The translations under genes were made by a program, and so were the position numbers. The notes under the pieces are model-generated. The model saw only the letters and a program-made list of their open reading frames with translations. It had not been told where the DNA came from and searched no databases. Shown here piece after piece: positions 1 to 64,000 of a stretch of DNA of 64,000 nt (position 1 is the first letter of the stretch; each line of letters starts with the position of its first letter). This stretch comes from Streptomyces sp. NBC_00510 (lineage in GTDB: Bacteria; Actinomycetota; Actinomycetes; Streptomycetales; Streptomycetaceae), in the NCBI GenBank assembly GCA_036013505.1, contig CP107851.1, forward strand, positions 3,419,501 to 3,483,500, read 5' to 3'.

Positions 1-84
1 GTGGCCGAGCTCGTGCCAGGCGATGGAGACCAGGAGGCCGACCGCAAAGACGGCGATCCCCAGTGCCCACATGAGTCCCGTCAT
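1..84 (-). CDS. Site-2 (M50/RseP-like) membrane zinc metalloprotease, N-terminal fragment
   Basis: Only the first 28 codons lie in the window; the rest is beyond position 1. The translation starts [20 protein letters not shown] and ends in HELGH at residues 24-28. That is an HExxH zinc site inside the first transmembrane helix, the hallmark of site-2 proteases that cut membrane-anchored anti-sigma factors and similar substrates within the bilayer. Its ATG overlaps the dxr stop as ATGA, so translation is probably coupled to dxr. A metalloprotease next to dxr is the usual actinobacterial arrangement, often followed by ispG. The substrate cannot be inferred from this fragment. Confidence 0.85.
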
Positions 85-1349
85 ACGTGTGCCGCCTCCG
101 TTGTCGCCTGTTCCGCAGCCAGTTCCCGGGCGCGGGCCCGCGCCCAGTTCTCCGCTTCGAGGACGTCCTCCACGGTCAGGGAGGTTCCCTCCGCGGGGGT
201 GCCGTGCTCCTCGACCACCCGTGCGACGGTGTCCACGATGCCCGTGAAGGGCAGCGTGCCCGCGAGGAACGCGGCCACGCACTCCTCGTTGGCCGCATTG
301 AACACCGCGGGGGCGGTACCCCCGAGGCTACCGACGCGGCGGGCGAGCGCCACCGCCGGGAACGCCTCGTCGTCCAGCGGGAAGAAGGTCCACGTGGCCG
401 CCTTCGTCCAGTCGCACCCGGGCGCGGCGTCCGGCACCCGCTCGGGCCAGCCGAGGCCCAGCGAGATCGGCATCCGCATGTCGGGCGGGCTGACCTGGGC
501 CAGCGTGGAGCCGTCAGTGAATTCCACCATCGAGTGGATATACGACTGCGGGTGGACGACCACCTCAATGCGGTCGAAGGGAATGTCGAAGAGCAGGTGG
601 GCCTCGATGACCTCCAGGCCCTTGTTCACCAGGGTGGCCGAGTTGATCGTCACCACCGGGCCCATGTCCCAGGTGGGGTGGGCCAGCGCCTGCTCGGGGG
701 TGACCCCGGCCAGCTCCTCCTTGTCACGGCCGCGGAAGGGGCCGCCGGAGGCGGTCACGACGAGCTTGCGCACTTCGGCGCGGGAGCCCCCCATGAGGGC
801 CTGGAAGAGCGCGGAGTGCTCGGAGTCGACGGGCACGATCTGCCCCGGCTTGGCCACGGCCTTCACCAGGGGGCCGCCGACGATCAGCGACTCCTTGTTG
901 GCGAGGATCAGGATCCGCCCCGCCTCCAGGGCGGCCAGCGTCGGGCGCAGCCCGATCGAGCCGGTGATGCCGTTGAGGACGGAGTGGCACGGCCGGCCGG
1001 CCAGCTCGGTCGCGGCTTCCGGGCCGACCAGGACCTCCGGCAGGGGCTCGGTGCCGTAGCGCTCGGCCAGCGCCTCCCGCAGCGGGCCTTCCGCGTTCAC
1101 GTCCGCGACGGCGACCGCGGAGACGGCCAGCTGCCGCGCCTGGTCGGCGAGGAGCCCGACCCGGCCGCCGGCGGCGGACAGGGCCACCACCCGGAAGCGG
1201 TCGGGGTTGCGCAGGACGACGTCGATGGCCTGGGTGCCGATCGATCCGGTCGAACCCAGGATCACGATGGTGCGGGGGCCGTCGTGGGCGGCGGTGGCCG
1301 CGTCCGGTCCGGGCAGCCGCAGATGCGGGTCGGCGAGAGAGTCCGTCAT
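81..1349 (-). CDS. dxr: 1-deoxy-D-xylulose 5-phosphate reductoisomerase
   Basis: Cytosolic NADPH-dependent enzyme converting DXP to 2-C-methyl-D-erythritol 4-phosphate, the committed step of the MEP isoprenoid pathway. The 422-residue protein has the NADPH-binding loop [12 protein letters not shown] near residue 32, the metal/substrate segment [12 protein letters not shown] and the downstream stretch [15 protein letters not shown], all typical of Dxr. About 25 N-terminal residues precede the Rossmann fold, slightly longer than E. coli Dxr. The start ATG at 1349 was chosen because it gives the expected length; the reading frame stays open further upstream without similarity. It lies upstream of the site-2 protease with an ATGA overlap and is separated from the acyl-CoA dehydrogenase gene by a strong hairpin. 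Confidence 0.95.
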
Positions 1350-1381
1350 CCCCCCATTGTGTCCGGTCGCCGGCACGACGG

Positions 1382-1409
1382 GGGCACCGCCTCCGGGAAG
1401 GCGGTGCCC
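1382..1409 (-). terminator. Factor-independent-type hairpin after the acyl-CoA dehydrogenase gene
   Basis: A perfect 11-bp inverted repeat (1382-1392 with 1399-1409) encloses a 6-nt loop. It sits between the dehydrogenase stop at 1439 and the dxr start at 1349. A second short palindrome follows at 1418-1431. There is no T-run, which is common for streptomycete terminators. It should separate dxr transcription from the upstream gene. Confidence 0.7.
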
Positions 1410-1438
1410 TGTGCGCGGGGGACGCGTCCCCGGTCCGG

Positions 1439-3376
1439 TCAGCGGATCGGCCGGTGGACGTTCTCCTTGTGTGAGGCGCCCGGGGTGGTGTCGGCGATCC
1501 ACGGGCCGTCGCTGGAGGGGTCGACGATGCCGGACTCCAGCCAGGTGTAGGCGCCGCCGAGGACCCCGTCGACGACCTTGCGGTCGATGGCGTCGGTGTT
1601 GGTCCACAGGCGGCCGAAGAGCTCCTCGACGCGGATCCGCGACTGGCGGCAGAAGGCGTCGGCGAGCTGGTAGGCCTCGCGCCCGTTCTCGCCCCGGGTG
1701 CGGAGCATCTCGGCGCGGACGCAGGCGGCGCTCATGGCGAACAGTTCGGCGCCGATGTCGACGATGCGGCCCAGGAAGCCCTGCTTGGTCTCCATCCGGC
1801 CCTGCCAGCGCGACATGGCGTAGAAGGTGGAGCGGGCGAGCTTGCGGGCACCCCGCTCGACGTAGCGCAGGTGGGCGGCGAGGTCGGGGTGGCCCGCCGG
1901 GTGGAACGCGGAGTACGCGCCGGGGATCTGTCCGGGGCCGGCCACCAGCTTCGGCAGCCAGCGGGCGTAGAAGCCGCCGGCCTTCATGCCGGCCTTGGCC
2001 TTGTCGCCGAGCGCCTTGTCGGGGTCGATGAGGTCCCCGGCGACCGACAGGTGGGCGTCGACGGCCTCGCGGGCGATCAGCAGGTGCATGATCTCCGTGG
2101 AGCCCTCGAAGATCCGGTTGATCCGCAGGTCGCGCAGCAACTGCTCGGCCGGGACGCCCCGTTCGCCGCGGGCGGCGAGGGACGCGGCGGTCTCGAAGCC
2201 GCGGCCGCCGCGGATCTGGACCAGTTCGTCGGCCATGGTCCAGCTCATCTCGGAGGCGATGAGCTTGGCCAGCGCGCCCTCGATGCGGATGTCGTTGCGG
2301 TCCTCGTCGGCCATCTGGCTGGACAGCTCCATGACGGCCTCGAGGGCGAAGGTGGTCGCCGCGATGAAGGAGATCTTCGCGCCGACGGCCTCGTGGCGGG
2401 CGACCGGCCTGCCCCACTGCTCGCGGGCGGCCGACCACTCACGGGCGATCTTCAGACACCACTTGCCAGCCGCGACGCAGGACGCGGGCAGCGAGAGGCG
2501 GCCGGTGTTGAGGGTGGTGAGCGCGATCTTCAGCCCGGCGCCCTCGGGGCCGATGCGGTTCTCGGCGGGGACGCGTACCTGGTGGAAGCGGGTGACGCCG
2601 TTCTCGATGCCGCGCAGCCCCATGAAGGAGTTGCGGTTCTCGACGGTGATGCCCTCGGAGCCGGCCTCGACGACGAAGGCGGTGATACCGCCCTTGTGGC
2701 CCTCGCTCTTCGGCACCCGCGCCATGACGACCAGCAGGTCGGCGACGACGCCGTTGGTCGTCCACAGCTTCACGCCGTCGAGGACGTAGGAGTCCCCGTC
2801 GGGCACGGCCGTGGTCGCAAGTCGCGCGGGGTCGGACCCCACGTCGGGCTCGGTGAGCAGGAAGGCCGAGATGTCGGTGCGAGCGCAACGCGGCAGGAAC
2901 CGCTCCTTCTGCTCCGGGGTCCCGAACATCTTCAGCGGCTGGGGCACGCCGATCGACTGGTGCGCGGAGAGCAGCACGCCGATGGCGGGGCTGGCGGAGC
3001 CCACGAGGGCCAGCGCCTTGTTGTAGTACACCTGGGTGAGGCCGAGGCCGCCGTACTTGGGGTCGATCTTCATGCCGAGGGCACCGAGCTCCTTCAGCCC
3101 GGTGATGACCTCGTCGGGGATCCTCGCCTCACGCTCGATCAGGGCCCCGTCCACCTTCGTCTCGACGAAGTCGCGCAGCTTGGCCAGGAACTCCTCGCCG
3201 CGCTGGACCTGCTCGGTCGACGGTGTGGGGTGGGGATGGATCAGGTCGAGCCGGAAGCGGCCCAGGAACAGTTCCTTGGCGAAGCTCGGCTTTCGCCATT
3301 CCTGTTCGCGGGCGGCCTCTGCGACCTGGCGCGCTTCGCGTTCGGAAACGGTGGGGCGGGCGGATGCTGCGGACAT
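1439..3376 (-). CDS. Large acyl-CoA dehydrogenase family flavoprotein
   Basis: A 645-residue FAD enzyme of the acyl-CoA dehydrogenase superfamily, expected to catalyse alpha,beta-dehydrogenation of acyl-CoAs in fatty-acid degradation. The canonical order is visible: N-terminal helical domain with [17 protein letters not shown], the flavin/substrate motif [15 protein letters not shown] at about residue 175, the beta domain, then the C-terminal helical domain with [11 protein letters not shown] and [16 protein letters not shown]. The protein is about 250 residues longer than ordinary short-chain members, with an extra C-terminal helical region as in very-long-chain-type enzymes. Chain-length preference is not predictable here. 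The gene is monocistronic: a hairpin follows, and a candidate repressor site lies 36 bp upstream of the ATG. Confidence 0.85.
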
Positions 3377-3411
3377 GGGGGCGTCACCTCGCGTCGGTTA
3401 CCGACCGGTGC

Positions 3412-3427
3412 TACTTGTTCGTTAGTA
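3412..3427. promoter_or_regulatory. Candidate TetR-family operator upstream of the acyl-CoA dehydrogenase
   Basis: The AT-rich sequence tacttgttcgttagta stands out in GC-rich surroundings. Its outer tetranucleotides form an inverted repeat (TACT/AGTA, 8-bp spacer). Position, 36 bp before the start codon, fits a promoter-overlapping operator. Fatty-acid degradation genes in actinobacteria are often controlled by TetR repressors, so that class is the inferred binder. No cognate regulator is adjacent. Confidence 0.4.
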
Positions 3428-3498
3428 CCCCGGTTCCGGCATGGTCACCAGCCCTCGCGCACGGGGCGCGGGGGGCCGGCGGCCTTTCCGACGGCATT

Positions 3499-3939
3499 TC
3501 AGGCCGACGCGAGCAGCTTCCGTAGCGACGCGGTGTCCGGGGCGGGGTCGCCCTCGGTGACCGGGCCGGTGAGGGCGGCGACGGCCGAACCGGACTCCGC
3601 CTCGCCGGTGCCGTCGGCCGGCACCGGCCGGACATCCTGATCCGACGTCAGTTCCCATTGGGCCGCGCCGGATCCGGTGAGGGCGCGGCCGGCGACGCCC
3701 TCGTGCGGCGCGCGCTCGGGCAGCGCCTGCGCCGGGGCCGGGAGGCGGCCCCGGTCGGCGGCGTCGAGCGGGGCCACGACGGTCGGCTCGGTGCCCGCGG
3801 CCGACAGCGCGACGCGCAGCGGCGCGGCGTTCTCGGCGGGCACCGGACGCACCACCGGATCCGCGAGGGCGCTCCACTCCACTCGGGTGAACGCCGGGCT
3901 CTCGGGACTGAGGGTGGCCCCCTCCAGGGCGATCGGCAC
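3499..3939 (-). CDS. Hypothetical protein or gene remnant
   Basis: This 146-codon frame opens with a GTG lacking a convincing ribosome binding site. It encodes an acidic, Ala/Pro/Val-rich sequence without a recognisable domain (start VPIALEGATLSPES, end SLRKLLASA). Composition looks coding-like, with spread hydrophobics and acidic residues, unlike the Arg-rich shadows in the other frames. The segment just upstream (about 3940-4157) has no matching start, so this could be the 3' part of a decayed larger gene. It lies between two genes on the same strand and is bounded on the far side by the terminator hairpin at 4158. No function is proposed. Confidence 0.35.
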   Translation of the reverse strand: MPIALEGATLSPESPAFTRVEWSALADPVVRPVPAENAAPLRVALSAAGTEPTVVAPLDAADRGRLPAPAQALPERAPHEGVAGRALTGSGAAQWELTSDQDVRPVPADGTGEAESGSAVAALTGPVTEGDPAPDTASLRKLLASA

Positions 3940-4157
3940 CTGGTCCCGGTCGTGCGGCGGCTCCAGGGCCGGTCAGGTCCTGCCCGGCGGGAGCCGCCGC
4001 GACGAGGCGGACACGTTCGGCGATCGGGGATGCGAGTCGTACGGGGAGCGCTGCTCGCGCGGCAGCCGGACGCGCCGCCGGTCCGGCTTCGCGCGGCCTC
4101 CGCCGTGCGGACCACCGCATACGGTGCCACCTCGCGTTTCCCCTCCCTGGGCACAGC

Positions 4158-4192
4158 GCGGCCGGGGCGCACCGCACATGCGCCCCGGCCGC
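4158..4192 (-). terminator. Terminator hairpin after the aldehyde dehydrogenase at 4223
   Basis: A perfect 14-bp GC-rich stem (4158-4171 pairing 4179-4192) has a 7-nt loop and lies 30 bp past the stop codon of the aldehyde dehydrogenase gene. Confidence 0.75.
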
Positions 4193-4222
4193 TGGAAGGG
4201 GTGGCTCGTCCTGCCGTGAGGA

Positions 4223-5668
4223 TTACAGAGCGAGACCGGTCAGGACCAGGACCCGCTCGTAGGTGTAGTCGTCCATGGCGTACTTGACGCCCTCGCGGCC
4301 CACGCCGGAGTCCTTGACGCCGCCGTAGGGCATCTGGTCGGCCCGGTAGGAGGGGGCGTCGCCGATGATGACGCCGCCGACCTCCAGCTCGCGGTGGGCG
4401 CGGAAGGCGGTCTGCAGGTCGTGGGTGAACACCCCGCTCTGCAGGCCGAACTTGGAGTCGTTGACCGCCGCGAAGGCCTCGTCGGTGCCGTCCACCTTGT
4501 GCAGGGACAGGACGGGGCCGAAGACCTCCTCGGTGGCGATGATCGCGTCCGCCGGAAGGTCGGCGAGCACGGTCGGCTCGTAGGCGGCGCCGTCGCGCCG
4601 GCCGCCGGTCAGCAGCTTGGCGCCCTTGCCCAGCGCGTCCTCGACCCACGACTCCACGCGCTCGGCGGCCTTCTCGTCGACGAGCGGGCCGACGTCGGTG
4701 GCGTCGTCCGAGGGGTCGCCGGTGACCTGGGCGCGGACCTTGGCGACGACCTTCTCCACCAGCCGGTCGTACACGGACGCGTCGGCGATGACCCGCTGGA
4801 CGGAGATGCAGGACTGGCCGCCCTGGTAGTTGGAGAAGGTGGCGATGCGGTTCGCCGCCCACTCCAGGTCCTCCTCGGAGGACCAGTCGGCCAGGACGAC
4901 GGCGGCGGCGTTGCCGCCCAACTCGAGGGTGGTGTGCTTGCGCGGCACCGAGTCCATGATCTGGTAGCCGACCCGGTCGGAGCCGGTGAAGGAGATGACC
5001 GGCAGCCGCTCGTCCCGGACGAGGGCGGGCATGCGGTCGTTCGGGACGGTGAGCACGCTCCACGAACCGGCCGGCAGGTCGGTCTCGGCCAGGATCTCGC
5101 CCAGGAGGAGCGCGGACAGCGGGGTCGCCGGGGCCGGCTTCAGGATGATCGGCGTGCCGACCGCGATCGCCGGGGCCACCTTGTGGGCCACCAGGTTCAG
5201 CGGGAAGTTGAACGGCGCGATGCCGAGCACGCTGCCGCGCGGGAAGCGCCGGGTCAGCGCGAGGCGGCCCACGCCGCCCGCGTCGGTGTCCAGGCGCTGG
5301 GCCTCGCCGCTGTTGAAGCGGCGTGCCTCCTCCGCCGCCCAGCGGAAGACGGACACGGCACGGCTGACCTCGCCGCGGGCCCACTTGACCGGCTTGCCGT
5401 TCTCCGCGGTGATCAGCCGGGCGATCTCCTCGGAGCGCTCCGCCAGCCGCTTCGACACGTGGTCCAGGGCCGCGGCCCGCACATGGGCGGGGGTAGCGGC
5501 GAACTCCGCCCCGACCGCCTCGGCGGCGGCGACGGCCTCCTCCACCTGGGCGGGGGTCGGCACGCCGACGGAGGCCACGACGCTGCCGTCGTACGGGTTC
5601 ACGACATCGAAGGTGTCCTCGCCGGTGGCGGGGCGGCCGGCGAGCCAGAAGGCGGTGGGGGTGCTCAT
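4223..5668 (-). CDS. NAD(P)-dependent aldehyde dehydrogenase
   Basis: A 481-residue member of the aldehyde dehydrogenase superfamily, oxidising an aldehyde to its carboxylate in the cytosol. Visible landmarks are the cofactor region APFNFPLNLVAHKVAPAIA, the glycine motif FTGSDRVG, the ELGGN segment with the general-base Glu, and the nucleophilic Cys in QGGQSC near residue 287. The EVFGP motif and a C-terminal GVKDSG are present. Sequence style resembles the lactaldehyde/GapN-like branch more than betaine aldehyde dehydrogenases. The ATG at 5668 gives the family length. The gene lies 89 bp downstream of a PucR regulator on the same strand and near gabT, so a succinate-semialdehyde-type role is possible but unproven. 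Confidence 0.85.
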   Translation of the reverse strand: MSTPTAFWLAGRPATGEDTFDVVNPYDGSVVASVGVPTPAQVEEAVAAAEAVGAEFAATPAHVRAAALDHVSKRLAERSEEIARLITAENGKPVKWARGEVSRAVSVFRWAAEEARRFNSGEAQRLDTDAGGVGRLALTRRFPRGSVLGIAPFNFPLNLVAHKVAPAIAVGTPIILKPAPATPLSALLLGEILAETDLPAGSWSVLTVPNDRMPALVRDERLPVISFTGSDRVGYQIMDSVPRKHTTLELGGNAAAVVLADWSSEEDLEWAANRIATFSNYQGGQSCISVQRVIADASVYDRLVEKVVAKVRAQVTGDPSDDATDVGPLVDEKAAERVESWVEDALGKGAKLLTGGRRDGAAYEPTVLADLPADAIIATEEVFGPVLSLHKVDGTDEAFAAVNDSKFGLQSGVFTHDLQTAFRAHRELEVGGVIIGDAPSYRADQMPYGGVKDSGVGREGVKYAMDDYTYERVLVLTGLAL

Positions 5669-5757
5669 GCGGACCACGGTAGGGCGGGCGGCACCCGGCC
5701 GGTCTTGTCCAGTGCGTCCTGCGGATCCCGCCCTGTGCGACGTTTTGGCAGACCGTG

Positions 5758-7308
5758 TCAGCCGCCGGACTTGAGGGCCAGCCACAGCTCCATGCGTACG
5801 TCCGGGTCGTCCAGCGAGCGCCCGAGGATCTCCTCCACGCGCCGCATCCGGTAGCGCAGCGTGTGCCGGTGGACCCCGAGGTCCGCCGCGGCGGCGTCCC
5901 ACTGCCCGTGCCGGGACAGCCACGCCCGCAGGGACGCGACCAGGTCACCGCGGGCGGTGGCGTCGTGCTCGCGCAGCGGCCGCAACAGGCCGTCGGAGAA
6001 GGCCCGTACCGCCTCGTCGCTCAGCAGCGGCAGCACCGAGCCGGAACCGACCTCGTCGTGCTCGACGAGGCTGCGGCCCCGCCGCCGGGCGACCGCCAGC
6101 GCGCGTTCGGCCTGCTCGTGCGCGCCCGGGACACCCGCGGCACCCACCGCGGCGGACAGCCCGGCCACCAGGTCGTCGCTCCCGTCGACCGCCGCCACGC
6201 AGGCCGGCATCACCGCGCCGTCCGCGGCCGCGAGCACCGTCAGCCGGTCCTCGTCCCGCACCGCCAGCACGGGCTCCGCGGCCCGCATCCCCGCCGCCTC
6301 CACCCGCTCGGCCAGCAGCCCCACGGCGTCCCCCGCGGCCTCCGCGCGCTCCGCGACCAGCACGCGCACGGGGGCGTCGAACAGCCCGCCGTACAGCCGG
6401 CCGGCCACGGTGCGGGCGTGCTCGGGCTCGCCGGCCAGCAGCATCCGCAGCAGCGCGGCGCCCAGGCGCTGCTCGGTGTCCTGCAGCGCGCGGGACTGCT
6501 CCAGGGACAGCGTCAGCAGCGCGACGGCGGCATGCACGAGGTAGCGGTCCGAGGTGTCCAGCCGCTCCTCCGTGCCCACCGCGAGGAAACCGCGGGGGCG
6601 CCGGCCGGTGCCCAGCGACTGCAGCTCCACGCGGTCCTCCGTGCCGGCCGGGCCCGCGACCGCCGCACTGGCCGGGGCTGGCCTGCCGCGCAGCCGCTCC
6701 ACCTCCCCGGCGAGCCGCGCCGCCCGCCGCCCCGCCCACTCCGGCGCCGCGGCCACCACCGCGCCCGACGCGTCGTACAGCGCCGCCCAGCCGTTCAGGT
6801 GCGCCGCCAGCCGCGACAGCAGCGCCGTCGTCCCGTCCGGAGCGAGCGCCGCCCGGGTCAGCTCCCGCTGCGCCTCGAACCCCGCGGTCACCGCCTTGTA
6901 CCGGTCAGCGGCGAGCTCCGCGGAGACGGCCTTGCTGATCGCGATGAACGGGGTCTTGTGCGGCACCTCCAGCAACGGCAGCCGGTGCGCGGCCGCCGCG
7001 TCCACGAGCGCCTGCGGCACGGTGTCATGGCTCAGCCCCACGCCGAACCCGAGGCCCACGACGCCGGCGCCGGCCAGGCGCGCCACGTACTGGCCGAGCG
7101 CCTCGGGCGAGCCGACGTCCAGCTTGAGGCCCGTGGTCAGCAGGAGCTCGCCGCCCTCCAGGTACGGCGCCGGGTCGTCCAGCTCGCTGGTGTGCACCCA
7201 GCGGACGGCGGCCTCCCCCAGGCGGTCGCCTCCGGCGAGGACGGCCAGCTTCAGGGCGGGGTTCCGCAGCAGCGAGGCGAGCGTGGGGGGCACGGGCTTT
7301 TTCTCCAT
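5758..7308 (-). CDS. PucR-family transcriptional regulator
   Basis: A 516-residue regulator with PucR architecture. The N-terminal half carries the PucR/PurC-like sensor domain (LASLLRNPALKLAVLAGG, then VRWVHTSELDDPAPYLEGGE). A variable GAF-like middle follows, and the C-terminus has the HTH_30 DNA-binding domain (AAADLGVHRHTLRYRMRRVE at about residues 477-496). PucR proteins act on purine, amine or amino-acid catabolic genes, usually as activators responding to the substrate. It is followed by the aldehyde dehydrogenase 89 bp downstream and lies 2.6 kb from gabT. The ribosome binding site is weak. A different PucR regulator lies at 23309-24958. Confidence 0.85.
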   Translation of the reverse strand: MEKKPVPPTLASLLRNPALKLAVLAGGDRLGEAAVRWVHTSELDDPAPYLEGGELLLTTGLKLDVGSPEALGQYVARLAGAGVVGLGFGVGLSHDTVPQALVDAAAAHRLPLLEVPHKTPFIAISKAVSAELAADRYKAVTAGFEAQRELTRAALAPDGTTALLSRLAAHLNGWAALYDASGAVVAAAPEWAGRRAARLAGEVERLRGRPAPASAAVAGPAGTEDRVELQSLGTGRRPRGFLAVGTEERLDTSDRYLVHAAVALLTLSLEQSRALQDTEQRLGAALLRMLLAGEPEHARTVAGRLYGGLFDAPVRVLVAERAEAAGDAVGLLAERVEAAGMRAAEPVLAVRDEDRLTVLAAADGAVMPACVAAVDGSDDLVAGLSAAVGAAGVPGAHEQAERALAVARRRGRSLVEHDEVGSGSVLPLLSDEAVRAFSDGLLRPLREHDATARGDLVASLRAWLSRHGQWDAAAADLGVHRHTLRYRMRRVEEILGRSLDDPDVRMELWLALKSGG

Positions 7309-7935
7309 CTCGGAGTGCGTTCACATCCGATTCTGCCTCACCGTATACCTGCGGTGCGGTGCCGTCTTCGTGTGCGGCGCCGCGGTTGTTGCTGTTGGGG
7401 TTTCTCCCCCGCCCGCCCTCCCTCCCCCAGCCTTCGGCCGGGGGGACCCCCATCCGGCGCGGTCAGTGACCGCCTCGCGCGGTCGTTGTGGGGTCGGTGC
7501 CGCGCCGGCGTACTCCCCCAGCCTTCGCCCGGGGAGCACCCAGCCACACCCCCTCCCGCAGGTTGGGGCGCATGACGGCCGGTGGGGGGTCAGTAAGGCA
7601 CCTGCGGCAACCCTGGACCGGCACCTCACCCCCCACCGGCCGTTGGTCGCCGCTCGATACGGAGGGGGCGGGGTCGTAGGGGTGGGCGTTCTGGACGCTG
7701 ACGTGTATTTGTTGTGCGGCACAGACGGCACAACACGTGCCGCCCGTCATGCACATAAATATGCGGTCCAGAATGCCCAGCCCCGGAGGCCCCGACCCCG
7801 GCCCACCACGAACGCGCGAGGCCCGCACCAACCGCGCCGGGCAATCGGGCGGGAGGGCGGGGGATGCCCGCCGCAGGCGCAAACACCCCGCACACAACAA
7901 CGGGCCGCAACCACAGCGCACCCGCACACAAACGG
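7309..7935. other. 627-bp non-coding stretch rich in inverted repeats
   Basis: No convincing gene is present: the open frames are Pro/Arg/Thr-rich with no start signals. It contains two copies of a GC-rich repeat built around cccccagccttcg (near 7429 and 7514). It also has the long 16-bp inverted repeat listed separately and an AT-richer tract near 7700-7770, where gttgtgc and gcacaac form a 7-bp inverted repeat with a 10-nt spacer. This is the promoter side of the PucR gene and the terminator side of the membrane ATPase gene at 7936-10284. Confidence 0.6.
7575..7643. repeat. 16-bp perfect inverted repeat with 37-nt loop
   Basis: Positions 7575-7590 (acggccggtggggggt) are the exact reverse complement of 7628-7643. 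The structure lies between the stop of the VirD4-like ATPase gene (7936) and the start of the PucR gene (7308). It could act as a bidirectional terminator or an intergenic repeat element. Confidence 0.6.
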
Positions 7936-10284
7936 TCAGGCGCGCAGATCGACGAGCACCGGAGGGGCGTGCTCCCCGTCGACCGCGGTGAGGGAGACGA
8001 CCGCGTGCCCCGCGGGGACCGCGTGCGCGAGCTCGGACGCGGACCAGCGCTCGCGCTCGACCCGGCGGACCGTCACCGACTCCGCCGTGACCGCCTTCCC
8101 GGTCACCAGGCGCCGCACGGCATGCAGCACCCGCGTGAGCGGCTCGTCCGCGACGATCTGGCGGTTCGTGACGTCGTGGACGTCGACCCATTCCTTGCCC
8201 CACACCTCGGCGAACCGCGCGCCGTCCCAGGCCGTGAGGCCGGCCAGGGCGGCCCGGCAGCCGACGGCGCCGAGCAGGGCACCCCGGAGCGCTTCGGGGA
8301 CGTCGTCCAGCGTGCGCAGCGTGAGCACCGCGCCGGCGTTGGCGGAGCGCATGCGCTGCAGGCCGCGCACGGATTCCGCGGTCACCGTGTGGGAGGCGTC
8401 GTCGAGGACGAGGCAGGCGAACAGGGAGCGGTCCTGCCGGGCCGTGGCGCACTCGGCGAACTGGGCGAGGACGAGCCGCGCCAGCATCCGGGAGACCTCG
8501 GCGTGGCCCCGCTCCGGGAGGTCGATGCGGACCCGGAGCGGGTGCTCCAGGCCCCGCAGCGAGAACGGGTGGCTGCCGCCCGTGGTGTCGAAGAACCCGG
8601 CGAAGGCGGGCCGGTCGAGCAGCGCGATCCGGTCGGCGAGCAGGGGGCCCGCGTCGCCGGGCCGGGCGGACTGCCGTTCCCGTGCGTCGAGTTCGCGCAG
8701 CTGGCCCTGGGCGGCGCCGCCGCGGGCCTGCAGGGCGGAGCGGAGCGCGGCCAGTGCCGAGGGGGTGCCGTCGAGGAGTTCGCGCAGCTCGGGGACGGAG
8801 GGGAAGCGGTCGTGGGCGGCGTGGAAGGGCCCGAGGAGCTGGGCGAGGGCGGTGGCGGCGCGGCGGCTGTCGCCGCCGGGCAGCGCCGCGGCGAGGTCGC
8901 CGACGAGGGCCTCGGAGAGGAAGCCCGCGGCCTCGTCGGGGTCGGAGGTGCCGCCGTACAGGTCGAGGTCGTACGCGGAGTCGGGATGGCCGATCTTGAC
9001 GACGACGTCGAAGGACTCGTCCGGTGCGAGCCGTGCTCCCTCGGTGCCGACCACGACCACGGCCGCCCGCCCGGCGAGGGCCTGCAGACACATGAGCTCC
9101 AGCGCGGGCCGCACCAGGCGCACGGTCTTGCCGGAGCCGGGCGGCCCGACGGCCAGCAGCGACGTGCCGAGCACGGACGGGTCGAGGGCGTAGCCGGCGC
9201 CGCGGTGGGAGCGGGGGTTGCGCTCGTCGTCGGGTGCGGCGCCGATGCGGACCTGGCCGGCGAGCAGGTCGTACCGGGCGGCTCGGGCCGGCAGGTCGCG
9301 GGCACCGGACGGGTGGGCGCAGGCGGCGGCCCCGTACCGCAGGACGGTGTCCGTGAAGGCGGTCAGCCGGCCGGGTTCGGAGCGCACGGACTGCCAGGCG
9401 CGGGACAGGCGGGCGAAGTCGACGTCGTTCATCAGCCCGGAGCGCGCGTCCTCGGCGAGCCGGTCCGCGGCGTCGGCGGCGCCGCCCTGGCGGAGCGCGG
9501 GGAAGGCGGCCGGGTCCTGGGCGTGGTCGGCCGGTTCGCGGCCGGCGGCCGTGGCCTCCTCCTCGCGGGACCGCTGGAGGGGGGTGGTGATGTAGCGGCG
9601 CCACAGTTCGGCCCAGCGGCCGATGCGGGCGAAGAAGACCAGCAGGGCGCCGCCGATGAGCGCGTAGTAGAGGTACGAGGCCCACAGGTAGGCGGTCTGG
9701 TTGCCGCCCGCCCGGCGCCAGGAGTCGGGGGTCAGGGCGAGCAGCGGCCACAGCCAGTAGCTGCCGAGGTAGCCGTTCCACAGCAGGGACCACAGCAGCC
9801 AGCCGCCGAGGAAGGAGATCAGGGCGCCGGCGACGAGCTGGCGGCCCGGCACGGCGTCCGGGTCGGCGGCGGGGCGGGGGCGGTGCCCGAGGCGCCACAC
9901 ACCGGGGGCGGCGGCCGGGCGCGGGGCCCGCAGCCAGGCGAGGAGGCCCGACCCGTCCGGCGTGGCGGCCGGTGCGGACTCGGCCGGGGCGTGCCACGGG
10001 GCGGCGCCGGGGCGGACCCCCGGCAGCGGGGGCGGTCCGGATGGCGGCGGGGGTGTGGCCGGGGCGGCGTCCTGGTCGGCGTCGCGCCAGGTGCGGGTGT
10101 CCCGCTCGCCGCGCGAGGGGTCGGCGGGGCCCGGCCGGGCACCGGGGACGGGCGGCGGTCCGGCGTGCGCAGGCGGGGCGCCCGGCATCGGCCGGGCACC
10201 GGGTACCGGCGGTGTGCCCGGTTGCGGGCCGGGGCCTCCGGGCGGAGACGCCGCGGGCTTCTCGTGCGTACCGTCGCGTTCCAT
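7936..10284 (-). CDS. Membrane-anchored VirD4/TraG-like ATP-binding protein
   Basis: A 782-residue protein. About 130 N-terminal residues are Pro/Gly-rich and probably disordered. Two hydrophobic segments follow (LVAGALISFLGGWLLWSLL near residue 147 and LYYALIGGALLVFFA near 195). A cytoplasmic ATPase domain comes next, with Walker A GPPGSGKT near residues 378-385 and a Walker-B-like FACLVLDD. This layout resembles type IV coupling proteins (TraG/VirD4) and conserved actinobacterial ATP/GTP-binding proteins of unknown role. No relaxase or type IV secretion gene is adjacent. The ATG at 10284 was preferred over an upstream TTG because an AGGGG lies about 11 nt ahead. It is divergent from gabT, with a 191-bp shared intergenic region. 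Confidence 0.75.
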   Translation of the reverse strand: MERDGTHEKPAASPPGGPGPQPGTPPVPGARPMPGAPPAHAGPPPVPGARPGPADPSRGERDTRTWRDADQDAAPATPPPPSGPPPLPGVRPGAAPWHAPAESAPAATPDGSGLLAWLRAPRPAAAPGVWRLGHRPRPAADPDAVPGRQLVAGALISFLGGWLLWSLLWNGYLGSYWLWPLLALTPDSWRRAGGNQTAYLWASYLYYALIGGALLVFFARIGRWAELWRRYITTPLQRSREEEATAAGREPADHAQDPAAFPALRQGGAADAADRLAEDARSGLMNDVDFARLSRAWQSVRSEPGRLTAFTDTVLRYGAAACAHPSGARDLPARAARYDLLAGQVRIGAAPDDERNPRSHRGAGYALDPSVLGTSLLAVGPPGSGKTVRLVRPALELMCLQALAGRAAVVVVGTEGARLAPDESFDVVVKIGHPDSAYDLDLYGGTSDPDEAAGFLSEALVGDLAAALPGGDSRRAATALAQLLGPFHAAHDRFPSVPELRELLDGTPSALAALRSALQARGGAAQGQLRELDARERQSARPGDAGPLLADRIALLDRPAFAGFFDTTGGSHPFSLRGLEHPLRVRIDLPERGHAEVSRMLARLVLAQFAECATARQDRSLFACLVLDDASHTVTAESVRGLQRMRSANAGAVLTLRTLDDVPEALRGALLGAVGCRAALAGLTAWDGARFAEVWGKEWVDVHDVTNRQIVADEPLTRVLHAVRRLVTGKAVTAESVTVRRVERERWSASELAHAVPAGHAVVSLTAVDGEHAPPVLVDLRA

Positions 10285-10475
10285 CGCGTGTGCCACCCCT
10301 CGCAGGTCCGCACTCAATGTAGTCGAGCGGCCACCGCAGTCTGAAGGATCTTGGCACGCTCATGTCCGTCACGTCGAAGAGGCATTCCGCAGTGCGCCCT
10401 ATCGGAGTGTGCGGGGCTCCGCCGTACGGGCTTAGCCTGCGAGAAAAGACCACGGTTCGAAGGAGTACGTCCGCC

Positions 10476-11807
10476 ATGACCGATCTGGCCCAGGAGCGTC
10501 GACTCGTCACCCCGATCCCCGGCCCCAAGTCGCAGGAGCTGCTGGCGCGCAAGACGGCGGCGGTCGCGAGCGGTGTCGGCGTGACCCTGCCCGTCTTTGT
10601 CACCCGCGCCGGCGGCGGCGTCCTGGAGGACGTGGACGGCAACTCCCTGATCGACTTCGGCTCCGGCATCGCGGTGACCTCGGTCGGCAACAGCGCCGAG
10701 GCGGTCGTGCGCCGCGCGTCGGCGCAGCTGGCCGACTTCACCCACACCTGTTTCATGGTGACGCCGTACGAGGGCTACGTGGAGGTCGCCGAGGCCCTCA
10801 ACGAGCTGACCCCGGGCGACCACGAGAAGCGCACCGCGCTGTTCAACTCCGGTGCCGAGGCCGTCGAGAACGCGGTGAAGATCGCCCGCGCGTACACCAA
10901 GCGGCAGGCCGTCGTCGTCTTTGACCACGGCTACCACGGCCGCACCAACCTGACGATGGCGCTGACGGCGAAGAACATGCCGTACAAGCACTCGTTCGGC
11001 CCGTTCGCGCCCGAGGTCTACCGCATGCCGCTGGCCTACCCCTACCGCTGGCTGACCGGCGCGGAGAACTGCGCGGAGGAGGCCGCGGCCCAGGCGATCG
11101 ACATGATCACCAAGCAGGTCGGGGCCGAGAACGTGGCCGCGATCGTGATCGAGCCGATCCAGGGCGAGGGCGGCTTCATCGAGCCGGCCAAGGGCTTCCT
11201 GCCGAAGCTGGTGGAGTTCGCCCGGGCGAACGGCATCGTCTTCGTCGCGGACGAGATCCAGACCGGCTTCTGCCGCACCGGCCAGTGGTTCGCCTGCGAC
11301 GACGAGGGCATCGTCCCGGACCTGATCACCACCGCCAAGGGCATCGCCGGCGGTCTGCCGCTGGCCGCGGTGACCGGCCGCGCCGAGATCATGGACGCCG
11401 CGCACTCCGGCGGTCTGGGCGGCACCTACGGCGGCAACCCGGTGGCGTGCGCCGGTGCGCTCGGCGCCATCGAGACGATGAAGGAGCAGGACCTCAACGC
11501 CAAGGCCCGCCGCATCGGCGAGATCATGCTCGGCCGGCTGCGCGGCATGCAGGAGAAGTTCGAGATCATCGGTGAGGTCCGCGGCCGCGGCGCCATGATC
11601 GCGATCGAGCTGGTGGAGCCGGGCGGCAAGAACCCCAACGCCGCGGCGACCGCCGCCGTGGCCAAGGCCTGCCACGCCGAGGGCCTGGTGGTCCTGACCT
11701 GTGGCACCTACGGGAACGTGCTGCGCTTCCTGCCGCCGCTGGTCATCGGGGAGGACCTGCTGAACGAGGGCCTGGACATCATCGAGGGCGCTCTCGCCCG
11801 GCTGTGA
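10476..11807 (+). CDS. gabT: 4-aminobutyrate aminotransferase
   Basis: PLP-dependent class-III aminotransferase converting GABA and 2-oxoglutarate to succinate semialdehyde and glutamate. The 443-residue protein shows the cofactor phosphate site NSGAEAVENAVKIARAY, the segment FDHGYHGRTNLTMALTAK, the conserved ADEIQTGFCRTG and the Schiff-base Lys in TTAKGIAGG (residue 288). AGGAG at 10461-10465 is spaced 10 nt from the ATG, so the in-frame upstream extension is not used. It sits among polyamine-uptake and aldehyde-oxidation genes, consistent with the last steps of putrescine degradation. Beta-alanine and 5-aminovalerate are plausible additional substrates. It is transcribed divergently from the VirD4-like ATPase. 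Confidence 0.93.
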   Translation: MTDLAQERRLVTPIPGPKSQELLARKTAAVASGVGVTLPVFVTRAGGGVLEDVDGNSLIDFGSGIAVTSVGNSAEAVVRRASAQLADFTHTCFMVTPYEGYVEVAEALNELTPGDHEKRTALFNSGAEAVENAVKIARAYTKRQAVVVFDHGYHGRTNLTMALTAKNMPYKHSFGPFAPEVYRMPLAYPYRWLTGAENCAEEAAAQAIDMITKQVGAENVAAIVIEPIQGEGGFIEPAKGFLPKLVEFARANGIVFVADEIQTGFCRTGQWFACDDEGIVPDLITTAKGIAGGLPLAAVTGRAEIMDAAHSGGLGGTYGGNPVACAGALGAIETMKEQDLNAKARRIGEIMLGRLRGMQEKFEIIGEVRGRGAMIAIELVEPGGKNPNAAATAAVAKACHAEGLVVLTCGTYGNVLRFLPPLVIGEDLLNEGLDIIEGALARL

Positions 11808-11928
11808 CCAGGTATTTCGCCCGTGACCGAGGGCGCACGACACACAGCGTGAAGAAGGTGTGCGGGCCTGATGGCGGGAGGGTGCAACCCCTGCCGGGCG
11901 GCCCCCTGGTGACGTACGGTTTCCGCAG

Positions 11929-12783
11929 ATGGATGCAACACCCCGTCTGCGGAAGTCCGCGGGCGACACTTTGCCGGTGACTCCCCATCACCGGCACAGC
12001 AGTGCCCTCGCGCACAGCGCCGAAGCCGAAGGCTCCGGCAATCCTCGCCGATCGGTCGGCCGCTTGCCCCAAACCCCCCGGGGCGGGCGGTACGGCGATC
12101 GTTCTGGCCGCCCCGGAACTCTCCCCCCTGTTCCGGGGCGGCCAACTTCTCTGGTGGCCGTGGTGTGCACGGCGCTCTTCGGACTGCTGACCTGGCAGGA
12201 AGCACTACGAGGGCGCCTGCTGGCCGTGGACGGGCCGGTGCGTGCCACCCTTGCGGGATCCTCCCCCCACCCCGCGGACCGCTCCGCCGTCGCGCGGTTC
12301 CTGGCCGACCTGGGCAACTGGCAGGTCGCCGTGCCCGTACTGCTGCTTGCGATGGTCTGTACCACCTGGTGCGCCCACCGGTACCGACTGCCCCGCCCCT
12401 GGCTGCCGCCGCTGGCGTACGCGCTGGTGATGGTCGTGGCGCCGCTGCTGGTCGCCCTGGTGAAGCCGCTGATCGACCGGGCCGGCCCCGGTTCGCCGGC
12501 CCTCTCCCCCGGCTATCCCGGGTTCTACCCCTCCGGCCACGCGGCCACGGCGGCCGCCGCGTACGGCGGCGCCGTGCTTCTGCTGCTGCCCTGGCTGGTA
12601 CGCACAGCGGCACGGCGGCTGCTGGTCGCGGCCGCCGTGCTGCTCAACGGTGCGGTGGGGGTCGCCCTGGTCCGCTGCGGCTACCACTGGCCGCTCGACG
12701 TGGTGGGGAGTTGGCTGCTGTGCGGCGCCCTGCTCGCGGGCGCCGCCCTGGCGGTCAGTTGTTGGTCGGGAAACCGAGGTTGA
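11929..12783 (+). CDS. PAP2-family membrane phosphatase
   Basis: An integral membrane phosphatase of the PAP2 superfamily, probably acting on a lipid (di)phosphate at the outer face of the membrane. The three catalytic motifs are visible in order: KPLIDRAGP (from about residue 179), YPSGHA (residues 200-205) and RCGYHWPLD (about residues 249-257). Five or six hydrophobic helices start near residue 75. The first 70 residues are low-complexity and basic, so translation may really start later, for example at one of the GTG codons just before the first helix; 11929 is the longest option. Its 3' end overlaps the convergent mmsA gene by 29 bp. The substrate is unknown. Confidence 0.8.
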   Translation: MDATPRLRKSAGDTLPVTPHHRHSSALAHSAEAEGSGNPRRSVGRLPQTPRGGRYGDRSGRPGTLPPVPGRPTSLVAVVCTALFGLLTWQEALRGRLLAVDGPVRATLAGSSPHPADRSAVARFLADLGNWQVAVPVLLLAMVCTTWCAHRYRLPRPWLPPLAYALVMVVAPLLVALVKPLIDRAGPGSPALSPGYPGFYPSGHAATAAAAYGGAVLLLLPWLVRTAARRLLVAAAVLLNGAVGVALVRCGYHWPLDVVGSWLLCGALLAGAALAVSCWSGNRG

Positions 12784-14260
12784 TGCCGCCGTGGCTCGGG
12801 TCGAGCCACCGCTGGGTGACGGCCTTGCCGCGGGTGAAGAAGTGGACGCCGTCCGGGCCGTACGCGTGCGTGTCGCCGAACAGCGAGGCCTTCCAACCGC
12901 CGAAGGAGTAGTACGCCACCGGCACCGGGATCGGCACGTTGATGCCGACCATGCCGACCTCGACGTCGTGCTGGAAGCGCCGGGCGGCGCCGCCGTCGTT
13001 GGTGAAGATGGCCGTGCCGTTGCCGTACGGGTTGGTGTTGATCAGCTCCAGGCCCTCGTCGTACGAGCCCACGCGGACCACGGACAGGACCGGGCCGAAG
13101 ATCTCGTCGTTGTAGACGGACATGCCGGGCTTGACGTCGTCGAAGAGGGTCGGGCCGAGCCAGAAGCCGTCCGCGGTGTCCTCCCCGGTGACGGCGTGCT
13201 CACGGCCGTCCACGGCGAGGGTCGCGCCGTCGGCGAGGCCCGCGTCGAGGTAGGACGTCACCTTGTCGCGGTGGACGCCGGTGACCAGCGGGCCCATCTC
13301 GGAGGCGGCGTTGCAGCCGGGGCCGACCGTGAGCCCGGCCATCCGCTCCTTGATCTTCTCGACCAGCGTGTCGCCGATCGGGTCGACCGCGACCAGGACG
13401 GACACGGCCATGCAGCGCTCGCCGGCCGCGCCGAACCCGGCGTTGACGGCGGCGTCGGCGGCGAGGTCCAGGTCCGCGTCCGGCAGCACCAGCATGTGAT
13501 TCTTGGCGCCGCCCAGGGCCTGGACGCGCTTGCCGTAGCGGGTGCCGGTCTCGTAGACGTACCGGGCGATCGGGGTGGAGCCGACGAAGGAGACGGACTT
13601 GACGTCCGGGTGCTCCAGGAGGCGGTCGACGGCGACCTTGTCGCCGTGCACGACGTTGAAGACGCCGTCCGGCAGCCCGGCCTGCTTCCACAACCCGGCC
13701 AGGAAGTTGGCGGCGGACGGGTCCTTCTCGGAGGGCTTGACGACGACGGTGTTGCCCGCGGCGATGGCGATGGGGAAGAACCACATCGGCACCATGGCCG
13801 GGAAGTTGAAGGGCGAGATGATCGCGACCGGGCCGAGCGGCTGGCGGATCGAGTAGACGTCGATGCCGGTCGAGGCCTGCTCGGTGAAGCCGCCCTTGAT
13901 GAGCTGCGGGATGCCGCAGGCGTACTCGACGACCTCCAGGCCGCGGGCGATCTCGCCGAGCGCGTCGGAGTGCACCTTGCCGTGCTCGGAGACGATGATC
14001 GCCGCCAGCTCGTCGCGCTGGGCGTTGAGGAGCTCGCGGAAGGCGAAGAGCACCGAGGTGCGCTTGGCGACGGAGGCGTTGCGCCACTCCTTGAACGCGG
14101 CGGCGGCCGCGCCGACGGCCTGGTCGACCTCGGAGATCGACGCGAAGTCCACCCGACCGGTCACGGCCCCGGTGGCGGGGTCGTACACGTCCCCGTGCCG
14201 CTCCGTGGTGCCGGTCCACGTCTGTCCGGCGATCCAGTGCGTGATGTGCTTGTCGGTCAC
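12755..14260 (-). CDS. mmsA: CoA-acylating methylmalonate-semialdehyde dehydrogenase
   Basis: A 501-residue aldehyde dehydrogenase of the MmsA/IolA branch. It oxidises methylmalonate or malonate semialdehyde with NAD+ and CoA to propionyl-CoA or acetyl-CoA. Characteristic features are the N-terminal THWIAGQTW, SPFNFPAMVPMWFFPIAIA, the active-site GERCMAVS (Cys near residue 282), DEIFGPVL and the C-terminal YSFGGWKASLFGD typical of this subfamily. The GTG start has a strong GGAGAGGAAGG upstream. Besides valine and inositol breakdown, this enzyme could take the malonate semialdehyde made when beta-alanine is transaminated by the neighbouring aminotransferases (inference). The 3' end overlaps the convergent phosphatase gene. 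Confidence 0.92.
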   Translation of the reverse strand: MTDKHITHWIAGQTWTGTTERHGDVYDPATGAVTGRVDFASISEVDQAVGAAAAAFKEWRNASVAKRTSVLFAFRELLNAQRDELAAIIVSEHGKVHSDALGEIARGLEVVEYACGIPQLIKGGFTEQASTGIDVYSIRQPLGPVAIISPFNFPAMVPMWFFPIAIAAGNTVVVKPSEKDPSAANFLAGLWKQAGLPDGVFNVVHGDKVAVDRLLEHPDVKSVSFVGSTPIARYVYETGTRYGKRVQALGGAKNHMLVLPDADLDLAADAAVNAGFGAAGERCMAVSVLVAVDPIGDTLVEKIKERMAGLTVGPGCNAASEMGPLVTGVHRDKVTSYLDAGLADGATLAVDGREHAVTGEDTADGFWLGPTLFDDVKPGMSVYNDEIFGPVLSVVRVGSYDEGLELINTNPYGNGTAIFTNDGGAARRFQHDVEVGMVGINVPIPVPVAYYSFGGWKASLFGDTHAYGPDGVHFFTRGKAVTQRWLDPSHGGINLGFPTNN

Positions 14261-14350
14261 GGCGGACCTTCCTCTCCTCGTCTCCTGCCAGTCTCGTCAG
14301 CGGGCGGGACCCCCTCAAGCACCAAGGTGTCGGCGTCGGAGGCAGGAGCT

Positions 14351-15043
14351 TTACAGGTCGTACAGCTCGTCGGGGTGCTCCATGCCCTCCATGAGGTCCA
14401 GCCGGATGTCCTGCGCCCACTCGAAGGCCCAGCGCTTGGCGGCGGCGACGGCCGCGCCGTCCAGCCCCTGCGCCGCGTACGCCGCGTCGTCGGCCTCGAC
14501 GAGCTTGTCGAGGCGGTCGGCGAGGAGGCGCGGCTGGAGGTCCTCGTCGAGGTGGACGGCCATCGTCAGCAGCTCCCCCGGCGTGAACCAGGCGGTCAGG
14601 GCGTGGACGTCGACCAGGTCGCGCACGGTGGCGCGGTCGGCGACGGCGGCCACCTTCAGCGCGGCGCAGTCCTCAAGCGCCACCACCGGCACGGGTCCGG
14701 ACAGGCCGAGGCCGACACGGACCGGGGGACGGGAGAGCGGCTGCTTGGCGACGTGGACCGTGTGGCCGGCATCGCCCGGCAAAGTGGCCCCGAGGTGGGC
14801 GGCCAGCGGTGTGCCGGGCAGCGCGACCACCTCGTAACCTGCCCCGGTGTACGCGGCCGCGAGCGCGGCACCGATGTCGCCTGCCGGTGTGGAGCTGAAG
14901 GTCACCAGGTCGAGGTGGCGGGACGGGCGGCGGTCGAAGCCGTGCGCGATCAGCGCGAGGCCGCCCGCCACGGCGAGGCCGTGGCGCCCGCAGACGGGCA
15001 GGGCGGTCTCGACGAGGTGCGCAAGGCCGGGCGTGAGGTCCAT
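14351..15043 (-). CDS. AbiEii-like nucleotidyltransferase-fold protein
   Basis: A 230-residue protein resembling the nucleotidyltransferase AbiEii/AbiGii toxin family. The N-terminal part has LAVAGGLALIAHGFDRRPSR followed by HLDLVTFSS. This matches the GG...H...R.T.D.D pattern of minimal nucleotidyltransferases, with one of the expected acidic pair at D45. The rest contains the usual helical EDCAALKVAAVADRATVRDL segment. In AbiE systems such a protein is the toxin opposed by an AbiEi regulator, but no AbiEi-like gene is adjacent here. It may therefore be a domesticated orphan. It lies 90 bp upstream of mmsA on the same strand. Function is not established. Confidence 0.6.
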   Translation of the reverse strand: MDLTPGLAHLVETALPVCGRHGLAVAGGLALIAHGFDRRPSRHLDLVTFSSTPAGDIGAALAAAYTGAGYEVVALPGTPLAAHLGATLPGDAGHTVHVAKQPLSRPPVRVGLGLSGPVPVVALEDCAALKVAAVADRATVRDLVDVHALTAWFTPGELLTMAVHLDEDLQPRLLADRLDKLVEADDAAYAAQGLDGAAVAAAKRWAFEWAQDIRLDLMEGMEHPDELYDL

Positions 15044-15202
15044 GTCAGCCCGCCGCGGTGGCAGGCGCGGGGGTGGAGGCAGGCGCGCGCCGTGGCGCGC
15101 CCGGGTATCCGGGGCCGCTCCGGGGCCGGCCGCGTTCCGTGCGGATCATGGCACCAGTGTCGCGCACGGGGGCGTACGGATGGCGGGCCCCCGGGCGCGG
15201 GG

Positions 15203-15673
15203 TCACTCGCCCGGATCACGGCCGCGCCGTCCCGCCAGGTGGGCCGCCGCCTCGTGCATGGCCAGCTCCAGGACGCCGGGGTCGGTGAGGTTGCCGGTGC
15301 CGTCCGGCGGCACGAGCCAGCGGACGCCGCCCGTGGCGCGGCCGGGGTAGGGGACCACGATCCAGGTGCCGGGGCCCGCGGTGCGGACCCCGGTGCCGAT
15401 CCAGCGGGCGGCGGTGCCCGGGGGTACGAAGTAGCCCATGCGGGAGTCGCCGAAGTCGGCCAGGACCGGGCCCGGGCGGTCGACGAGACGGGTGAGGACG
15501 TCGAGCGTCGGGTAGCCCAGTTCGCCGGTGAGGATGAGGACGTCCCACAGCCGCCCGGCGGGCAGGAGCGTCACCCCGAGGGGGTGCCGCTCCCATTCCC
15601 ACCGGGTGGCGTCGGGGTCGGGTGCCACGGAAACCAGCCATTCGACCGCGCCCCGCGCGTCTGTGCCCACCAT
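15203..15673 (-). CDS. Conserved hypothetical protein
   Basis: A 156-residue soluble acidic protein with no signal peptide or membrane helix. Tracts such as VEWLVSVAPDPDATRWEWERHP, PGPVLADFGDSRMGYFVPPG and GTWIVVPYPGRATGGVRWLV look like a compact alpha/beta domain. There is faint resemblance to the N-terminal domain of bifunctional primase-polymerases, but no catalytic acidic pair can be named, so this is only a hint. It ends with an amphipathic helix (ELAMHEAAAHLAGRR). It stands between the AbiEii-like gene and the amine oxidase gene with intergenic gaps of about 150 bp on each side, so it is probably transcribed alone. Confidence 0.6.
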   Translation of the reverse strand: MVGTDARGAVEWLVSVAPDPDATRWEWERHPLGVTLLPAGRLWDVLILTGELGYPTLDVLTRLVDRPGPVLADFGDSRMGYFVPPGTAARWIGTGVRTAGPGTWIVVPYPGRATGGVRWLVPPDGTGNLTDPGVLELAMHEAAAHLAGRRGRDPGE

Positions 15674-15813
15674 GCCGGTTCCTCCGTTCCGTGTGTGCGC
15701 TGTCGTGCTGTCACGCGGAGAGAGGAGGCCGGGGCCGGATCATTACGCGGGTTTCACCACGCCCGATGGGGTGATCCGGCTCACAAGGTGCGCAGGGGGT
15801 GCGGCACGGGCGG

Positions 15814-17208
15814 TCAGCTGTCGAAGCCGAGGCCGAGCCGGTCCATCGTCTTGAGCCACAGGTTGCGCCGGCCGGCGTTGCGGTCGGCGCGGTCCAGCGA
15901 CCACTTGGTGAGGCCGATGCCCGCCCACGCCAGGGGCTCGGGCGGGAAGGGCAGCGGCTTGGTGCGGACCATGCGCAGTGCGGTGCGGTCGGTGCGCTCG
16001 CCGGAGAGCAGGTCGAGCATGACGTCCCCGCCGAAGCGGGTGGCACCGACGCCGAGGCCGGTGTAGCCGGCGGCGTAGGCGACCTTCCCGTCGTGGGCGG
16101 TGCCGTAGAAGGCCGAGAAGCGCGAGCAGGTGTCGATCGCGCCGCCCCACGCATGGCTGAAGCGCACGCCCTCCAGTTGCGGGAAGCAGCGGAAGAAGTG
16201 CCCGGCGAGCTTCAGGTAGGTCTCCGGGCGTTCGTCGCGTGCGGCGTCCAGGCGGCCGCCGTACGGGTAGATGGCGTCGTAGCCGCCCCACAGGACGCGG
16301 TTGTCGGCGGTGAGCCGGAAGTAGTGGAACTGGTTGGCGCTGTCGCCGAGCCCCTGGCGCTTCTTCCAGCCGATCGCGCCGAGCTGCTGCGGCGTCAGCG
16401 GCTCGGTCACCAGCGCGTAGTCGTACACGGGGACGATGTAGGGACGCACCCGGCGCACCAACGAGGGGAAGACGTTGGTGCCGAGCGCGACGTGCCGGGC
16501 GAAGACCCGCCCGTACGGGGTGCGTACGGCCATGCCGGAGCCGTTGCGGGCGAGCTGGGTGGCACGGGTGTGCTCGTAGACGCGTACGCCCAGCTCCTCG
16601 CAGGCCCGCTTGAGGCCCCAGGCGAGCTTCGCCGGGTGCAGCATGGCGACGCCCCTGCGGTCCCACAGCCCGCCCACGAAGGTCGGCGAGTCGACCTCGG
16701 CACGGACCTGGTCACGGTCGAGCAGCTCCAGTTCGACGCCGTGCCGGGCGGCCTCCTCGGCGGAGGCCTGGAGGTCGTCGAGCTGGTAGGGCTCGGTGGC
16801 GACGTCGATCTCTCCGGAGCGTTCGAAGTCGCAGTCGATGGAGTAGCGGTCCACCGCCTCCTCGATGCCGTCGAGGTTGCGGTTGCCCAGCTCCTCCAGT
16901 CGCCCGAACTCCTCGGGCCAGCGGGCGAGTCCGTTGGCCAGGCCGTGGGTGAGGCTGGCGGCGCAGAAGCCGCCGTTGCGGCCGGACGCCGCCCAGCCCA
17001 CCTCCTTGCCCTCGATCAGGACGACGTCGCGGCGCGGGTCGCGCTCCTTGGCGAGCAACGCGGTCCACAGCCCGGTGTAGCCGCCGCCGACCACCAGCAG
17101 GTCACAGTGCTCGTCGCCGACGAGCGCGGAGCCGGCCTGCGGCCTGCCGGGATCCTCCAGCCAGAACGGTGTCGGCTGCGCGTCGGCGAGCGAACGGGCT
17201 GGATCCAT
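15814..17208 (-). CDS. FAD-dependent amine/amino-acid oxidase, gamma-glutamylputrescine oxidase-like
   Basis: A 464-residue flavoprotein of the DAO (glycine oxidase/PuuB) family. The N-terminal FAD-binding motif is DLLVVGGGYTGLWTALLA (residues 36-53), followed by GWAASGRNGGFC, a signature typical of gamma-glutamylputrescine oxidases. The C-terminal GYTGLGVGATRFGGDVMLDLL closes the FAD site. The enzyme would oxidise an amine, giving an aldehyde, ammonia and H2O2. It lies 34 bp downstream of potC on the same strand, at the end of the polyamine-uptake operon, and an aldehyde dehydrogenase opens the same array at 23027. That context supports a role in putrescine degradation; exact substrate (free or gamma-glutamylated amine) is not proven. 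Confidence 0.82.
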   Translation of the reverse strand: MDPARSLADAQPTPFWLEDPGRPQAGSALVGDEHCDLLVVGGGYTGLWTALLAKERDPRRDVVLIEGKEVGWAASGRNGGFCAASLTHGLANGLARWPEEFGRLEELGNRNLDGIEEAVDRYSIDCDFERSGEIDVATEPYQLDDLQASAEEAARHGVELELLDRDQVRAEVDSPTFVGGLWDRRGVAMLHPAKLAWGLKRACEELGVRVYEHTRATQLARNGSGMAVRTPYGRVFARHVALGTNVFPSLVRRVRPYIVPVYDYALVTEPLTPQQLGAIGWKKRQGLGDSANQFHYFRLTADNRVLWGGYDAIYPYGGRLDAARDERPETYLKLAGHFFRCFPQLEGVRFSHAWGGAIDTCSRFSAFYGTAHDGKVAYAAGYTGLGVGATRFGGDVMLDLLSGERTDRTALRMVRTKPLPFPPEPLAWAGIGLTKWSLDRADRNAGRRNLWLKTMDRLGLGFDS

Positions 17209-17242
17209 GGGGTCTCACACCTTTGCGGATGCGGTCGGCGGA

Positions 17243-18043
17243 TTAACTATGGGCTTTCCTGCGGCGGCTGAGCAGCTGTCCGACGACGACGCACAGCACC
17301 GCCACGACGAACATCAGCGTGCCGATGACGTTCACCTGGACGGGCAGGCCCTTCTGGGCCGCGCCCCAGACGAACATCGGGAAGGTCACGGTGGCCGGGC
17401 CGGCGTTGAACTGCGTGATGATGAAGTCGTCGATGGAGATCGCGAAGCTGAGCAGCGCTCCCGCCGCGATGCCGGGCGCGGCGATCGGGAAGGTGATCCG
17501 CCAGAACGTCGACCACGGTGTGGCGTACAGGTCCTGCGCGGCCTGCTCCAGCCGCGGGTCCATGCTCATCACGCGCGCCTTGACCGCCGTCACGACGAAG
17601 CTGAGGCAGAACATGATGTGCGCGATGAGGATGGTCCAGAAGCCGAACTGGATGCGCATGTTGAGGAAGAGGGTGCCGAGCGAGGCGCCCATGACGATCT
17701 CGGGCATCGCCATCGGCAGCCAGATCAGGCCGGTCACCGGGCCGCGGCCGCGGAAGCGGTAGCGGCCGAGCGCGAAGGCGACCATGGTGCCGAGGATCGT
17801 GGCGCCGATGGTGGCGAGTACGGCGATCTCCAGGGACAGCGACACCGAGTCGCACATGTCGCCGACACCGCAGGGGTTGGCCCAGGCGTCGAGCGAGAAG
17901 TGGTTCCAGGAGTAGTTGAAGCGGCCCTTGGGCTGGTTGAAGGAGAAGATCAGGACGATCACGTTGGGGATCGTCATGTAGGCGAGTGCGGCCGCGGCGG
18001 CGAAGACGACGAGGCGCCGTCGCACCCAGTTCAGCACGGGCAT
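17243..18043 (-). CDS. potC: Polyamine-type ABC transporter permease (PotC-like)
   Basis: A 266-residue inner-membrane permease with six predicted helices. The cytoplasmic EAA loop reads [20 protein letters not shown] (about residues 167-186), contacting the ATPase. The N-terminus ([20 protein letters not shown]) and length fit PotC/PotI. The start ATG overlaps the potB stop as TGATG, so translation is coupled. Other ATG codons exist upstream only in other frames. Together with the genes at 18043-21418 it forms a complete importer, and the amine oxidase follows 34 bp downstream. Polyamine specificity is inferred from the binding protein and the neighbouring catabolic enzymes. Confidence 0.88.
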
Positions 18044-18978
18044 CAGACCAGTTCCTCCGTCCCCGCCTTGCGGATGTAGACGGACACGATCACCAGGATC
18101 GCGGCCATGAGGATGAAGGACAGTGCGGCGGCGGTCGGGTAGTCGAGCACCGTGAGGAACTTGGACTGGATGACGTTGCCGATCATCTGCTCGCTGGGGC
18201 TGCCCAGCAACTCGGCGTTGATGTAGTCGCCGGAGGCGGGGATGAAGGTGAGCAGCGTGCCGGCCACGACGCCGGGCAGCGAGATCGGGAAGGTCACCTT
18301 GCGGAAGGTGGTGAAGGGCCGGGCGTACAGGTCGCCCGCCGCCTCGTGCAGCCGCGGGTCGATGCGCTCCAGCGAGCTGTAGAGCGGCAGGATCATGAAG
18401 GGCAGGAAGTTGTACGTCAGACCGCACACCACCGCCAGCGGGGTGGCGAGCACGCGGTCGTCGGCGGTGATGCCCAGGGACGCGGTGACGCTGAGGATGT
18501 GCAGCTTGTCCAGCACGGTGACGACGTAGCCGTCGTCCGCGAGGATCGTCTTCCAGGCCAGGGTGCGGATCAGGAAGCTGGTGAAGAACGGCGCGATGAC
18601 CATGACCAGCAGCACGTTCCGCCAGCGGCCCGCCTTGAAGGCGATGGTGTACGCCAGCGGGTAGCCGATCGCCAGGCACAGCACGGTGGCGATGCCGGCG
18701 TAGATCAGCGAGCGCAGGTAGAAGACGTCGTATTCCTTGAACGCGTCCCAGTAGGTCGCGAAGTGCCAGGTGACGCGGTAGCCGGTCTCCAGGGAGCCGG
18801 TCTGCACCGAGGTCGAGGCCTGGTAGACCATCGGGGCGGCGAAGAAGACCAACAGCCACAGGATGCCGGGCAGCAGCAGCCAGTAGGGGACGAGTCTGCG
18901 CCGCCGGGCGGCGGCGCCGGCCGGGACCGGCGGGGTCTCCTCCGGTGCCCCGGCGGGGGCGGTGGAAAGGGCGGCCAT
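18043..18978 (-). CDS. potB: Polyamine-type ABC transporter permease (PotB-like)
   Basis: A 311-residue permease of the PotB/PotH type, with a short Pro/Arg-rich N-terminus and six hydrophobic segments. The EAA loop is [20 protein letters not shown]. Segments such as [19 protein letters not shown] and [15 protein letters not shown] are characteristic of spermidine/putrescine permeases. The 1-bp overlaps (TAATG with potA upstream, TGATG with potC downstream) show a tightly coupled operon. It would pair with PotC to form the translocation pore. Confidence 0.9.
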
Positions 18979-20159
18979 TACGCGTTGACCTCCCCGGCCT
19001 CGATGTCCTGTGCGGCGTCGAGACCGAAGGTGTGCGCGGGGCTCCAGTGCAGCACCACCTCGGCGCCGGGGACGAGACGGCCGTCGCGTTCGACGTTCTG
19101 CGCGAAGACGGCCAGCTCCGGGCACCAGGGGCTGTTGACGACGTACTGGGTGGAGACGCCGATGAAGCTGGCGTCGACGATCCGCCCGGTGATCTTGTTG
19201 CGGCCCTCGGGGACCTCGGCCGCGTCGTCGGCGTGGACGATGGAGATCTTCTCGGGGCGCACCCCGGCGAGGAGCTTGTCGCCCGCCTGCACGGAGGGGA
19301 CGCACCGTGCGCTGGGCATCGCCAGACGGCCGTCCCCGACGCTGAGCAGCAGGTCGTCGCCGCTGGTACCGGCGACCTCGGCCTCGATGAGGTTGGACTG
19401 GCCGAGGAAGTTGGCGACGAAGGTGGTGCTGGGGTTCTCGTACAGGTCGGTGGGCGCGCCGAGCTGCTCGATGCGGCCCGCGTTCATCACGGCGATGGTG
19501 TCGGCCATGGTCATGGCCTCTTCCTGGTCGTGCGTGACGTGCACGAAGGTGATGCCGACCTCGGTCTGGATGCGCTTGAGCTCCAGCTGCATCTGGCGGC
19601 GCAGCTTCAGGTCCAGGGCGCCCAGCGGTTCGTCGAGGAGCAGCACCTTGGGGTGGTTGATCAGGGCACGGGCGACGGCGACGCGCTGCTGCTGGCCGCC
19701 GGAGAGCTGGTGCGGCTTGCGGCGGGCGAGGTGACCCAGCTCGACGAGGTCGAGCATGTCCCCGACCTGGCCCTTGACGGACTTGATGCCGCGGCGGCGC
19801 AGGCCGAAGGCGACGTTCTCGTAGATGTCGAGGTGCGGGAAGAGCGCGTAGTTCTGGAAGACCGTGTTGACCGGGCGCTTGTACGGCGGCAGGCCGGTGA
19901 CGTCCTGGTCGCCGATGCGGACGGTGCCGCTGCTGGGGTCCTCCAGACCGGCGATCATGCGCAGCGTGGTGGTCTTGCCGCAGCCGGAGGCACCCAGGAG
20001 CGCGAAGAAGGAGCCCTCGGGGATGGTGAGGTCGAGCGGGTGGACGGCGGTGAAGTCGCCGTAGTCCTTGCCGATGCCGGTGAGGGTCACGGCGCCGCCC
20101 GCGGAGGCGGGGTTCTTGCCGCCGGCCGGCTCGGTGAGCGGTGCGGTCTGCTGGGTCAT
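18978..20159 (-). CDS. potA: Polyamine-type ABC transporter ATPase (PotA-like)
   Basis: A 393-residue ATPase energising the importer. It has Walker [10 protein letters not shown] near residue 55, the Q-loop [10 protein letters not shown], the signature [15 protein letters not shown], Walker [13 protein letters not shown] and the switch His in VTHDQEEAM. The C-terminal TOBE-like region (about residues 270-390, including [13 protein letters not shown]) is normal for PotA/MalK-type ATPases and can bind regulators or substrate. The stop overlaps the potB start. It lies 29 bp downstream of potD. Confidence 0.93.
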
Positions 20160-20188
20160 GTCGTCAGATCCCTAACTGCGGTGGCCGG

Positions 20189-21418
20189 TCAGGCGCCGAT
20201 GAGCTTGGCGAACTTGTCCTCGAAGGCGGTCTCCTCCTTGGAGGAGAGCGACCGGAAGGGATGGGCCTTCGCCTTCATCTCCGCGTTGGGAATGATCAGC
20301 GGGTTGTTGGCCACGTCCTTGTCGATCTTGAGGAGTTCCTCGTAGACGCCCGTGCAGGGCGTGATGTAGTTGACCCATGCCGCGAGCTCGGCGGCGATCG
20401 CGGGCTGGTAGTACCAGTCCATGAGCCGCTCGGCGTTCTTGCGGTGCTTGGAACCCGCCGGGACCAGCATGTTGTCGGTGGAGTAGATGTAGCCGGCGGG
20501 CGGGATCACGAACTTGATCTCGGGGTTGTCGGCCTGGAGCTGCACCAGGTCGCCGGCCCAGGCGACGCAGGCGGCGATGTTCCCCGAGGCGAGGCCGTCG
20601 GTGTACTCGTTGCCGGTGAACTGGCGGATCTGCTTGTTGTCCACGGCCTTCTGGACGCGGGCCACGGCCGCGTCGAAGTCGTCCGCGGTGAAGGACTCCG
20701 GCCGCTTGCCCATGTCGAGCAGGGTCATGCCTATGGTGTCGCGCATCTCGCTGAGCATGGCGACGCGGCCCTTGAGGTCGGGGTCGTCCAGCAGCTGGGA
20801 GACGCTGCCGACCTTCTTCCCCTTGGTCGCCTTCTCGTTGTAGGCGATGACGGTGGCGATGCCCTGCCAGGGGTAGGAGTGGGCGCGTCCGGGGTCCCAG
20901 TCGGGGTTGCGGAAACGTTGCTCCAGGTTGGTGAACGCGTTCGGCAGGTAGGTGGGGTCCAGCGGCTGGGCCCAGCCCAGGCGGATCATCCGGGCGGCCA
21001 TCCAGTCGGTGAGGACGACCAGGTCGCGGCCGGTGGACTGGCCTGCGGCGAGCTGTGGTTTGATCTTGGCGAAGAACTCGACGTTGTCGGTGATGTCGTC
21101 GCTGTACTTGACCTTGATCCCGGTCTTCTTCTCGAAGGCCTCCAGGGTCGGCATGTGCTTCTCGTCGTCGCTCATGTCGATGTAGAGCTGCCAGTTCGAG
21201 AAGACCAGCGACTTGTCCTTGTCGGACAGGTCGTCGCTCTTCACACCGCCCTGGTTGTTGGTGGCGGCCGGGATGCCGCAGGCGGACAGCGTCCCGGCGC
21301 CCGCGACGCCGAGCCCCGCGCCGAGCACCCGGCGCCGGCTGACCGATGCCCTCCCGTTGGTCAGGCTGCGTTCCCACGCTTTGCGTACGGGCTCGGACAG
21401 GCCCTCGAACATCTCCAT
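20189..21418 (-). CDS. potD: Polyamine-binding lipoprotein (PotD-like), Tat-exported
   Basis: A 409-residue extracellular solute-binding protein that delivers substrate to the PotBC pore. The N-terminus carries a twin-arginine motif SRRRVLGAG (from about residue 28) and ends in the lipobox LSACG, so the mature protein is probably a lipid-anchored Tat substrate. The mature part has typical PotD/PotF features: LVFSNWQLYID, GRDLVVLTDWMAARMIRLGW, PWQGIATVIAYN and CVAWAGDLVQL. It is the first of the four transporter genes. The ATG at 21418 follows a GGAGG-like sequence. It starts 91 bp after the end of the aldehyde dehydrogenase gene, which may be in the same transcript. Confidence 0.9.
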   Translation of the reverse strand: MEMFEGLSEPVRKAWERSLTNGRASVSRRRVLGAGLGVAGAGTLSACGIPAATNNQGGVKSDDLSDKDKSLVFSNWQLYIDMSDDEKHMPTLEAFEKKTGIKVKYSDDITDNVEFFAKIKPQLAAGQSTGRDLVVLTDWMAARMIRLGWAQPLDPTYLPNAFTNLEQRFRNPDWDPGRAHSYPWQGIATVIAYNEKATKGKKVGSVSQLLDDPDLKGRVAMLSEMRDTIGMTLLDMGKRPESFTADDFDAAVARVQKAVDNKQIRQFTGNEYTDGLASGNIAACVAWAGDLVQLQADNPEIKFVIPPAGYIYSTDNMLVPAGSKHRKNAERLMDWYYQPAIAAELAAWVNYITPCTGVYEELLKIDKDVANNPLIIPNAEMKAKAHPFRSLSSKEETAFEDKFAKLIGA

Positions 21419-21509
21419 TGCGGTGCGGCCTCCAGGGGCGGTGGTGCGTGGGACGGACGGGCTAGCGGGCCGGTGGGGGGCGGTCCCGGAGGGGCCGGCG
21501 GCCGAGGGG

Positions 21510-23027
21510 TCAGCGGTCGCCGAAGATCGTGCGGTGCCAGTCCTTCCTGGCGACCGCGGTGTTGTCGTACATCACGTGCTTGACCTGCGTGTACTCCTCC
21601 AGGGAGTACACCGACATGTCCTTGCCGTACCCGGAGGCCCGGTAGCCCCCGTGCGGCATCTCGCTGATGATCGGGATGTGGTCGTTGACCCAGACGCACC
21701 CCGCCTTGATCTCACGGGTGGCACGGCCCGCACGGAAGACGTCACGGGTCCACGCGGACGCGGCCAGACCGTACGGCGTGTCGTTGGCCAGGGCCAGACC
21801 TTCATCATCGCTGTCGAACGGCAGCACGACCAGTACCGGCCCGAAGATCTCGGACTGGACGATCTCGCTGTCCTGCGCGGCGCCGGTGACCAGCGTGGGC
21901 CGGTAGAAGGCGCCCGCCGACGTGGGAGCGTGCCCGCCGGTGACGACCGTGGCGTAGGAGCGGGCGCGCTCCACGAAGGCGGCGACACGGTCGCGCTGGG
22001 TGTGGGAGATGAGCGGGCCGAGGTCGGTCTTGGCGTCGAAGGGATCGCCCACGCGGATGCCGGAGAAGAGGTCGGCGACCCCGGCGACGAAGGCGTCGTA
22101 GAGGGGGCGCTGCACGTAGGCACGGGTCGCGGCGGTGCAGTCCTGGCCGGTGTTGATCAGGGCACCGGCGACCGCGCCGTGGACGGCCGCCTCCAGGTCG
22201 GCGTCGTCGAACACGACGAAGGGCGCCTTGCCGCCGAGTTCCAGGTGGAGCCGCTTGACGGTGGCGGTGGCGATCTCCGCGACGCGCTTGCCGACCGCGG
22301 TGGAGCCGGTGAAGGAGGTCATGGCGACGTCCGGGTGCCCCACCAGGTGCTCGCCCGCCTCCTGGCCGGCGCCGGTGACGATGTTGACCACGCCCGCCGG
22401 GATGCCCGCCTCGGTCGCCGCCTGGGCGAACATCAGCGAGGTCAGCGGGGTCAGCTCGGCCGGCTTGAGCACGATGGTGTTGCCCGCGGCGATCGCCGGG
22501 AGGACCTTCCAGGCGGCCATCTGCAGCGGGTAGTTCCACGGTGCGATGGAGCCCACGACGCCGACGGGCTCGCGCCGCACGTAGGAGGTGTGGTCGCCGG
22601 AGTACTCCCCCGCCGCCTTGCCCTCCAAGTGACGGGCGGCGCCCGCGAAGAAGGCGGTGTTGTCGACGGTGCCCGGGACGTCGAACTCGGTGGTCAGCCG
22701 GAGCGGTTTGCCGCACTGCAGCGACTCGGCGTACGCGAACTCGGCGGCCTGCGCCGCGAGGACGCCGGCGAAGCGGTGCATGGCGTCGGAGCGCGCACCG
22801 GGGGTGGCGCCGGCCCAGCCGGGCAGCGCCTCCGAGGCGGCGGCGACGGCGGCGTCCACGTCGGCGGTGCCGGCCAGTTCACAGGAGTACACGGTCTCGC
22901 CGGTGGCCGGGTCGACCACGGGGTGCCGCCGGCCCGAGGTGCCGGGGCGCAAGGTTCCGCCGATGTACTGGGCCCCCTCGGCGAAACGCTCCCTCACATC
23001 GAACTCGCCGTTCGCGCTGAGGTCCAT
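21510..23027 (-). CDS. Aldehyde dehydrogenase, probable omega-aminoaldehyde (PuuC/aminobutyraldehyde) type
   Basis: A 505-residue NAD-dependent aldehyde dehydrogenase. Motifs include APWNYPLQMAAWKVLPAIAAG, FTGSTAVGKRVAE, the general-base ELGGKAPFV, the active Cys in NTGQDCTAATR (about residue 296), SEIFGPVLV and HGGYRASGYGKDMSVYSLEEY. The last is shared with betaine/aminobutyraldehyde dehydrogenases. The ATG at 23027 has GAGGAG 7 nt upstream. The potDABC-oxidase cluster follows on the same strand, so the enzyme probably oxidises the aminoaldehyde made by the oxidase, giving GABA or its gamma-glutamyl form. Its promoter region faces a divergent PucR gene and contains a 21-bp palindrome, the likely control site. 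Confidence 0.85.
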   Translation of the reverse strand: MDLSANGEFDVRERFAEGAQYIGGTLRPGTSGRRHPVVDPATGETVYSCELAGTADVDAAVAAASEALPGWAGATPGARSDAMHRFAGVLAAQAAEFAYAESLQCGKPLRLTTEFDVPGTVDNTAFFAGAARHLEGKAAGEYSGDHTSYVRREPVGVVGSIAPWNYPLQMAAWKVLPAIAAGNTIVLKPAELTPLTSLMFAQAATEAGIPAGVVNIVTGAGQEAGEHLVGHPDVAMTSFTGSTAVGKRVAEIATATVKRLHLELGGKAPFVVFDDADLEAAVHGAVAGALINTGQDCTAATRAYVQRPLYDAFVAGVADLFSGIRVGDPFDAKTDLGPLISHTQRDRVAAFVERARSYATVVTGGHAPTSAGAFYRPTLVTGAAQDSEIVQSEIFGPVLVVLPFDSDDEGLALANDTPYGLAASAWTRDVFRAGRATREIKAGCVWVNDHIPIISEMPHGGYRASGYGKDMSVYSLEEYTQVKHVMYDNTAVARKDWHRTIFGDR

Positions 23028-23105
23028 CGTCTTCTCCTCGCACTCGGCTCGGCGGCGTGGCCAAAGCCTTGATTGGTGGACGATCCTGACAGAGTAGGCT
23101 CGCCC

Positions 23106-23126
23106 CAACAAGTGATTCCGTTGTTG
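23106..23126. promoter_or_regulatory. Palindromic operator in the divergent aldehyde dehydrogenase / PucR region
   Basis: The sequence caacaa, a 9-nt spacer and ttgttg form a perfect 6-bp inverted repeat in a 21-bp site. On the minus strand a possible -10 element TACTCT lies at 23091-23096, so the site would cover the -35 area of the catabolic operon. The divergent PucR protein is the obvious candidate binder (inference). Confidence 0.5.
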
Positions 23127-23308
23127 CCTTTTGGTTACGCGACGAATTCTGTGTTCACCTGGCGGCCGCAACAGATCGTCACCGTGGACGATGCCGGGCC
23201 CCACGTACACCGGGCAACCGACACATCGCATGCCGTGCGACGGGGGCCTTTACACCCTGGAGCTACGGTGGCACGACGTTCCGCCCCCGTTCCGCCCCGG
23301 AGGTCACC

Positions 23309-24958
23309 GTGTTTCCCACCGTCGCCGAGGTCCTGGAACTGGACGTGCTCAGGCGGGGTTCGCCGCAGGTGGTCGCCGGCTCCGGCGGACTGCAGCGCCC
23401 GGTGCGCTGGGTGCACATCAGCGAGCTGGCCGACATCGCGGGCATGCTCCACGGGGGCGAGCTGGTCCTCACCACGGGCGTGATGCTGCCCGACGACAAG
23501 GAGTCCCTGGCCCGCTACATCGACGGCCTCGCCGACGTCGGCGCCGCGGGCCTCGTCCTCGAACTGGGCCGGCGCTACGCGGACGCCCTCCCCCGCCCCC
23601 TGGTCCGGGCCGCGGAACGGCGCGGACTGCCGCTGGTGGCACTCCGTACCGAGGTGCGCTTCGTGGCGGTGACCGAGGCCGTGCACGCCCACGTCGTCGA
23701 CGCCCAGCTGACCGAGCTGCGGGCGTCGGAGGCGGTGCACCAGATCTTCAACGAGCTGTCCGTCGAGGGCGCGGAGCCCGATGAGGTCGTGCGGGAGGTG
23801 GCCCGGATGGCGGGCGCGCCCGTCGTGCTGGAGAACCTCTCCCACCAGGTGCTCGCCTTCGACCCGGCCGGCCAGGACCCGGAGGCCCTGCTCGACGGCT
23901 GGGAGCGGCGCAGCCGCGGCGTCCACCCGGCCGGGCGCACCGGCCACGACCCGCGCACCGGCTGGCTGGTCACCGCCGTGGGGGCGCGCGGCCGCGACTG
24001 GGGCAGGCTGGTGATCGTCGGCGAGCCCACGCCCGACGAGGAGCCGGAACCGGGCGAACGCCCGCACCGGCACAGCGTGCTGCTGGAGCGGGGGGCGGCC
24101 ACCCTCGCGCTCAACCGGCTGCTGGAGCGCGACCGGGAGTCCCTGGAACGGCAGACCCACCGCACCCTGCTCTCCGGCATCCTCACCCACGCCCTGACCG
24201 TCTCCGACGTGGCGCTGCGCGCCCGCGCCCTGGGCGTGCCGCTGGAGGGCCGGCGGCTGGTCGGCGTCATGCTGCGGCTGCGCGGCGGACCGGCCTCGGC
24301 CGCCCTGGAGGCGCAGGCCCGGCTGCGGGACTTCACCGAGACCGCCGCCCAGGCCGTGCGCGAGCGGGGCCTGACCGCGCTCACCGGCACCCTCGACGAC
24401 GGCGGCGTCGGCGTGCTGGTCTCCCTCGGCCCGTCCGACCACGAGCACACCGCACTGGAGGACTTCGCCGCCGCGCTCACCCGGCTGACCGAGTCCGCCC
24501 CCGACGGCGGCCCCGCCTTCGTCATGGCGGCCGGCTCCTCCGTCGGCTCCCTGCGCGACGCCCGCCGCACCCTGCTGGAGGCGGCACAGGTCGCGGACGC
24601 CGCGATGCACGGCGGGCGCAAGGCGGGCACCTATTACCGGCTGCCCGACGTCCGGTTGCGCGGCCTGCTGCACCTCCTGCGCGACGACGCGCGGCTGCAG
24701 ACGTACGTCGAGCGCGAGCTCGGCCCGCTGCTCTCGTACGACGCCGAGCACGGCACGGACCTCGTCCGGATCCTCACCGTCTACCTGGACGCCGGCCGCA
24801 ACAAGTCGGCCGCGGCCGACGCCGCGCACCTGTCGCGGCCCTCCTTCTACGACCGGCTGCACCGGGTCGAGCGCGTCCTCGGCATCGACCTGGACCAGGT
24901 CGAGTCCTGCCTCTCGCTGCACGTGGCCCTGCTGGCGCTGGACGCGGTGCGGCGCTGA
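23309..24958 (+). CDS. PucR-family transcriptional regulator of the polyamine cluster (inferred)
   Basis: A 549-residue PucR-type regulator. The N-terminal sensor domain spans about residues 1-125 (VAEVLELDVLRRGSPQVVAG, then VRWVHISELADIAGMLHGGE). A GAF-like central region and a GGDEF-derived-like domain follow. The C-terminal HTH_30 segment carries NKSAAADAAHLSRPSFYDRL near residues 506-525. It starts with GTG at 23309 and is transcribed divergently from the aldehyde dehydrogenase/pot operon across a 281-bp region containing a palindromic operator, so it likely responds to polyamines or their aldehydes. It is clearly diverged from the PucR protein at 5758-7308. Its stop is 21 bp from the convergent DUF4190 gene. 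Confidence 0.85.
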   Translation: MFPTVAEVLELDVLRRGSPQVVAGSGGLQRPVRWVHISELADIAGMLHGGELVLTTGVMLPDDKESLARYIDGLADVGAAGLVLELGRRYADALPRPLVRAAERRGLPLVALRTEVRFVAVTEAVHAHVVDAQLTELRASEAVHQIFNELSVEGAEPDEVVREVARMAGAPVVLENLSHQVLAFDPAGQDPEALLDGWERRSRGVHPAGRTGHDPRTGWLVTAVGARGRDWGRLVIVGEPTPDEEPEPGERPHRHSVLLERGAATLALNRLLERDRESLERQTHRTLLSGILTHALTVSDVALRARALGVPLEGRRLVGVMLRLRGGPASAALEAQARLRDFTETAAQAVRERGLTALTGTLDDGGVGVLVSLGPSDHEHTALEDFAAALTRLTESAPDGGPAFVMAAGSSVGSLRDARRTLLEAAQVADAAMHGGRKAGTYYRLPDVRLRGLLHLLRDDARLQTYVERELGPLLSYDAEHGTDLVRILTVYLDAGRNKSAAADAAHLSRPSFYDRLHRVERVLGIDLDQVESCLSLHVALLALDAVRR

Positions 24959-24979
24959 GGCGGCCCCGCGGCGCCCCCG

Positions 24980-26515
24980 TTACGGGACGTCCAGGTGCCA
25001 GTAGGTGTAGTCGTAGTCGAAGCCGGGGGCGACCTCGACCTGGAAGGTGCCGTCCTCGTCGTCCTTCGGCACGACTACGGTGATCTCCCTTGTCGCACGC
25101 TCCCCCGGCGACAGTTCGTCGGGCAGGCCCACACCGGCGGTCAGGTCGCGCAGGCCTTCTTCCTCGAAGTCCTCCCCGTAGGCCGAGATCTCGCTCTCGA
25201 TCAGGTCGGCGGTCCCGTCGCCGGTGTTCTCCACCTCGACGGAGAAGGTGACGGCGGTGCCGTCCCCGACCAGGCCCGTCGGGAGGTCGTTCGCCAGGTG
25301 GACGTCCGAGAGCGTGACGTGGACCCCGTCGTCGTAGAGCGCGGTGCCGTCGACGTCCAGCGGCGCCCCCCAGTCACCGTTTTGGGAGGTGATGAGATCG
25401 TCGTCCGGCCCGTCGAACCAGCCGTCGTCGATCCCGCCGACCACCAGGGCGATCATCGCGCCCGACAGGACGACGGAGACGATCCCGAGGATGAGGCCGG
25501 TCAACGCCTGCGGCCGGTTGGTCGCCTCGCCGCGCCGGGCGATCCGCAGGCCGACGATGCCGCAGACGACGGCCGCGATGCCGAGCGGGAGGCCGAGGAA
25601 GGCCCCGAAGCAGGAGACGGCCAGGACGGCGCCCACGATGCCCATGATCATCGCCGTCAGGCCGACGCCGTTGCGGGCGACGGGCGGCGCCCATCCGCCG
25701 TAAGGGCCCACCGCGTAGCCGGGGTGGGCGGGGTAGCCCGGGTGGGCCGGGTAGCCCGGGTACGCGGGGTACTCCGGCTGAGTGGGGTGGCTCGGGTAAC
25801 CGGGGTAACCGGGGTAGCCCGGGTAGGTGGCATGGGGCGGCTGCGGCGGCACGGCCGCCGCCGCGTCCGGGGCCGACGGGGCCCAGGGATCGCGCGGCTG
25901 CTGCGCCGGCCCGGGCGCGGGTGCGTCCACGGGTACCGGACGCTTGGTCAGCGTCACGTGCTCCTGCGGGGCCTGCGGTACCGGCGGGACGGGCGGTCCC
26001 CAGGGGTTGTACCCGGCCGGCGCACCCGGCTGCCCGTACCCGGGGGCGACCGGCACCGGCGGCGCCCACGGATCCCGCGGCCCGGGCGCCCCCGCGGGCG
26101 GCACGGCGGCGGGAGCGTCGACGTACGGTGCAGCGCCCCCGGCGGGTGCGGCCTCCACAGGAGTCACGCTTCCCGGGACCTGCGCGCCCTCGACATCGGG
26201 AGCCGTCGCGGCATCCCCGCCCGAAGCAGCGCCGGATCCGCCGTCCTCGACCGGCACGTCGGCAGGCGTCGCGCCCTCCGCAGCAGTCACGCTTCCCCGC
26301 ACCCCCGCGCCCTCGACATCGGGAGCCGTCGCGGCGTCCCCGCCCGAGGCGGCACCGGATTCGGCGTCCGTGGGCGCCGCAGGCGCCGGGGCGGGCAGCT
26401 CGAAGTCGGGTGCGGGCCGTGCGTCCGCCGGGGCCGCCGAGGACGACGGGGCCGCCGCTTCGGGGGTGTCGCTCGCGGCGTCGCGGGGCGTCGGGTGCTC
26501 GGGCTCGTGGGACAT
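24980..26515 (-). CDS. DUF4190-type membrane protein with repetitive Pro/Ala-rich N-terminus
   Basis: A 511-residue protein of three parts. Residues 1-280 are low complexity: an acidic Ala-rich region with a duplicated block starting GAASGGDAATAPDVEGA, then Pro-rich stretches and a Tyr-Pro-Gly repeat region (YPGYPGYPGYP, then YPAHPGYPAHPGYA). Residues about 285-370 form the DUF4190-type pair of transmembrane helices (AMIMGIVGAVLAVSCFGAFLG and ALTGLILGIVSVVLSGAMIAL) around IARRGEATNR. The C-terminal 130 residues are an extracytoplasmic acidic beta-rich domain like DUF4352 (VTFSVEVENTGDGTADL). The ATG at 26515 follows AGGAAGG. Function is unknown; a cell-envelope role is likely. Confidence 0.75.
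   Translation of the reverse strand: MSHEPEHPTPRDAASDTPEAAAPSSSAAPADARPAPDFELPAPAPAAPTDAESGAASGGDAATAPDVEGAGVRGSVTAAEGATPADVPVEDGGSGAASGGDAATAPDVEGAQVPGSVTPVEAAPAGGAAPYVDAPAAVPPAGAPGPRDPWAPPVPVAPGYGQPGAPAGYNPWGPPVPPVPQAPQEHVTLTKRPVPVDAPAPGPAQQPRDPWAPSAPDAAAAVPPQPPHATYPGYPGYPGYPSHPTQPEYPAYPGYPAHPGYPAHPGYAVGPYGGWAPPVARNGVGLTAMIMGIVGAVLAVSCFGAFLGLPLGIAAVVCGIVGLRIARRGEATNRPQALTGLILGIVSVVLSGAMIALVVGGIDDGWFDGPDDDLITSQNGDWGAPLDVDGTALYDDGVHVTLSDVHLANDLPTGLVGDGTAVTFSVEVENTGDGTADLIESEISAYGEDFEEEGLRDLTAGVGLPDELSPGERATREITVVVPKDDEDGTFQVEVAPGFDYDYTYWHLDVP
26154..26366. repeat. In-frame direct repeat in the DUF4190-type gene
   Basis: Two blocks starting near 26167 and 26287, each about 75 bp and spaced 120 bp apart, are nearly identical; for example ccctcgacatcgggagccgt occurs in both. 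They encode the duplicated GAASGGDAATAPDVEGA peptide. The rest of each repeat has diverged. Confidence 0.75.
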
Positions 26516-26629
26516 CGCTGCCTTCCTGCTGACTACGTCGGGCAATGCTATGGCCTGCGAAGACGCCGGACGGAGGCAATTTCGCGTTTACGATGGCGGT
26601 TGCCGCCGACCCCGCAGGAGGATCGCCCC

Positions 26630-27664
26630 ATGTCCGACACCGCGTCAGCCCTCGACGCCTTCATCGCGGGACTCCCGAAGGCCGAGCTCCACGTGCACCA
26701 CGTCGGCTCGGCCTCACCGCGCATCGTGGCGGAGCTGGCCGCGCGGCACCCGGATTCCAAGGTGCCCACCGACCCCGCCGCCCTCGCCGAGTACTTCAGC
26801 TTCCGGGACTTCGCCCACTTCATCGAGGTCTACCTGTCCGTCGTCGACCTGATCCGCGACGCGGAGGACGTGCGTCTGCTGACGTACGAGGTCGCCCGCG
26901 ACATGGTGCGCCAGAACATCCGCTACGCCGAGCTGACCGTCACCCCGTACAGCTCGGTCCGCCGCGGCATCCCGGACAAGGCGTTCGTGGAGGCCATCGA
27001 GGACGCCCGCAAGGCGGCCGAGGCGGAGCTCGGCATCGTGCTGCGCTGGTGCTTCGACATCCCGGGCGAGGCCGGGCTGGCATCCGCCGAGGAGACCGCG
27101 CGCATCGCCACCGAGCTGCAGCCGGACGGACTGGTCAGCTTCGGCCTGGGCGGGCCCGAGATCGGTGTGCCGCGCCCGCAGTTCAAGCCGTACTTCGACC
27201 GCGCCCGCGCCGTCGGCCTGCACAGCGTGCCGCACGCGGGCGAGACCACCGGCCCGCAGACGATCTGGGACGCCCTGGGCGACCTGGGCGCCGAGCGCAT
27301 CGGCCACGGCACCAGCGCCACCCAGGACCCGCGCCTGCTGGACCACCTGGCCGAGCACCGCATCCCGCTGGAGGTCTGCCCGACCTCCAACATCGCCACC
27401 CGCGCCGTCGCCACGCTCGACGAGCACCCCGTCAAGGAGATGGTGGCCGCGGGCCTGCTCGTCACCATCAACAGCGACGACCCGCCGATGTTCGGCACCG
27501 ACCTCAACACCGAGTACGCGGTGGCCGCGCGGCTGCTGCAGCTCGACGAGGGCGGGCTGGCCCAGCTCGCCAGGAACGCCGTCGAGGCCTCCTTCCTCGA
27601 CGCCCCCGGCAAGGCGAAGCTCACCGCCGAGATCGACTCCTACCTGGCGGGATGGCAGCGCTAG
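26630..27664 (+). CDS. add: Adenosine deaminase
   Basis: A 344-residue zinc hydrolase deaminating adenosine to inosine in purine salvage. The metal ligands and catalytic residues are recognisable: LHVHHVGS near residue 21 (HxH), SVPHAGET around 200 (zinc His and catalytic Glu), IGHGTSA about 225, and NSDDPPMFGTDL about 282 (zinc/catalytic Asp pair). CAGGAGG at 26615-26621 is spaced 8 nt from the ATG. Length matches the family. Its 3' end overlaps the glycerophosphodiesterase gene by 13 bp, so the two are probably co-translated. Confidence 0.92.
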   Translation: MSDTASALDAFIAGLPKAELHVHHVGSASPRIVAELAARHPDSKVPTDPAALAEYFSFRDFAHFIEVYLSVVDLIRDAEDVRLLTYEVARDMVRQNIRYAELTVTPYSSVRRGIPDKAFVEAIEDARKAAEAELGIVLRWCFDIPGEAGLASAEETARIATELQPDGLVSFGLGGPEIGVPRPQFKPYFDRARAVGLHSVPHAGETTGPQTIWDALGDLGAERIGHGTSATQDPRLLDHLAEHRIPLEVCPTSNIATRAVATLDEHPVKEMVAAGLLVTINSDDPPMFGTDLNTEYAVAARLLQLDEGGLAQLARNAVEASFLDAPGKAKLTAEIDSYLAGWQR

Positions 27665-28314
27665 CGGTCGCCCACCGCGGCGACCCGTACCGCCACCGCG
27701 AGAACACCCTGCCCTCGCTGCGCAGCGCGCTGCGCGCGGGGGCGGACGCGGTGGAGATGGACGTACGGCTGAGCCGCGACGGCGTGCCGGTGCTGCTCCA
27801 CGACCCCACGCTGAAGCGGCTGTGGGGCGTGGACTCCACCGTCGCCGGCCTCGCGGCGGACCGGCTGCCACCGGGCGTGCCGACCCTCCACGAGGCGCTG
27901 ACCGCCGTGGACGGCTGCCGGGCCCTGGTCGACCTCACCCTGCCGGAGTCCGCGGGCCCGGTGCTGTCCGCGGTCCGGGACGCGGGCGCCGGGGACCGTA
28001 CGTACTACTGCGGGGAGGCGGCCGCCGTGCTGGCGGTGCGGGACCACGACCCGGCCGCCGAGATCGCGCTGACCTGGAAGACCTCCGCGCCGGTGCCGCC
28101 GCTGCTGCTGTCGGAGCTGCGGCCGCGCTGGATCAACCTGCGCTTCGGGCTGGTGCGCGCGCCCCTGGTGGAGTGGGCGCGCGGCGAGGGCCTGCTGGTC
28201 GGCGCGTGGACGGCGGACCTGCGCCGGACGATGCGACGGCTGGAGCGGCTCGGCGTCGACGCCGTCACGAGCAACCGCATCGACGTGCTGCGCGCGGAGT
28301 TGAGCGGCCGGTGA
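27652..28314 (+). CDS. Glycerophosphodiester phosphodiesterase family protein
   Basis: A 220-residue single-domain GDPD enzyme hydrolysing glycerophosphodiesters to glycerol 3-phosphate and an alcohol. The signature residues are in place: AHRGDPYRHRENTLPSL (His and Arg of the HR motif, then Glu), DAVEMDVRLSRDG (Glu-x-Asp metal ligands) and LLHDPTLKRL (catalytic His). C-terminal GAWTADLRRTMRRLERLGVD fits the last barrel strands. No signal peptide, so cytosolic. The ATG lies inside the end of add with a 13-bp overlap; initiation is probably by coupling because only a weak GGCGGG precedes it. Confidence 0.87.
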   Translation: MAALAVAHRGDPYRHRENTLPSLRSALRAGADAVEMDVRLSRDGVPVLLHDPTLKRLWGVDSTVAGLAADRLPPGVPTLHEALTAVDGCRALVDLTLPESAGPVLSAVRDAGAGDRTYYCGEAAAVLAVRDHDPAAEIALTWKTSAPVPPLLLSELRPRWINLRFGLVRAPLVEWARGEGLLVGAWTADLRRTMRRLERLGVDAVTSNRIDVLRAELSGR

Positions 28315-28419
28315 GCTTCTCCCCGTCGGCCGCGGGCACCGGGCGTTCCTCCGCGGTGATGTCGCGAGCGCCGCGGTCTCCTCGCCGTACGGCCCCGGAC
28401 CCGTGCAACCGTCGGTCCG

Positions 28420-28920
28420 TCAGGCGACGGCCGGCTCGGCCGGCACGGTGTCGGAGCGCTCCAGTCGCTTGATCATCCGCCGCAGGACGAACAGCGGCAC
28501 GATGCCGAGGACGCCGAAGGCCATGTCCACGGGCATCCACCACAGCGGCAGGCCGCGCAGCGGGATGCAGATCGCCGCGAGCGGGATGACGCCGACACAG
28601 GCGATCATGGCCCACTCCACGATCCAGATGTTGCGCACCGGGTCGCGCCAGACGCCGTAGAAGGCCACCGCGATCACCAGGTGAGCGAAGGCGAGCCAGT
28701 CCGTCCCGTACATCATGAACGGGTACTTCTCGTCGCTGGCGTCGAGTCCCTCCCGTACGTGGGAGATCCAGTCACCGATGGCTCCGGGCAGGCCCCAGCC
28801 GTCCACCCACCGCACCTCGTGCACGAGCGGGAACGCGGTGGCGCCGCTCAGCACCAGGCACACGACGAAGACGACCAGCCATGCGCGTATGCGCTGTTCA
28901 AGGGCTCTTCGATACTCCAT
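28420..28920 (-). CDS. Conserved four-helix membrane protein
   Basis: A 166-residue integral membrane protein with four predicted helices (AWLVVFVVCLVLSGATAF, WLAFAHLVIAVAFYGVW, VEWAMIACVGVIPLAAICI and DMAFGVLGIVPLFVLRRMI). A conserved-looking extracytoplasmic loop lies between the first two (VDGWGLPGAIGDWISHVREG). The start at MEYRRALEQ was chosen because the upstream extension lacks similarity in style. It resembles actinobacterial proteins of unknown function. It is convergent with the add/GDPD pair and tail-adjacent to the aldehyde dehydrogenase terminator. Confidence 0.7.
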   Translation of the reverse strand: MEYRRALEQRIRAWLVVFVVCLVLSGATAFPLVHEVRWVDGWGLPGAIGDWISHVREGLDASDEKYPFMMYGTDWLAFAHLVIAVAFYGVWRDPVRNIWIVEWAMIACVGVIPLAAICIPLRGLPLWWMPVDMAFGVLGIVPLFVLRRMIKRLERSDTVPAEPAVA

Positions 28921-28942
28921 GGAGCGGAGCGTACGCGTACAT

Positions 28943-28982
28943 GCCACGGCCCCGGACACGGGGGCCGGTCCGGGGCCGTGGC
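28943..28982 (-). terminator. Terminator hairpin after the aldehyde dehydrogenase at 29002
   Basis: A perfect 14-bp stem (28943-28956 pairing 28969-28982) with a 12-nt loop lies 20 bp past the aldehyde dehydrogenase stop codon and just upstream of the membrane protein gene. Confidence 0.75.
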
Positions 28983-29001
28983 GGGCTCGCGCCCTGCGGC
29001 G

Positions 29002-30438
29002 TCAGCCGTCCAGGGACGTCATGACGTGCTTGATGCGGGTGTAGTCCTCGAAGCCGTAGGCGGACAGGTCCTTGCCGTAGCCGGACTTCTTGAACCCGCC
29101 GTGCGGCATCTCGGCGACCAGCGGGATGTGGGTGTTGATCCAGACGCAGCCGAAGTCGAGGCGCTTGGACATGCGCATCGCACGGGCGTGGTCCTTGGTC
29201 CACACCGAGGAGGCGAGGGCGTACTCGACGCCGTTCGCCCACTCCACGGCCTGGTCCTCGTCGGTGAAGGGCTGGACGGTGATGACCGGGCCGAAGACCT
29301 CGTTCTGGATGATCTCGTCGTCCTGCTTGAGGCCGGAGACGACGGTCGGCGCGTAGAAGAAGCCCTTCTCGCCGACCCGGTGGCCGCCGGCCTCGACCTT
29401 GGCGTGCGCCGGGAGGCGCTCGATGAAGCCGGTGACCTGGGCGAGCTGGTTGGCGTTGTTCAGCGGGCCGTACAGCACGTCCTCGTCGTCCGGGGCGCCG
29501 GTCTTGGTGTCGGCGGCGGTCTTGGCGAGCTGGGCCACGAACTCGTCGTGGATCGACTCGTGGACCAGGACGCGGGTCGCGGCGGTGCAGTCCTGGCCGG
29601 CGTTGAAGTAGCCGGCGACGGCGATGTCCTCGACCGCCTTGGCGATGTCGGTGTCCTGGAAGACCACCACCGGCGCCTTGCCGCCGAGCTCCAGGTGGAC
29701 CCGCTTGACGTCCTTGGCCGCGCTGGCCGCCACCTGCATGCCGGCCCGGACCGAACCGGTGATGGAGGCCATCGCGGGGGTCTCGTGCTCGACCATCAGG
29801 CGGCCCGTCTCGCGGTCGCCGCAGACGACGTTGAAGACGCCCTCGGGCAGGATCCCGCCGATGATCTCGGCGATCAGCACGGTGGAGGCCGGGGTGGTGT
29901 CCGAGGGCTTCAGCACGACCGTGTTGCCCGCGGCGATCGCCGGGGCGAACTTCCACACGGCCATCATCATCGGGTAGTTCCACGGAGCGACCTGGGCGCA
30001 GACGCCGACCGGCTCACGGCGGATGATCGAGGTCATGCCCTCCATGTACTCGCCGGCCGAACGGCCCTCGAGCATGCGGGCGGCACCCGCGAAGAAGCGG
30101 ATCTGGTCGACCATCGGAGGGATCTCCTCGCTGGCCGTCAGCCCGATCGGCTTGCCGGTGTTCTCGCTCTCGACGGCCACGAGCTCGTCCGCCCGCGCCT
30201 CGAAGGCGTCCGCGATCTTCAGCAGCGCCTTCTGGCGCTCGGAGGGCGTCGTGTCGCGCCAGGCCGGGAAGGCGGCCGCCGCGGCGGCCATGGCCGCGTC
30301 GACATCGGCGGCGGCGGAGAGCGGGGCGGTCGCGTAGACCTCGCCGGTGGCGGGGTTCACCACGTCGGTGGTGCGCCCGTCGGCGGCGTCGCGGAATTCT
30401 CCGTTGATGTGGTTGCGCAAGGTACGGAGCTCGCTCAC
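29002..30438 (-). CDS. Gamma-aminobutyraldehyde / betaine-aldehyde-type dehydrogenase
   Basis: A 478-residue NAD-dependent aldehyde dehydrogenase. Landmarks: APWNYPMMMAVWKFAPAIAAG, ASITGSVRAGMQVA, ELGGKAPVVVF, the nucleophile in NAGQDCTAATR (about residue 284), NEVFGPVITV and HGGFKKSGYGKDLSAYGFEDY. It is clearly homologous to the enzyme at 21510-23027. The combination is typical of aminobutyraldehyde dehydrogenases that turn 4-aminobutanal, from putrescine transamination, into GABA. GTG at 30438 is preceded by GGGAGAGG. It is divergent from the Lrp regulator and omega-aminotransferase, a layout that fits an amine-inducible transamination route. Confidence 0.85.
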   Translation of the reverse strand: MSELRTLRNHINGEFRDAADGRTTDVVNPATGEVYATAPLSAAADVDAAMAAAAAAFPAWRDTTPSERQKALLKIADAFEARADELVAVESENTGKPIGLTASEEIPPMVDQIRFFAGAARMLEGRSAGEYMEGMTSIIRREPVGVCAQVAPWNYPMMMAVWKFAPAIAAGNTVVLKPSDTTPASTVLIAEIIGGILPEGVFNVVCGDRETGRLMVEHETPAMASITGSVRAGMQVAASAAKDVKRVHLELGGKAPVVVFQDTDIAKAVEDIAVAGYFNAGQDCTAATRVLVHESIHDEFVAQLAKTAADTKTGAPDDEDVLYGPLNNANQLAQVTGFIERLPAHAKVEAGGHRVGEKGFFYAPTVVSGLKQDDEIIQNEVFGPVITVQPFTDEDQAVEWANGVEYALASSVWTKDHARAMRMSKRLDFGCVWINTHIPLVAEMPHGGFKKSGYGKDLSAYGFEDYTRIKHVMTSLDG

Positions 30439-30521
30439 TGCACCTCTCCCTGTTCCTGGTTCCTGTCCGATGTGTGAGACGGACACCAGCCTACCTGCAG
30501 CACTGCCGTATTCGACATAGC

Positions 30522-30555
30522 CGAAACTCCGAAACAATGGATTCCGTGAGTTTCG
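30522..30555. promoter_or_regulatory. Candidate Lrp-type operator in the divergent dehydrogenase / lrp region
   Basis: A 7-bp inverted repeat cgaaact / agtttcg (30522-30528 and 30549-30555) surrounds an AT-rich core that also contains gaaac direct repeats. It lies between the aldehyde dehydrogenase start (30438) and the Lrp start (30593). The Lrp protein is the likely binder. The core attccgt also occurs in the palindrome at 23106-23126. Confidence 0.45.
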
Positions 30556-30592
30556 AGCCCTCAAACCACGGATTTCATCGATCGGGGGTTGC

Positions 30593-31114
30593 GTGACGGC
30601 TGACCTCTCGTGCAGAGTGGGGTCCGTGGCCACTCGTACTCCGGATCACAGGGGCGCCAACGGTGCCTTCGTGATCGATTCCGTCTCCAAGGCGATCATC
30701 GAACAGCTCCAGGAGGACGGCAGGCGTCCGTACGCCGCCATCGGCAAGGCCGTGGGCCTGTCGGAGGCGGCCGTACGGCAGCGCGTCCAGAAGCTGCTCG
30801 ACCAGGGCGTCATGCAGATCGTCGCCGTCACCGACCCGCTCACCGTGGGGTTCCGGCGACAGGCGATGGTCGGCATCAACGTCGAGGGCGACATCGAACA
30901 CGTCGCCGACGCGCTCGCGGAGATGACGGAGGTCGAGTACGTCGTCGTGACCGCGGGCTCCTTCGATCTGCTGATCGAGATCGTCTGCGAGGACGACGAC
31001 CATCTCCTGGAGACGATCAACAAGCGGATCCGCACGCTGCCCGGCGTGCGGTCCACCGAGAGCTTCGTCTACCTCAAGCTCCGGAAGCAGACCTACACCT
31101 GGGGAACCAGATAG
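30593..31114 (+). CDS. Lrp/AsnC-family transcriptional regulator
   Basis: A 173-residue Lrp/AsnC regulator. The N-terminal winged HTH reads IIEQLQEDGRRPYAAIGKAV followed by GLSEAAVRQRVQKLLDQGV (about residues 35-73). The C-terminal RAM effector-binding domain includes VGINVEGDIEHVADAL and TGSFDLLIEI-like AGSFDLLIEIVCEDDDHLLE. About 30 extra residues precede the HTH; GTG at 30626 is an alternative start. The stop is 2 bp from the aminotransferase ATG, so the two are translationally coupled. It probably controls itself, the aminotransferase and the divergent dehydrogenase in response to an amino acid or amine. Confidence 0.87.
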   Translation: MTADLSCRVGSVATRTPDHRGANGAFVIDSVSKAIIEQLQEDGRRPYAAIGKAVGLSEAAVRQRVQKLLDQGVMQIVAVTDPLTVGFRRQAMVGINVEGDIEHVADALAEMTEVEYVVVTAGSFDLLIEIVCEDDDHLLETINKRIRTLPGVRSTESFVYLKLRKQTYTWGTR

Positions 31115-31116
31115 CC

Positions 31117-32478
31117 ATGAGCGCGGACCTTTCCAAGACCGCGTACGACCACCTGTGGATGCACTTCACCCGCATGTCGTCGTACGAGAACGCCCCTGTG
31201 CCGACCATCGTGCGCGGCGAGGGCACGTACATCTACGACGACAAGGGCAAGCGGTACATCGACGGCCTCGCGGGGCTGTTCGTGGTCAACGCCGGCCACG
31301 GCCGCGTGGAGCTCGCCGAGACCGCCTACAAGCAGGCCCAGGAGCTCGCCTTCTTCCCGGTGTGGAGCTACGCCCACCCCAAGGCCGTCGAGCTCGCCGA
31401 GCGCCTGGCCGACTACGCCCCCGGCGACCTCAACAAGGTCTTCTTCACCACCGGCGGCGGCGAGGCGGTCGAGACCGCCTGGAAGCTCGCCAAGCAGTAC
31501 TTCAAGCTCAAGGGCAAGCCGACCAAGTACAAGGTCATCTCGCGCGCCGTCGCCTACCACGGCACCCCGCAGGGCGCCCTGTCCATCACCGGCCTGCCGG
31601 GCCTGAAGGCCCCCTTCGAGCCGCTGGTCCCCGGCGCCCACAAGGTGCCCAACACCAACATCTACCGCACCCCGCTCTTCGGCGACGACCCCGAGGCCTT
31701 CGGCCGCTGGGCCGCCGACCAGATCGAGCAGGAGATCCTCTTCGAGGGCCCCGACACCGTCGCGGCCGTCTTCCTCGAGCCGGTGCAGAACGCCGGCGGC
31801 TGCTTCCCGCCCCCGCCCGGGTACTTCCAGCGGGTCCGCGAGATCTGCGACCAGTACGACGTGCTGCTCGTCTCCGACGAGGTCATCTGCGCCTTCGGCC
31901 GCCTGGGCACCATGTTCGGCTGCGACAAGTTCGGCTACGTCCCGGACATGATCACCTGCGCCAAGGGCATGACCTCCGGCTACTCCCCCATCGGCGCGTG
32001 CATCATCTCCGACCGCATCGCCGAGCCCTTCTACAAGGGCGACAACACCTTCCTCCACGGCTACACCTTCGGCGGCCACCCGGTCTCGTCGGCGGTCGCC
32101 CTGGCCAACTTCGACATCTTCGAGCGCGAGCAGCTCAACCAGCACGTGCTCGACAACGAGGGCGCCTTCCGCGCCACCCTGGAGAAGCTCCACGACCTGC
32201 CGATCGTCGGCGACGTCCGCGGGAACGGCTACTTCTACGGCATCGAGCTGGTGAAGGACAAGGCCACCAAGGAGACCTTCACCGACGAGGAGACCGAGCG
32301 CGTCCTGTACGGCTTCCTCAGCAAGGCGCTCTTCGAGAACGGCCTCTACTGCCGTGCCGACGACCGCGGCGACCCGGTCGTGCAGCTCGCGCCGCCGCTG
32401 ATCGCCGACCAGTCGACGTTCGACGAGATCGAGGGCGTCCTGCGCACCGTCCTCACGGAGGCCTGGACCAAGCTCTGA
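31117..32478 (+). CDS. Class-III omega-aminotransferase (putrescine/beta-alanine:pyruvate type)
   Basis: A 453-residue PLP-dependent class-III aminotransferase. Features: LAGLFVVNAGHGRVELAE, TTGGGEAVETAWKLAKQY (cofactor phosphate site), AYHGTPQGALSITG, the SDEVICAFGRLGTMFG segment with the ring-nitrogen Asp, and the Schiff-base Lys in TCAKGMTSGYSPIGA (residue 283). This branch transaminates terminal amino groups of diamines or omega-amino acids, often to pyruvate. Coupled to Lrp and divergent from an aminobutyraldehyde-type dehydrogenase, it probably makes the aminoaldehyde that enzyme oxidises. It could equally act on beta-alanine, feeding mmsA. Confidence 0.87.
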   Translation: MSADLSKTAYDHLWMHFTRMSSYENAPVPTIVRGEGTYIYDDKGKRYIDGLAGLFVVNAGHGRVELAETAYKQAQELAFFPVWSYAHPKAVELAERLADYAPGDLNKVFFTTGGGEAVETAWKLAKQYFKLKGKPTKYKVISRAVAYHGTPQGALSITGLPGLKAPFEPLVPGAHKVPNTNIYRTPLFGDDPEAFGRWAADQIEQEILFEGPDTVAAVFLEPVQNAGGCFPPPPGYFQRVREICDQYDVLLVSDEVICAFGRLGTMFGCDKFGYVPDMITCAKGMTSGYSPIGACIISDRIAEPFYKGDNTFLHGYTFGGHPVSSAVALANFDIFEREQLNQHVLDNEGAFRATLEKLHDLPIVGDVRGNGYFYGIELVKDKATKETFTDEETERVLYGFLSKALFENGLYCRADDRGDPVVQLAPPLIADQSTFDEIEGVLRTVLTEAWTKL

Positions 32479-32484
32479 TCCGCT

Positions 32485-32571
32485 TTTTCGAGGCTCGGTT
32501 CGCCTCCGGGGCGCTCTCAGCCGATCGGCCTTTTCGAGGCTCGGTTCGCCTCCGGGGCGCTCTCAGCCGAT
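32485..32571. repeat. Two tandem copies of a 41-bp sequence (period 46 bp)
   Basis: Positions 32485-32525 and 32531-32571 are identical over 41 bp, starting ttttcgaggctcggttcgcc. They begin 7 bp after the aminotransferase stop. Each copy contains a T-run and short GC-rich complementary segments, so the duplication may affect transcription termination or mRNA stability. Confidence 0.8.
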
Positions 32572-32857
32572 GTCGACGGTCGATCGTGCTCGGTCCCTCG
32601 TTCCTCGGGACCTCCGCGCGTTCTCCCTTTCGACACCGGCCGCGCCCCTTCGGCTCACTCGCCGAAGCATCCACGGGCCGGGGCACGCACATCGCGCGCC
32701 CCGGCCCGTCGGCGTTTCCGCGACGGACAACGGCGCCGGGGGCTAGTCCGCACGGGTGGCCGCGCCCGGGAAAGCCCGCCCTTAGCCGTGGTCCCGGGGC
32801 GTGGGGCGCGTACGGTGCCGCAGTGACCCGGACTCCCCGCGTTCGTTAGAGGCCAAC
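32572..32857. other. Non-coding region between the aminotransferase and the ABC pair
   Basis: No gene is apparent. It holds a short hairpin (ggtccc with gggacc, near 32593-32613), then GC-rich sequence leading into the promoter region of the ABC ATPase gene. The ATPase GTG at 32858 is preceded by AGAGG. Confidence 0.5.
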
Positions 32858-33583
32858 GTGAACCCACCCGACAACGACGTGCTGTGGGCCCGCGGCCTGC
32901 GCCACGCGCACGACCGCTCACCCGCTCTGCTCGGCGTGTCACTCGGCGTACGGGAGGGCGAGATCCTCGGCGTCCTCGGCCCGCACGGCGCCGGGAAGAC
33001 CACCCTGCTGCGCTGCCTGTCCGGTGAGCTGCTCCCCGAGCAGGGCGAGGTGTGGTTCAACAGCTCCCCCGTGCACACCCTGGGCGTGACCGCCCGCGAG
33101 CGGCTGCGCCGTGAGCGCTTCGGCTGGATCGACAGCAGCCCGCAGCTGCTCCCCGAACTGACCGTCCGGGAGAACGCCGCGCTGCCGCTCCTGCTGTGCG
33201 GCGTCCCGTACCGCACGGCGCGCGCCGCCGCGCAGGAGTGGCTGGACCGGCTGGACATCGGCGGGGCCGCCCGCAAGCGTCCCGGCCGGCTGCTGCAGGC
33301 CGAGCGGCAGCGGGTGGCGATCGCCCGCGCCCTGGTCAACCGGCCCTCCGTGGTCTTCGCCGACGAACCGACCGCGCCGCTGCACCGCGCGGACCGCGCC
33401 CAGGTGCTGCGCATGCTGACCAGCGCCGCCCGCTCGCACGGCATCACCGTGGTGCTCGCCTCCAACGAACCCGAGGTCGTCTCGCTCGCCGACCGGGTGG
33501 TCACCCTCGTCGACGGGCGCTTCGTGGCCGGCATGCCGCATCAGGAGCGGGAGGACGCCGACTCGTGCTCAGCCTCCGTGTAG
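32858..33583 (+). CDS. ABC transporter ATPase with degenerate signature motif
   Basis: A 241-residue ATPase of the LolD/MacB-like subfamily. Walker A is GPHGAGKTT (about residue 45), Walker B is VVFADEPTAPLH, and the region before it reads RLLQAERQRVAIARALVNRP. The expected LSGGQ signature is therefore replaced by LLQAE, while the following QRVAIARAL is kept. The H-loop His also looks replaced (VVLASNEPEV in place of VTHD). Such ATPases usually serve exporters or lipoprotein-type transporters. The GTG start has AGAGG ahead. It overlaps the permease gene by 19 bp, so the pair forms one translational unit. Cargo is unknown. Confidence 0.8.
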   Translation: MNPPDNDVLWARGLRHAHDRSPALLGVSLGVREGEILGVLGPHGAGKTTLLRCLSGELLPEQGEVWFNSSPVHTLGVTARERLRRERFGWIDSSPQLLPELTVRENAALPLLLCGVPYRTARAAAQEWLDRLDIGGAARKRPGRLLQAERQRVAIARALVNRPSVVFADEPTAPLHRADRAQVLRMLTSAARSHGITVVLASNEPEVVSLADRVVTLVDGRFVAGMPHQEREDADSCSASV

Positions 33584-34719
33584 CCCTCGGCTCCCGTCCG
33601 GAGGTGCTGCTGCGCCGACTGCTGGTCGTCGCCGCGGCCGCCGGCACGGGGTTCCTGCTGCTCGCCGTCCTCGGGCACGCCCTCGCGCACCCCGAGGACG
33701 CCCCGGACGGCCTGGTCCGGCTGCTCTGGTGCGCCGTGCCGTTCGCCGCCACCGTCCACCTGTCGGTGCTCGTGGCCCGTACGGAGCCGAGCGGACGGCT
33801 GCACGCGGGCCTGACCGCGGCCGGGCTCGGCCGGCACGGGCTGCCCCTGCTGGCCGCGGCGAGCTCCGCCCTGAACTGCGGCCTGGGCGTCCTGATCGCG
33901 CTCCTGGGCTTCCTCTTCCTCCGCGGCGAGCTGCCCGGCCCGCACCTCGGCGGTGCCGCCGAGGCGCTGGGCGCGGACCGGGAACTCCCGTTCGCGGGCG
34001 CGGTGACCCTGCTGGCCTCACTGCCGCTGGCCGCGGCTGTCTCGGCCGCGGTCGTGCTGCGGCCACGGCGCTCCGGTGGGGACGAGGCGGCCGTCCGCGA
34101 GGGCGGGGCGCCGTCCGGACTGCCGTGGGGGACCGCGCTCGTGGCGATCGGCCTCGCCGTGCAGATCTCCTCGGCCGGGGACGCCGGCGCCCCGGGGCCC
34201 GACGGCGCTCTCCCGCTGCCCGGCGGTCTCGGCCATGCCGCTCCGGCCGTCGTCGGCGGCTGGCTGCTGACGGCCACGGGCATGGTGCTGGCCATGCCGG
34301 GCCTCGTCCACCTGTGCGGACGGCTGCTGGCGGCGTACCGGCCGGGTGCCCTGCGACTCCTCGCGGGCCGCGCCCTCCAGGAGGAGGCGACGCTCGTGGG
34401 CCGTCCGCTGGGCGCGCTGTGCGCGGTCGCCGCCACCGCGCTCGCCGGCAGCGATCGGTTCGGCGCCGTGGCGCACCCCGTCGGACCGCTCACCGTGCTG
34501 GGCGCCGTCCTCGTCGTCCTGTCGGCGGTCGCGACCGCCCTCACCGCGACCGTGGACGCCAAGCGCGCCCGCCGTCCGGCCACCGCCGCCCTCAGCCGGC
34601 TCGGCACGCCCGCCGCGCTGCTGCGCAACGCGGCCGCCGTGCGCGCCCTCGCGGTCCTCGGCGTCGTGCTCCCGCTGACCCTGCTCATCGCCCACCTGGG
34701 CACACTGCCACTGCCGTAG
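33565..34719 (+). CDS. Membrane protein partner of the ABC ATPase (FtsX/permease-like)
   Basis: A 384-residue integral membrane protein with about eight hydrophobic segments (for example LLRRLLVVAAAAGTGFLLLA, LLAAASSALNCGLGVLIALL, VTLLASLPLAAAVSAAVVL, LGVVLPLTLLIAHLG). No EAA loop is visible, so it belongs with export-type membrane subunits rather than binding-protein-dependent importers. GTG at 33565 has GGAGG 12 nt upstream and lies inside the end of the ATPase gene. Substrate is not predictable; a role in efflux or signalling is possible. Confidence 0.75.
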   Translation: MLSLRVALGSRPEVLLRRLLVVAAAAGTGFLLLAVLGHALAHPEDAPDGLVRLLWCAVPFAATVHLSVLVARTEPSGRLHAGLTAAGLGRHGLPLLAAASSALNCGLGVLIALLGFLFLRGELPGPHLGGAAEALGADRELPFAGAVTLLASLPLAAAVSAAVVLRPRRSGGDEAAVREGGAPSGLPWGTALVAIGLAVQISSAGDAGAPGPDGALPLPGGLGHAAPAVVGGWLLTATGMVLAMPGLVHLCGRLLAAYRPGALRLLAGRALQEEATLVGRPLGALCAVAATALAGSDRFGAVAHPVGPLTVLGAVLVVLSAVATALTATVDAKRARRPATAALSRLGTPAALLRNAAAVRALAVLGVVLPLTLLIAHLGTLPLP

Positions 34720-34774
34720 CGCCGTGCGGAGCCCCGCGGCGGCGGCCCCCGCCGCGGGCGCTAGGGTGGCGGGC

Positions 34775-35896
34775 GTGCTGTCGCCGAACGATCCGAACGA
34801 TCACGAGATAGAGACCCTCGATGAGTTCGACCGCGTCGCCGCGTCGGGCTCGCTGCGCGGACACCGCGTCCAGTCGGTCGACCTGACGACCCGTACGCCC
34901 GCCCTGATGTCCGCCGACACGACCGAGGCCGTGTTCCTGGGCTGCCCGATGGAGCCGGAGGCGGCCGCCCACGTCCGCGCCGGCGGCGCCATGGTCTTCC
35001 CGCCCGTCCCGGACCTGCCCTTCGATCCGTACCGGGGCTCCCTCTACGGCCCCGACGCGCTGTACGAGGGCCTTGAGGCCGGCGGCTACGAGGCGACGCC
35101 GGACGCCCGCGGCTACCAGTGGTTCCTGCGCACCCGGGGCAGCGGCGACATCTACGCTTCGATGCTCCGCAGCATCCACGACGACGCCGTCTCCGACGCC
35201 TTCGACGAACTCGTCGCGGACGCCCGCGTCGTGGGCGTCATGGGCGGTCACGCCATGGAGCGCGGCACGGAGGCGTACGCGGGCGCCGCCCGCCTCGGCC
35301 GGGCGCTGGCCCGCGAGGGCCTGAGCGTGGCCACGGGCGGCGGGCCCGGCGCCATGGAGGCGGCCAACCTCGGCGCCTACGCAGCGCCCTTCGGCGACGC
35401 GATGCTCGTCGAGGCCCTGGAGACGGTGGCCAAGGTCCCCTCCTTCCGCCCGTCCGTCACGGACTGGGCGCGCACCGCCTTCGACGTGCGCGACCGCTGG
35501 CCCGGCGGCGGCGCCTCCATCGGCGTGCCGACGTGGTTCTACGGCCACGAGCCGCCGAACGCCTTCGCCGCGCACATCGCCAAGTACTTCGCCAACGCCA
35601 CCCGCGAGGACGGCCTGCTGGCCCGCTGCACCGCCGGGGTCGTCTTCCTGCCGGGCGCCGCGGGCACCGTCCAGGAGATCTTCGACAACACCACGCCGAA
35701 CTACTACGAGTCCAACGGCGCCCCCCGCCCCATGGTGCTGGTCGACCGGGACCACTGGACCCGGCGCCTGCCGGCGTGGCCCCTTCTCCAGGCGCTGGCG
35801 GAAGGCCGCTCCATGGAGCAGCGCATCGCGCTCGTCGACTCCGTCGAGGACGCCCCGGAGGCCCTGGCACGCCTGACGCGAGGTCAGGGCCGGTAG
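34775..35896 (+). CDS. LOG-family (lysine decarboxylase-like Rossmann) protein
   Basis: A 373-residue protein with the LOG-family motifs ATGGGPGAMEAANLGAY (GGGxGxM type, near residue 190) and LPGAAGTVQEIF (PGGxGTxxE type, near 295), and VVGVMGGHAMERGTEAY before them. LOG proteins are nucleotide 5'-monophosphate phosphoribohydrolases, some activating cytokinins; the lysine-decarboxylase label is historical. This member is about twice the usual 190-residue length, with a 140-residue N-terminal extension, so its substrate may differ. No ribosome binding site precedes the GTG, but tagggt lies 8 nt upstream at 34762-34767. That suggests a -10 element and a leaderless mRNA. Confidence 0.75.
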   Translation: MLSPNDPNDHEIETLDEFDRVAASGSLRGHRVQSVDLTTRTPALMSADTTEAVFLGCPMEPEAAAHVRAGGAMVFPPVPDLPFDPYRGSLYGPDALYEGLEAGGYEATPDARGYQWFLRTRGSGDIYASMLRSIHDDAVSDAFDELVADARVVGVMGGHAMERGTEAYAGAARLGRALAREGLSVATGGGPGAMEAANLGAYAAPFGDAMLVEALETVAKVPSFRPSVTDWARTAFDVRDRWPGGGASIGVPTWFYGHEPPNAFAAHIAKYFANATREDGLLARCTAGVVFLPGAAGTVQEIFDNTTPNYYESNGAPRPMVLVDRDHWTRRLPAWPLLQALAEGRSMEQRIALVDSVEDAPEALARLTRGQGR

Positions 35897-36282
35897 CGCC
35901 CGCGGGCCTGGAGCCGGCGTCCCGCCGCCCACAGGACGAGTCCGGCCCGAGCGCGAAACCTGGCCCCCTCCGGCGTCTCGTCGGTCTCCTGGACGCGGTC
36001 GCCGAAGACGATGGCGGTACGGCGGCGTGCCGGACGACGCCGCCGCCGATGACGGATCCTGCCGGACGCCTCCGCGAAGGGCCGGCCGTGGGCGTCGCGC
36101 GTGGAGTAGGCCCTCACCGCCGTGACCACGGCGGGCACCGGGCGCGCGGGCGGAGCCGTCTCGGAGGTGCCCACGGTCTCCAGGCCGCGCCGGTACGGGA
36201 CGGCCGGTACGAACACCCCGCCGGGCAGGAGCAGCAGCGCCAAAGCCACCGCCACCGAGATATCGCGTCGTGCGCGCTCCAT
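35884..36282 (-). CDS. Small hypothetical protein with N-terminal membrane/signal segment
   Basis: A 132-residue frame starting MERARRDISVAVALALLLLP, which looks like a signal sequence or membrane anchor. A Pro/Ala-rich linker and a strongly basic tail (RIRHRRRRRPARRRTA) follow. No domain is recognised. The start was placed at the Met directly before the hydrophobic stretch, after a GGGGGG tract. Its 3' end overlaps the convergent LOG gene by 13 bp. The basic low-complexity tail lowers confidence that it is expressed. Confidence 0.45.
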   Translation of the reverse strand: MERARRDISVAVALALLLLPGGVFVPAVPYRRGLETVGTSETAPPARPVPAVVTAVRAYSTRDAHGRPFAEASGRIRHRRRRRPARRRTAIVFGDRVQETDETPEGARFRARAGLVLWAAGRRLQARGRYRP

Positions 36283-36357
36283 GAGCTCGCCCCCCGGGGG
36301 GAGTGCCACCCCCGGGCCGCGGAAGGTCGCGCGGCGGCGGATGGCGGCCGGAGCCCC

Positions 36358-37383
36358 CTACCCGCCCAGGACCACGACCTCGTCCGCCGTGAAGGAGACG
36401 CCGACCGTGTCGCCCTCGGCGGGGGCGTCGCGCAGGGCGCAGCCGGCCTCCAGCGGGGGGCCTTCCTCGGGGCGCAGGAGGAGGGTGACCTGGTCGCCGC
36501 GGAAGGTACGCGCGAGCACGTCGCAGCGCAGCCCGTCGGCGGCCGGGACGAGCCGTACGCCGGCGGGCCGGACGAGCAGCCGCCCGGCGCCCTGCGGGGA
36601 GCCCGGGGGGACGGGGACCTTGCCCCAGGCGGTGTCGGCGGCGTCGCCGGTGACGGTGGCGGCCACCACGTTGTCGAAGCCGAGGAAGCGGGCGACGAAC
36701 TCGGAGGCGGGCCGCTGCCACACCTCCAGCGGGGTGCCGGCCTGCTCGATCCGGCCGTCGCGCATGACGACGACGCGGTCGGCCAGCGCGAAGGCCTCGC
36801 TCTGGTCGTGCGTGACGGCCAGCACCGTGGTGCCCAGCCGCTGGAAGAGCCCGCGCAACTCGACCACCAGGCGCTCTCGCAGGCCCCGGTCGAGCTGGCC
36901 GAGCGGCTCGTCGAGCATGAGCAGCCGCGGCCCGGGTGCCAGGGCCCGGGCCAGGGCGACGCGCTGCTGCTCGCCGCCGGACAGGGACGCGACGGCGCGC
37001 CGCTGCGCGCCGGGCAGACCCACGAGTTCCAGCAACTCCTGGACCGTGCGCTCCCGTTCGGCGCGTCCCGCGCCGCGCATGCGCAGACCGAAGTCGACGT
37101 TCCCGGCGACGTCGCGCTGCGGGAAGAGCTGGTGGTCCTGGAACATCAGGCCCACGCCACGCCGGTGCGCGGGAACCCCCGTTTGGTCGCGGCCGGCCAG
37201 CAGGACGCGCCCGGCGTCCAGCGGCTGCAGCCCGGCGACGACCCGCAGCAGCGTGGACTTCCCGCTGCCGCTGGGCCCGAGCACGCACACCGTCTCGTGC
37301 TCGGCGACCTCCAGGCCGACGGCGTCCAGGGCGGTGTGCCCGCCGAAGCGCACGGTGGCGCCGTCCAGTCGCAGCAGGGTCAT
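36358..37383 (-). CDS. ABC importer ATPase of the thiamine-type uptake system
   Basis: A 341-residue ATPase with Walker A GPSGSGKSTLLR (about residue 37), Q-loop FQDHQLFPQRD, signature SLSGGEQQRVALARALA, Walker B LLMLDEPLGQLD and switch VTHDQSEAFAL. A TOBE-like C-terminal domain (from about residue 240) makes it longer than E. coli ThiQ and more like the FbpC/PotA class. It is third in an operon whose binding protein is preceded by a TPP riboswitch, so thiamine or a phosphate ester is the likely cargo. The ATG overlaps the permease stop as TGATG. Confidence 0.85.
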   Translation of the reverse strand: MTLLRLDGATVRFGGHTALDAVGLEVAEHETVCVLGPSGSGKSTLLRVVAGLQPLDAGRVLLAGRDQTGVPAHRRGVGLMFQDHQLFPQRDVAGNVDFGLRMRGAGRAERERTVQELLELVGLPGAQRRAVASLSGGEQQRVALARALAPGPRLLMLDEPLGQLDRGLRERLVVELRGLFQRLGTTVLAVTHDQSEAFALADRVVVMRDGRIEQAGTPLEVWQRPASEFVARFLGFDNVVAATVTGDAADTAWGKVPVPPGSPQGAGRLLVRPAGVRLVPAADGLRCDVLARTFRGDQVTLLLRPEEGPPLEAGCALRDAPAEGDTVGVSFTADEVVVLGG

Positions 37384-39101
37384 CAGAACTCCCCTGACCT
37401 GTCGATGCGGATACGTTCCAGCGCCAGCAGCGCCCCCGCGCACACCAGCATCAGCACGGTGCTGAGCGCCATCGCCTGGCCGTAGTTGAGCTCTCCGGCC
37501 CGCCCGAGGAAGCGGGCGACCGCGACCGGGAGGGTGGGGTTGTCGGGACGGGCGATGAAGACGGTGGCGCCGAACTCGCCCAGGGACACGGCGAAGGCGA
37601 AGCCGGCCGCCACCAGCAGCGCCCGCCGCACCAGCGGAAGGTCGACCTCGCGCCACACCCGCAGCGGGGAGGCGCCGAGCACCGCCGCCGCCTCGCGCAG
37701 CCGGTCGTCCACGGCACGCAGCACCGGCAGCATGGTGCGCACCACGAAGGGCACGCCGACCAGCGCCTGCGCGAGCGGCACGAGGATCCACGAGGAGCGC
37801 AGGTCCAGCGGCGGCTCGTCGAGGGTGATGAGGAAGCCGAAGCCGATGGTCACCGCCGAGGTCCCGAGCGGCAGCATGAGCAGGGCGTCGAAGCCCCGCA
37901 CGAGGCGCCCGGCCCGCCGGGTGAGGGCGGCCGCGGCCAGCCCGCCGACGACCAGGGCGATCGCGGTGGCGGCGGCCGCGTACTGCAGCGAGTTCCAGAC
38001 CGCGGCGACGGGCGCCACCAGGAAGGTCCCGCCGCTGCCGGCCACCGAGCCCAGCGCCCGGTAGTAGCCGAGGCCGTAGCCGTCCGGCCCGTGCAGCGAG
38101 CGCTCGGCCAGCACACCCAGCGGCAGCAGGATCAGCAGCGCTGCCACGCCGAGCGCGCCCGTGAGCAGCCCCCACTCACCGGCACCGCGCGGCCGGCGCG
38201 CGGTGCGGGCCGGGTCCACCAGCCGCAGCGCGCTCTCCCTGCGCCGTACGGTCCCGGCGTGCACGGCGAGGATCGCCGCGACGGCGGCGAACTGGACGAT
38301 CGTCAGCACGGCCGCCGTCGGCAGGTCCAGCAACTGCGCGGTCTCGCGGTAGATCTCCACCTCCAGGGTGGAGAAGGTGGGACCGCCGAGGATCTGGATC
38401 ACGCCGAAGGAGGTGAAGGTGAAGAGGAAGACCATCAGCGCGGCCGCGGCGACAGCGGGGGCGAGGGCGGGCAGCGTCACCCTGCGCCAGGCCGCGAGGC
38501 GTCCCGCGCCGAGGACCCGCGCGGCCTCCTCCTGCCGGGGGTCCAGCTGTGCCCACAGCCCGCCCACGGTCCGTACGACCACGGCGTAGTTGAAGAAGAC
38601 GTGCGCGAGGAGGATCGCCCAGACCGTGGTGTCCAGGCGCACGCCCCACAGTTCGTCGAGCAGCCCGCCGCGCCCCAGCAGCGCGAGGAAGGCCGAGCCG
38701 ACGACCACTGTCGGCAGCACGAAGGGCACGGTCACCACCGCGCGCAGCACCTGCTTGCCGGGGAAGTCGAAGCGGGCGAAGACGTACGCGCCGGGCAGCG
38801 CGATCGCCAGGGTGAGCGCGGTGGAGGCGGCCGCCTGCCAGCAGGTGAACCACAACATGTGCGCGATGTCGGGCTCGCCCAGCACCTCCGCGAACCGGCC
38901 GAACCGCCACCGTCCGCCCTCGCGGAGCCCGCGGGCGACGATGGCGGCGACCGGGTAGCCGAAGAACAGCCCGAAGAACGCGACCGGCACGGCCATCAGG
39001 CCCAGCCGTACGGCGAGCGGCCGGACGGCCTCCGACCCGGTGCGCGTCCCCTCGGCGGTCTTCGTTACTTCAGCACGAGCGAGGACCACGACTTGACCCA
39101 C
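37383..39101 (-). CDS. Two-domain ABC importer permease (ThiP-like)
   Basis: A 572-residue fused permease with about twelve hydrophobic helices. It has two EAA loops, EEAARVLGAGRLAAWRRVTL in the first half and REAAAVLGASPLRVWREVDL in the second. One chain thus supplies both pore halves, as in ThiP and FbpB. The start is uncertain: GTG at 39101 overlaps the binding-protein gene by 37 bp, and GTG at 39089 is an alternative. Either way translation is coupled to the upstream gene. The ATPase follows with a TGATG overlap. Substrate is inferred from the riboswitch upstream of the operon. Confidence 0.85.
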   Translation of the reverse strand: MGQVVVLARAEVTKTAEGTRTGSEAVRPLAVRLGLMAVPVAFFGLFFGYPVAAIVARGLREGGRWRFGRFAEVLGEPDIAHMLWFTCWQAAASTALTLAIALPGAYVFARFDFPGKQVLRAVVTVPFVLPTVVVGSAFLALLGRGGLLDELWGVRLDTTVWAILLAHVFFNYAVVVRTVGGLWAQLDPRQEEAARVLGAGRLAAWRRVTLPALAPAVAAAALMVFLFTFTSFGVIQILGGPTFSTLEVEIYRETAQLLDLPTAAVLTIVQFAAVAAILAVHAGTVRRRESALRLVDPARTARRPRGAGEWGLLTGALGVAALLILLPLGVLAERSLHGPDGYGLGYYRALGSVAGSGGTFLVAPVAAVWNSLQYAAAATAIALVVGGLAAAALTRRAGRLVRGFDALLMLPLGTSAVTIGFGFLITLDEPPLDLRSSWILVPLAQALVGVPFVVRTMLPVLRAVDDRLREAAAVLGASPLRVWREVDLPLVRRALLVAAGFAFAVSLGEFGATVFIARPDNPTLPVAVARFLGRAGELNYGQAMALSTVLMLVCAGALLALERIRIDRSGEF

Positions 39102-40156
39102 TGCTCCCGGTTCCCGGCGATCTTCTCCGGCGCGACGGTGGCCGGTTCGCTGATGACCGGCGCGTACTTGGTGAAGACCTCGGGCAGCTTCGCGTCGCTG
39201 CGGGCGGGGTTGACGAACATGTTGAGCGGCATGTCCTCCTGGAAGGCGCGGCTCAGCAGGAAGTCGACGAGCGCCCTGCCGCCCTCGGTGTTCTTCGCGC
39301 CCTTCAGCAGGCCGGCGAACTCCACCTGCCGGAAGCAGGTGCCGGTCGCGACACCGGTCGGCCCCTGCTCGGGCTGCGTCTTCAGACCGAGCACCTCGGC
39401 GGGCGGGCTGGAGGCGTACGAGACGACCAGCGGCTTGTCGCCCTTGCCGCCGCCGGCGCCGGAGAAGGTGTCGTAGTACGCCTGCTCCCAGCCGTCGACG
39501 ACCTGGACGCCGTTGGCCTTGAGCTTCTTCCAGTAGTCCTCCCAGCCCCCGTCGCCGTACGTCGCGGTGGTGGCGAGGAGGAAGGCGAGACCCGGGGAGG
39601 AGGTGGCGGCGTTCTCGGTGACCAGCAGGTCCTTGTACTCGGGCTTGACGAGGTCGTCGAAGCTCTCCGGCACGGGGAGCTTGTGCTCGGTGAAGTACTT
39701 CCGGTCGTAGTTGACGCAGACGTCGCCGAAGTCGATCGGGGTGACGCGGTGCTCCGCGGCGTCCAACTGCAGCGCGGCGGGCACCTTGTCGAGGCCCTTG
39801 GCCTCGTACGGCTCGAACAGGTCGTTGTCCAGGGCCCGGGACAGCAGGGTGTTGTCGACGCCGAAGAAGACGTCGCCCTGCGGGTTGCCCTTGGACAGCA
39901 CGGCCTGGTTGACCGCGGCACCGGCGTCGCCGCCACGCAGCACCTTGACGGTGTAGCCGGTCTGCTCGGTGAACGCCTTCAGCACGTCCTTCGACGCGGC
40001 GAAGGAGTCGTGGCTGACGAGGGTGACGGTCTTGGAGGCGGTGCCGCCCTTCCCCTTGGCGGTGTCCCCGCCGTCGCTGCCGCAGGCGGCGAGCGCGGTC
40101 GCGCCGAGCGCGACGACGAGGACGGTGCCGGCCGCACGCCGACGGATGGTGCTCAT
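39065..40156 (-). CDS. thiB: Thiamine-type ABC transporter substrate-binding lipoprotein
   Basis: A 363-residue periplasmic-type binding protein with a signal peptide ending in the lipobox LAACG (about residues 21-25), so lipid-anchored outside the membrane. The mature part has TLVSHDSFAASKDVLKAFTE, GDVFFGVDNTLLSRALDNDL, DFGDVCVNYDR and PLVVSYASSPPAEVL. This pattern fits the thiamine-binding TbpA/ThiB family. The ATG is 4 bp below a well-formed TPP riboswitch, strongly supporting thiamine, TPP or a precursor as ligand. It is the first gene of the operon with the fused permease and ATPase. Confidence 0.88.
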   Translation of the reverse strand: MSTIRRRAAGTVLVVALGATALAACGSDGGDTAKGKGGTASKTVTLVSHDSFAASKDVLKAFTEQTGYTVKVLRGGDAGAAVNQAVLSKGNPQGDVFFGVDNTLLSRALDNDLFEPYEAKGLDKVPAALQLDAAEHRVTPIDFGDVCVNYDRKYFTEHKLPVPESFDDLVKPEYKDLLVTENAATSSPGLAFLLATTATYGDGGWEDYWKKLKANGVQVVDGWEQAYYDTFSGAGGGKGDKPLVVSYASSPPAEVLGLKTQPEQGPTGVATGTCFRQVEFAGLLKGAKNTEGGRALVDFLLSRAFQEDMPLNMFVNPARSDAKLPEVFTKYAPVISEPATVAPEKIAGNREQWVKSWSSLVLK

Positions 40157-40159
40157 GTG

Positions 40160-40248
40160 GTGACTCCCTACGCCGGTATGACCCGGATCAGGTCCGAGGG
40201 TCTGCGGCCGTGCCGCACTCTCAGCGCTTTCCGCGCTCCCCTGTCGGA
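40160..40248 (-). ncRNA. TPP (THI-element) riboswitch
   Basis: Read on the minus strand, the 5' region contains the conserved GCTGAGAGT. It is followed by ACCCTCGGACCTGATC and CGGGTCATACCGGCGTAGGG, the two signature parts of thiamine pyrophosphate riboswitches. The element ends only a few bases before the thiB ATG. Control is therefore probably at translation initiation, with TPP hiding the ribosome binding site. Confidence 0.93.
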
Positions 40249-40302
40249 TGTTCTTTTGTGTGCTGTGCGTGGCGTCGCGGCAGACGGCCGCAAACGACCG
40301 TC

Positions 40303-40331
40303 ACCCTAGCAAGCGCGGATCAGCGCTCGGA
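40303..40331 (-). promoter_or_regulatory. Possible promoter of the riboswitch-controlled operon
   Basis: On the minus strand a TAGGGT hexamer (40303-40308) fits a streptomycete -10 element. TTCCGA lies 18 nt upstream within the end of rlmN as a weak -35. The transcript would start about 50 nt before the riboswitch. Confidence 0.35.
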
Positions 40332-41426
40332 AGCCGCCAGCTGCCCGCAGGCGCCGTCGATCTCCTGCCCCCGGGTGTCCCGGACGGTCACCGGCACGCC
40401 GTGCGCCTCCAGCGCCGCGACGAACGCCCGCTCGTCCTCGGGCCGCGAGGCCGTCCACTTCGAGCCGGGGGTCGGGTTCAGCGGGATCAGGTTGACGTGC
40501 ACGCGGCGGCGCTTGAGCAGCCGGCCCAGCAGGTCCGCCCGCCACGCCTGGTCGTTGATGTCCCGGATCAGCGCGTACTCGATCGAGACCCGGCGCCCGG
40601 ACACGTCCGCGTAGTGCCACGCGGCGTCCAGCACCTCGCGCACCTTCCAGCGGGTGTTCACCGGCACCAGGGTGTCGCGCAGCTCGTCGTCGGGCGCGTG
40701 CAGCGACACCGCGAGCCGGCACTTGAAGCCCTCGTCGGCGAAGCGCAGCATCGCCGGGACCAGGCCCACCGTCGACACGGTGATGCCCCGCTGGGACAGC
40801 CCCAGCCCGTCCGGCTCCGGATCGGTCAGCCGGCGGATGGCGCCGACGACACGCTTGTAGTTCGCGAGCGGCTCGCCCATGCCCATGAACACGATGTTCG
40901 ACAGCCGCGCCGAACCGCCCGGGATCTCCCCGTCCCGCAGCGAGCGCATGCCCGCCACGATCTGGTGCACGATCTCCCCGGTCGACAGGTTCCGGTCCAG
41001 CCCGGCCTGGCCGGTGGCGCAGAACGGGCAGTTCATGCCGCAGCCCGCCTGCGAGCTGATGCACATCGTCACCCGGTCCGGGTAGCGCATCAGCACCGAC
41101 TCGACCAGGGTGCCGTCGAACAGTCGCCACAGCGTCTTGCGCGTGGTGTCGTTGTCCGTGCTGCTGTGCCGCACCACCGACATCAGGTCCGGCAGCAGCC
41201 CCTCCGCCAGCTTCCCCCGCGCCGCCGCCGGGATGTCCGTCCACGCGGCGGGGTCATCGGCGTAGCGCGCGAAGTAGTGCTGCGACAGCTGCTTGGCGCG
41301 GAACGGCTTCTCCCCCAGCTCCGCGACCGCCTCCCGGCGCTCCTCGGGCGAAAGATCGGCAAGGTGCCGCGGCGGCTTCTTGACTCCGCGCGGCGCGACG
41401 AATGTGAGTTCTCCGGGTGCAGGCAT
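40320..41426 (-). CDS. rlmN: Dual-specificity 23S rRNA / tRNA adenine C2-methyltransferase
   Basis: A 368-residue radical-SAM methyltransferase that modifies A2503 of 23S rRNA and A37 of some tRNAs. The iron-sulfur CxxxCxxC motif is CGMNCPFC (about residues 129-136), followed by [14 protein letters not shown]. The conserved C-terminal Cys that receives the methyl group lies in GACGQL near residue 360. Protein length is normal. Codons 1-7 and the 19 bp upstream coincide with an integrase attachment site, so the coding sequence is intact but everything upstream of 41446 is now element DNA. The ribosome binding site, if any, is the weak GGATG inside the site. Confidence 0.95.
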
Positions 41427-41445
41427 GGTTCATCCAGTGTCGCAG
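41406..41445. repeat. Attachment site copy 1, overlapping the 5' end of rlmN
   Basis: This 40-bp sequence matches 46746-46785 with a single mismatch (41436 a versus 46776 g), including 30 identical consecutive bases at 41406-41435. It spans rlmN codons 1-7 and 19 bp upstream. With an integrase gene next to the other copy, the pair is best read as attL/attR of an integrated element. Confidence 0.85.
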
Positions 41446-41751
41446 ATCGTTTGGGGCCGCCCAGGTCAGATGGGTGAGGCTCCCGTCACCCTCAGGTGTC
41501 CCCTGTCAACGCTGGTCAACCTTTCACGGCCCACAGACGGCCCAGGATCCAGGCCATCCGCCGCGCGGCGCCTTCTGATCCGTTGCTCGCTAGGCGTGTC
41601 ACCTGGACGCCGCGCCGCTACGGGTGAGCGGTCGGGACGTTGCCCGAAAAAACGTGCGTGAGTCGGGGACAACCCTGCCCCTGACTCACGAGTCACACAG
41701 GCGTCTGACTTTGCACGTGGTCCGCCTTGGTCCGAAAGGGGCCCTTACTCT
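41446..41751. other. Non-coding element DNA between attachment site and FN3 gene
   Basis: No gene is seen. It contains a 19-bp motif repeated near the integrase end (listed separately) and a gc-rich segment at 41560-41640. A hairpin lies at 41658-41689 (gtgagtc and gggg pairing with cccc and gactcac, one bulge). The promoter and ribosome binding site (AAAGGGG at 41735-41741) of the FN3 gene follow. Transcripts for rlmN must now start here or in the element. Confidence 0.55.
41526..41544. repeat. Putative integrase arm-type site, left copy
   Basis: The 19-bp acggcccacagacggccca matches 46657-46675 with one mismatch and in the same orientation. Each copy itself contains two acggccca-like half-repeats. 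The two copies lie about 70-120 bp inside the two attachment sites, as expected for integrase arm or excisionase binding sites. Confidence 0.5.
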
Positions 41752-43797
41752 GTGATGACTCGTACCCGGCTGTCCACGCTGGCCGCGACGGCCGCGCTCG
41801 CCACCACCGGCGGCCTGATCACCGCCGCCCCCGCCTCCGCGGCGGTCACCTGCACCTCTCCCGTCTGGAGGGCGCAGTACTTCGGCAACTCCACCTTCAG
41901 CGGCACGCCGAAGCTCACCGCCTGCGACACCGTCATCAGCGAGAACTACGGGTACGGCGACCCGGCCGGCGTCACGCTGCCCAAGGACAACTTCTCCGTC
42001 CGTTGGTCCCTCAACCGTGACTTCGGCTCCGGCGGCCCCTTCCGGCTCTCCGCCGCCACGCAGGACGGCATGCGCGTCTACGTCGACGGTGTGCGGAAGA
42101 TCGACCTGTGGAAGAACGTCTCCACCACCGCCCGCAAGACCGTCGACCTGACCATCCCGGCCGGCAAGCACACGATCCGCGTGGACTACGTCGCATGGAC
42201 CGGCGTCGCCAACGCCGCCTTCACGTACGCCCCGCGCACCGAGGCCGCCGTCGACACGGTCAAGCCGCTCGCCCCGACCGGCCTCACCGCCGCGTACGAC
42301 TGGACGACGGCCAAGACCACCCTGCGCTGGACCGCCAACAAGGAGATGGACCTCGCCGGGTACCGCGTGTACCGCCGGCTGAGCGCCACCAGCTGGGCCA
42401 AGGTCAGCGGGACGTCCCTGCTGACCACCCGGTCCTTCGTCGACGCCCCGCCCGCCACCGGCCAGACCTTCCTGTACGAGGTCCGCGCCGTCGACAAGGC
42501 CGGCCGCGAGTCCATCGGCAGCCCGGACGTGACGGCGTCGACCGTAGACCGCACCGGGCCGGCCGCCCCCACAGGGCTCACGGTCGCCACCGGCGACGGG
42601 TGGTGGGACACCCTGAACTGGCAGGGAGTCGCCGACACGGTGAAGTACGAGGTGTACGCCTCGTCCGCGGCTGCCGGACCGTTCGAGCTGCGCGGCACGA
42701 CGACCACGACGTCGTACCGGACCAGCGGCGCCGTGAACACGAACACGTACTACCAGGTCCGGGCCCTCGACGCAGCCGGCAACCCGGGGGCGTACGCGAC
42801 GGTCACCAGCGACGGCGTCGACCGGATGCCACCGAAGTCCCCGACCGGCGTCACCGCCGGCGCCCGTCCCGGCTACACCAACGTGCACTGGAGCCAGCCC
42901 GACGGTTTCTTCGAGGACTGGGACAACGGCGGGCACTACCGCGTGTACCGCTCGCCCGGCAAGACGTTCGACCCGACCGCGCGCACCCAGGTGACCTGCG
43001 TCGCGGAGGAGAGCCACGAGGCGAGCAACGGCGGCAACTGCTACGACGTGGACATGCCCGCGAACACGTACGTGACGTACGCCGTCACGGCGGTGGACCC
43101 GTACGGCAACGAGTCGGCGTACTCCGCGCCGGTCGTCGTCCGCACCGGCGACACCGTGGCGCCCGGCCCAGTCACCGGCGTGAAGGTCACCCCGCGCAAC
43201 GACGGCATGCTGGTGAGCTGGGCCGCCTCGCCCGAGGACGACATCGACGAGTACGTGGTGTGGAAGGGCGTCCGGCAGGCCGACGGCACGGTCAAGTGGC
43301 TCGGCCCCGACACCTGCTCGGAGGGCACGAGCAACTGGCTCGCGATCCTCTGCGGCAACCTGCCGGACGGCGAGACGCACGTGTACGCGGTGATGGCCAA
43401 GGACCACTGGGGCAACACGCTGCACCCGAGCGACCCGAAGGTCACCGTGGTCGAGGCCACCGAGCTCGATGTCCGGCCGTCCGTGACCGTCACCCGGGAC
43501 TGGAGCCTCGGCAGTCTGGGCCACAACCGGACGGCCACTCGTCCGTCCGTCGACTGGCAGTGCACCGACACGGCCCGCTGCGCCACGGTCACCGGCTACC
43601 GCGTGAGCCGGTGGAACCCGGCGACCAAGGCGTACGAGCCCCAGCACGACGGACTGCTCCCGGCGGACGCCCGGACGTGGGAGGATGCCACGGCGACGAA
43701 GGGGAACACGTACTTCTACACGCTGGAGGCCGTGACGGCCGACGGTGCCGTGGTGGGGACGTACCCCTGGTACACCGTCTTCCAGGACCGCGTCTGA
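41752..43797 (+). CDS. Secreted PA14 / fibronectin type III protein (element cargo)
   Basis: A 681-residue exported protein. It has an N-terminal signal peptide ending APASA-A (about residue 31) and a PA14-like module (WRAQYFGNSTFSGTPKLTA to TIRVDYVAWTGVANAAFTYA, about residues 35-165). At least four fibronectin type III repeats follow, opening near PLAPTGLTAAYDW, AAPTGLTVATGDG, PKSPTGVTAGARPG and PGPVTGVKVTPRND, then a diverged C-terminal module. There is no catalytic domain and no cell-wall anchor, so binding of polysaccharide or surface proteins is the likely job. GTG at 41752 suits AAAGGGG spacing; ATG at 41755 is equally possible. A strong hairpin follows. It lies inside the attachment sites, so it is cargo. 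Confidence 0.82.
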   Translation: MMTRTRLSTLAATAALATTGGLITAAPASAAVTCTSPVWRAQYFGNSTFSGTPKLTACDTVISENYGYGDPAGVTLPKDNFSVRWSLNRDFGSGGPFRLSAATQDGMRVYVDGVRKIDLWKNVSTTARKTVDLTIPAGKHTIRVDYVAWTGVANAAFTYAPRTEAAVDTVKPLAPTGLTAAYDWTTAKTTLRWTANKEMDLAGYRVYRRLSATSWAKVSGTSLLTTRSFVDAPPATGQTFLYEVRAVDKAGRESIGSPDVTASTVDRTGPAAPTGLTVATGDGWWDTLNWQGVADTVKYEVYASSAAAGPFELRGTTTTTSYRTSGAVNTNTYYQVRALDAAGNPGAYATVTSDGVDRMPPKSPTGVTAGARPGYTNVHWSQPDGFFEDWDNGGHYRVYRSPGKTFDPTARTQVTCVAEESHEASNGGNCYDVDMPANTYVTYAVTAVDPYGNESAYSAPVVVRTGDTVAPGPVTGVKVTPRNDGMLVSWAASPEDDIDEYVVWKGVRQADGTVKWLGPDTCSEGTSNWLAILCGNLPDGETHVYAVMAKDHWGNTLHPSDPKVTVVEATELDVRPSVTVTRDWSLGSLGHNRTATRPSVDWQCTDTARCATVTGYRVSRWNPATKAYEPQHDGLLPADARTWEDATATKGNTYFYTLEAVTADGAVVGTYPWYTVFQDRV

Positions 43798-43806
43798 GGG
43801 ACCTGG

Positions 43807-43852
43807 GGGCCTGTCGTCCGGATCTTGCCGGGCTCATCCGGACGACAGGCCC
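43807..43852 (+). terminator. Strong terminator hairpin after the FN3 gene
   Basis: Perfect 16-bp stem gggcctgtcgtccgga (43807-43822) pairing with 43837-43852 around a 14-nt loop, 10 bp after the stop codon. Confidence 0.85.
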
Positions 43853-44001
43853 TAGCTAGCCGGATCGGTCAGCGACGGCCATACCGGCCGCCCCGAGGCC
43901 GCAAGGCCCCGGAGGGACGCTACCGGACGGGGGCGGTTGCTGGGGTTGCGGTACGGAGCTGCTGTACAGCGACCGGGCAGGAAGCCTGTCCCGCCGGCTC
44001 T

Positions 44002-44421
44002 TCATTGACCGAGAGCAATCGCACCTTCCGGCCTGTCTGTGGCACGCTGCGCCGTCACCAGATAGCCCGCGAAGCTAACGTCCGACCTGGCCTTCGCCCA
44101 CCCGTCCGCCTCCTTGGCAGGAACCAGCACGGTCGTGCCGGGAACGGGGTAGTTCACCTTGTCCGTAGCGCCCGGGGGCACCCCGTAACGGCAGTGCACC
44201 TCGGCAATCGACAGCACCTCCACCGAGGTAGGTGCATGCCCGTCCCCCTGGCCGTGGTGCTCCTCGCGAAAGTCGATCTCATCCGCACGTTCGCTGCCAA
44301 CGACGTCGGCGTAATCCTCCGGATCGACCTCCAGCAGCGTCCAGGAGACAACATCCCCTGGCGCGAAGCTCTGTCCGCAGCCCTGGATCTGCCAGTGATC
44401 GATCCAAATCGTCAACGTCAT
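44002..44421 (-). CDS. Small hypothetical protein (possibly DUF6578 family)
   Basis: A soluble acidic protein of about 139 residues. Taken from Met at 44421 it starts MTLTIWIDHWQIQGCGQSF and contains GDVVSWTLLEVDPEDYADVV and VPGTTVLVPAKEADGWAKA. The opening resembles a small Streptomyces family that I recall as DUF6578; this assignment is weak. An upstream ATG at 44454 gives an 11-residue extension. Neither start has a good ribosome binding site. The gene lies inside the integrated element, oriented opposite to the integrase module. A role in the element, for instance as regulator or immunity factor, is conceivable but not shown. Confidence 0.55.
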   Translation of the reverse strand: MTLTIWIDHWQIQGCGQSFAPGDVVSWTLLEVDPEDYADVVGSERADEIDFREEHHGQGDGHAPTSVEVLSIAEVHCRYGVPPGATDKVNYPVPGTTVLVPAKEADGWAKARSDVSFAGYLVTAQRATDRPEGAIALGQ

Positions 44422-44670
44422 GCCGCCATTGTCCGCCGAGGGACCTGAGCTCATCAGGGGCCTCGCGCATGATCTACGACACCCGCTTTAGGAGCGAGGT
44501 GGGGCAATCGTAGGCCTGACCTGCGGGTCCCTACCTTGGGCGGAGTCCAGCTGCACGTCCCCCTGCACACCCCGACTCCCCGTGGTTCCCCGCCTGTTCT
44601 GGCACGGATGTGGCACGACCGCTTTTCGTCTCGAAGCAATGCAGCCGCACCACTTGCCTCCCCCCGGACC

Positions 44671-45246
44671 TTCCGCTGGGGGACCCAGCTCGACGTCCGC
44701 CCGGTCAAGGCGTTCGGGGACGGCTCGGACATCACCGAGCAGGCCGTCGCCTCCTACGTCGCCAAGTACGTCACCAAAGCAGCAGAGAACACCGGCACCC
44801 TCGACCGCCGCATCGGCGAACTCGCCGAACTCGACCGCCACCACGTGCCCGACCACACCCGCCGCCTCATCCAAGCCTGCCGCGAGCTCGACAACCTCTA
44901 CCCCGACCGGCGCCTGTGGGCCTGGGCACACATGCTCGGCTTCCGCGGCCACTTCTCCACCAAATCCCGCGCCTACTCCACCACCCTCGGCGCCCTCCGC
45001 CAGGAACGCGCCGACTACCGCGCCGCCCAAGAACGCGACGTCCTCGGCCTGGAGCCCATCGAGCCCGACACCGTCCTGGTCCTGGCCGACTGGCAATACG
45101 CCGGCCACGGCCACACCCCCGGCGAATCCGTCCTCGCAGCATCCATCGCCCGGGACCTCCAGCTCAACCGCGAAACCGCCCGCGAAGCCCTGCACGACCA
45201 ACTGGCCCTGGAAGGAGCCGCAGCATACGGCACACCCGCTTCCTGA
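44671..45246 (+). pseudogene. C-terminal remnant of a RepSA-like replication initiator
   Basis: From about 44671 the frame reads RWGTQLDVRPVKAFGDGSD, AVASYVAKYVTKAAENTGTL, LWAWAHMLGFRGHFSTKSR and YAGHGHTPGESVLAASIARD, which I recognise as the C-terminal part of pSAM2-type RepSA initiators. The N-terminal half of such proteins (roughly 250 residues, including catalytic motifs) is absent. Upstream sequence in this frame is unrelated and lacks a good start, so the gene is truncated and presumably dead. Its stop overlaps the beginning of the excisionase frame, the normal rep-xis arrangement. Confidence 0.8.
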
Positions 45247-45421
45247 GCGGTACCTGACCCCGGCCGATGTCGCCGAACTGCTCGGCGTTCCAGTCGAGAC
45301 GCTGTACCAGTGGCGGCGCAAGCGCACCGGTCCGCCGGCCTTCCGTATCGGTCGGCACCTTCGGTACGACCCCGCCCGGCTCCGCCAGTGGATCGACGGT
45401 CTCACCGAGGTGGCTGCCTGA
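45227..45421 (+). CDS. xis: Excisionase-like HTH protein with an apparent ACG start
   Basis: The frame encodes a 64-residue MerR/excisionase-type HTH protein: ERYLTPADVAELLGVPVETL, YQWRRKRTGPPAFRIGRHLR, then YDPARLRQWIDGL. This is a complete Xis by length. No ATG, GTG or TTG occurs in frame near its beginning. A strong GGAAGGAG at 45210-45217 is followed 9 nt later by ACG at 45227, exactly where an ATG would be expected, so a T-to-C change in the start codon is likely. The stop overlaps the integrase ATG by one base. Expression may be weak or lost. Confidence 0.65.
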   Translation, partial: TAHPLPERYLTPADVAELLGVPVETLYQWRRKRTGPPAFRIGRHLRYDPARLRQWIDGLTEVAA

Positions 45422-46686
45422 TGGCCGGACACATCCAAGATCGCTGGCATAAGACCGAGCCGGGGCCTGATGGCAAGCCCATGAGGGTCAAGTCCGCCCG
45501 CTATGGCAATGGACTGCGGTATCGGGCCCGGTACGTCGGCCCGGACGGTACGGAGAAGAGCAAGTCCTTTCCGGACCGGCAGAAGCGCCGGGCGGAAGAG
45601 TGGCTTGCCGAGACCGCCGCCGATATGTCCAGAGGCCACTATGTCGATCCCAAGGCGGCCCGGCTCACGTTCCAGCAGTACGCGGAACGCTGGGTTGCCG
45701 CCCAAACGACGGATCCCACCACCCGCATCGCGGTTGAGACTCGCCTGCGCCTGCACGCCTTCCCTCGGATCGGTGCCCGCCCGTTGGGTTCCTTCCGGCC
45801 GCTCCACATTCGTGATTTCGTGCGCGACCTGGAGCACGACTTCATGGCGGGAACGTACGCCCGCACCATCTACGCCAACGTGCGGGCGGTGCTGTCGGCC
45901 GCCGTCGTCGATGACGGTCACCTGGCGCGCAACCCGTGCGGGGCCGCCTCTGTGCGCCCGCCGGCCGTCTCCGCCAACCGGGTCGTGCCGTGGCTCCCCT
46001 CACAGGTGCGGGCGGTCCGAGAAGCCCTCCCTGAGCGCTACCGGGCGATGGTCGATGTGGGGAGCGGCTGTGGTCTCCGGCAGGGCGAGATCGTGGGCCT
46101 GGCCGATGGCGCTGTCTCCTTCGTGACCGACACACTGCGGGTCACGACCCAGGTCAAGCTGATCCGGGGGGTAGCAGTCTTCGCTCCGCCCAAGGGCAAC
46201 AAGGAACGGGATGTGCCGCTCCCGTCGTCTGTCGCCTCTGCCCTGCGGCAGCACATGGCGAGCTACGCTCCCGTGAGCATCAAGTTGCCGTGGATGAGGC
46301 CGGACGGGCCGCTGGCGGAACGGCAGCTGCTCTTCAGCAACACGGCCGGCGGAATCGTCTGGCGCAGCAACTTCAACGTCCAGGAGTGGAAACCCGCCCT
46401 GGCAGCCGCGGGCCTCATCCCCACGCCCGACCCGGGTGAGCCTTACGCCTCCGCCCGGCACCACGGTATGCACGCCCTGCGCCACTTCTACGCCTCGGTT
46501 CTCCTGGACGCCGGGGAAAGCGTGAAGGCTGTCAGTGAGTGCCTGGGCCACTCCGACCCCGCGATGACGCTGCGCGTGTACGCACACTTGATGCCGAGCA
46601 GTAGCGAGCGTGCCCGCCGGGCCCTGGACGGCGTCTTCGGCACGGCCGGAAGCCTGACGGCCCAGAGACGGCCCAACGGGCATTAG
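45421..46686 (+). CDS. int: Tyrosine site-specific integrase
   Basis: A 421-residue tyrosine recombinase of the pSAM2/AICE type that inserts and, with Xis, excises the element. An N-terminal arm-binding region (MAGHIQDRWHKTEPGPDG) precedes a SAM-like core-binding domain (LTFQQYAERWVAAQTTD). The catalytic domain has all key residues: Arg in CGLRQGE (R220), HALRH (H351 and R354), His in CLGHSD (about 377) and the nucleophile in RVYAHL (Y387). The gene looks intact. The ATG at 45421 shares a base with the xis stop. Attachment copy 2 starts 59 bp after the stop codon. Confidence 0.93.
   Translation: MAGHIQDRWHKTEPGPDGKPMRVKSARYGNGLRYRARYVGPDGTEKSKSFPDRQKRRAEEWLAETAADMSRGHYVDPKAARLTFQQYAERWVAAQTTDPTTRIAVETRLRLHAFPRIGARPLGSFRPLHIRDFVRDLEHDFMAGTYARTIYANVRAVLSAAVVDDGHLARNPCGAASVRPPAVSANRVVPWLPSQVRAVREALPERYRAMVDVGSGCGLRQGEIVGLADGAVSFVTDTLRVTTQVKLIRGVAVFAPPKGNKERDVPLPSSVASALRQHMASYAPVSIKLPWMRPDGPLAERQLLFSNTAGGIVWRSNFNVQEWKPALAAAGLIPTPDPGEPYASARHHGMHALRHFYASVLLDAGESVKAVSECLGHSDPAMTLRVYAHLMPSSSERARRALDGVFGTAGSLTAQRRPNGH
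46657..46675. repeat. Putative integrase arm-type site, right copy
   Basis: acggcccagagacggccca, one mismatch from 41526-41544, lies in the last codons of int, about 70 bp from attachment copy 2. A further half-copy (acggcccc) follows at 46687. Confidence 0.5.
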
Positions 46687-46745
46687 ACGGCCCCCTACTG
46701 GCGGGAAATCCGCTGGTGGGGGGCTTCTTCATGTCCCGCGAACAC

Positions 46746-46785
46746 GAGTTCTCCGGGTGCAGGCATGGTTCATCCGGTGTCGCAG
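46746..46785. repeat. Attachment site copy 2, with a vestigial rlmN start
   Basis: It matches 41406-41445 (39 of 40). It retains the rlmN start codon equivalent (46764-46766, minus strand) and codons MPAPGEL, then runs into element DNA and stops at 46695 after 23 residues. This side preserves the original upstream neighbourhood of rlmN. Confidence 0.85.
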
Positions 46786-46793
46786 CGCGGCAT

Positions 46794-46973
46794 CTATCCG
46801 CCGCTCCGGCTGCGGTGCCACTTGAGCGCGGTCGCAAAAAGAGCCGGGCCGAGCATGAGGTAGGAGATGTGAACCGTCGGCCGCATGACGTTCCAGGAAA
46901 TGAGCGCGAACTGCGCCCAGAAGATCAGCCAAAGCCACCACGGCATCACGCCCGGCACCTTCTTCTTCGCCAT
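46794..46973 (-). CDS. Small two-helix membrane protein, formerly upstream of rlmN
   Basis: A 59-residue protein: MAKKKVPGVMPW, then two hydrophobic helices (WWLWLIFWAQFALISWNVM and ISYLMLGPALFATALKW) and a basic tail (HRSRSGG). The N-terminal lysines suggest a cytoplasmic N-terminus. The ATG at 46973 is preceded by GGAAGGGGGG; the longer frame from 47024 lacks a signal. Its stop lies 27 bp before the duplicated rlmN start codon on the same strand, so before insertion it probably formed a two-gene operon with rlmN. Function is unknown. Confidence 0.65.
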   Translation of the reverse strand: MAKKKVPGVMPWWLWLIFWAQFALISWNVMRPTVHISYLMLGPALFATALKWHRSRSGG

Positions 46974-47190
46974 GGCCCCCCTTCCGCGATGGCGGAGACG
47001 GTATCGCAGCGTGAAACGGCACACCAGACTCCGTGATCACCGGCCCGTAGCATCGGCGCGCGGGGAACCGCCCCGGCTTGCACGCTGTCGGGTGCGCGCG
47101 ACCTGGACCGGCTACGTCAGCTTCGGCCTGTCGGCCCGTCTGCCCACCCACCTCCACTCGACGACCGAGGAACGCGGCCGGGCGTGCTGT

Positions 47191-47634
47191 TCAGTCGCCT
47201 GAGTGGCCCCAGAAGTAGATCTCCTGAGGGACGCCCTCGTCGTCGTGCAGCACAGCGCACCGTCCGACCCACCGCGACCGGGGGAAGACGTCGAAATCCT
47301 TGACGTGTGCACGCGTCAGCTTGCCGGTGTCGAGCAATGCGCGCGCCTCCTCGGCCGTCACAGGTTCCACGGTGTTGTAGCCCGGGGTCTCGTCAGGCCC
47401 CACGACCCGGAAGATGTCCAGGATCGAGTGCGTGCCGGCCTCCTGGACCAGCTCGTCGGCCCACAGTTCCTCCAGCGACCGCGGGCGAGGCTCCCGCTCC
47501 GCCTTCGGTCGCCAGTCGGCGCCGTTGACCCAGTAGTAGTCCCCTGCCTCGAACACCTCGCGCCGCAGCTGTTGGAGCGCCGCGTTCAGGTCTTCCTGGT
47601 ACGGCACGTAGTAGTCCCACTCCGAAGCCCCCAC
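47191..47634 (-). CDS. Hypothetical acidic protein
   Basis: A 147-residue protein from GTG at 47634, preceded by GAAGGGG. It opens GASEWDYYVPYQEDLNAAL and contains LRREVFEAGDYYWVNGADW, LEELWADELVQEAGTHSILD and EARALLDTGKLTRAHVKDF. I have a sense of similar small proteins in other actinomycetes but cannot name a domain. The soluble, acidic, Trp/Tyr-rich character resembles toxin-immunity proteins, which also fits its divergent position 99 bp from a SUKH-like gene; this is speculative. No signal peptide or helix spans the membrane. An in-frame ATG at 47694 would add 20 residues. Confidence 0.6.
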   Translation of the reverse strand: MGASEWDYYVPYQEDLNAALQQLRREVFEAGDYYWVNGADWRPKAEREPRPRSLEELWADELVQEAGTHSILDIFRVVGPDETPGYNTVEPVTAEEARALLDTGKLTRAHVKDFDVFPRSRWVGRCAVLHDDEGVPQEIYFWGHSGD

Positions 47635-47733
47635 CCGTCCCCAGCCCCTTCCCTTTTCCCTTGGACCGCGGAAGCTAGCAGCCGGCTCCGACATTCAGGC
47701 TCAGGTGGGAACGCGGGCGGTAGCGTCTGCGTC

Positions 47734-48456
47734 ATGTCCGATGCTCTCGACGTGGCGGTGGCGCTGCGAGGCGGGGTGACCAGCCGTTCCCAGGCCTGGG
47801 ACTTCGTTCGCCGGTTCGCCGACGAGTGGACGGCCCACCCGTTGTGCCCCGAGGACGGCTGCACCGCCGCCGAACTGGACGCCGCCGAGACCGAATTGGG
47901 ATTCGACCTTCCCGCCGTTCTACGGGAGGGCTACGCGCTGCTCGGCCACCGCGACGACCTGACCAGGCAGCAGGATCCGCTGGTCCCGCCGATGGGCCTC
48001 CATGTGGACGGCGGCTTCGGCGGCGTCCTCGTCTTCCGCGTCGAGAACCAGGACTGCGCGTCATGGGGCATCCCACTGGACCGGGTCGAGCAGGACGATC
48101 CCCCCGTGGTGGTGGAGTCGCACGAGGGGTGGGTCCCGTTCCTGGACCGCATGTCCGTGGCCTGGGTGGAGCTGGTGCTGAGCGAGTCGCTGCTCGGGGC
48201 AGGAAGCCTTTACGACGCCTGCGAGTTGCCGGACGCGCTCCTGCCGAACCTCGCGGCGCGCTACACACGAGTCGACCTGCCCGACCACCGGATGTGGGCC
48301 GGCAGGGAGGACTCACCCCTGCGCTGGTACGCGGCCCCGGGCCGCCTGCTGCGCCGCGACGGGGTGCTCGACCGGTGCTGGCTCCACGCGCGTGGACGCA
48401 CGGCCGCGGATCTCGAGCGGATCCGCGACGACCTGCCGACCCGATGGGTCGCCTGA
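47734..48456 (+). CDS. SUKH (SMI1/KNR4)-like protein
   Basis: A 240-residue soluble protein. The segment CTAAELDAAETELGFDLPAV followed by LREGYALLGHRDD matches the start of SMI1/KNR4 (SUKH) domains, and a partner-binding-type loop follows (GVLVFRVENQDCASWGIPLD). SUKH proteins are common immunity proteins against secreted nuclease toxins, but also occur as stand-alone regulators. No toxin gene is adjacent. It is divergent from the hypothetical gene at 47191-47634. It is followed by a convergent permease gene 55 bp away. The ATG at 47734 has GGGCGG about 12 nt ahead, a weak signal. Confidence 0.65.
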   Translation: MSDALDVAVALRGGVTSRSQAWDFVRRFADEWTAHPLCPEDGCTAAELDAAETELGFDLPAVLREGYALLGHRDDLTRQQDPLVPPMGLHVDGGFGGVLVFRVENQDCASWGIPLDRVEQDDPPVVVESHEGWVPFLDRMSVAWVELVLSESLLGAGSLYDACELPDALLPNLAARYTRVDLPDHRMWAGREDSPLRWYAAPGRLLRRDGVLDRCWLHARGRTAADLERIRDDLPTRWVA

Positions 48457-48511
48457 CCGCTGGTTCCGTGATCGTGCCGTCTGCGGCCCCGGCCGCCCCG
48501 TTCGCGGCAGC

Positions 48512-50041
48512 TCAGTGCTTGAAGACGTCGACCCCGCCGGGCTCGGCCTCCAGGGACCGGCGGTCGAAGACCAGCATGCCGAGGAAGAACAGCCCGCCGA
48601 CGACGAGCAGGCCCACCACGATCACCAGGGGCACCAGCGCCTCCCGCGGTGTCACCAGGGCGATGAGCGCGACGACCGTCCACGCCAGGGCGGCGAGGGC
48701 GACGGGCAGCTCGAGGCGTCCCAGGTCGAAGGCGCCCTTGCGGCGGCCCAGGCGTCGGCGTACCGCCAGGTAGAGGACGATCGTCGAGCCGTAGATGAGC
48801 GCCGGGAGGATCGTCGACGCCGTGATGAGCTCCAGCAGTGCGGCGCCGGGGAGCGCCACCATCAGGACGACCCCCATCGCGAGGATGAGCACGGTGGCCG
48901 GGATCGGGGTGTGCGTGCGCGGGTTGACCCGTCGCATGATCCGGTGCGCGGGGAAGCGCCCGTCGCGCGACATCGCGAAGATGATCCGCGAGCACGCCAC
49001 CATCACCACCATCCCCGCGCCGAAGAAGGCGAAGGTGATCGCGACCAGCAGCGTCCGTTCCGTCACCGAGCCGAGCTGGTCCCGCATGATCGTGGCGACC
49101 GGGGAGCCGTCGCGGCTGATCCGCGGGACGTCCTCGATGGCCACGGTGAGCGTGATCAGGAAGAGCATGCCCAGCAGCCCCGCGGCCACGACCGAACCGA
49201 CGATCGCTCGGGGGACGCTCCGGTAGGGGTCCTTGGCCTCCTCTGCGAGGTTCGCCGCGGAGTCGAAGCCGACGAGCGTGGCCAGGCCCATGATCATCGC
49301 GATCATGAGCCCGCCGCCGACGGTGAAGTAGTGCGGGGCGCCCTCGGTGATGCCGCGCGAGGTGAGGTTGCCGACCGCGCCGTTCCCCGTGACCGCCGCG
49401 GTGATGACGAGCGCGACCGCCATCACCACGACGAGTGCCAGCTCCAGCCCGACCGCAGCGCTGTTGACCAGGCTGACGAGGCGGGTGGAGGCCACCGCGA
49501 GCACGGCCTGGACGAGCAGCACCACGAGCGTGATGACGCGGGCCGTGTCCTCGTCCGGCCTCATGCCGGCGAGCGGCATGAAGGCCTGGCTCGCGAGGGC
49601 GTTGTCGATGGCGACCACGGCGATCGCCAGGTAGCAGAACGTCAGCCAGCCGAATCCCCACCCCACCTTCGGGTTCGCCAGCCGTGAGGCCCACTGGTAC
49701 GAGGAGCCGCTGAGGGCGATGCGTCCCGCGAGCTGAGCCACCACCAGGGCCACCAGGGACTGCCCGACCGCGACGAGGATCCACAGCCAGATGCCGACGG
49801 GGCCCGCGTTCTGCAGCACGTCGTCGTAGGTGGAGAAGATGCCGACGGCCACGGAGATGAACGCGAACGAGATCGCGAAGACCTGGAAGGAGCCGAGGGT
49901 ACGTTTCAGTTCCTGCCGGTATCCCCCCTCCTCGACCGACCTCTCGCCGGCCGACTCGTCCGTCGGGGCTTCCGCCACCTCAGCCACCTCGTCCTCGCTC
50001 GGGATCCTCCGGGCCGCGCCCGTTTTCCATATGTATGTCAT
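48512..50041 (-). CDS. APC-superfamily amino acid permease
   Basis: A 509-residue inner-membrane transporter with about twelve hydrophobic helices. It opens with an acidic cytoplasmic tail, then QELKRTLGSFQVFAISFAFI with the conserved SVAVGIFSTYDDVLQNAGPV. ALSGSSYQWASRLANPKVGW and GFDSAANLAEEAKDPYRSVP are typical of GABA/choline-type (GabP/UGA4-like) APC permeases. Uptake of an amino acid or amine by proton coupling is the likely function. The ATG at 50041 is preceded by GGGAAG; the first codons (ACA TAC ATA TGG AAA) are unusually AT-rich for this genome. It stands alone in the accessory region. Confidence 0.85.
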   Translation of the reverse strand: MTYIWKTGAARRIPSEDEVAEVAEAPTDESAGERSVEEGGYRQELKRTLGSFQVFAISFAFISVAVGIFSTYDDVLQNAGPVGIWLWILVAVGQSLVALVVAQLAGRIALSGSSYQWASRLANPKVGWGFGWLTFCYLAIAVVAIDNALASQAFMPLAGMRPDEDTARVITLVVLLVQAVLAVASTRLVSLVNSAAVGLELALVVVMAVALVITAAVTGNGAVGNLTSRGITEGAPHYFTVGGGLMIAMIMGLATLVGFDSAANLAEEAKDPYRSVPRAIVGSVVAAGLLGMLFLITLTVAIEDVPRISRDGSPVATIMRDQLGSVTERTLLVAITFAFFGAGMVVMVACSRIIFAMSRDGRFPAHRIMRRVNPRTHTPIPATVLILAMGVVLMVALPGAALLELITASTILPALIYGSTIVLYLAVRRRLGRRKGAFDLGRLELPVALAALAWTVVALIALVTPREALVPLVIVVGLLVVGGLFFLGMLVFDRRSLEAEPGGVDVFKH

Positions 50042-50268
50042 AAATGCTTCCCGGCCTGCACCTTGAGGCTCCCCGGGCCGTCCGCACCCAGCGAACGTTG
50101 GCCAGCGCTGCACGGCTCACGGAGGGTCAGGGTCTGTCCACGCGCGGGGCGTCGATCGGGTGAGCCCGGCCCGGCGGCCGGGAACGGGCTGCGCCACTGG
50201 GATGACCTTGGCGCCGGACGCCGGTGGGCGCGGGTACGGATCTCGTCGACAGGGGCCCGAGCCGTGCC

Positions 50269-50456
50269 GGAAGGCCCTCCGGTTCGGTGCCGGCCAGAGA
50301 TCGACGAGGAGTGTCTCCATGCGTCCTGCAGACAGGACCCCTCCGCCCTCCAGGCGGTCCCTTCGACGGTTCGGACGGCTCGTCGGCACGGTGGTGCCGG
50401 CGGCCCTGATCGCCACCGCGATATCCGCGGCCTCCCTGACGACGGCTCAAGCCGCC
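50269..50456. repeat. Duplicated 5' leader plus signal-peptide block, copy 1
   Basis: This 188-bp block aligns without gaps to 51271-51458: 50 bp of upstream leader with tcgacgaggag as ribosome binding site, plus the first 46 codons. Longest identical run noted is gtcctgcagacaggacc. Beyond the signal peptide the two genes are unrelated. Confidence 0.8.
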
Positions 50457-51068
50457 GACACGGACGACGCGGCCACGCCTGGGGCGCCGGCGTCGAGCTT
50501 CCCGTGGCCCGACCCGTACGACGACTACCCGTACCCCGACGGAGATCTCGACCCCGGTCCCGATCCCGGACTCGGCCTTCTCCTCGGCGTCGGGTCCCTC
50601 CTAGGCCTCGGTCGCGGACCCCTCCTCGACACCACCGGCAACGGCCCGGACTTCGACCCGGCCGGTCCCCTCCTCGGCCCCGGCCGTGGGCCCTTCCTGG
50701 CCCCCTACCCCGGCCCCGGCAGGCTCTCGGGGTGTGACATCGACTCCACCGGCGTGGACAACACGACCGACCGCGACTTCTCCGTGGCCGTGATCCGCGG
50801 CCGGACGTTCGTCGGCCAGCGCGACACCGTCCCGGTGGGCGGCACCTACACCTGGCAGGACCTCAGCTGGCTCCCCGGGTACCCCGGCACCGGGGTGTGC
50901 GGCGCGAGCGTGACCACCTCCTCGGTATCGGAGCTGTCGGTCAAGGTCATCACCTTCCGCGGCGACGTGGCGGAGAGCCGCTGCACCATCACCGGTGCCC
51001 TGCCGGTCTGCAGTGCCTGGAGCCCGCTGCTGGGCACCTTCCAGCCGCCCCCGGTCGCCATCCCCTGA
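50319..51068 (+). CDS. Secreted hypothetical protein with Pro/Gly/Asp-rich linker
   Basis: A 249-residue exported protein. The 46-residue signal region contains two arginine clusters (SRRSLRRFG) and a hydrophobic core (VVPAALIATAISAASLTTA), cut near AQAA. The Tat or Sec route is unclear. Residues 47-135 are Pro/Gly/Asp-rich (PDPYDDYPYPDGDLDPGPDP). The last 110 residues look like a small beta-rich domain with four cysteines, CDIDSTGVDNTTDRDFSVAV to CSAW. No known family was recognised. GAGGAG at 50306-50311 precedes the ATG by 7 nt. The leader and signal region are a copy of those of the next gene. Confidence 0.7.
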   Translation: MRPADRTPPPSRRSLRRFGRLVGTVVPAALIATAISAASLTTAQAADTDDAATPGAPASSFPWPDPYDDYPYPDGDLDPGPDPGLGLLLGVGSLLGLGRGPLLDTTGNGPDFDPAGPLLGPGRGPFLAPYPGPGRLSGCDIDSTGVDNTTDRDFSVAVIRGRTFVGQRDTVPVGGTYTWQDLSWLPGYPGTGVCGASVTTSSVSELSVKVITFRGDVAESRCTITGALPVCSAWSPLLGTFQPPPVAIP

Positions 51069-51270
51069 CCGGCCCGGGTCGACGGTCCGTCGCAGTGTGC
51101 GCCCGCCGAACGACGGGCACCGGCGTGGCCGGTCGTACGAGGGGCCGTCAGCCCCGGGTGGGTCCCGCCTGTGAGGCGGAGGACGGGAACCGGCCGCGCA
51201 CCTGACGGGCCAGGCGGCCGTCACGCCCGGCCATGGGTAGGAACCACGTCGATGTGGCCCGAACCGGAAC

Positions 51271-51458
51271 GGAATTCCCTCCGGTCCGGCTCGGGCCCGA
51301 TGTCGACGAGGAGTCTCCCCATGAGTCCTGCAGACAGGACCGCTCCGCCCTCCGGGCGGCACTCGCGGTGGTACGGACGGCTCACCGGCATGGTCGTGTC
51401 CGCGGCCCTCGCCGCCACCGCGGTGTCGGCCGCCGCCCTCTTCCCGGCCCAGGCCGCG
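51271..51458. repeat. Duplicated 5' leader plus signal-peptide block, copy 2
   Basis: Partner of 50269-50456. The ribosome binding site sits at the same distance from the ATG, the signal peptide has the same 46-residue length, and no gaps are needed in the alignment. Confidence 0.8.
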
Positions 51459-52718
51459 GGCAAGGACCGGGAGCGCGCGGCCGATCCGGCCGCGATACGT
51501 GAGTGGAACGCCATCGCCACGGACGTCATCGGCACCAGCCTGGGCCCGACCCGGCCCTCGGGGCAGGCCGTCGTCTGGCACGGGTTCGTCTCGGTCGCCG
51601 TCTACAACGCCGTGGTCGGCATCGAGGGCCGCTACGCACCCTACAAGTGGCACGCCCGCGGGCCCGCCGGCGCGTCGCCGGAGGCGGCGGCCGTGACCGC
51701 CGCACACCACGTCCTGCTCTCCGACTTCCCCGCGTCCCGCACGCTGCTCGACACCGCGTACGCCGATTCCCTCGCCAGGATCCCCGACGGCAACGCCAAA
51801 CGGCAGGGCGTGGCCTTCGGGGCGCGAGCCGCCGACCGTGCCATCCAACTACGGCAAGGCGACGGCCGGTTCGCGACGGTGGAGTTCACCACCCCTCCGG
51901 CGCCGGGCGTCTGGCGGCCAACGCCGCCCGGGAACCTCCCGTTCATCGACACCTGGCTCGCCCGGCTGCGCCCGCTGCTGCTCGCCTCACCGTCCCAGTT
52001 CCGGCCCGGGCCGCCGCCCGCCCTGACCTCGGCCCGCTACGCCCGGGACGTGAACGAGGTGAGGACCATGGGCGCGCGGACGGGCTCGCCCCGGACCGCG
52101 CTGCAGACCGAGACCGCCCTGTTCTTCGGGGGCAACCTGGCCGTGCAGCTCCAGGCCGCGTTCCGCGACCACAGCGCCCGCCACCGCCTGGACATCGCCG
52201 ACACGGCCCGGCTGTTCGCCGCGGCGAACTCCGCCGCGACCGACGCCGTCATCACCGCGTGGGACGCCAAGCTCCACTACGGATCCTGGCGGCCGATCAC
52301 GGCCGTCCAACTGGCCGGCACCGACGGCAACCCGGCGACCGAGCCGGATCCGCAGTGGCAGCCGCTGCTCGTCACGCCACCGCACCCCGACCACATCAGC
52401 GGGCACGCCGCGGTCGCCGGCGCCGTGGCCCAGACCCTGACGGGGCTCTTCGGCACGACCCGCATCGACCTCACCTTCCCGTCCGACGCCACGGGCACCA
52501 CACGGCACTACGACGACGCCGTGCAGTTCAACCAGGACATGATCGACGCCCGTGTGTGGGCCGGCATCCACACCCGGACGGCGGACACCGAAGGCTGCCT
52601 CGCGGGAGCCCGCGTCGGCCTCTGGGCCCTCACGCACTACTTCCGGCCCCTCCGCCCGGCGCACCCCCACGCCTCCCGGCCGATCCCGCGCACGTGCCCG
52701 CAGCCTGAGGCGAGCTGA
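51321..52718 (+). CDS. Exported vanadium-dependent haloperoxidase / PAP2-like protein
   Basis: A 465-residue secreted protein with a 46-residue signal region (ending PAQAA). The phosphatase/haloperoxidase pocket is recognisable: KLHYGSWRP (Lys then RP, residues 317-325), HISGHA (residues 358-363) and RVWAGIHTRTAD (Arg411, His417). This order and the helical N-terminal half (AVVWHGFVSVAVYNAVVGIE) match bacterial vanadium-dependent haloperoxidase-type proteins. Most of these have unproven substrates and may be phosphatases. GAGGAG lies 7 nt before the ATG. A terminator hairpin follows. The leader duplication links its expression or export to the preceding gene. Confidence 0.82.
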   Translation: MSPADRTAPPSGRHSRWYGRLTGMVVSAALAATAVSAAALFPAQAAGKDRERAADPAAIREWNAIATDVIGTSLGPTRPSGQAVVWHGFVSVAVYNAVVGIEGRYAPYKWHARGPAGASPEAAAVTAAHHVLLSDFPASRTLLDTAYADSLARIPDGNAKRQGVAFGARAADRAIQLRQGDGRFATVEFTTPPAPGVWRPTPPGNLPFIDTWLARLRPLLLASPSQFRPGPPPALTSARYARDVNEVRTMGARTGSPRTALQTETALFFGGNLAVQLQAAFRDHSARHRLDIADTARLFAAANSAATDAVITAWDAKLHYGSWRPITAVQLAGTDGNPATEPDPQWQPLLVTPPHPDHISGHAAVAGAVAQTLTGLFGTTRIDLTFPSDATGTTRHYDDAVQFNQDMIDARVWAGIHTRTADTEGCLAGARVGLWALTHYFRPLRPAHPHASRPIPRTCPQPEAS

Positions 52719-52732
52719 CCCGCCCTCACCGT

Positions 52733-52770
52733 CGCGTGCCCTCCCGCCCGGCACCCGGGGAGGGCACGCG
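52733..52770 (+). terminator. Terminator hairpin after the haloperoxidase-like gene
   Basis: Perfect 13-bp stem (52733-52745 pairing 52758-52770), 12-nt loop, starting 15 bp past the stop codon. Confidence 0.8.
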
Positions 52771-53043
52771 GTCGCGAGAGCGCCGGGCCGGCCCGGTCAG
52801 TCCCACCAGAAGCTCCACATGCGCGCACGCGCCGACGGCCTCCCTTCCGGAGCGACGGCACGTACACAGTGTGCGCGCCGGGTGTGACACTGCCGTTGCC
52901 GGAACTGTGGATTCCGCCACAACCCGGGCGACCCTCCTGCTCCGAGCGGTTCCGGGCGCCGGACCGGCTCGGGCGGATGCCGCGCGGTGACTTGACTGTC
53001 CGTCACGCAGGGCCACGCGGGACGCGGGACGCGGTCCTGGACC
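52771..53043. other. Non-coding gap before the DUF6233-like gene
   Basis: No gene was recognised; open frames on both strands are Arg/Pro-rich and lack starts. It lies between two converging genes, so no promoter is required here. Confidence 0.5.
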
Positions 53044-53409
53044 TCACGGGGTGCGCTCCGATTCCGGGTGGCAGATCTCGCACGGCGCGACGTCCGGCAT
53101 GCCGAGGGCGACCTCGAACTCCTGCCGGTTCAGCCGCCCGCCCCCGGGCACGCGGCAGTCGTCGCGATGGAGGACGCCCCGGCCCGCACCGCCGCGCGGA
53201 TCGGGCACGCTCTGCAGCCGCCAGGCGGAGACGCGACCGCGCTTCCCGCCCCGAGTTCGCGGAACGGCGTCATCTCCGGCCTCCGCCCCGGCCACGACCA
53301 GGGAACCGGATTCCGCCTCCTGGATCTTGGCGTCGACTGCGGCGATCTGCATCTGCAGATAGAGGCGTATCACCCGCAGGCGCTGCGGATCCGGAGGAAG
53401 CTCGTACAC
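53044..53409 (-). CDS. Small hypothetical protein (DUF6233-like)
   Basis: A 121-residue protein starting with GTG. The N-terminal YELPPDPQRLRVIRLYLQMQ, with a helix VDAKIQEAE, and the C-terminal DDCRVPGGGRLNRQEFEVAL followed by CEICHPESE resemble a family abundant in Streptomyces that I recall as DUF6233. The C-terminal Cys pair (CEIC) plus an upstream His/Asp/Cys could bind a metal. Function is unknown; members are often scattered as multiple paralogues. It is transcribed toward the haloperoxidase-like gene, with a 188-bp gap to the divergent sulfurtransferase gene. Confidence 0.6.
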   Translation of the reverse strand: MYELPPDPQRLRVIRLYLQMQIAAVDAKIQEAESGSLVVAGAEAGDDAVPRTRGGKRGRVSAWRLQSVPDPRGGAGRGVLHRDDCRVPGGGRLNRQEFEVALGMPDVAPCEICHPESERTP

Positions 53410-53596
53410 ACGTTCGAGTGTAAGCGGCGGACCGACCGCCGACCAGCGTCACGGGCCGCCGCACCCTGCGACCGCCGTCACGACGAGCGGCGACGGCGCA
53501 GGTCAGGGAGGGGTGTCGGCCGTGGACCGCTCAGCGGCAGGCCGCCACACGCACGGCCGGCTTCCCGGCCCGGCCGGGCTGCGCCAGGATGGGCCG

Positions 53597-54436
53597 GTGA
53601 ACACGATCATCAGCGCCGCGGAGCTCGCCACCACCCTGCGCGACGGTACCGCCCCCGTGCTCCTGGACGTCCGCTACGAACGCGGAGGCCCGTCCGGGCT
53701 CGCGACGCACGAGGCGGGCCACATCGCGGGCGCGGTGTACGTCGACCTGGAGGCGGAAATCGTCGGACCGGCGGGCCCGGCCGGCCGGCATCCACTGCCG
53801 GACGCCGGGGTGTTCGCGGCCGCGATGCGGCGGGCCGGGGTGGGCAGGGGCAGCCGGGTCGTCGTCCACGACGGCGGCCAGGGCTGGGCCGCGGCACGGG
53901 CCTGGTGGACGCTGCGCTGGGCGGGCCACGACGACGTACGCGTGCTGGACGGCGGACTGCCCGCCTGGACGGCCGCCGGCGGCGGACTGACCACACGGGC
54001 CACCGCACCGGAGCCCGGCGACTTCGAGGCCGTACCGGGCGCGCTGCCGGTGCTGAGCGCCGACGACGCTGCGGCACTGGCCCGTACGGGGGTGCTGCTG
54101 GACGCGCGGGCGGCCGAGCGCTACCGGGGCGAGGTCGAGCCGCTGGATCCGGTGGGCGGTCACATCCCGGGGGCCGTGTCGGCTCCGACGTCCGGGAACG
54201 TCACCGCCGACGGCACCTTCCGTCCCGCCCGCGAACTGGCCGCCCGTTTCGCCGCCCTGGGGGTCACGGCGGACGGCGGCAGGGTCGGCGTGTACTGCGG
54301 TTCGGGGGTCTCGGCCGCGCAGCAGGTGCTGGCCCTGGCCGTCGCGGGGATCGACGCCGCGCTGTACGTCGGCTCGTGGAGCGAGTGGAGCGCCGACCCC
54401 GCCCGGCCCGTGGCGCCGGGGCCGCAGCCGGGCTGA
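53597..54436 (+). CDS. sseA: Two-domain sulfurtransferase (rhodanese / 3-mercaptopyruvate type)
   Basis: A 279-residue cytosolic enzyme with tandem rhodanese domains. The inactive N-terminal domain contains VLLDVRYERGGPSG and HIAGAVYVDLE. The catalytic C-terminal domain contains LLDARAAERYRGEVEPLD, HIPGAVSAPTSGN and the active-site loop YCGSGVSAAQQ with Cys234 as persulfide carrier. CGSGVS favours 3-mercaptopyruvate or thiosulfate as donor. GTG at 53597 was chosen because the longer frame upstream is Arg/Gly-rich and unlike the family. Its stop is 26 bp from the convergent cdsA stop. Confidence 0.87.
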   Translation: MNTIISAAELATTLRDGTAPVLLDVRYERGGPSGLATHEAGHIAGAVYVDLEAEIVGPAGPAGRHPLPDAGVFAAAMRRAGVGRGSRVVVHDGGQGWAAARAWWTLRWAGHDDVRVLDGGLPAWTAAGGGLTTRATAPEPGDFEAVPGALPVLSADDAAALARTGVLLDARAAERYRGEVEPLDPVGGHIPGAVSAPTSGNVTADGTFRPARELAARFAALGVTADGGRVGVYCGSGVSAAQQVLALAVAGIDAALYVGSWSEWSADPARPVAPGPQPG

Positions 54437-54462
54437 GCTGCTGACGGCCGGCTGCCCGGGGA

Positions 54463-55464
54463 TCAGCCCGAGCCGACGAAGACGACCAGCAGCAGCCACA
54501 CCACGGGGGCGGTCGGCAGCAGCGAGTCGAGGCGGTCCATGATGCCGCCGTGGCCGGGCAGCAGCTTGCCCATGTCCTTGATGCCGAGGTCCCGCTTGAT
54601 CATGGACTCGCCGAGGTCACCGAGGGTCGCGCTGGCGGCCACCGCGAGGCCCAGCAGCAGACCCTGCCACCACCGGCCGTCGTCGATCAGGAACTGCATG
54701 GACAGGGCGCCCGCCGCCATCGCGAAGGTGATCGCGCCGACCAGGCCCTCACGGGTCTTGCCGGGGCTGATGCGGGGAGCGAGCTTGTGCGTGCCGAAGC
54801 GCCAACCGACGGCGTAGGCACCGGTGTCGCTGATCACCGTGAGCAGCAGGAAGACGAAGACCCGCCACGGGCCGTCGCCCGCAGCGAGCATCATCACCAC
54901 GAACGTGGCCAGGAACGGCACGTAGAAGGCGGCGAACACGCCCGCCGTGACGTCGCGGAGGTAGTTCTCCGGAGGCTCCGTCATGCGCCACACCAGTACG
55001 GCGAGCGCGGTGAGCGCCATCGCCACCCACGCGCCCTCGGCACCGCGCACGTAGCCCGCGACGACCATGGCGGCGCCGCCGACGGCGAGCGGCACCAGGG
55101 GAGCCCGGATCTCCTTGCGTTCGGCCAGGCGCGAGGTGAGCTCCCACAGGCCCACCACGACCGCCGCGGCGACGACGCCCACGAAGACGGCCTTGACGAT
55201 GAAGAGCGAGGCGATGATGACGACCCCGAGGCCGACACCCACCCCTATCGCGGCGCGCAGGTTGCGCCCCGCGCTCTTCTTCGCCCGGCCGCCGTTCCCA
55301 CCCGCTGCCGAGGGCTGCGGCACGGAACGGTCGGGCCGGGCGGAGTGCCGCTCCGGTTCGGGGGCGTCGTCGCGGAACAAGGGGCCGCCCATCCGGGTGG
55401 CCCCTTCATCCTCGCCTCCCCAGGAACCGGCATGTGGCGAGGGCCCCCAAGAAGAGTCGTTCAC
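54463..55464 (-). CDS. cdsA: Phosphatidate cytidylyltransferase (CDP-diacylglycerol synthase)
   Basis: A 333-residue integral membrane enzyme converting phosphatidate and CTP to CDP-diacylglycerol for phospholipid synthesis. A charged 65-residue N-terminal tail precedes about eight hydrophobic segments. The CdsA signature is complete near the C-terminus: LGDLGESMIKRDLGIKDMGK then LLPGHGGIMDRLDSLL. It follows frr on the same strand (gap 115 bp) in the conserved rpsB-tsf-pyrH-frr-cdsA order. In many actinobacteria rlmN comes next; here 13 kb of accessory DNA separates them. Confidence 0.93.
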   Translation of the reverse strand: MNDSSWGPSPHAGSWGGEDEGATRMGGPLFRDDAPEPERHSARPDRSVPQPSAAGGNGGRAKKSAGRNLRAAIGVGVGLGVVIIASLFIVKAVFVGVVAAAVVVGLWELTSRLAERKEIRAPLVPLAVGGAAMVVAGYVRGAEGAWVAMALTALAVLVWRMTEPPENYLRDVTAGVFAAFYVPFLATFVVMMLAAGDGPWRVFVFLLLTVISDTGAYAVGWRFGTHKLAPRISPGKTREGLVGAITFAMAAGALSMQFLIDDGRWWQGLLLGLAVAASATLGDLGESMIKRDLGIKDMGKLLPGHGGIMDRLDSLLPTAPVVWLLLVVFVGSG

Positions 55465-55579
55465 GGAGTTTCGCCTCGCGTTTTCGTCCGGTCCGGGTCG
55501 GTCGGATGGGTGGTCGGGTGGATGGGTCGCTCAGCCGCGGGCCTGCCGAGCCGAGGATCCGGTCCGGCGGTGTGCCGGA

Positions 55580-56140
55580 TCAGACCTCCAGCAGCTCGGC
55601 TTCCTTGTGCTTGAGCAGCTCGTCGACCTGCGCCACGTACTTGTGGGTCGTGTCGTCGAGCTCCTTCTCCGCGCGGCGCACCTCGTCCTCGCCCGTCTCG
55701 CCGTCCTTGACGAGCTTGTCGAGGGTCTCCTTGGCCTTGCGGCGCACGCTGCGGATCGAGATCCGCGCGTCCTCCGCCTTGCCGCGGGCGACCTTGATGT
55801 ACTCCTTGCGCCGCTCCTCGGTGAGCTGCGGGAAGACCACCCGGATGATACGGCCGTCGTTGGTCGGGTTGACACCCAGGTCCGAGTCCCGGATCGCCTG
55901 CTCGATGTTGCGCAGCGCCGAGTTGTCGAACGGGGTGATCACGGCCATCCGTGCCTCGGGCACCGCGAAGGAGGCGAGCTGGTTGATCGGGGTCGGGGCG
56001 CCGTAGTAGTCCGCCACGATCTTGTTGAACATCGCCGGGTGGGCGCGGCCGGTGCGGATCGCGGCGAAGTCCTCCTTGGCGACGACGACGGCCTTCTCCA
56101 TCTTCTCCTCGGCTTCGAGGAGGGTCTCTTCAATCACCAT
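55580..56140 (-). CDS. frr: Ribosome recycling factor
   Basis: A 186-residue factor that with EF-G splits post-termination ribosomes. It begins [20 protein letters not shown] and shows the family motifs [27 protein letters not shown] and [20 protein letters not shown]. Length matches the usual 185. The ATG at 56140 was chosen over the longer frame (from 56224) on that basis. It lies 131 bp downstream of pyrH. Confidence 0.95.
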
Positions 56141-56271
56141 GTGCTCCTGGTATTCAGAAGGCAGAGCCTCGGCCCTTGCGCGCGTCTTTCCTGCACGGTG
56201 TCCGACCGGCAGCGTCTTGTCCATCCCCGTTCCGGGCGGATCGCAGGCCGGGTTGCGGCCGGCGCCGTCCG

Positions 56272-57036
56272 TCAGCGGGCACCCGTGTCGTTGACGAGCG
56301 TGCCGATCTTCTCACCCTTCACGGCCCGCGCGATGTTGCCCTCCGCGAGCAGCTCGAAGACGAGGATCGGGAGCTTGTTGTCCTGGCACAGCGTGATCGC
56401 CGTCAGGTCCGCGACGCGCAGGTCGCGGGCGATGACGTCGGCGTACTCCAGGGCGTCGAACATCACCGCGTCGGGGTTCGAGCGGGGGTCGGCGTCGTAG
56501 ACCCCGTCGACCCCGTTCTTGCCCATCAGCAGCGCCTCGGCGTGGATCTCCAGGGCGCGCTGCGCGGCGGTGGTGTCGGTGGAGAAGTACGGCATGCCCA
56601 TACCGGCGCCGAAGATCACCACACGGCCCTTCTCCAGGTGGCGCACGGCGCGCAACGGGATGTAGGGCTCTGCGACCTGGCCCATCGTGATCGCCGTCTG
56701 CACCCGCGACTGGATGCCCTCCTTCTCCAGGAAGTCCTGGAGGGCGAGGCAGTTCATGACCGTGCCGAGCATGCCCATGTAGTCGGAGCGGGCACGGTCC
56801 ATGCCGCGCTGCTGGAGCTGGGCACCGCGGAAGAAGTTGCCCCCGCCGATGACCACGGCGATCTCGTATCCGTCGCGGACGACGGCGGCGATCTCACGGG
56901 CCATCGTGTGCACGACGTCGGGGTCGACTCCGAGTCCCCCTCCGCCGGCGAAGGCCTCGCCGGAGAGCTTGAGCAGGTACCGGCCCTTGTGCGTGCTGCC
57001 GGTGGCGGTGGGTGCCTTGTCGGCGTCCTGTTCCAT
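56272..57036 (-). CDS. pyrH: UMP kinase
   Basis: A 254-residue bacterial-type UMP kinase phosphorylating UMP to UDP with ATP. Motifs: [80 protein letters not shown] and [16 protein letters not shown] at 57036 is preceded by GAGGAG 7 nt upstream; six further in-frame codons upstream contain that site, so they are not coding. A hairpin precedes the gene in the tsf-pyrH spacer. Confidence 0.95.
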
Positions 57037-57063
57037 GGAGATCTCCTCGTACACGTACGAAGA

Positions 57064-57109
57064 AGGCCATTGCCGAGGGTCCGTGATGGTTCCCTGTGGG
57101 CAATGGCCT
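57064..57109 (-). promoter_or_regulatory. Hairpin in the tsf-pyrH spacer
   Basis: A perfect 11-bp inverted repeat aggccattgcc (57064-57074) pairs with 57099-57109 around a 24-nt loop. It lies between the tsf stop and the pyrH start and could be a terminator or attenuator that lowers pyrH expression relative to tsf. Confidence 0.6.
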
Positions 57110-57196
57110 CCTCGTCACAACTGCGGCCCGCCGGTGAGCGGCCGGCTGCGTACGACCCTAGCGGGGCCGTCGGTCAATCGCTTGCGCGGTGGTCGC

Positions 57197-58033
57197 TCAG
57201 ACGCCGACGCGGAAGCGGGCGAAGCGCTTCAGCGAGACGCCGGCCTCGTCCAGGACCTTCTGGACGGTCTTCTTGTTGTCCTTGGCGAAGGCCTGCTCGA
57301 GAACGACGTTCTCCTTGAAGAAGCCGTTGACGCGACCCTCGACGATCTTCGTCAGGGCGGCCTCGGGCTTGCCCTCCTCGCGGGCGGTGGCCTCGGCGAC
57401 ACGACGCTCGTTCTCGACGGTCTCGGCCGGCACCTCCTCGCGGGACAGGAAGGTGGGGGCGAAGGCGGCGATGTGCTGCGCGACGTCCTTGGCGACCTGG
57501 GCGTCGGCCTTGTCCAGCTCGACCAGGACACCGACCTGCGGGGGCAGGTCCGGGCTGGTGCGGTGCAGGTAGGAGGCGACGTAGCCGTCGGTGAACTGGG
57601 CGAAGCGGTCCAGGACGATCTTCTCGCCGAGGGTGGCGTTGGCCTCGTCGACGAAGGCCTGGACGGTCTGGCCGTCCTTGATCTCGGAGGCGAGCAGCGC
57701 CTCCAGGTCGGCCGGCTTGCTGGCGGCGACGTGGGCCGCGAGGGCGTCGGCGGCGGCGATGAACTTGTCGCCCTTGGCGACGAAGTCGGTCTCGCACTTG
57801 AGCTCGACGAGGACACCCTCGCTGTTGTCACCGGCGATCAGGGACACGACGGCGCCGTTGGAGGCGGAGCGGCCCTCGCGCTTGGTGACGCCCTTCTGGC
57901 CCTTGACGCGGAGGATCTCGACGGCCTTGTCCAGGTCGCCCTCGGCCTCCTCGAGCGCCTTCTTGCAGTCCATCATGCCCGCGGCGGTCAGCTCGCGGAG
58001 CTTCTTGACGTCGGCGGCGGTGAAGTTCGCCAT
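57197..58033 (-). CDS. tsf: Translation elongation factor Ts
   Basis: A 278-residue guanine-nucleotide exchange factor for EF-Tu. The N-terminal UBA-like domain [20 protein letters not shown] with [20 protein letters not shown] is diagnostic. It is followed by [20 protein letters not shown] and the C-terminal dimerisation region. It is 115 bp downstream of rpsB, with a terminator-like hairpin in the spacer. Confidence 0.97.
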
Positions 58034-58092
58034 GGTCTGTCAGTCTCTTCTCGGAAGTCGGTGGATCCGGTGAGCGGTGGTTCTACGGACGA

Positions 58093-58118
58093 ACGGCGGG
58101 GGCCGGAGCCCCCGCCGT
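58093..58118 (-). terminator. Intergenic hairpin between rpsB and tsf
   Basis: Perfect 11-bp GC stem (58093-58103 pairing 58108-58118) with a 4-nt loop. It sits 31 bp past the rpsB stop and 60 bp before the tsf start, so it likely causes partial termination or mRNA processing. Confidence 0.7.
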
Positions 58119-58148
58119 CCTCACACGCATCGGAAGGCGGGCTGAGGC

Positions 58149-59081
58149 TCAGGCCTGCTCGGCGTCGGCGGCGGGCGCCTCGGCGGTCTCGGCGGCCGGA
58201 GCAGCCTCGGCGGCGGTCTCCTCGGCGGTCTCGGCCGGAGCGGCCTCCGCGGCGGGCGCCTCAGCGGACTCGGCGGCCGGAGCAGCCTCGGCGGCGGTCT
58301 CATCGGCCTTCGCCTTGTCGCCCTCGAGCAGCTCGCGCTCCCAGGCGGCCAGCGGCTCGCCCTCGGCCTTGTCACCGGCGGTGGCGGCACCGGAGCGGGC
58401 GATGAGGCCCTCGGCGACGGCATCGGCGATCACACGGGTCAGCAGGGTGACGGAGCGGATCGCGTCGTCGTTGCCCGGGATCTTGTAGTCGACCTCGTCG
58501 GGGTCGCAGTTGGTGTCGAGGATCGCGACGACCGGGATGCGGAGCTTGCGCGCCTCACCGACGGCGATGTGCTCCTTCTTGGTGTCCACGATCCAGACGG
58601 CGCTCGGCACCTTCTGCATCTCGCGGATGCCGCCCAGGGTCTTCTCCAGCTTCTCCTTCTCACGGGAGAGGACCAGGAGCTCCTTCTTGGTGAGGCCGGA
58701 GGCGGCCACGTCCTCGAAGTCGATCTCCTCGAGCTCCTTCAGGCGCTGCAGGCGCTTGTAGACGGTCGAGAAGTTGGTGAGCATGCCGCCCAGCCAGCGC
58801 TGGTTCACGTAGGGCATGCCGACGCGGGTCGCCTGCTCGGCGATGGCCTCCTGGGCCTGCTTCTTCGTACCGACGAAGAGGATGGTGCCGCCGTGTGCGA
58901 CGGTCTCCTTGACGAACTCGTAGGCGCGGTCGATGTACGACAGCGACTGGAGCAGGTCGATGATGTAGATGCCGTTGCGCTCGGTGAAGATGAAGCGCTT
59001 CATCTTCGGGTTCCAGCGGCGGGTCTGGTGCCCGAAGTGGACGCCGCTCTCCAGCAGCTCCCGCATCGTGACGACGGCCAT
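58149..59081 (-). CDS. rpsB: 30S ribosomal protein S2
   Basis: A 310-residue S2 protein. The start [20 protein letters not shown], the [11 protein letters not shown] segment and the signature [20 protein letters not shown] are clear. The last 60 or so residues form a repetitive Ala/Glu/Pro tail ([20 protein letters not shown] and a second copy), encoded by a duplicated DNA stretch around 58192-58290. Long acidic tails are seen on S2 of other actinomycetes. AGGAG lies 7 nt before the ATG at 59081; the in-frame upstream extension is not coding. Confidence 0.96.
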
Positions 59082-59366
59082 GGCCGTACTCCTAGGGGTA
59101 CTCGGTTTTCGCGGTCGCCGGACGGCGGCCGCGCCTGACGCCCCGAACGCGCCGTGCCACGAGGGACCGAGGAGCGCGTCCACCGCTCGCTGTAGGGCGG
59201 TGGCGGGGCGTGCGAAGTCGACCCGGTGACCCGGATCGCCATGGAAAGTGTACGGGACCGCCGGAGCGGCGGGCGACATCGTGCCTGGGGGCGGGGGCCG
59301 TACGGGGTTGTCCACAGGCCGCTTCCATGATCAACCGGCGACGGCGGAACACGTCACCGTTGGACC
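59082..59366. promoter_or_regulatory. Divergent promoter region of rpsB and the M23 peptidase gene
   Basis: No coding sequence was recognised in 285 bp. On the minus strand TACACT (59247-59252) could be an rpsB -10 element, giving a leader of about 160 nt. The facing -35 is poor. On the plus strand no clear promoter was found, and only a weak ribosome binding site precedes the peptidase ATG. Confidence 0.35.
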
Positions 59367-60011
59367 ATGAGGACATACGCGGTGGTGGTGTTGGCGGTAC
59401 TGACGTGGCTCGGGCTCGTGCACCCGGTGGGGGCCGCTGCCCGGACGCCGGTCGTCCCGGGAGGCGAGGACGCGGACCGGGCCTGGCCTGTGGATCCGTC
59501 CGGCGGGGGCCGGCGACCGGTCGTGGAGCGGGGGTTCGATCCGCCGGCGGTGCCGTGGGCGGCGGGGCACCGTGGGGTGGACCTGCGCGCGGGGCCCGGC
59601 GCACCGGTGCGCGCGGCGGCGCCCGGCAGGGTGTCGTACACCGGTCAGGTGGCGGGGCGCGGGGTCGTGGCGATCGAGCTCACCGGCGGGCTGCGCATCA
59701 CGTACCAGCCGGTGCGGGCCTCGGTCGCGGTGGGCGACGAGGTCGGAGCGGGGCAGGAGGTGGGGGTGCTCACGGAAGGCCCGTGGCATTGCCCCGGCGG
59801 CTGCCTGCACTGGGGGCTGCTGCGCGGGGAGGTCTACCTCGACCCGCTGTCGCTGCTGCCGGACGGGCTGCTGCGCGGCGGGCCGTCACGACTCCTGCCG
59901 GTCTTCGGGGTGCCCTTGCCGGAAGGGGTGGCCGGAACGACGGCCGGAGCGATCGAGGCGGTCGGGAAGGTCCCGCCGGTCAGCCCAGGACGCCGCGCAG
60001 CGCCATGGTGA
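59367..60011 (+). CDS. Secreted M23-family peptidoglycan endopeptidase-like protein
   Basis: A 214-residue exported protein with a signal peptide (AVVVLAVLTWLGLVHPVGA, about residues 5-24) and an M23 (lysostaphin-type) domain. Zinc-site residues seen are H68 and D72 in HRGVDLRAGPGAPV and H148 in GCLHWGLLRG. The usual HxH motif is here CLH, with Cys146 in the first His position. The cysteine may be a ligand or may signal altered activity. VSYTGQVAGRGVVAIELTGG supports the fold. It faces rpsB divergently and overlaps the convergent TetR gene by 32 bp. Confidence 0.82.
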   Translation: MRTYAVVVLAVLTWLGLVHPVGAAARTPVVPGGEDADRAWPVDPSGGGRRPVVERGFDPPAVPWAAGHRGVDLRAGPGAPVRAAAPGRVSYTGQVAGRGVVAIELTGGLRITYQPVRASVAVGDEVGAGQEVGVLTEGPWHCPGGCLHWGLLRGEVYLDPLSLLPDGLLRGGPSRLLPVFGVPLPEGVAGTTAGAIEAVGKVPPVSPGRRAAPW

Positions 60012-60561
60012 CGGCCGCGTCGGCGATGGCGTCCGGCTCCTCGGCGGCACCGAGCTCGATCCGGCGGACCGCGGAGTCGACGATGCCCTGGAGCAGCATC
60101 GCGGTGAGCCTCGGCTCATGGTGGCCGAGCGCGGCGAGCGCCTCGACGACCATGGCGACCAGGCCGCCGTGGGCGGCGCGGATCTTCTCACGGGCGCCCG
60201 AGTCGAGTTCGCCCGCGGAGATCGCGACCACGGCCCGGTGCCGGCGGTCACCGACGAGCGTGAGCTGGCTGCGGACGTACGCCTCGATCTTGGCTTCGGC
60301 GGTGGGGGCGGCCTCCATGGCCGCCTCGACCTCGGCCGCCCAGACGGGGAAGTCGACGGCGCACAGCTCCTCGACGACTGCGGCCCGGGAGCGGAAGTAC
60401 TCGTAGACGGAGGACCGGGCGAGCCCGGTGCGCTCCGCGAGGGCGGGGAAGGTCAGGGCCTCCGTCCCGCCTTCGGAGAGCAGACTGCGCGCGGCGTCCA
60501 GCAGGGCGTCGCGCTGCATCGACCGGTGCTCGGCCACCGAGGCCGCTCGAATCTTGGGCAC
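59980..60561 (-). CDS. TetR/AcrR-family transcriptional regulator
   Basis: A 193-residue regulator with an N-terminal TetR HTH (ALLDAARSLLSEGGTEALTF then TGLARSSVYEYFRSRAAVVE, about residues 20-60) and a helical ligand-binding domain. GTG at 60561 gives the start VPKIRAASVAEHRSMQRDAL; no proper ribosome binding site is seen. It lies next to whiG with a 56-bp gap but is downstream of it on the same strand, so it may be co-transcribed. Its 3' end overlaps the peptidase gene. Ligand and targets are unknown. Confidence 0.85.
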   Translation of the reverse strand: MPKIRAASVAEHRSMQRDALLDAARSLLSEGGTEALTFPALAERTGLARSSVYEYFRSRAAVVEELCAVDFPVWAAEVEAAMEAAPTAEAKIEAYVRSQLTLVGDRRHRAVVAISAGELDSGAREKIRAAHGGLVAMVVEALAALGHHEPRLTAMLLQGIVDSAVRRIELGAAEEPDAIADAAVTMALRGVLG

Positions 60562-60617
60562 CTCACCACTGTACGGAAGCGGCGCGGCCGTCGGGCGCAC
60601 CCGTCGGCAAAGCGGCG

Positions 60618-61454
60618 TCAACGGCCGACGTCGGCCAGTTTCGCGCGCAATTGCAGTACGGACTTGGTGTGGATCTGGCTGACCCTGCTCTCGGTGACCC
60701 CGAGCACCTGGCCGATCTCCGCGAGGGTGAGCCCCTCGTAGTAGTAGAGGGTGACCACGGTCTTCTCGCGCTCGGGCAGCGTGTTGACGGCGCGGGCCAG
60801 CAGGCGGCGCAGCTCACGGTCCTCGGCGACCTCGACGGGGTTGTCGGCGCCGGTGTCCTCCAGGGTGTCGACCAGGGTGAGCCGGTCACCGCCGTCGGTG
60901 CCCGCGTGGAGCAGTTCCTCCAGGGCGACGACGTTGGCCAGGGAGAGCTGGCTGAAGACGCCGTGCAGCTCCTCCAGGGCGATGCCCATCTCGGCGGCGA
61001 CCTCGGACTCGCTCGGGGTCCGCCGCAGGGAGGCCTCGAGGGTGGCGTAGGCGCGCTCCACGGCGCGGGCCTTCTGGCGCACCGAGCGCGGGATCCAGTC
61101 CAGGGCGCGCAGCTCGTCGATCATGGCCCCGCGGATCCTGGTGATCGCGTAGGTCTCGAACTTGATCGCACGCTCGGGGTCGAACTTCTCGATGGCGTCG
61201 ATGAGCCCGAAGACCCCGGAGGAGACGAAGTCCGCCTGTTCCACGTTGGCGGGCAGGCCGACGCTCACCCGTCCCGCGACGTACTTCACCAGGGGTGAGT
61301 AGTGCAGGATCAGCTGCTCGCGCAGGCGTGCGTCCCCCGTGGACTTGTAGGTCCGCCACAGCGCGTCGAGCGAGGTGGGGGCGGGCGGCCGGGGGTTTCC
61401 GGTGACGGCGGTCGCCGCCGTGCTGCCTTCGTGCCCGGGAGTGTGCCGGTGCAT
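60618..61454 (-). CDS. whiG: Sporulation sigma factor WhiG (FliA-like)
   Basis: A 278-residue sigma factor of the FliA family that directs early sporulation genes in aerial hyphae. Region 2 reads [40 protein letters not shown] and [20 protein letters not shown]. Region 3 is [20 protein letters not shown]. The region 4 HTH is [20 protein letters not shown] then [16 protein letters not shown]. Near-complete identity of these stretches with S. coelicolor WhiG as I remember it supports the name. The start at 61454 ([11 protein letters not shown]) gives the expected length but has a weak ribosome binding site. Confidence 0.95.
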
Positions 61455-61619
61455 GCGTCGATCTGAGCCGTTCTGCGTGACCTGAGGGACGGGCGGGACT
61501 CGAACCCCCTTGAGCGTAGCGTGACCATACCGTCGCTCAGGGCGACGTTCGGGCGTCCCCATAACCTCGCCATCCAGGGGGTCCCAGGTCAAGAACCGTC
61601 CTGTCACCTGATGGTGTGT

Positions 61620-62855
61620 TCACCGGGAGAGCGTGTCGGCTTGGCGACCCCCCTCCGTCGTGGGAGCCGTGGGAGCCGCCTCGCGGCCTTGCGGCAACTT
61701 CCAGCGCGGGCCGTCCCGTTCGACGAAACCGAGGGCGTGCAGCTCATGGAGCCTGGCGAGGGTGTCGTCGGGGGTGCTCGCGGCGGCGACCGCGAGCTCC
61801 GCTACGCCGGCCCCGCCCCGGGCCGGCAGGGCCTCCAGGACCCGGGCGGCTGCGGGCGGGAGCAGATCCCGCGGCAGGACCGGCCCGCGGCGCTCGGGGG
61901 CGAGGTCCTCGCCGATGCGGCCGACGAGTTCGATGACGTCGGCGGCGCCGGTGACCAGGACCCCGTCCGCGCGCAGCAGCTCGTGGACCCCCTGGGACAG
62001 CGCCGAGGTGCAGGGTCCCGGCACGCCCATGACGAAACGGCCCAGCTTGCGGGCCCGGCGGGCGGTGATCAGGGAGCCGCTGCGGTACTGGGCCTCGATG
62101 ACGACGGTGCCCCGGGTGAGCGCGGCGATCACACGGTTGCGGAGCACGAAGCGGCTGCGGGTGGGATGCGATCCGGGTGGCAATTCACCGATGAGCAGCC
62201 CCTGTTCGGCGATGCGTCCGATCAACTCGGCATGACCCGGCGGATACGGCACGTCCACTCCGGAGGCGACGACCCCCACGGTCGCCCCCGTCGCGGACAG
62301 CGCTCCCCGGTGCGCGGCGCCGTCGACGCCGTAGGCGGCCCCGGAGACGGTGACCCAGCCGGCCTCCGCCAGGTCGGCGCCGAGGGACGCCGCCATGTGG
62401 GAGCCGTAGTCGGTGCAGGCACGGGCACCCACGACGGCGACCGACCGCAGCGCCCACATCCGCAGCGAGGCGCCGCCGCGCACCCACAGTCCGTACGGGC
62501 GCTCGCCGCCCAGGTCGTCGAGCTGCCGCGGCCAGTCCGGGTCACCGGGGCACAGGAAACGGGCCCCCATGGCCCGGGCCGCCGCCAGATCCCGCTCCGG
62601 CCGGGTCCGGCGGGCCCGCAGGGCGTATCCGGCCGCCCGCTGCTCGCCCGCCCCGGGCAGCTCCTCACCGGCGGTGAGGGCCCGTACGGTCTCGACGGGG
62701 CCGAGCTCCCGCAGCCAGGCGCCGACGAGGCCGTCGCCGGGATCGGCGATCCGCGTCACGGCGGCGCGGGCCAGACGCTCCTCGGGCGTCGGTGGCGGCT
62801 CCTCCTCCAGGTCCGGCCCGGCGTCCCCGTCCATGCCGGGCGGCATCTGCGTCAT
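61620..62855 (-). CDS. dprA: DNA-processing protein DprA/Smf
   Basis: A 411-residue protein that loads RecA on incoming single-stranded DNA in transformable bacteria; its role in Streptomyces is unclear. The Rossmann-fold core shows VAVVGARACTDYGSHMAASL, WVTVSGAAYGVDGAAHRGAL, GTVVIEAQYRSGSLITARRA and GRFVMGVPGP. An N-terminal SAM-like domain precedes it and a winged-helix-like tail (AELAVAAASTPDDTLARLHE) follows. The ATG overlaps the stop of the ComM-like gene by 4 bp, a conserved pairing. Confidence 0.92.
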   Translation of the reverse strand: MTQMPPGMDGDAGPDLEEEPPPTPEERLARAAVTRIADPGDGLVGAWLRELGPVETVRALTAGEELPGAGEQRAAGYALRARRTRPERDLAAARAMGARFLCPGDPDWPRQLDDLGGERPYGLWVRGGASLRMWALRSVAVVGARACTDYGSHMAASLGADLAEAGWVTVSGAAYGVDGAAHRGALSATGATVGVVASGVDVPYPPGHAELIGRIAEQGLLIGELPPGSHPTRSRFVLRNRVIAALTRGTVVIEAQYRSGSLITARRARKLGRFVMGVPGPCTSALSQGVHELLRADGVLVTGAADVIELVGRIGEDLAPERRGPVLPRDLLPPAAARVLEALPARGGAGVAELAVAAASTPDDTLARLHELHALGFVERDGPRWKLPQGREAAPTAPTTEGGRQADTLSR

Positions 62856-64000
62856 CGCGCGGCCCCCGTCGCCGCCGCCATGCCGCGGCGCACACCGGTG
62901 CGCAGCTCCAGGGCGCGCTCCATGTCGACGCCATCGGGACGGTCACGGCCCGCGAGGTCGGCGACCGTCCAGGCCACGCGCAGGACCCGGTCGAGTCCGC
63001 GCGCGGTGAGGAGCCCGCGCTCCATGTCCCGCTCCGCGGAGCGCAGCGCCCCGGGCGCCATCGCCCAGCGGGTGCGCAACTCATGGCCGGGGACCTCGCT
63101 GTTGAGCCGCCACGGCGTGTCCGCGTACCGGGCGGCGGCGCGCTCGCGGGCCTCCCGCACCCGCGTGGCGACCACCGCGGTGGACTCCGCGGAGCCGGCG
63201 CCCCCGATCAGCTCGGAGCGGCTGACGGCTTCCACCTCGACCCGCAGGTCGACCCTGTCCAGGAGGGGCCCGGAGAGCCGCCCCTGGTAACGGCGGATCA
63301 TGCTCGGCGTGCAGTCGCACATACCGCCGGGTGAGCCGTACCGCCCGCAGGGGCAGGGGTTGGCGGCGAGGACGAGCAGGAACCGCGCGGGAAGGCGGAC
63401 GACTCCGGCCGCCCTGGCGATCACCACGTGGCCGGACTCCAGGGGCTGGCGCAGCGCGTCCAGGGCCTGACCAGTGAATTCGGGTGCTTCGTCCAGAAAA
63501 AGCACACCTTTGTGGGAGAGCGAGACGGCACCCGGCCGCGGCAGCCCGTTTCCGCCGCCGACCAGCGACTGCATGGTCGCCGAGTGGTGCGGCGCGCAGT
63601 ACGGCGGCTGGTCCACCATGTGCCGGCCCGGCGGCAGCATCCCGGCGACCGAGTGCACGGCGGTGACCTCCACCGCCTCCTGCCGGGTGAGCGGCGGCAG
63701 CAGCCCGGGCAGCCGCTCGGCCAGCATTGTCTTGCCCGCGCCCGGCGGCCCCTTCAGGTAGATGTGGTGACCGCCGGCGGCGGCGACCTCCAGGGCCGTC
63801 CTGGCGGTGCCCTGTCCCGCGACCTCGGCCAGATCCGGGGTGCCGGTGTCGGCGAGCCCCGTGCCGTGGCCGGCGCCCGGCAGGGTCAGGCCGGCCAGCA
63901 TCGGGTCGGGCCTCCCGTCGGTGGGCTCCTCGTCCTCCTCCGGGGCGAGCTCGTCGTTGAGAAGTGCGATCAGCTGCCGCAGGCTGCGGACCCCGAGCAC
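62852..64000 (-). CDS. YifB/ComM-type Mg-chelatase-like AAA ATPase, C-terminal part
   Basis: Continues past the right edge; the last 382 residues are present. Walker A is GPPGAGKTMLAERLPGLLPP, Walker B is VLFLDEAPEFTGQALDALRQ, and ANPCPCGRYGSP with DCTPSMIRRYQGRLSGPLLD carries the Cys-rich loop of the YifB/ComM family. The C-terminal Mg_chelatase_C domain follows. ComM is a hexameric helicase promoting branch migration during DNA uptake and integration, fitting its 4-bp overlap with dprA. The missing N-terminus would be the ATP-independent S5-like domain. Confidence 0.92.
   Translation of the reverse strand: MLGVRSLRQLIALLNDELAPEEDEEPTDGRPDPMLAGLTLPGAGHGTGLADTGTPDLAEVAGQGTARTALEVAAAGGHHIYLKGPPGAGKTMLAERLPGLLPPLTRQEAVEVTAVHSVAGMLPPGRHMVDQPPYCAPHHSATMQSLVGGGNGLPRPGAVSLSHKGVLFLDEAPEFTGQALDALRQPLESGHVVIARAAGVVRLPARFLLVLAANPCPCGRYGSPGGMCDCTPSMIRRYQGRLSGPLLDRVDLRVEVEAVSRSELIGGAGSAESTAVVATRVREARERAAARYADTPWRLNSEVPGHELRTRWAMAPGALRSAERDMERGLLTARGLDRVLRVAWTVADLAGRDRPDGVDMERALELRTGVRRGMAAATGAAR

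Follow-up and report, generated by a model that had tools for sequence, protein, structure and literature searches.

We consider it very probable that the interval 41407-46785 of the window (the whole 64,000-nt stretch analysed here, from Streptomyces sp. NBC_00510, assembly GCA_036013505.1, CP107851.1 positions 3,419,501-3,483,500) is what is left of a RepSA-type actinomycete integrative and conjugative element (AICE) with its attB in the opening codons of rlmN, at the junction with cdsA, and we extend this judgement to the crossover and the start swap that go with it. In the model we propose, the integrase would recombine attP with the attB in the first rlmN codons. The crossover in AGTTCTCCGGG would turn element DNA into rlmN codons 1-3, the start codon and the upstream region, and the displaced native rlmN start would stay at the far end, adjoining the integrase. 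Transcription of the gene would then begin somewhere in 41427-41751, possibly at a near-leaderless promoter marked by the conserved GACACTGG, and the element would no longer transfer itself and would probably be poorly excised. The features on which the model is built are collected in Table 1.

Table 1. Features of the rlmN locus, in window positions
Feature	Position	Strand	Remarks
rlmN, target gene, 368 aa	40320..41426	-	TIGR00048 321.8 bits, cut-off 290
att copy 1 (rlmN side)	41406..41445	.	39/40 identical to 46746-46785; start codon 41424-41426
11-bp segment AGTTCTCCGGG with the crossover in mapped relatives	41407..41417	.	rlmN codons 4-7; from occupied/empty comparison
GACACTGG motif upstream of the rlmN start	41434..41441	-	candidate -10 region; 7 or 8 nt before ATG in 50/60 relatives
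Element P' arm	41446..41545	.	resembles the arm next to the rlmN-side copy in the 9 named occupied loci that show rlmN
Paired arm-type repeat ACGGCCCACAGACGGCCC (putative)	41526..41543	.	P' arm
PA14-domain protein gene, divergent from rlmN	41752..43797	+	PF07691; cargo or later insertion
DUF6578 gene, passenger	44002..44454	-	PF20218
RepSA C-terminal remnant	44536..45246	+	PF20199 profile positions 246-437 of 438
Excisionase-like HTH reading frame without start codon	45227..45421	+	HTH_17; TIGR01764 28.2 bits, cut-off 28.8
Tyrosine integrase, 421 aa, open	45421..46686	+	PF00589
Paired arm-type repeat ACGGCCCAGAGACGGCCC (putative)	46657..46674	.	P arm
att copy 2 (integrase side), orphaned rlmN start	46746..46785	.	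upstream motif there reads GACACCGG
cdsA, neighbour of rlmN in relatives	54463..55464	-	PF01148; in the window 13 kb from rlmN

The att copies and the crossover in rlmN

The initial annotation had described a 40-bp repeat with one mismatch at the rlmN start, and this description is borne out: the two copies, spaced by 5,340 bp, are identical at 39 of 40 positions (91% identity when the repeat is stretched to 47 bp), and copy 1 covers rlmN codons 1-7 together with 19 bp upstream. The repeat is not dispersed either, in keeping with the integrative origin proposed there, and a BLAST search of the own 10.1-Mb genome with 41390-41450 returned only the two att places at E <= 0.001. Both copies are flanked by paired repeats, two ACGGCCCA units 11 bp apart, which lie 80 bp inside copy 1 and 71 bp inside copy 2 and which we take to be arm-type sites of the integrase. 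The best 20-mer shared by the two att flanks of the window matches at 18 of 20 positions, whereas 30 shuffles reach 15 of 20 at most, and the relatives whose arms were compared carry the same ACGGCCCA pair at like distances from their att copies. The presence of these pairs beside both copies supports the reading of the two as attL and attR of one element.

The point of exchange can be read from the comparison of occupied and empty loci. Nine empty sites in close relatives of the L073 host (L213, L215, L216 and L218-L223, among the best 12 loci) share the sequence GTG AGTTCTCCGGG CTT AGGCAT GGTTCATCC. On the rlmN side of L073 itself stands GTG AGTTCTCCGGG TGC AGGCAT AACCCTTCT, with the P' arm after it; on its integrase side stands ATC AGTTCTCCGGG CTT AGGCAT GGTTCATCC, with the native flank after it. 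Among further rlmN loci, L201 has the gene joined to a haplotype seen on the integrase side of L078, and L209 and L210 have it joined to that of the integrase side of L130, the DNA farther upstream differing by indels in all three. Both copies could be read at nine loci. Four of these, L073, L078, L080 and L130, show an informative exchange; in L115 and L085 the copies are partly different, and in L074, L089 and L124 they are alike in the exchange segment. In L228, L236, L239, L240 and L241 the integrase-side copy begins GTTCTCCGGG, with at most 10 bp shared.

These flanks show that the crossover in the mapped relatives falls within AGTTCTCCGGG, the 11 bp common to both sides, which correspond to rlmN codons 4-7, so that the element supplies codons 1-3, the start codon and all the upstream DNA. 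The supply of the rlmN start codon and N-terminus by element DNA is demonstrated in L073 and, with fewer empty sites, in L078 and L130, and codon 3 changes from AAG to GCA after integration in the mapped hosts. The initial annotation had the replacement begin at 41446 and run outward, which has to be corrected for the mapped relatives, where the exchange takes place inside the coding sequence. The window's own crossover is not mappable because both of its copies carry the same letters there, and an element-supplied rlmN start would be expected in the window as well. Two other readings were tried and rejected: a crossover at the start codon (AGGCAT), which was our first reading, is ruled out by the empty sites, and native DNA to the right of copy 1, suggested by a genome that shares its first 51 bp without having a second copy (G012), is at odds with the similar P' arm of the nine occupied relatives.

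The motif GACACTGG is separated by 7 or 8 nt from the ATG of rlmN in 38 of the 47 near-cdsA sites and in 12 of the 13 others. It is exact in five of the nine named occupied rlmN-side copies (L074, L078, L089, L115 and L124) and carries one mismatch in the remaining four (L073, L080, L085 and L130), and its altered form in the orphaned copy 2 is what would be expected without selection. For S. lividans, a -10 element TANNNT is reported, with a further 7 nt leading up to the start base, and some 20% of the genes are given as leaderless (PMC6742748); GACACT differs from TANNNT at base 1. The base three before the ATG is A in 83% of the 47 near-cdsA sites, and a transcript start at this base would fit the candidate promoter. 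A consensus sigma-70 promoter was also sought, and the consensus scan finds none at 41380-41900.

The divergent plus-strand gene begins 325 bp upstream of rlmN, and this gene together with the 13 kb that separate rlmN from cdsA makes read-through from cdsA unlikely; the rlmN promoter would then lie between the two divergent genes, within 41427-41751. From this anatomy we infer a dependence of rlmN on the element. An effect of the element on rlmN expression is plausible, and an effect on drug susceptibility by way of rlmN is speculation.

The outer end of the element and its gene content

The surroundings of rlmN were taken from 60 same-family relatives of the 100 searched, the other 40 being left out. 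Of these, 47 show a gap of 32-385 bp from the end of cdsA to the rlmN start and ten a gap of 604-9,306 bp, cdsA lying outside the stretch in the last three. Given these 47, the proximity of rlmN to cdsA is the usual state in relatives, and the uninterrupted rlmN site that had been predicted is thereby found. An arm pair within 400 bp of rlmN occurs in only five of the 60 (G046, G027, G017, G023 and G031), which makes the element a minority state among them. Past cdsA the window carries the frr, EF-Ts and ribosomal protein S2 genes, and pyrH presumably sits between the genes of this cluster.

The far end of the element is less simple. The native flank (AT or AC) expected after copy 2 is absent, the window reading CGCGGC from 46786 onward, and cdsA lies 7.7 kb further, so that the copy-2 end was rearranged and a simple attR-cdsA junction is not seen. 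G012 matches the rlmN side of the window to 41496 and then stops; att copy 2 is absent from the 16.7 kb read in this genome, 48473-54460 of the window is present in it, and the locus may be the scar of an earlier insertion. We looked through 35 genomes of the genus, including the own one, for 46786-48472 in a pre-insertion state; apart from the own locus they gave fragments only.

These observations raise the question of a composite locus, in which 46786-54460 would be left over from a second insertion, or from an older portion of the element itself, and the insert would measure about 13 kb. Such a locus would account for the distance of cdsA from copy 2, set against the short gap of the 47 relatives, and for the segment held in common with G012 between rlmN and cdsA, and relatives such as L077 and L085 have, as judged by eye, cores that stand between a P and a P' arm, as stacked elements would. 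We nevertheless regard it as rather unlikely, for no third att core is found in the window at up to 13 mismatches in 40. The genes with Pfam matches in 46786-54460 code for a permease, a PAP2-like protein, a DUF6233 protein and a rhodanese, none of which is to our knowledge a typical AICE gene.

We retain the remnant ending at copy 2 as the preferred reading, and its gene content points to decay. A relative in S. rubiginosohelvolus (L073) is a complete element, with an FtsK_SpoIIIE-type TraB, DUF2637, RepSA and an integrase between att copies 10.7 kb apart, rlmN and cdsA lying outside them. Both genes that the initial annotation had recognized in the window, an intact tyrosine integrase by the second copy and a RepSA remnant inside, are upheld by the Pfam matches of Table 1. 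The integrase, up to 88% identical to those of same-site relatives, has LRQGE, HALRH, LGH and VYAH at residues 219, 351, 375 and 386, which we take to be its catalytic motifs. The RepSA remnant is 83% identical to the RepSA of L073 over 197 aa (44623-45213); the N-terminal part of the latter has no significant match in the window, and the same query finds L074. A complete RepSA was not found with the L073 query, nor was a complete RepSA, RepAM or Prim-Pol initiator found in a Pfam scan of chosen ORFs, and for this reason the element is filed as an AICE remnant. The excisionase of L085 aligns with the window over residues 2-65, as far as its last residue, and the window has CAT where codon 1 should be. 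For the TraB of L073 the best E value in the window is no lower than 0.7, and the same query finds L074 at 95%.

The gene divergent from rlmN had been taken for an FN3 gene; Pfam gives PA14 instead, and no FN3 model at E <= 0.001. A 78% identical stretch of it exists elsewhere in G012, and no match above 45% identity was found in the stretches of the 68 relatives described below. This gene and that of the DUF6578 protein may not be original cargo.

A site-specific integrase and flanking att repeats, as in an AICE, are both present, and as far as sequence can tell the window element is a decayed member of this known kind, the decay being read from the lost excisionase start, the truncated RepSA and the lack of a TraB match. 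Self-transfer would have been lost, and excision is probably poor. The same three defects make it quite improbable that the element is still mobile, excising and being replicated or transferred with the help of another AICE in the cell, even if the open integrase with its motifs, the close likeness of the att copies and the arm repeats at both ends are what a mobile element would have.

The integrase group and its sites

Relatives of the window integrase were found at 68 loci when named genomes were scanned. An att core (at most 12 mismatches in 40) lies in the fetched stretch of 28 of them, with cdsA in view for 27 of these 28 and rlmN on the other side for nine. An integrase match at E <= 1e-120 exists in 146 of 394 family genomes, the own one included, and among the best 29 loci besides the own one the att core lies within the stretch in 27; the named and unnamed sets may overlap in species. 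The core is missing near the other two of these 29, L237 and L250. L237 comes from G017, whose rlmN carries the P' arm pair. In the window, an att core with AGTTCTCCGGG at rlmN codons 4-7 adjoins the integrase. Of 54 integrase loci, 37 have a P-side arm pair no more than 500 bp from the end of the integrase; for five of the 25 named rlmN rows no pair was found within this distance.

An integrase tree of 55 rows was built by a quick method, 14 of the 68 named loci (partial, broken or distant integrases) being left out. A starred branch of this tree (SH-aLRT 99) unites 25 rows whose sites are unknown or other than rlmN, and none of the 26 rlmN rows lies in it. These 26 do not form one clean clade, the tree having three changes, and L079, with no core in its short contig, falls among them.

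By these neighbourhoods the rlmN/cdsA junction is the usual site of the integrase group of the window, and the view of rlmN as an exceptional target has to be given up, all the more as an AICE in rlmN has already been published (PMC9513070). The central proposal of the initial annotation, an integrated element at the 5' end of rlmN with the reading frame kept, is supported. The repeat might instead have arisen as a plain duplication of the rlmN start, with no site-specific recombination involved. The two copies in the window do carry the same letters but one, yet this reading is scarcely credible in view of the arm repeats flanking both copies, of an integrase group that tracks the rlmN site, and of the exchanged flanks in relatives that can be compared with empty sites. 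A tRNA target was likewise rejected: ARAGORN finds no tRNA in the window and none in 27 of the 29 integrase loci scanned, the matches being in L111 and L122 only.

Core-like stretches also exist away from rlmN, two in G044 and one each in G028 and G009, with P'-like DNA in three cases; no integrase relative was found near them in the 8-16 kb read. Integrases 61-68% identical to that of the window, with the same kind of arm pair, adjoin other genes. These are a histidine-phosphatase-family gene ending KNQGKKK, presumably that of a phosphoglycerate mutase, nusG, the IPP transferase gene (miaA) and sites upstream of aldehyde dehydrogenase genes, and we give these genes as leads, that is, as candidate targets of the sister branches.

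Relation to known elements

The element can be placed beside several described systems. AICE03 of Streptomyces RLB3-6, reported in 2022 (PMC9513070), lies in rlmN like the window element and is flanked by an 11-nt repeat, which equals the crossover segment in length; it is described as an AICE, whereas the window element is a remnant. This was the only report of rlmN integration found in the open-licence literature, and we claim no absence elsewhere. pSAM2 has the gene order rep-xis-int (PMC3218068), and the window element shares with it this order and a RepSA-type replication protein; by its description pSAM2 differs in integrating at the 3' end of a tRNA gene, and not at the 5' end of a protein gene as here. 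The pSLS integrase subfamily, made up of AICEs with tyrosine recombinases, is named in the same text as an exception to the use of tRNA genes, and the window element resembles it, by description only, in having no tRNA target; no S. laurentii or pSLS record stood among 60 of the 89 plasmid rows listed. Replacement of a 5' end is known for IMEVchUSA3 in dusA, where dusA expression was measured, and for SXT in prfC (PMC8409611). Those elements are inserted like ours in the 5' end of a housekeeping gene, but they are gammaproteobacterial, and the rlmN element swaps only three codons.

Since an AICE in rlmN is in print (PMC9513070), the site is counted as already known, and the manner in which the start of the gene is swapped is a useful new detail. 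A broader idea, which we put forward tentatively and as somewhat short of probable, is that attP would carry a portable rlmN start, made of the near-leaderless motif, the start codon and three codons (MPK becoming MPA in some hosts), and that each integration would sever rlmN from the frr-cdsA translation cluster and place it under element control. The wider family would have been re-targeted to other housekeeping genes with its arm repeats kept, its sites including what look like the 3' ends of nusG, of miaA and of a gene resembling that of phosphoglycerate mutase.

Elements that insert in the 5' end of a gene must keep an important gene running while they swap its start. Dozens of Streptomyces-type genomes with and without the element at rlmN provide natural before-and-after pairs, in which the effect of the swapped upstream DNA and first codons of rlmN becomes testable. 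A family of integrases that keeps its arm repeats while its targets seem to change is useful for studying site change in tyrosine integrases, and is a possible source of new integration vectors.

Small features of the window and the DNA towards cdsA

Of 40 relatives compared, G012 alone shares the stretch 48473-54460, which lies between the decayed element at the rlmN start and cdsA, the usual rlmN neighbour in relatives. Two short stretches, at 44477-44600 and 46805-47182, resemble several places in the strain's own genome, some of them close to the genome ends, and also one neighbourhood in contig C75 of G012.

Features of the window in and beyond the element
Position	Feature	Context
43807-43852	perfect 17-bp inverted repeat, terminator-like	directly after PA14-domain gene
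48473-54460	genes for a permease and for PAP2-like, DUF6233 and rhodanese proteins	between element and cdsA

Occupation of the rlmN site in relatives

At two relatives' loci, L077 and L085, a second P' arm was seen by eye directly beyond the integrase-side core, an arrangement of sequences that suggests stacked elements at the rlmN site. In two genomes (L059 in G023 and L033 in G012), rlmN is adjoined by P'-arm-like sequence, possibly the scar of past occupation, and no integrase relative was found in the stretches read at these loci. Core-like stretches distant from rlmN and lacking a nearby integrase relative, which we read as remnants or secondary sites, occur at L187, L188, L189 and L190 (genomes G044, G028 and G009), three of the four being accompanied by P'-like DNA. 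A core and a partial integrase relative are also carried by L128, a contig labelled as a Bacillota MAG that is probably mis-binned Streptomyces DNA.

Sister integrases and cargo

Arm repeats of the same kind as in the rlmN group are found at ten sister integrase loci (L094, L095, L097, L099, L127, L092, L111, L112, L114 and L120), whose neighbours are the housekeeping genes phosphoglycerate-mutase-like, nusG, miaA and aldehyde dehydrogenase. The complete element of S. rubiginosohelvolus carries as cargo one protein of the SMODS (CD-NTase) type and one with an HD domain (L073:852-3445), a pair that may constitute an anti-phage module.
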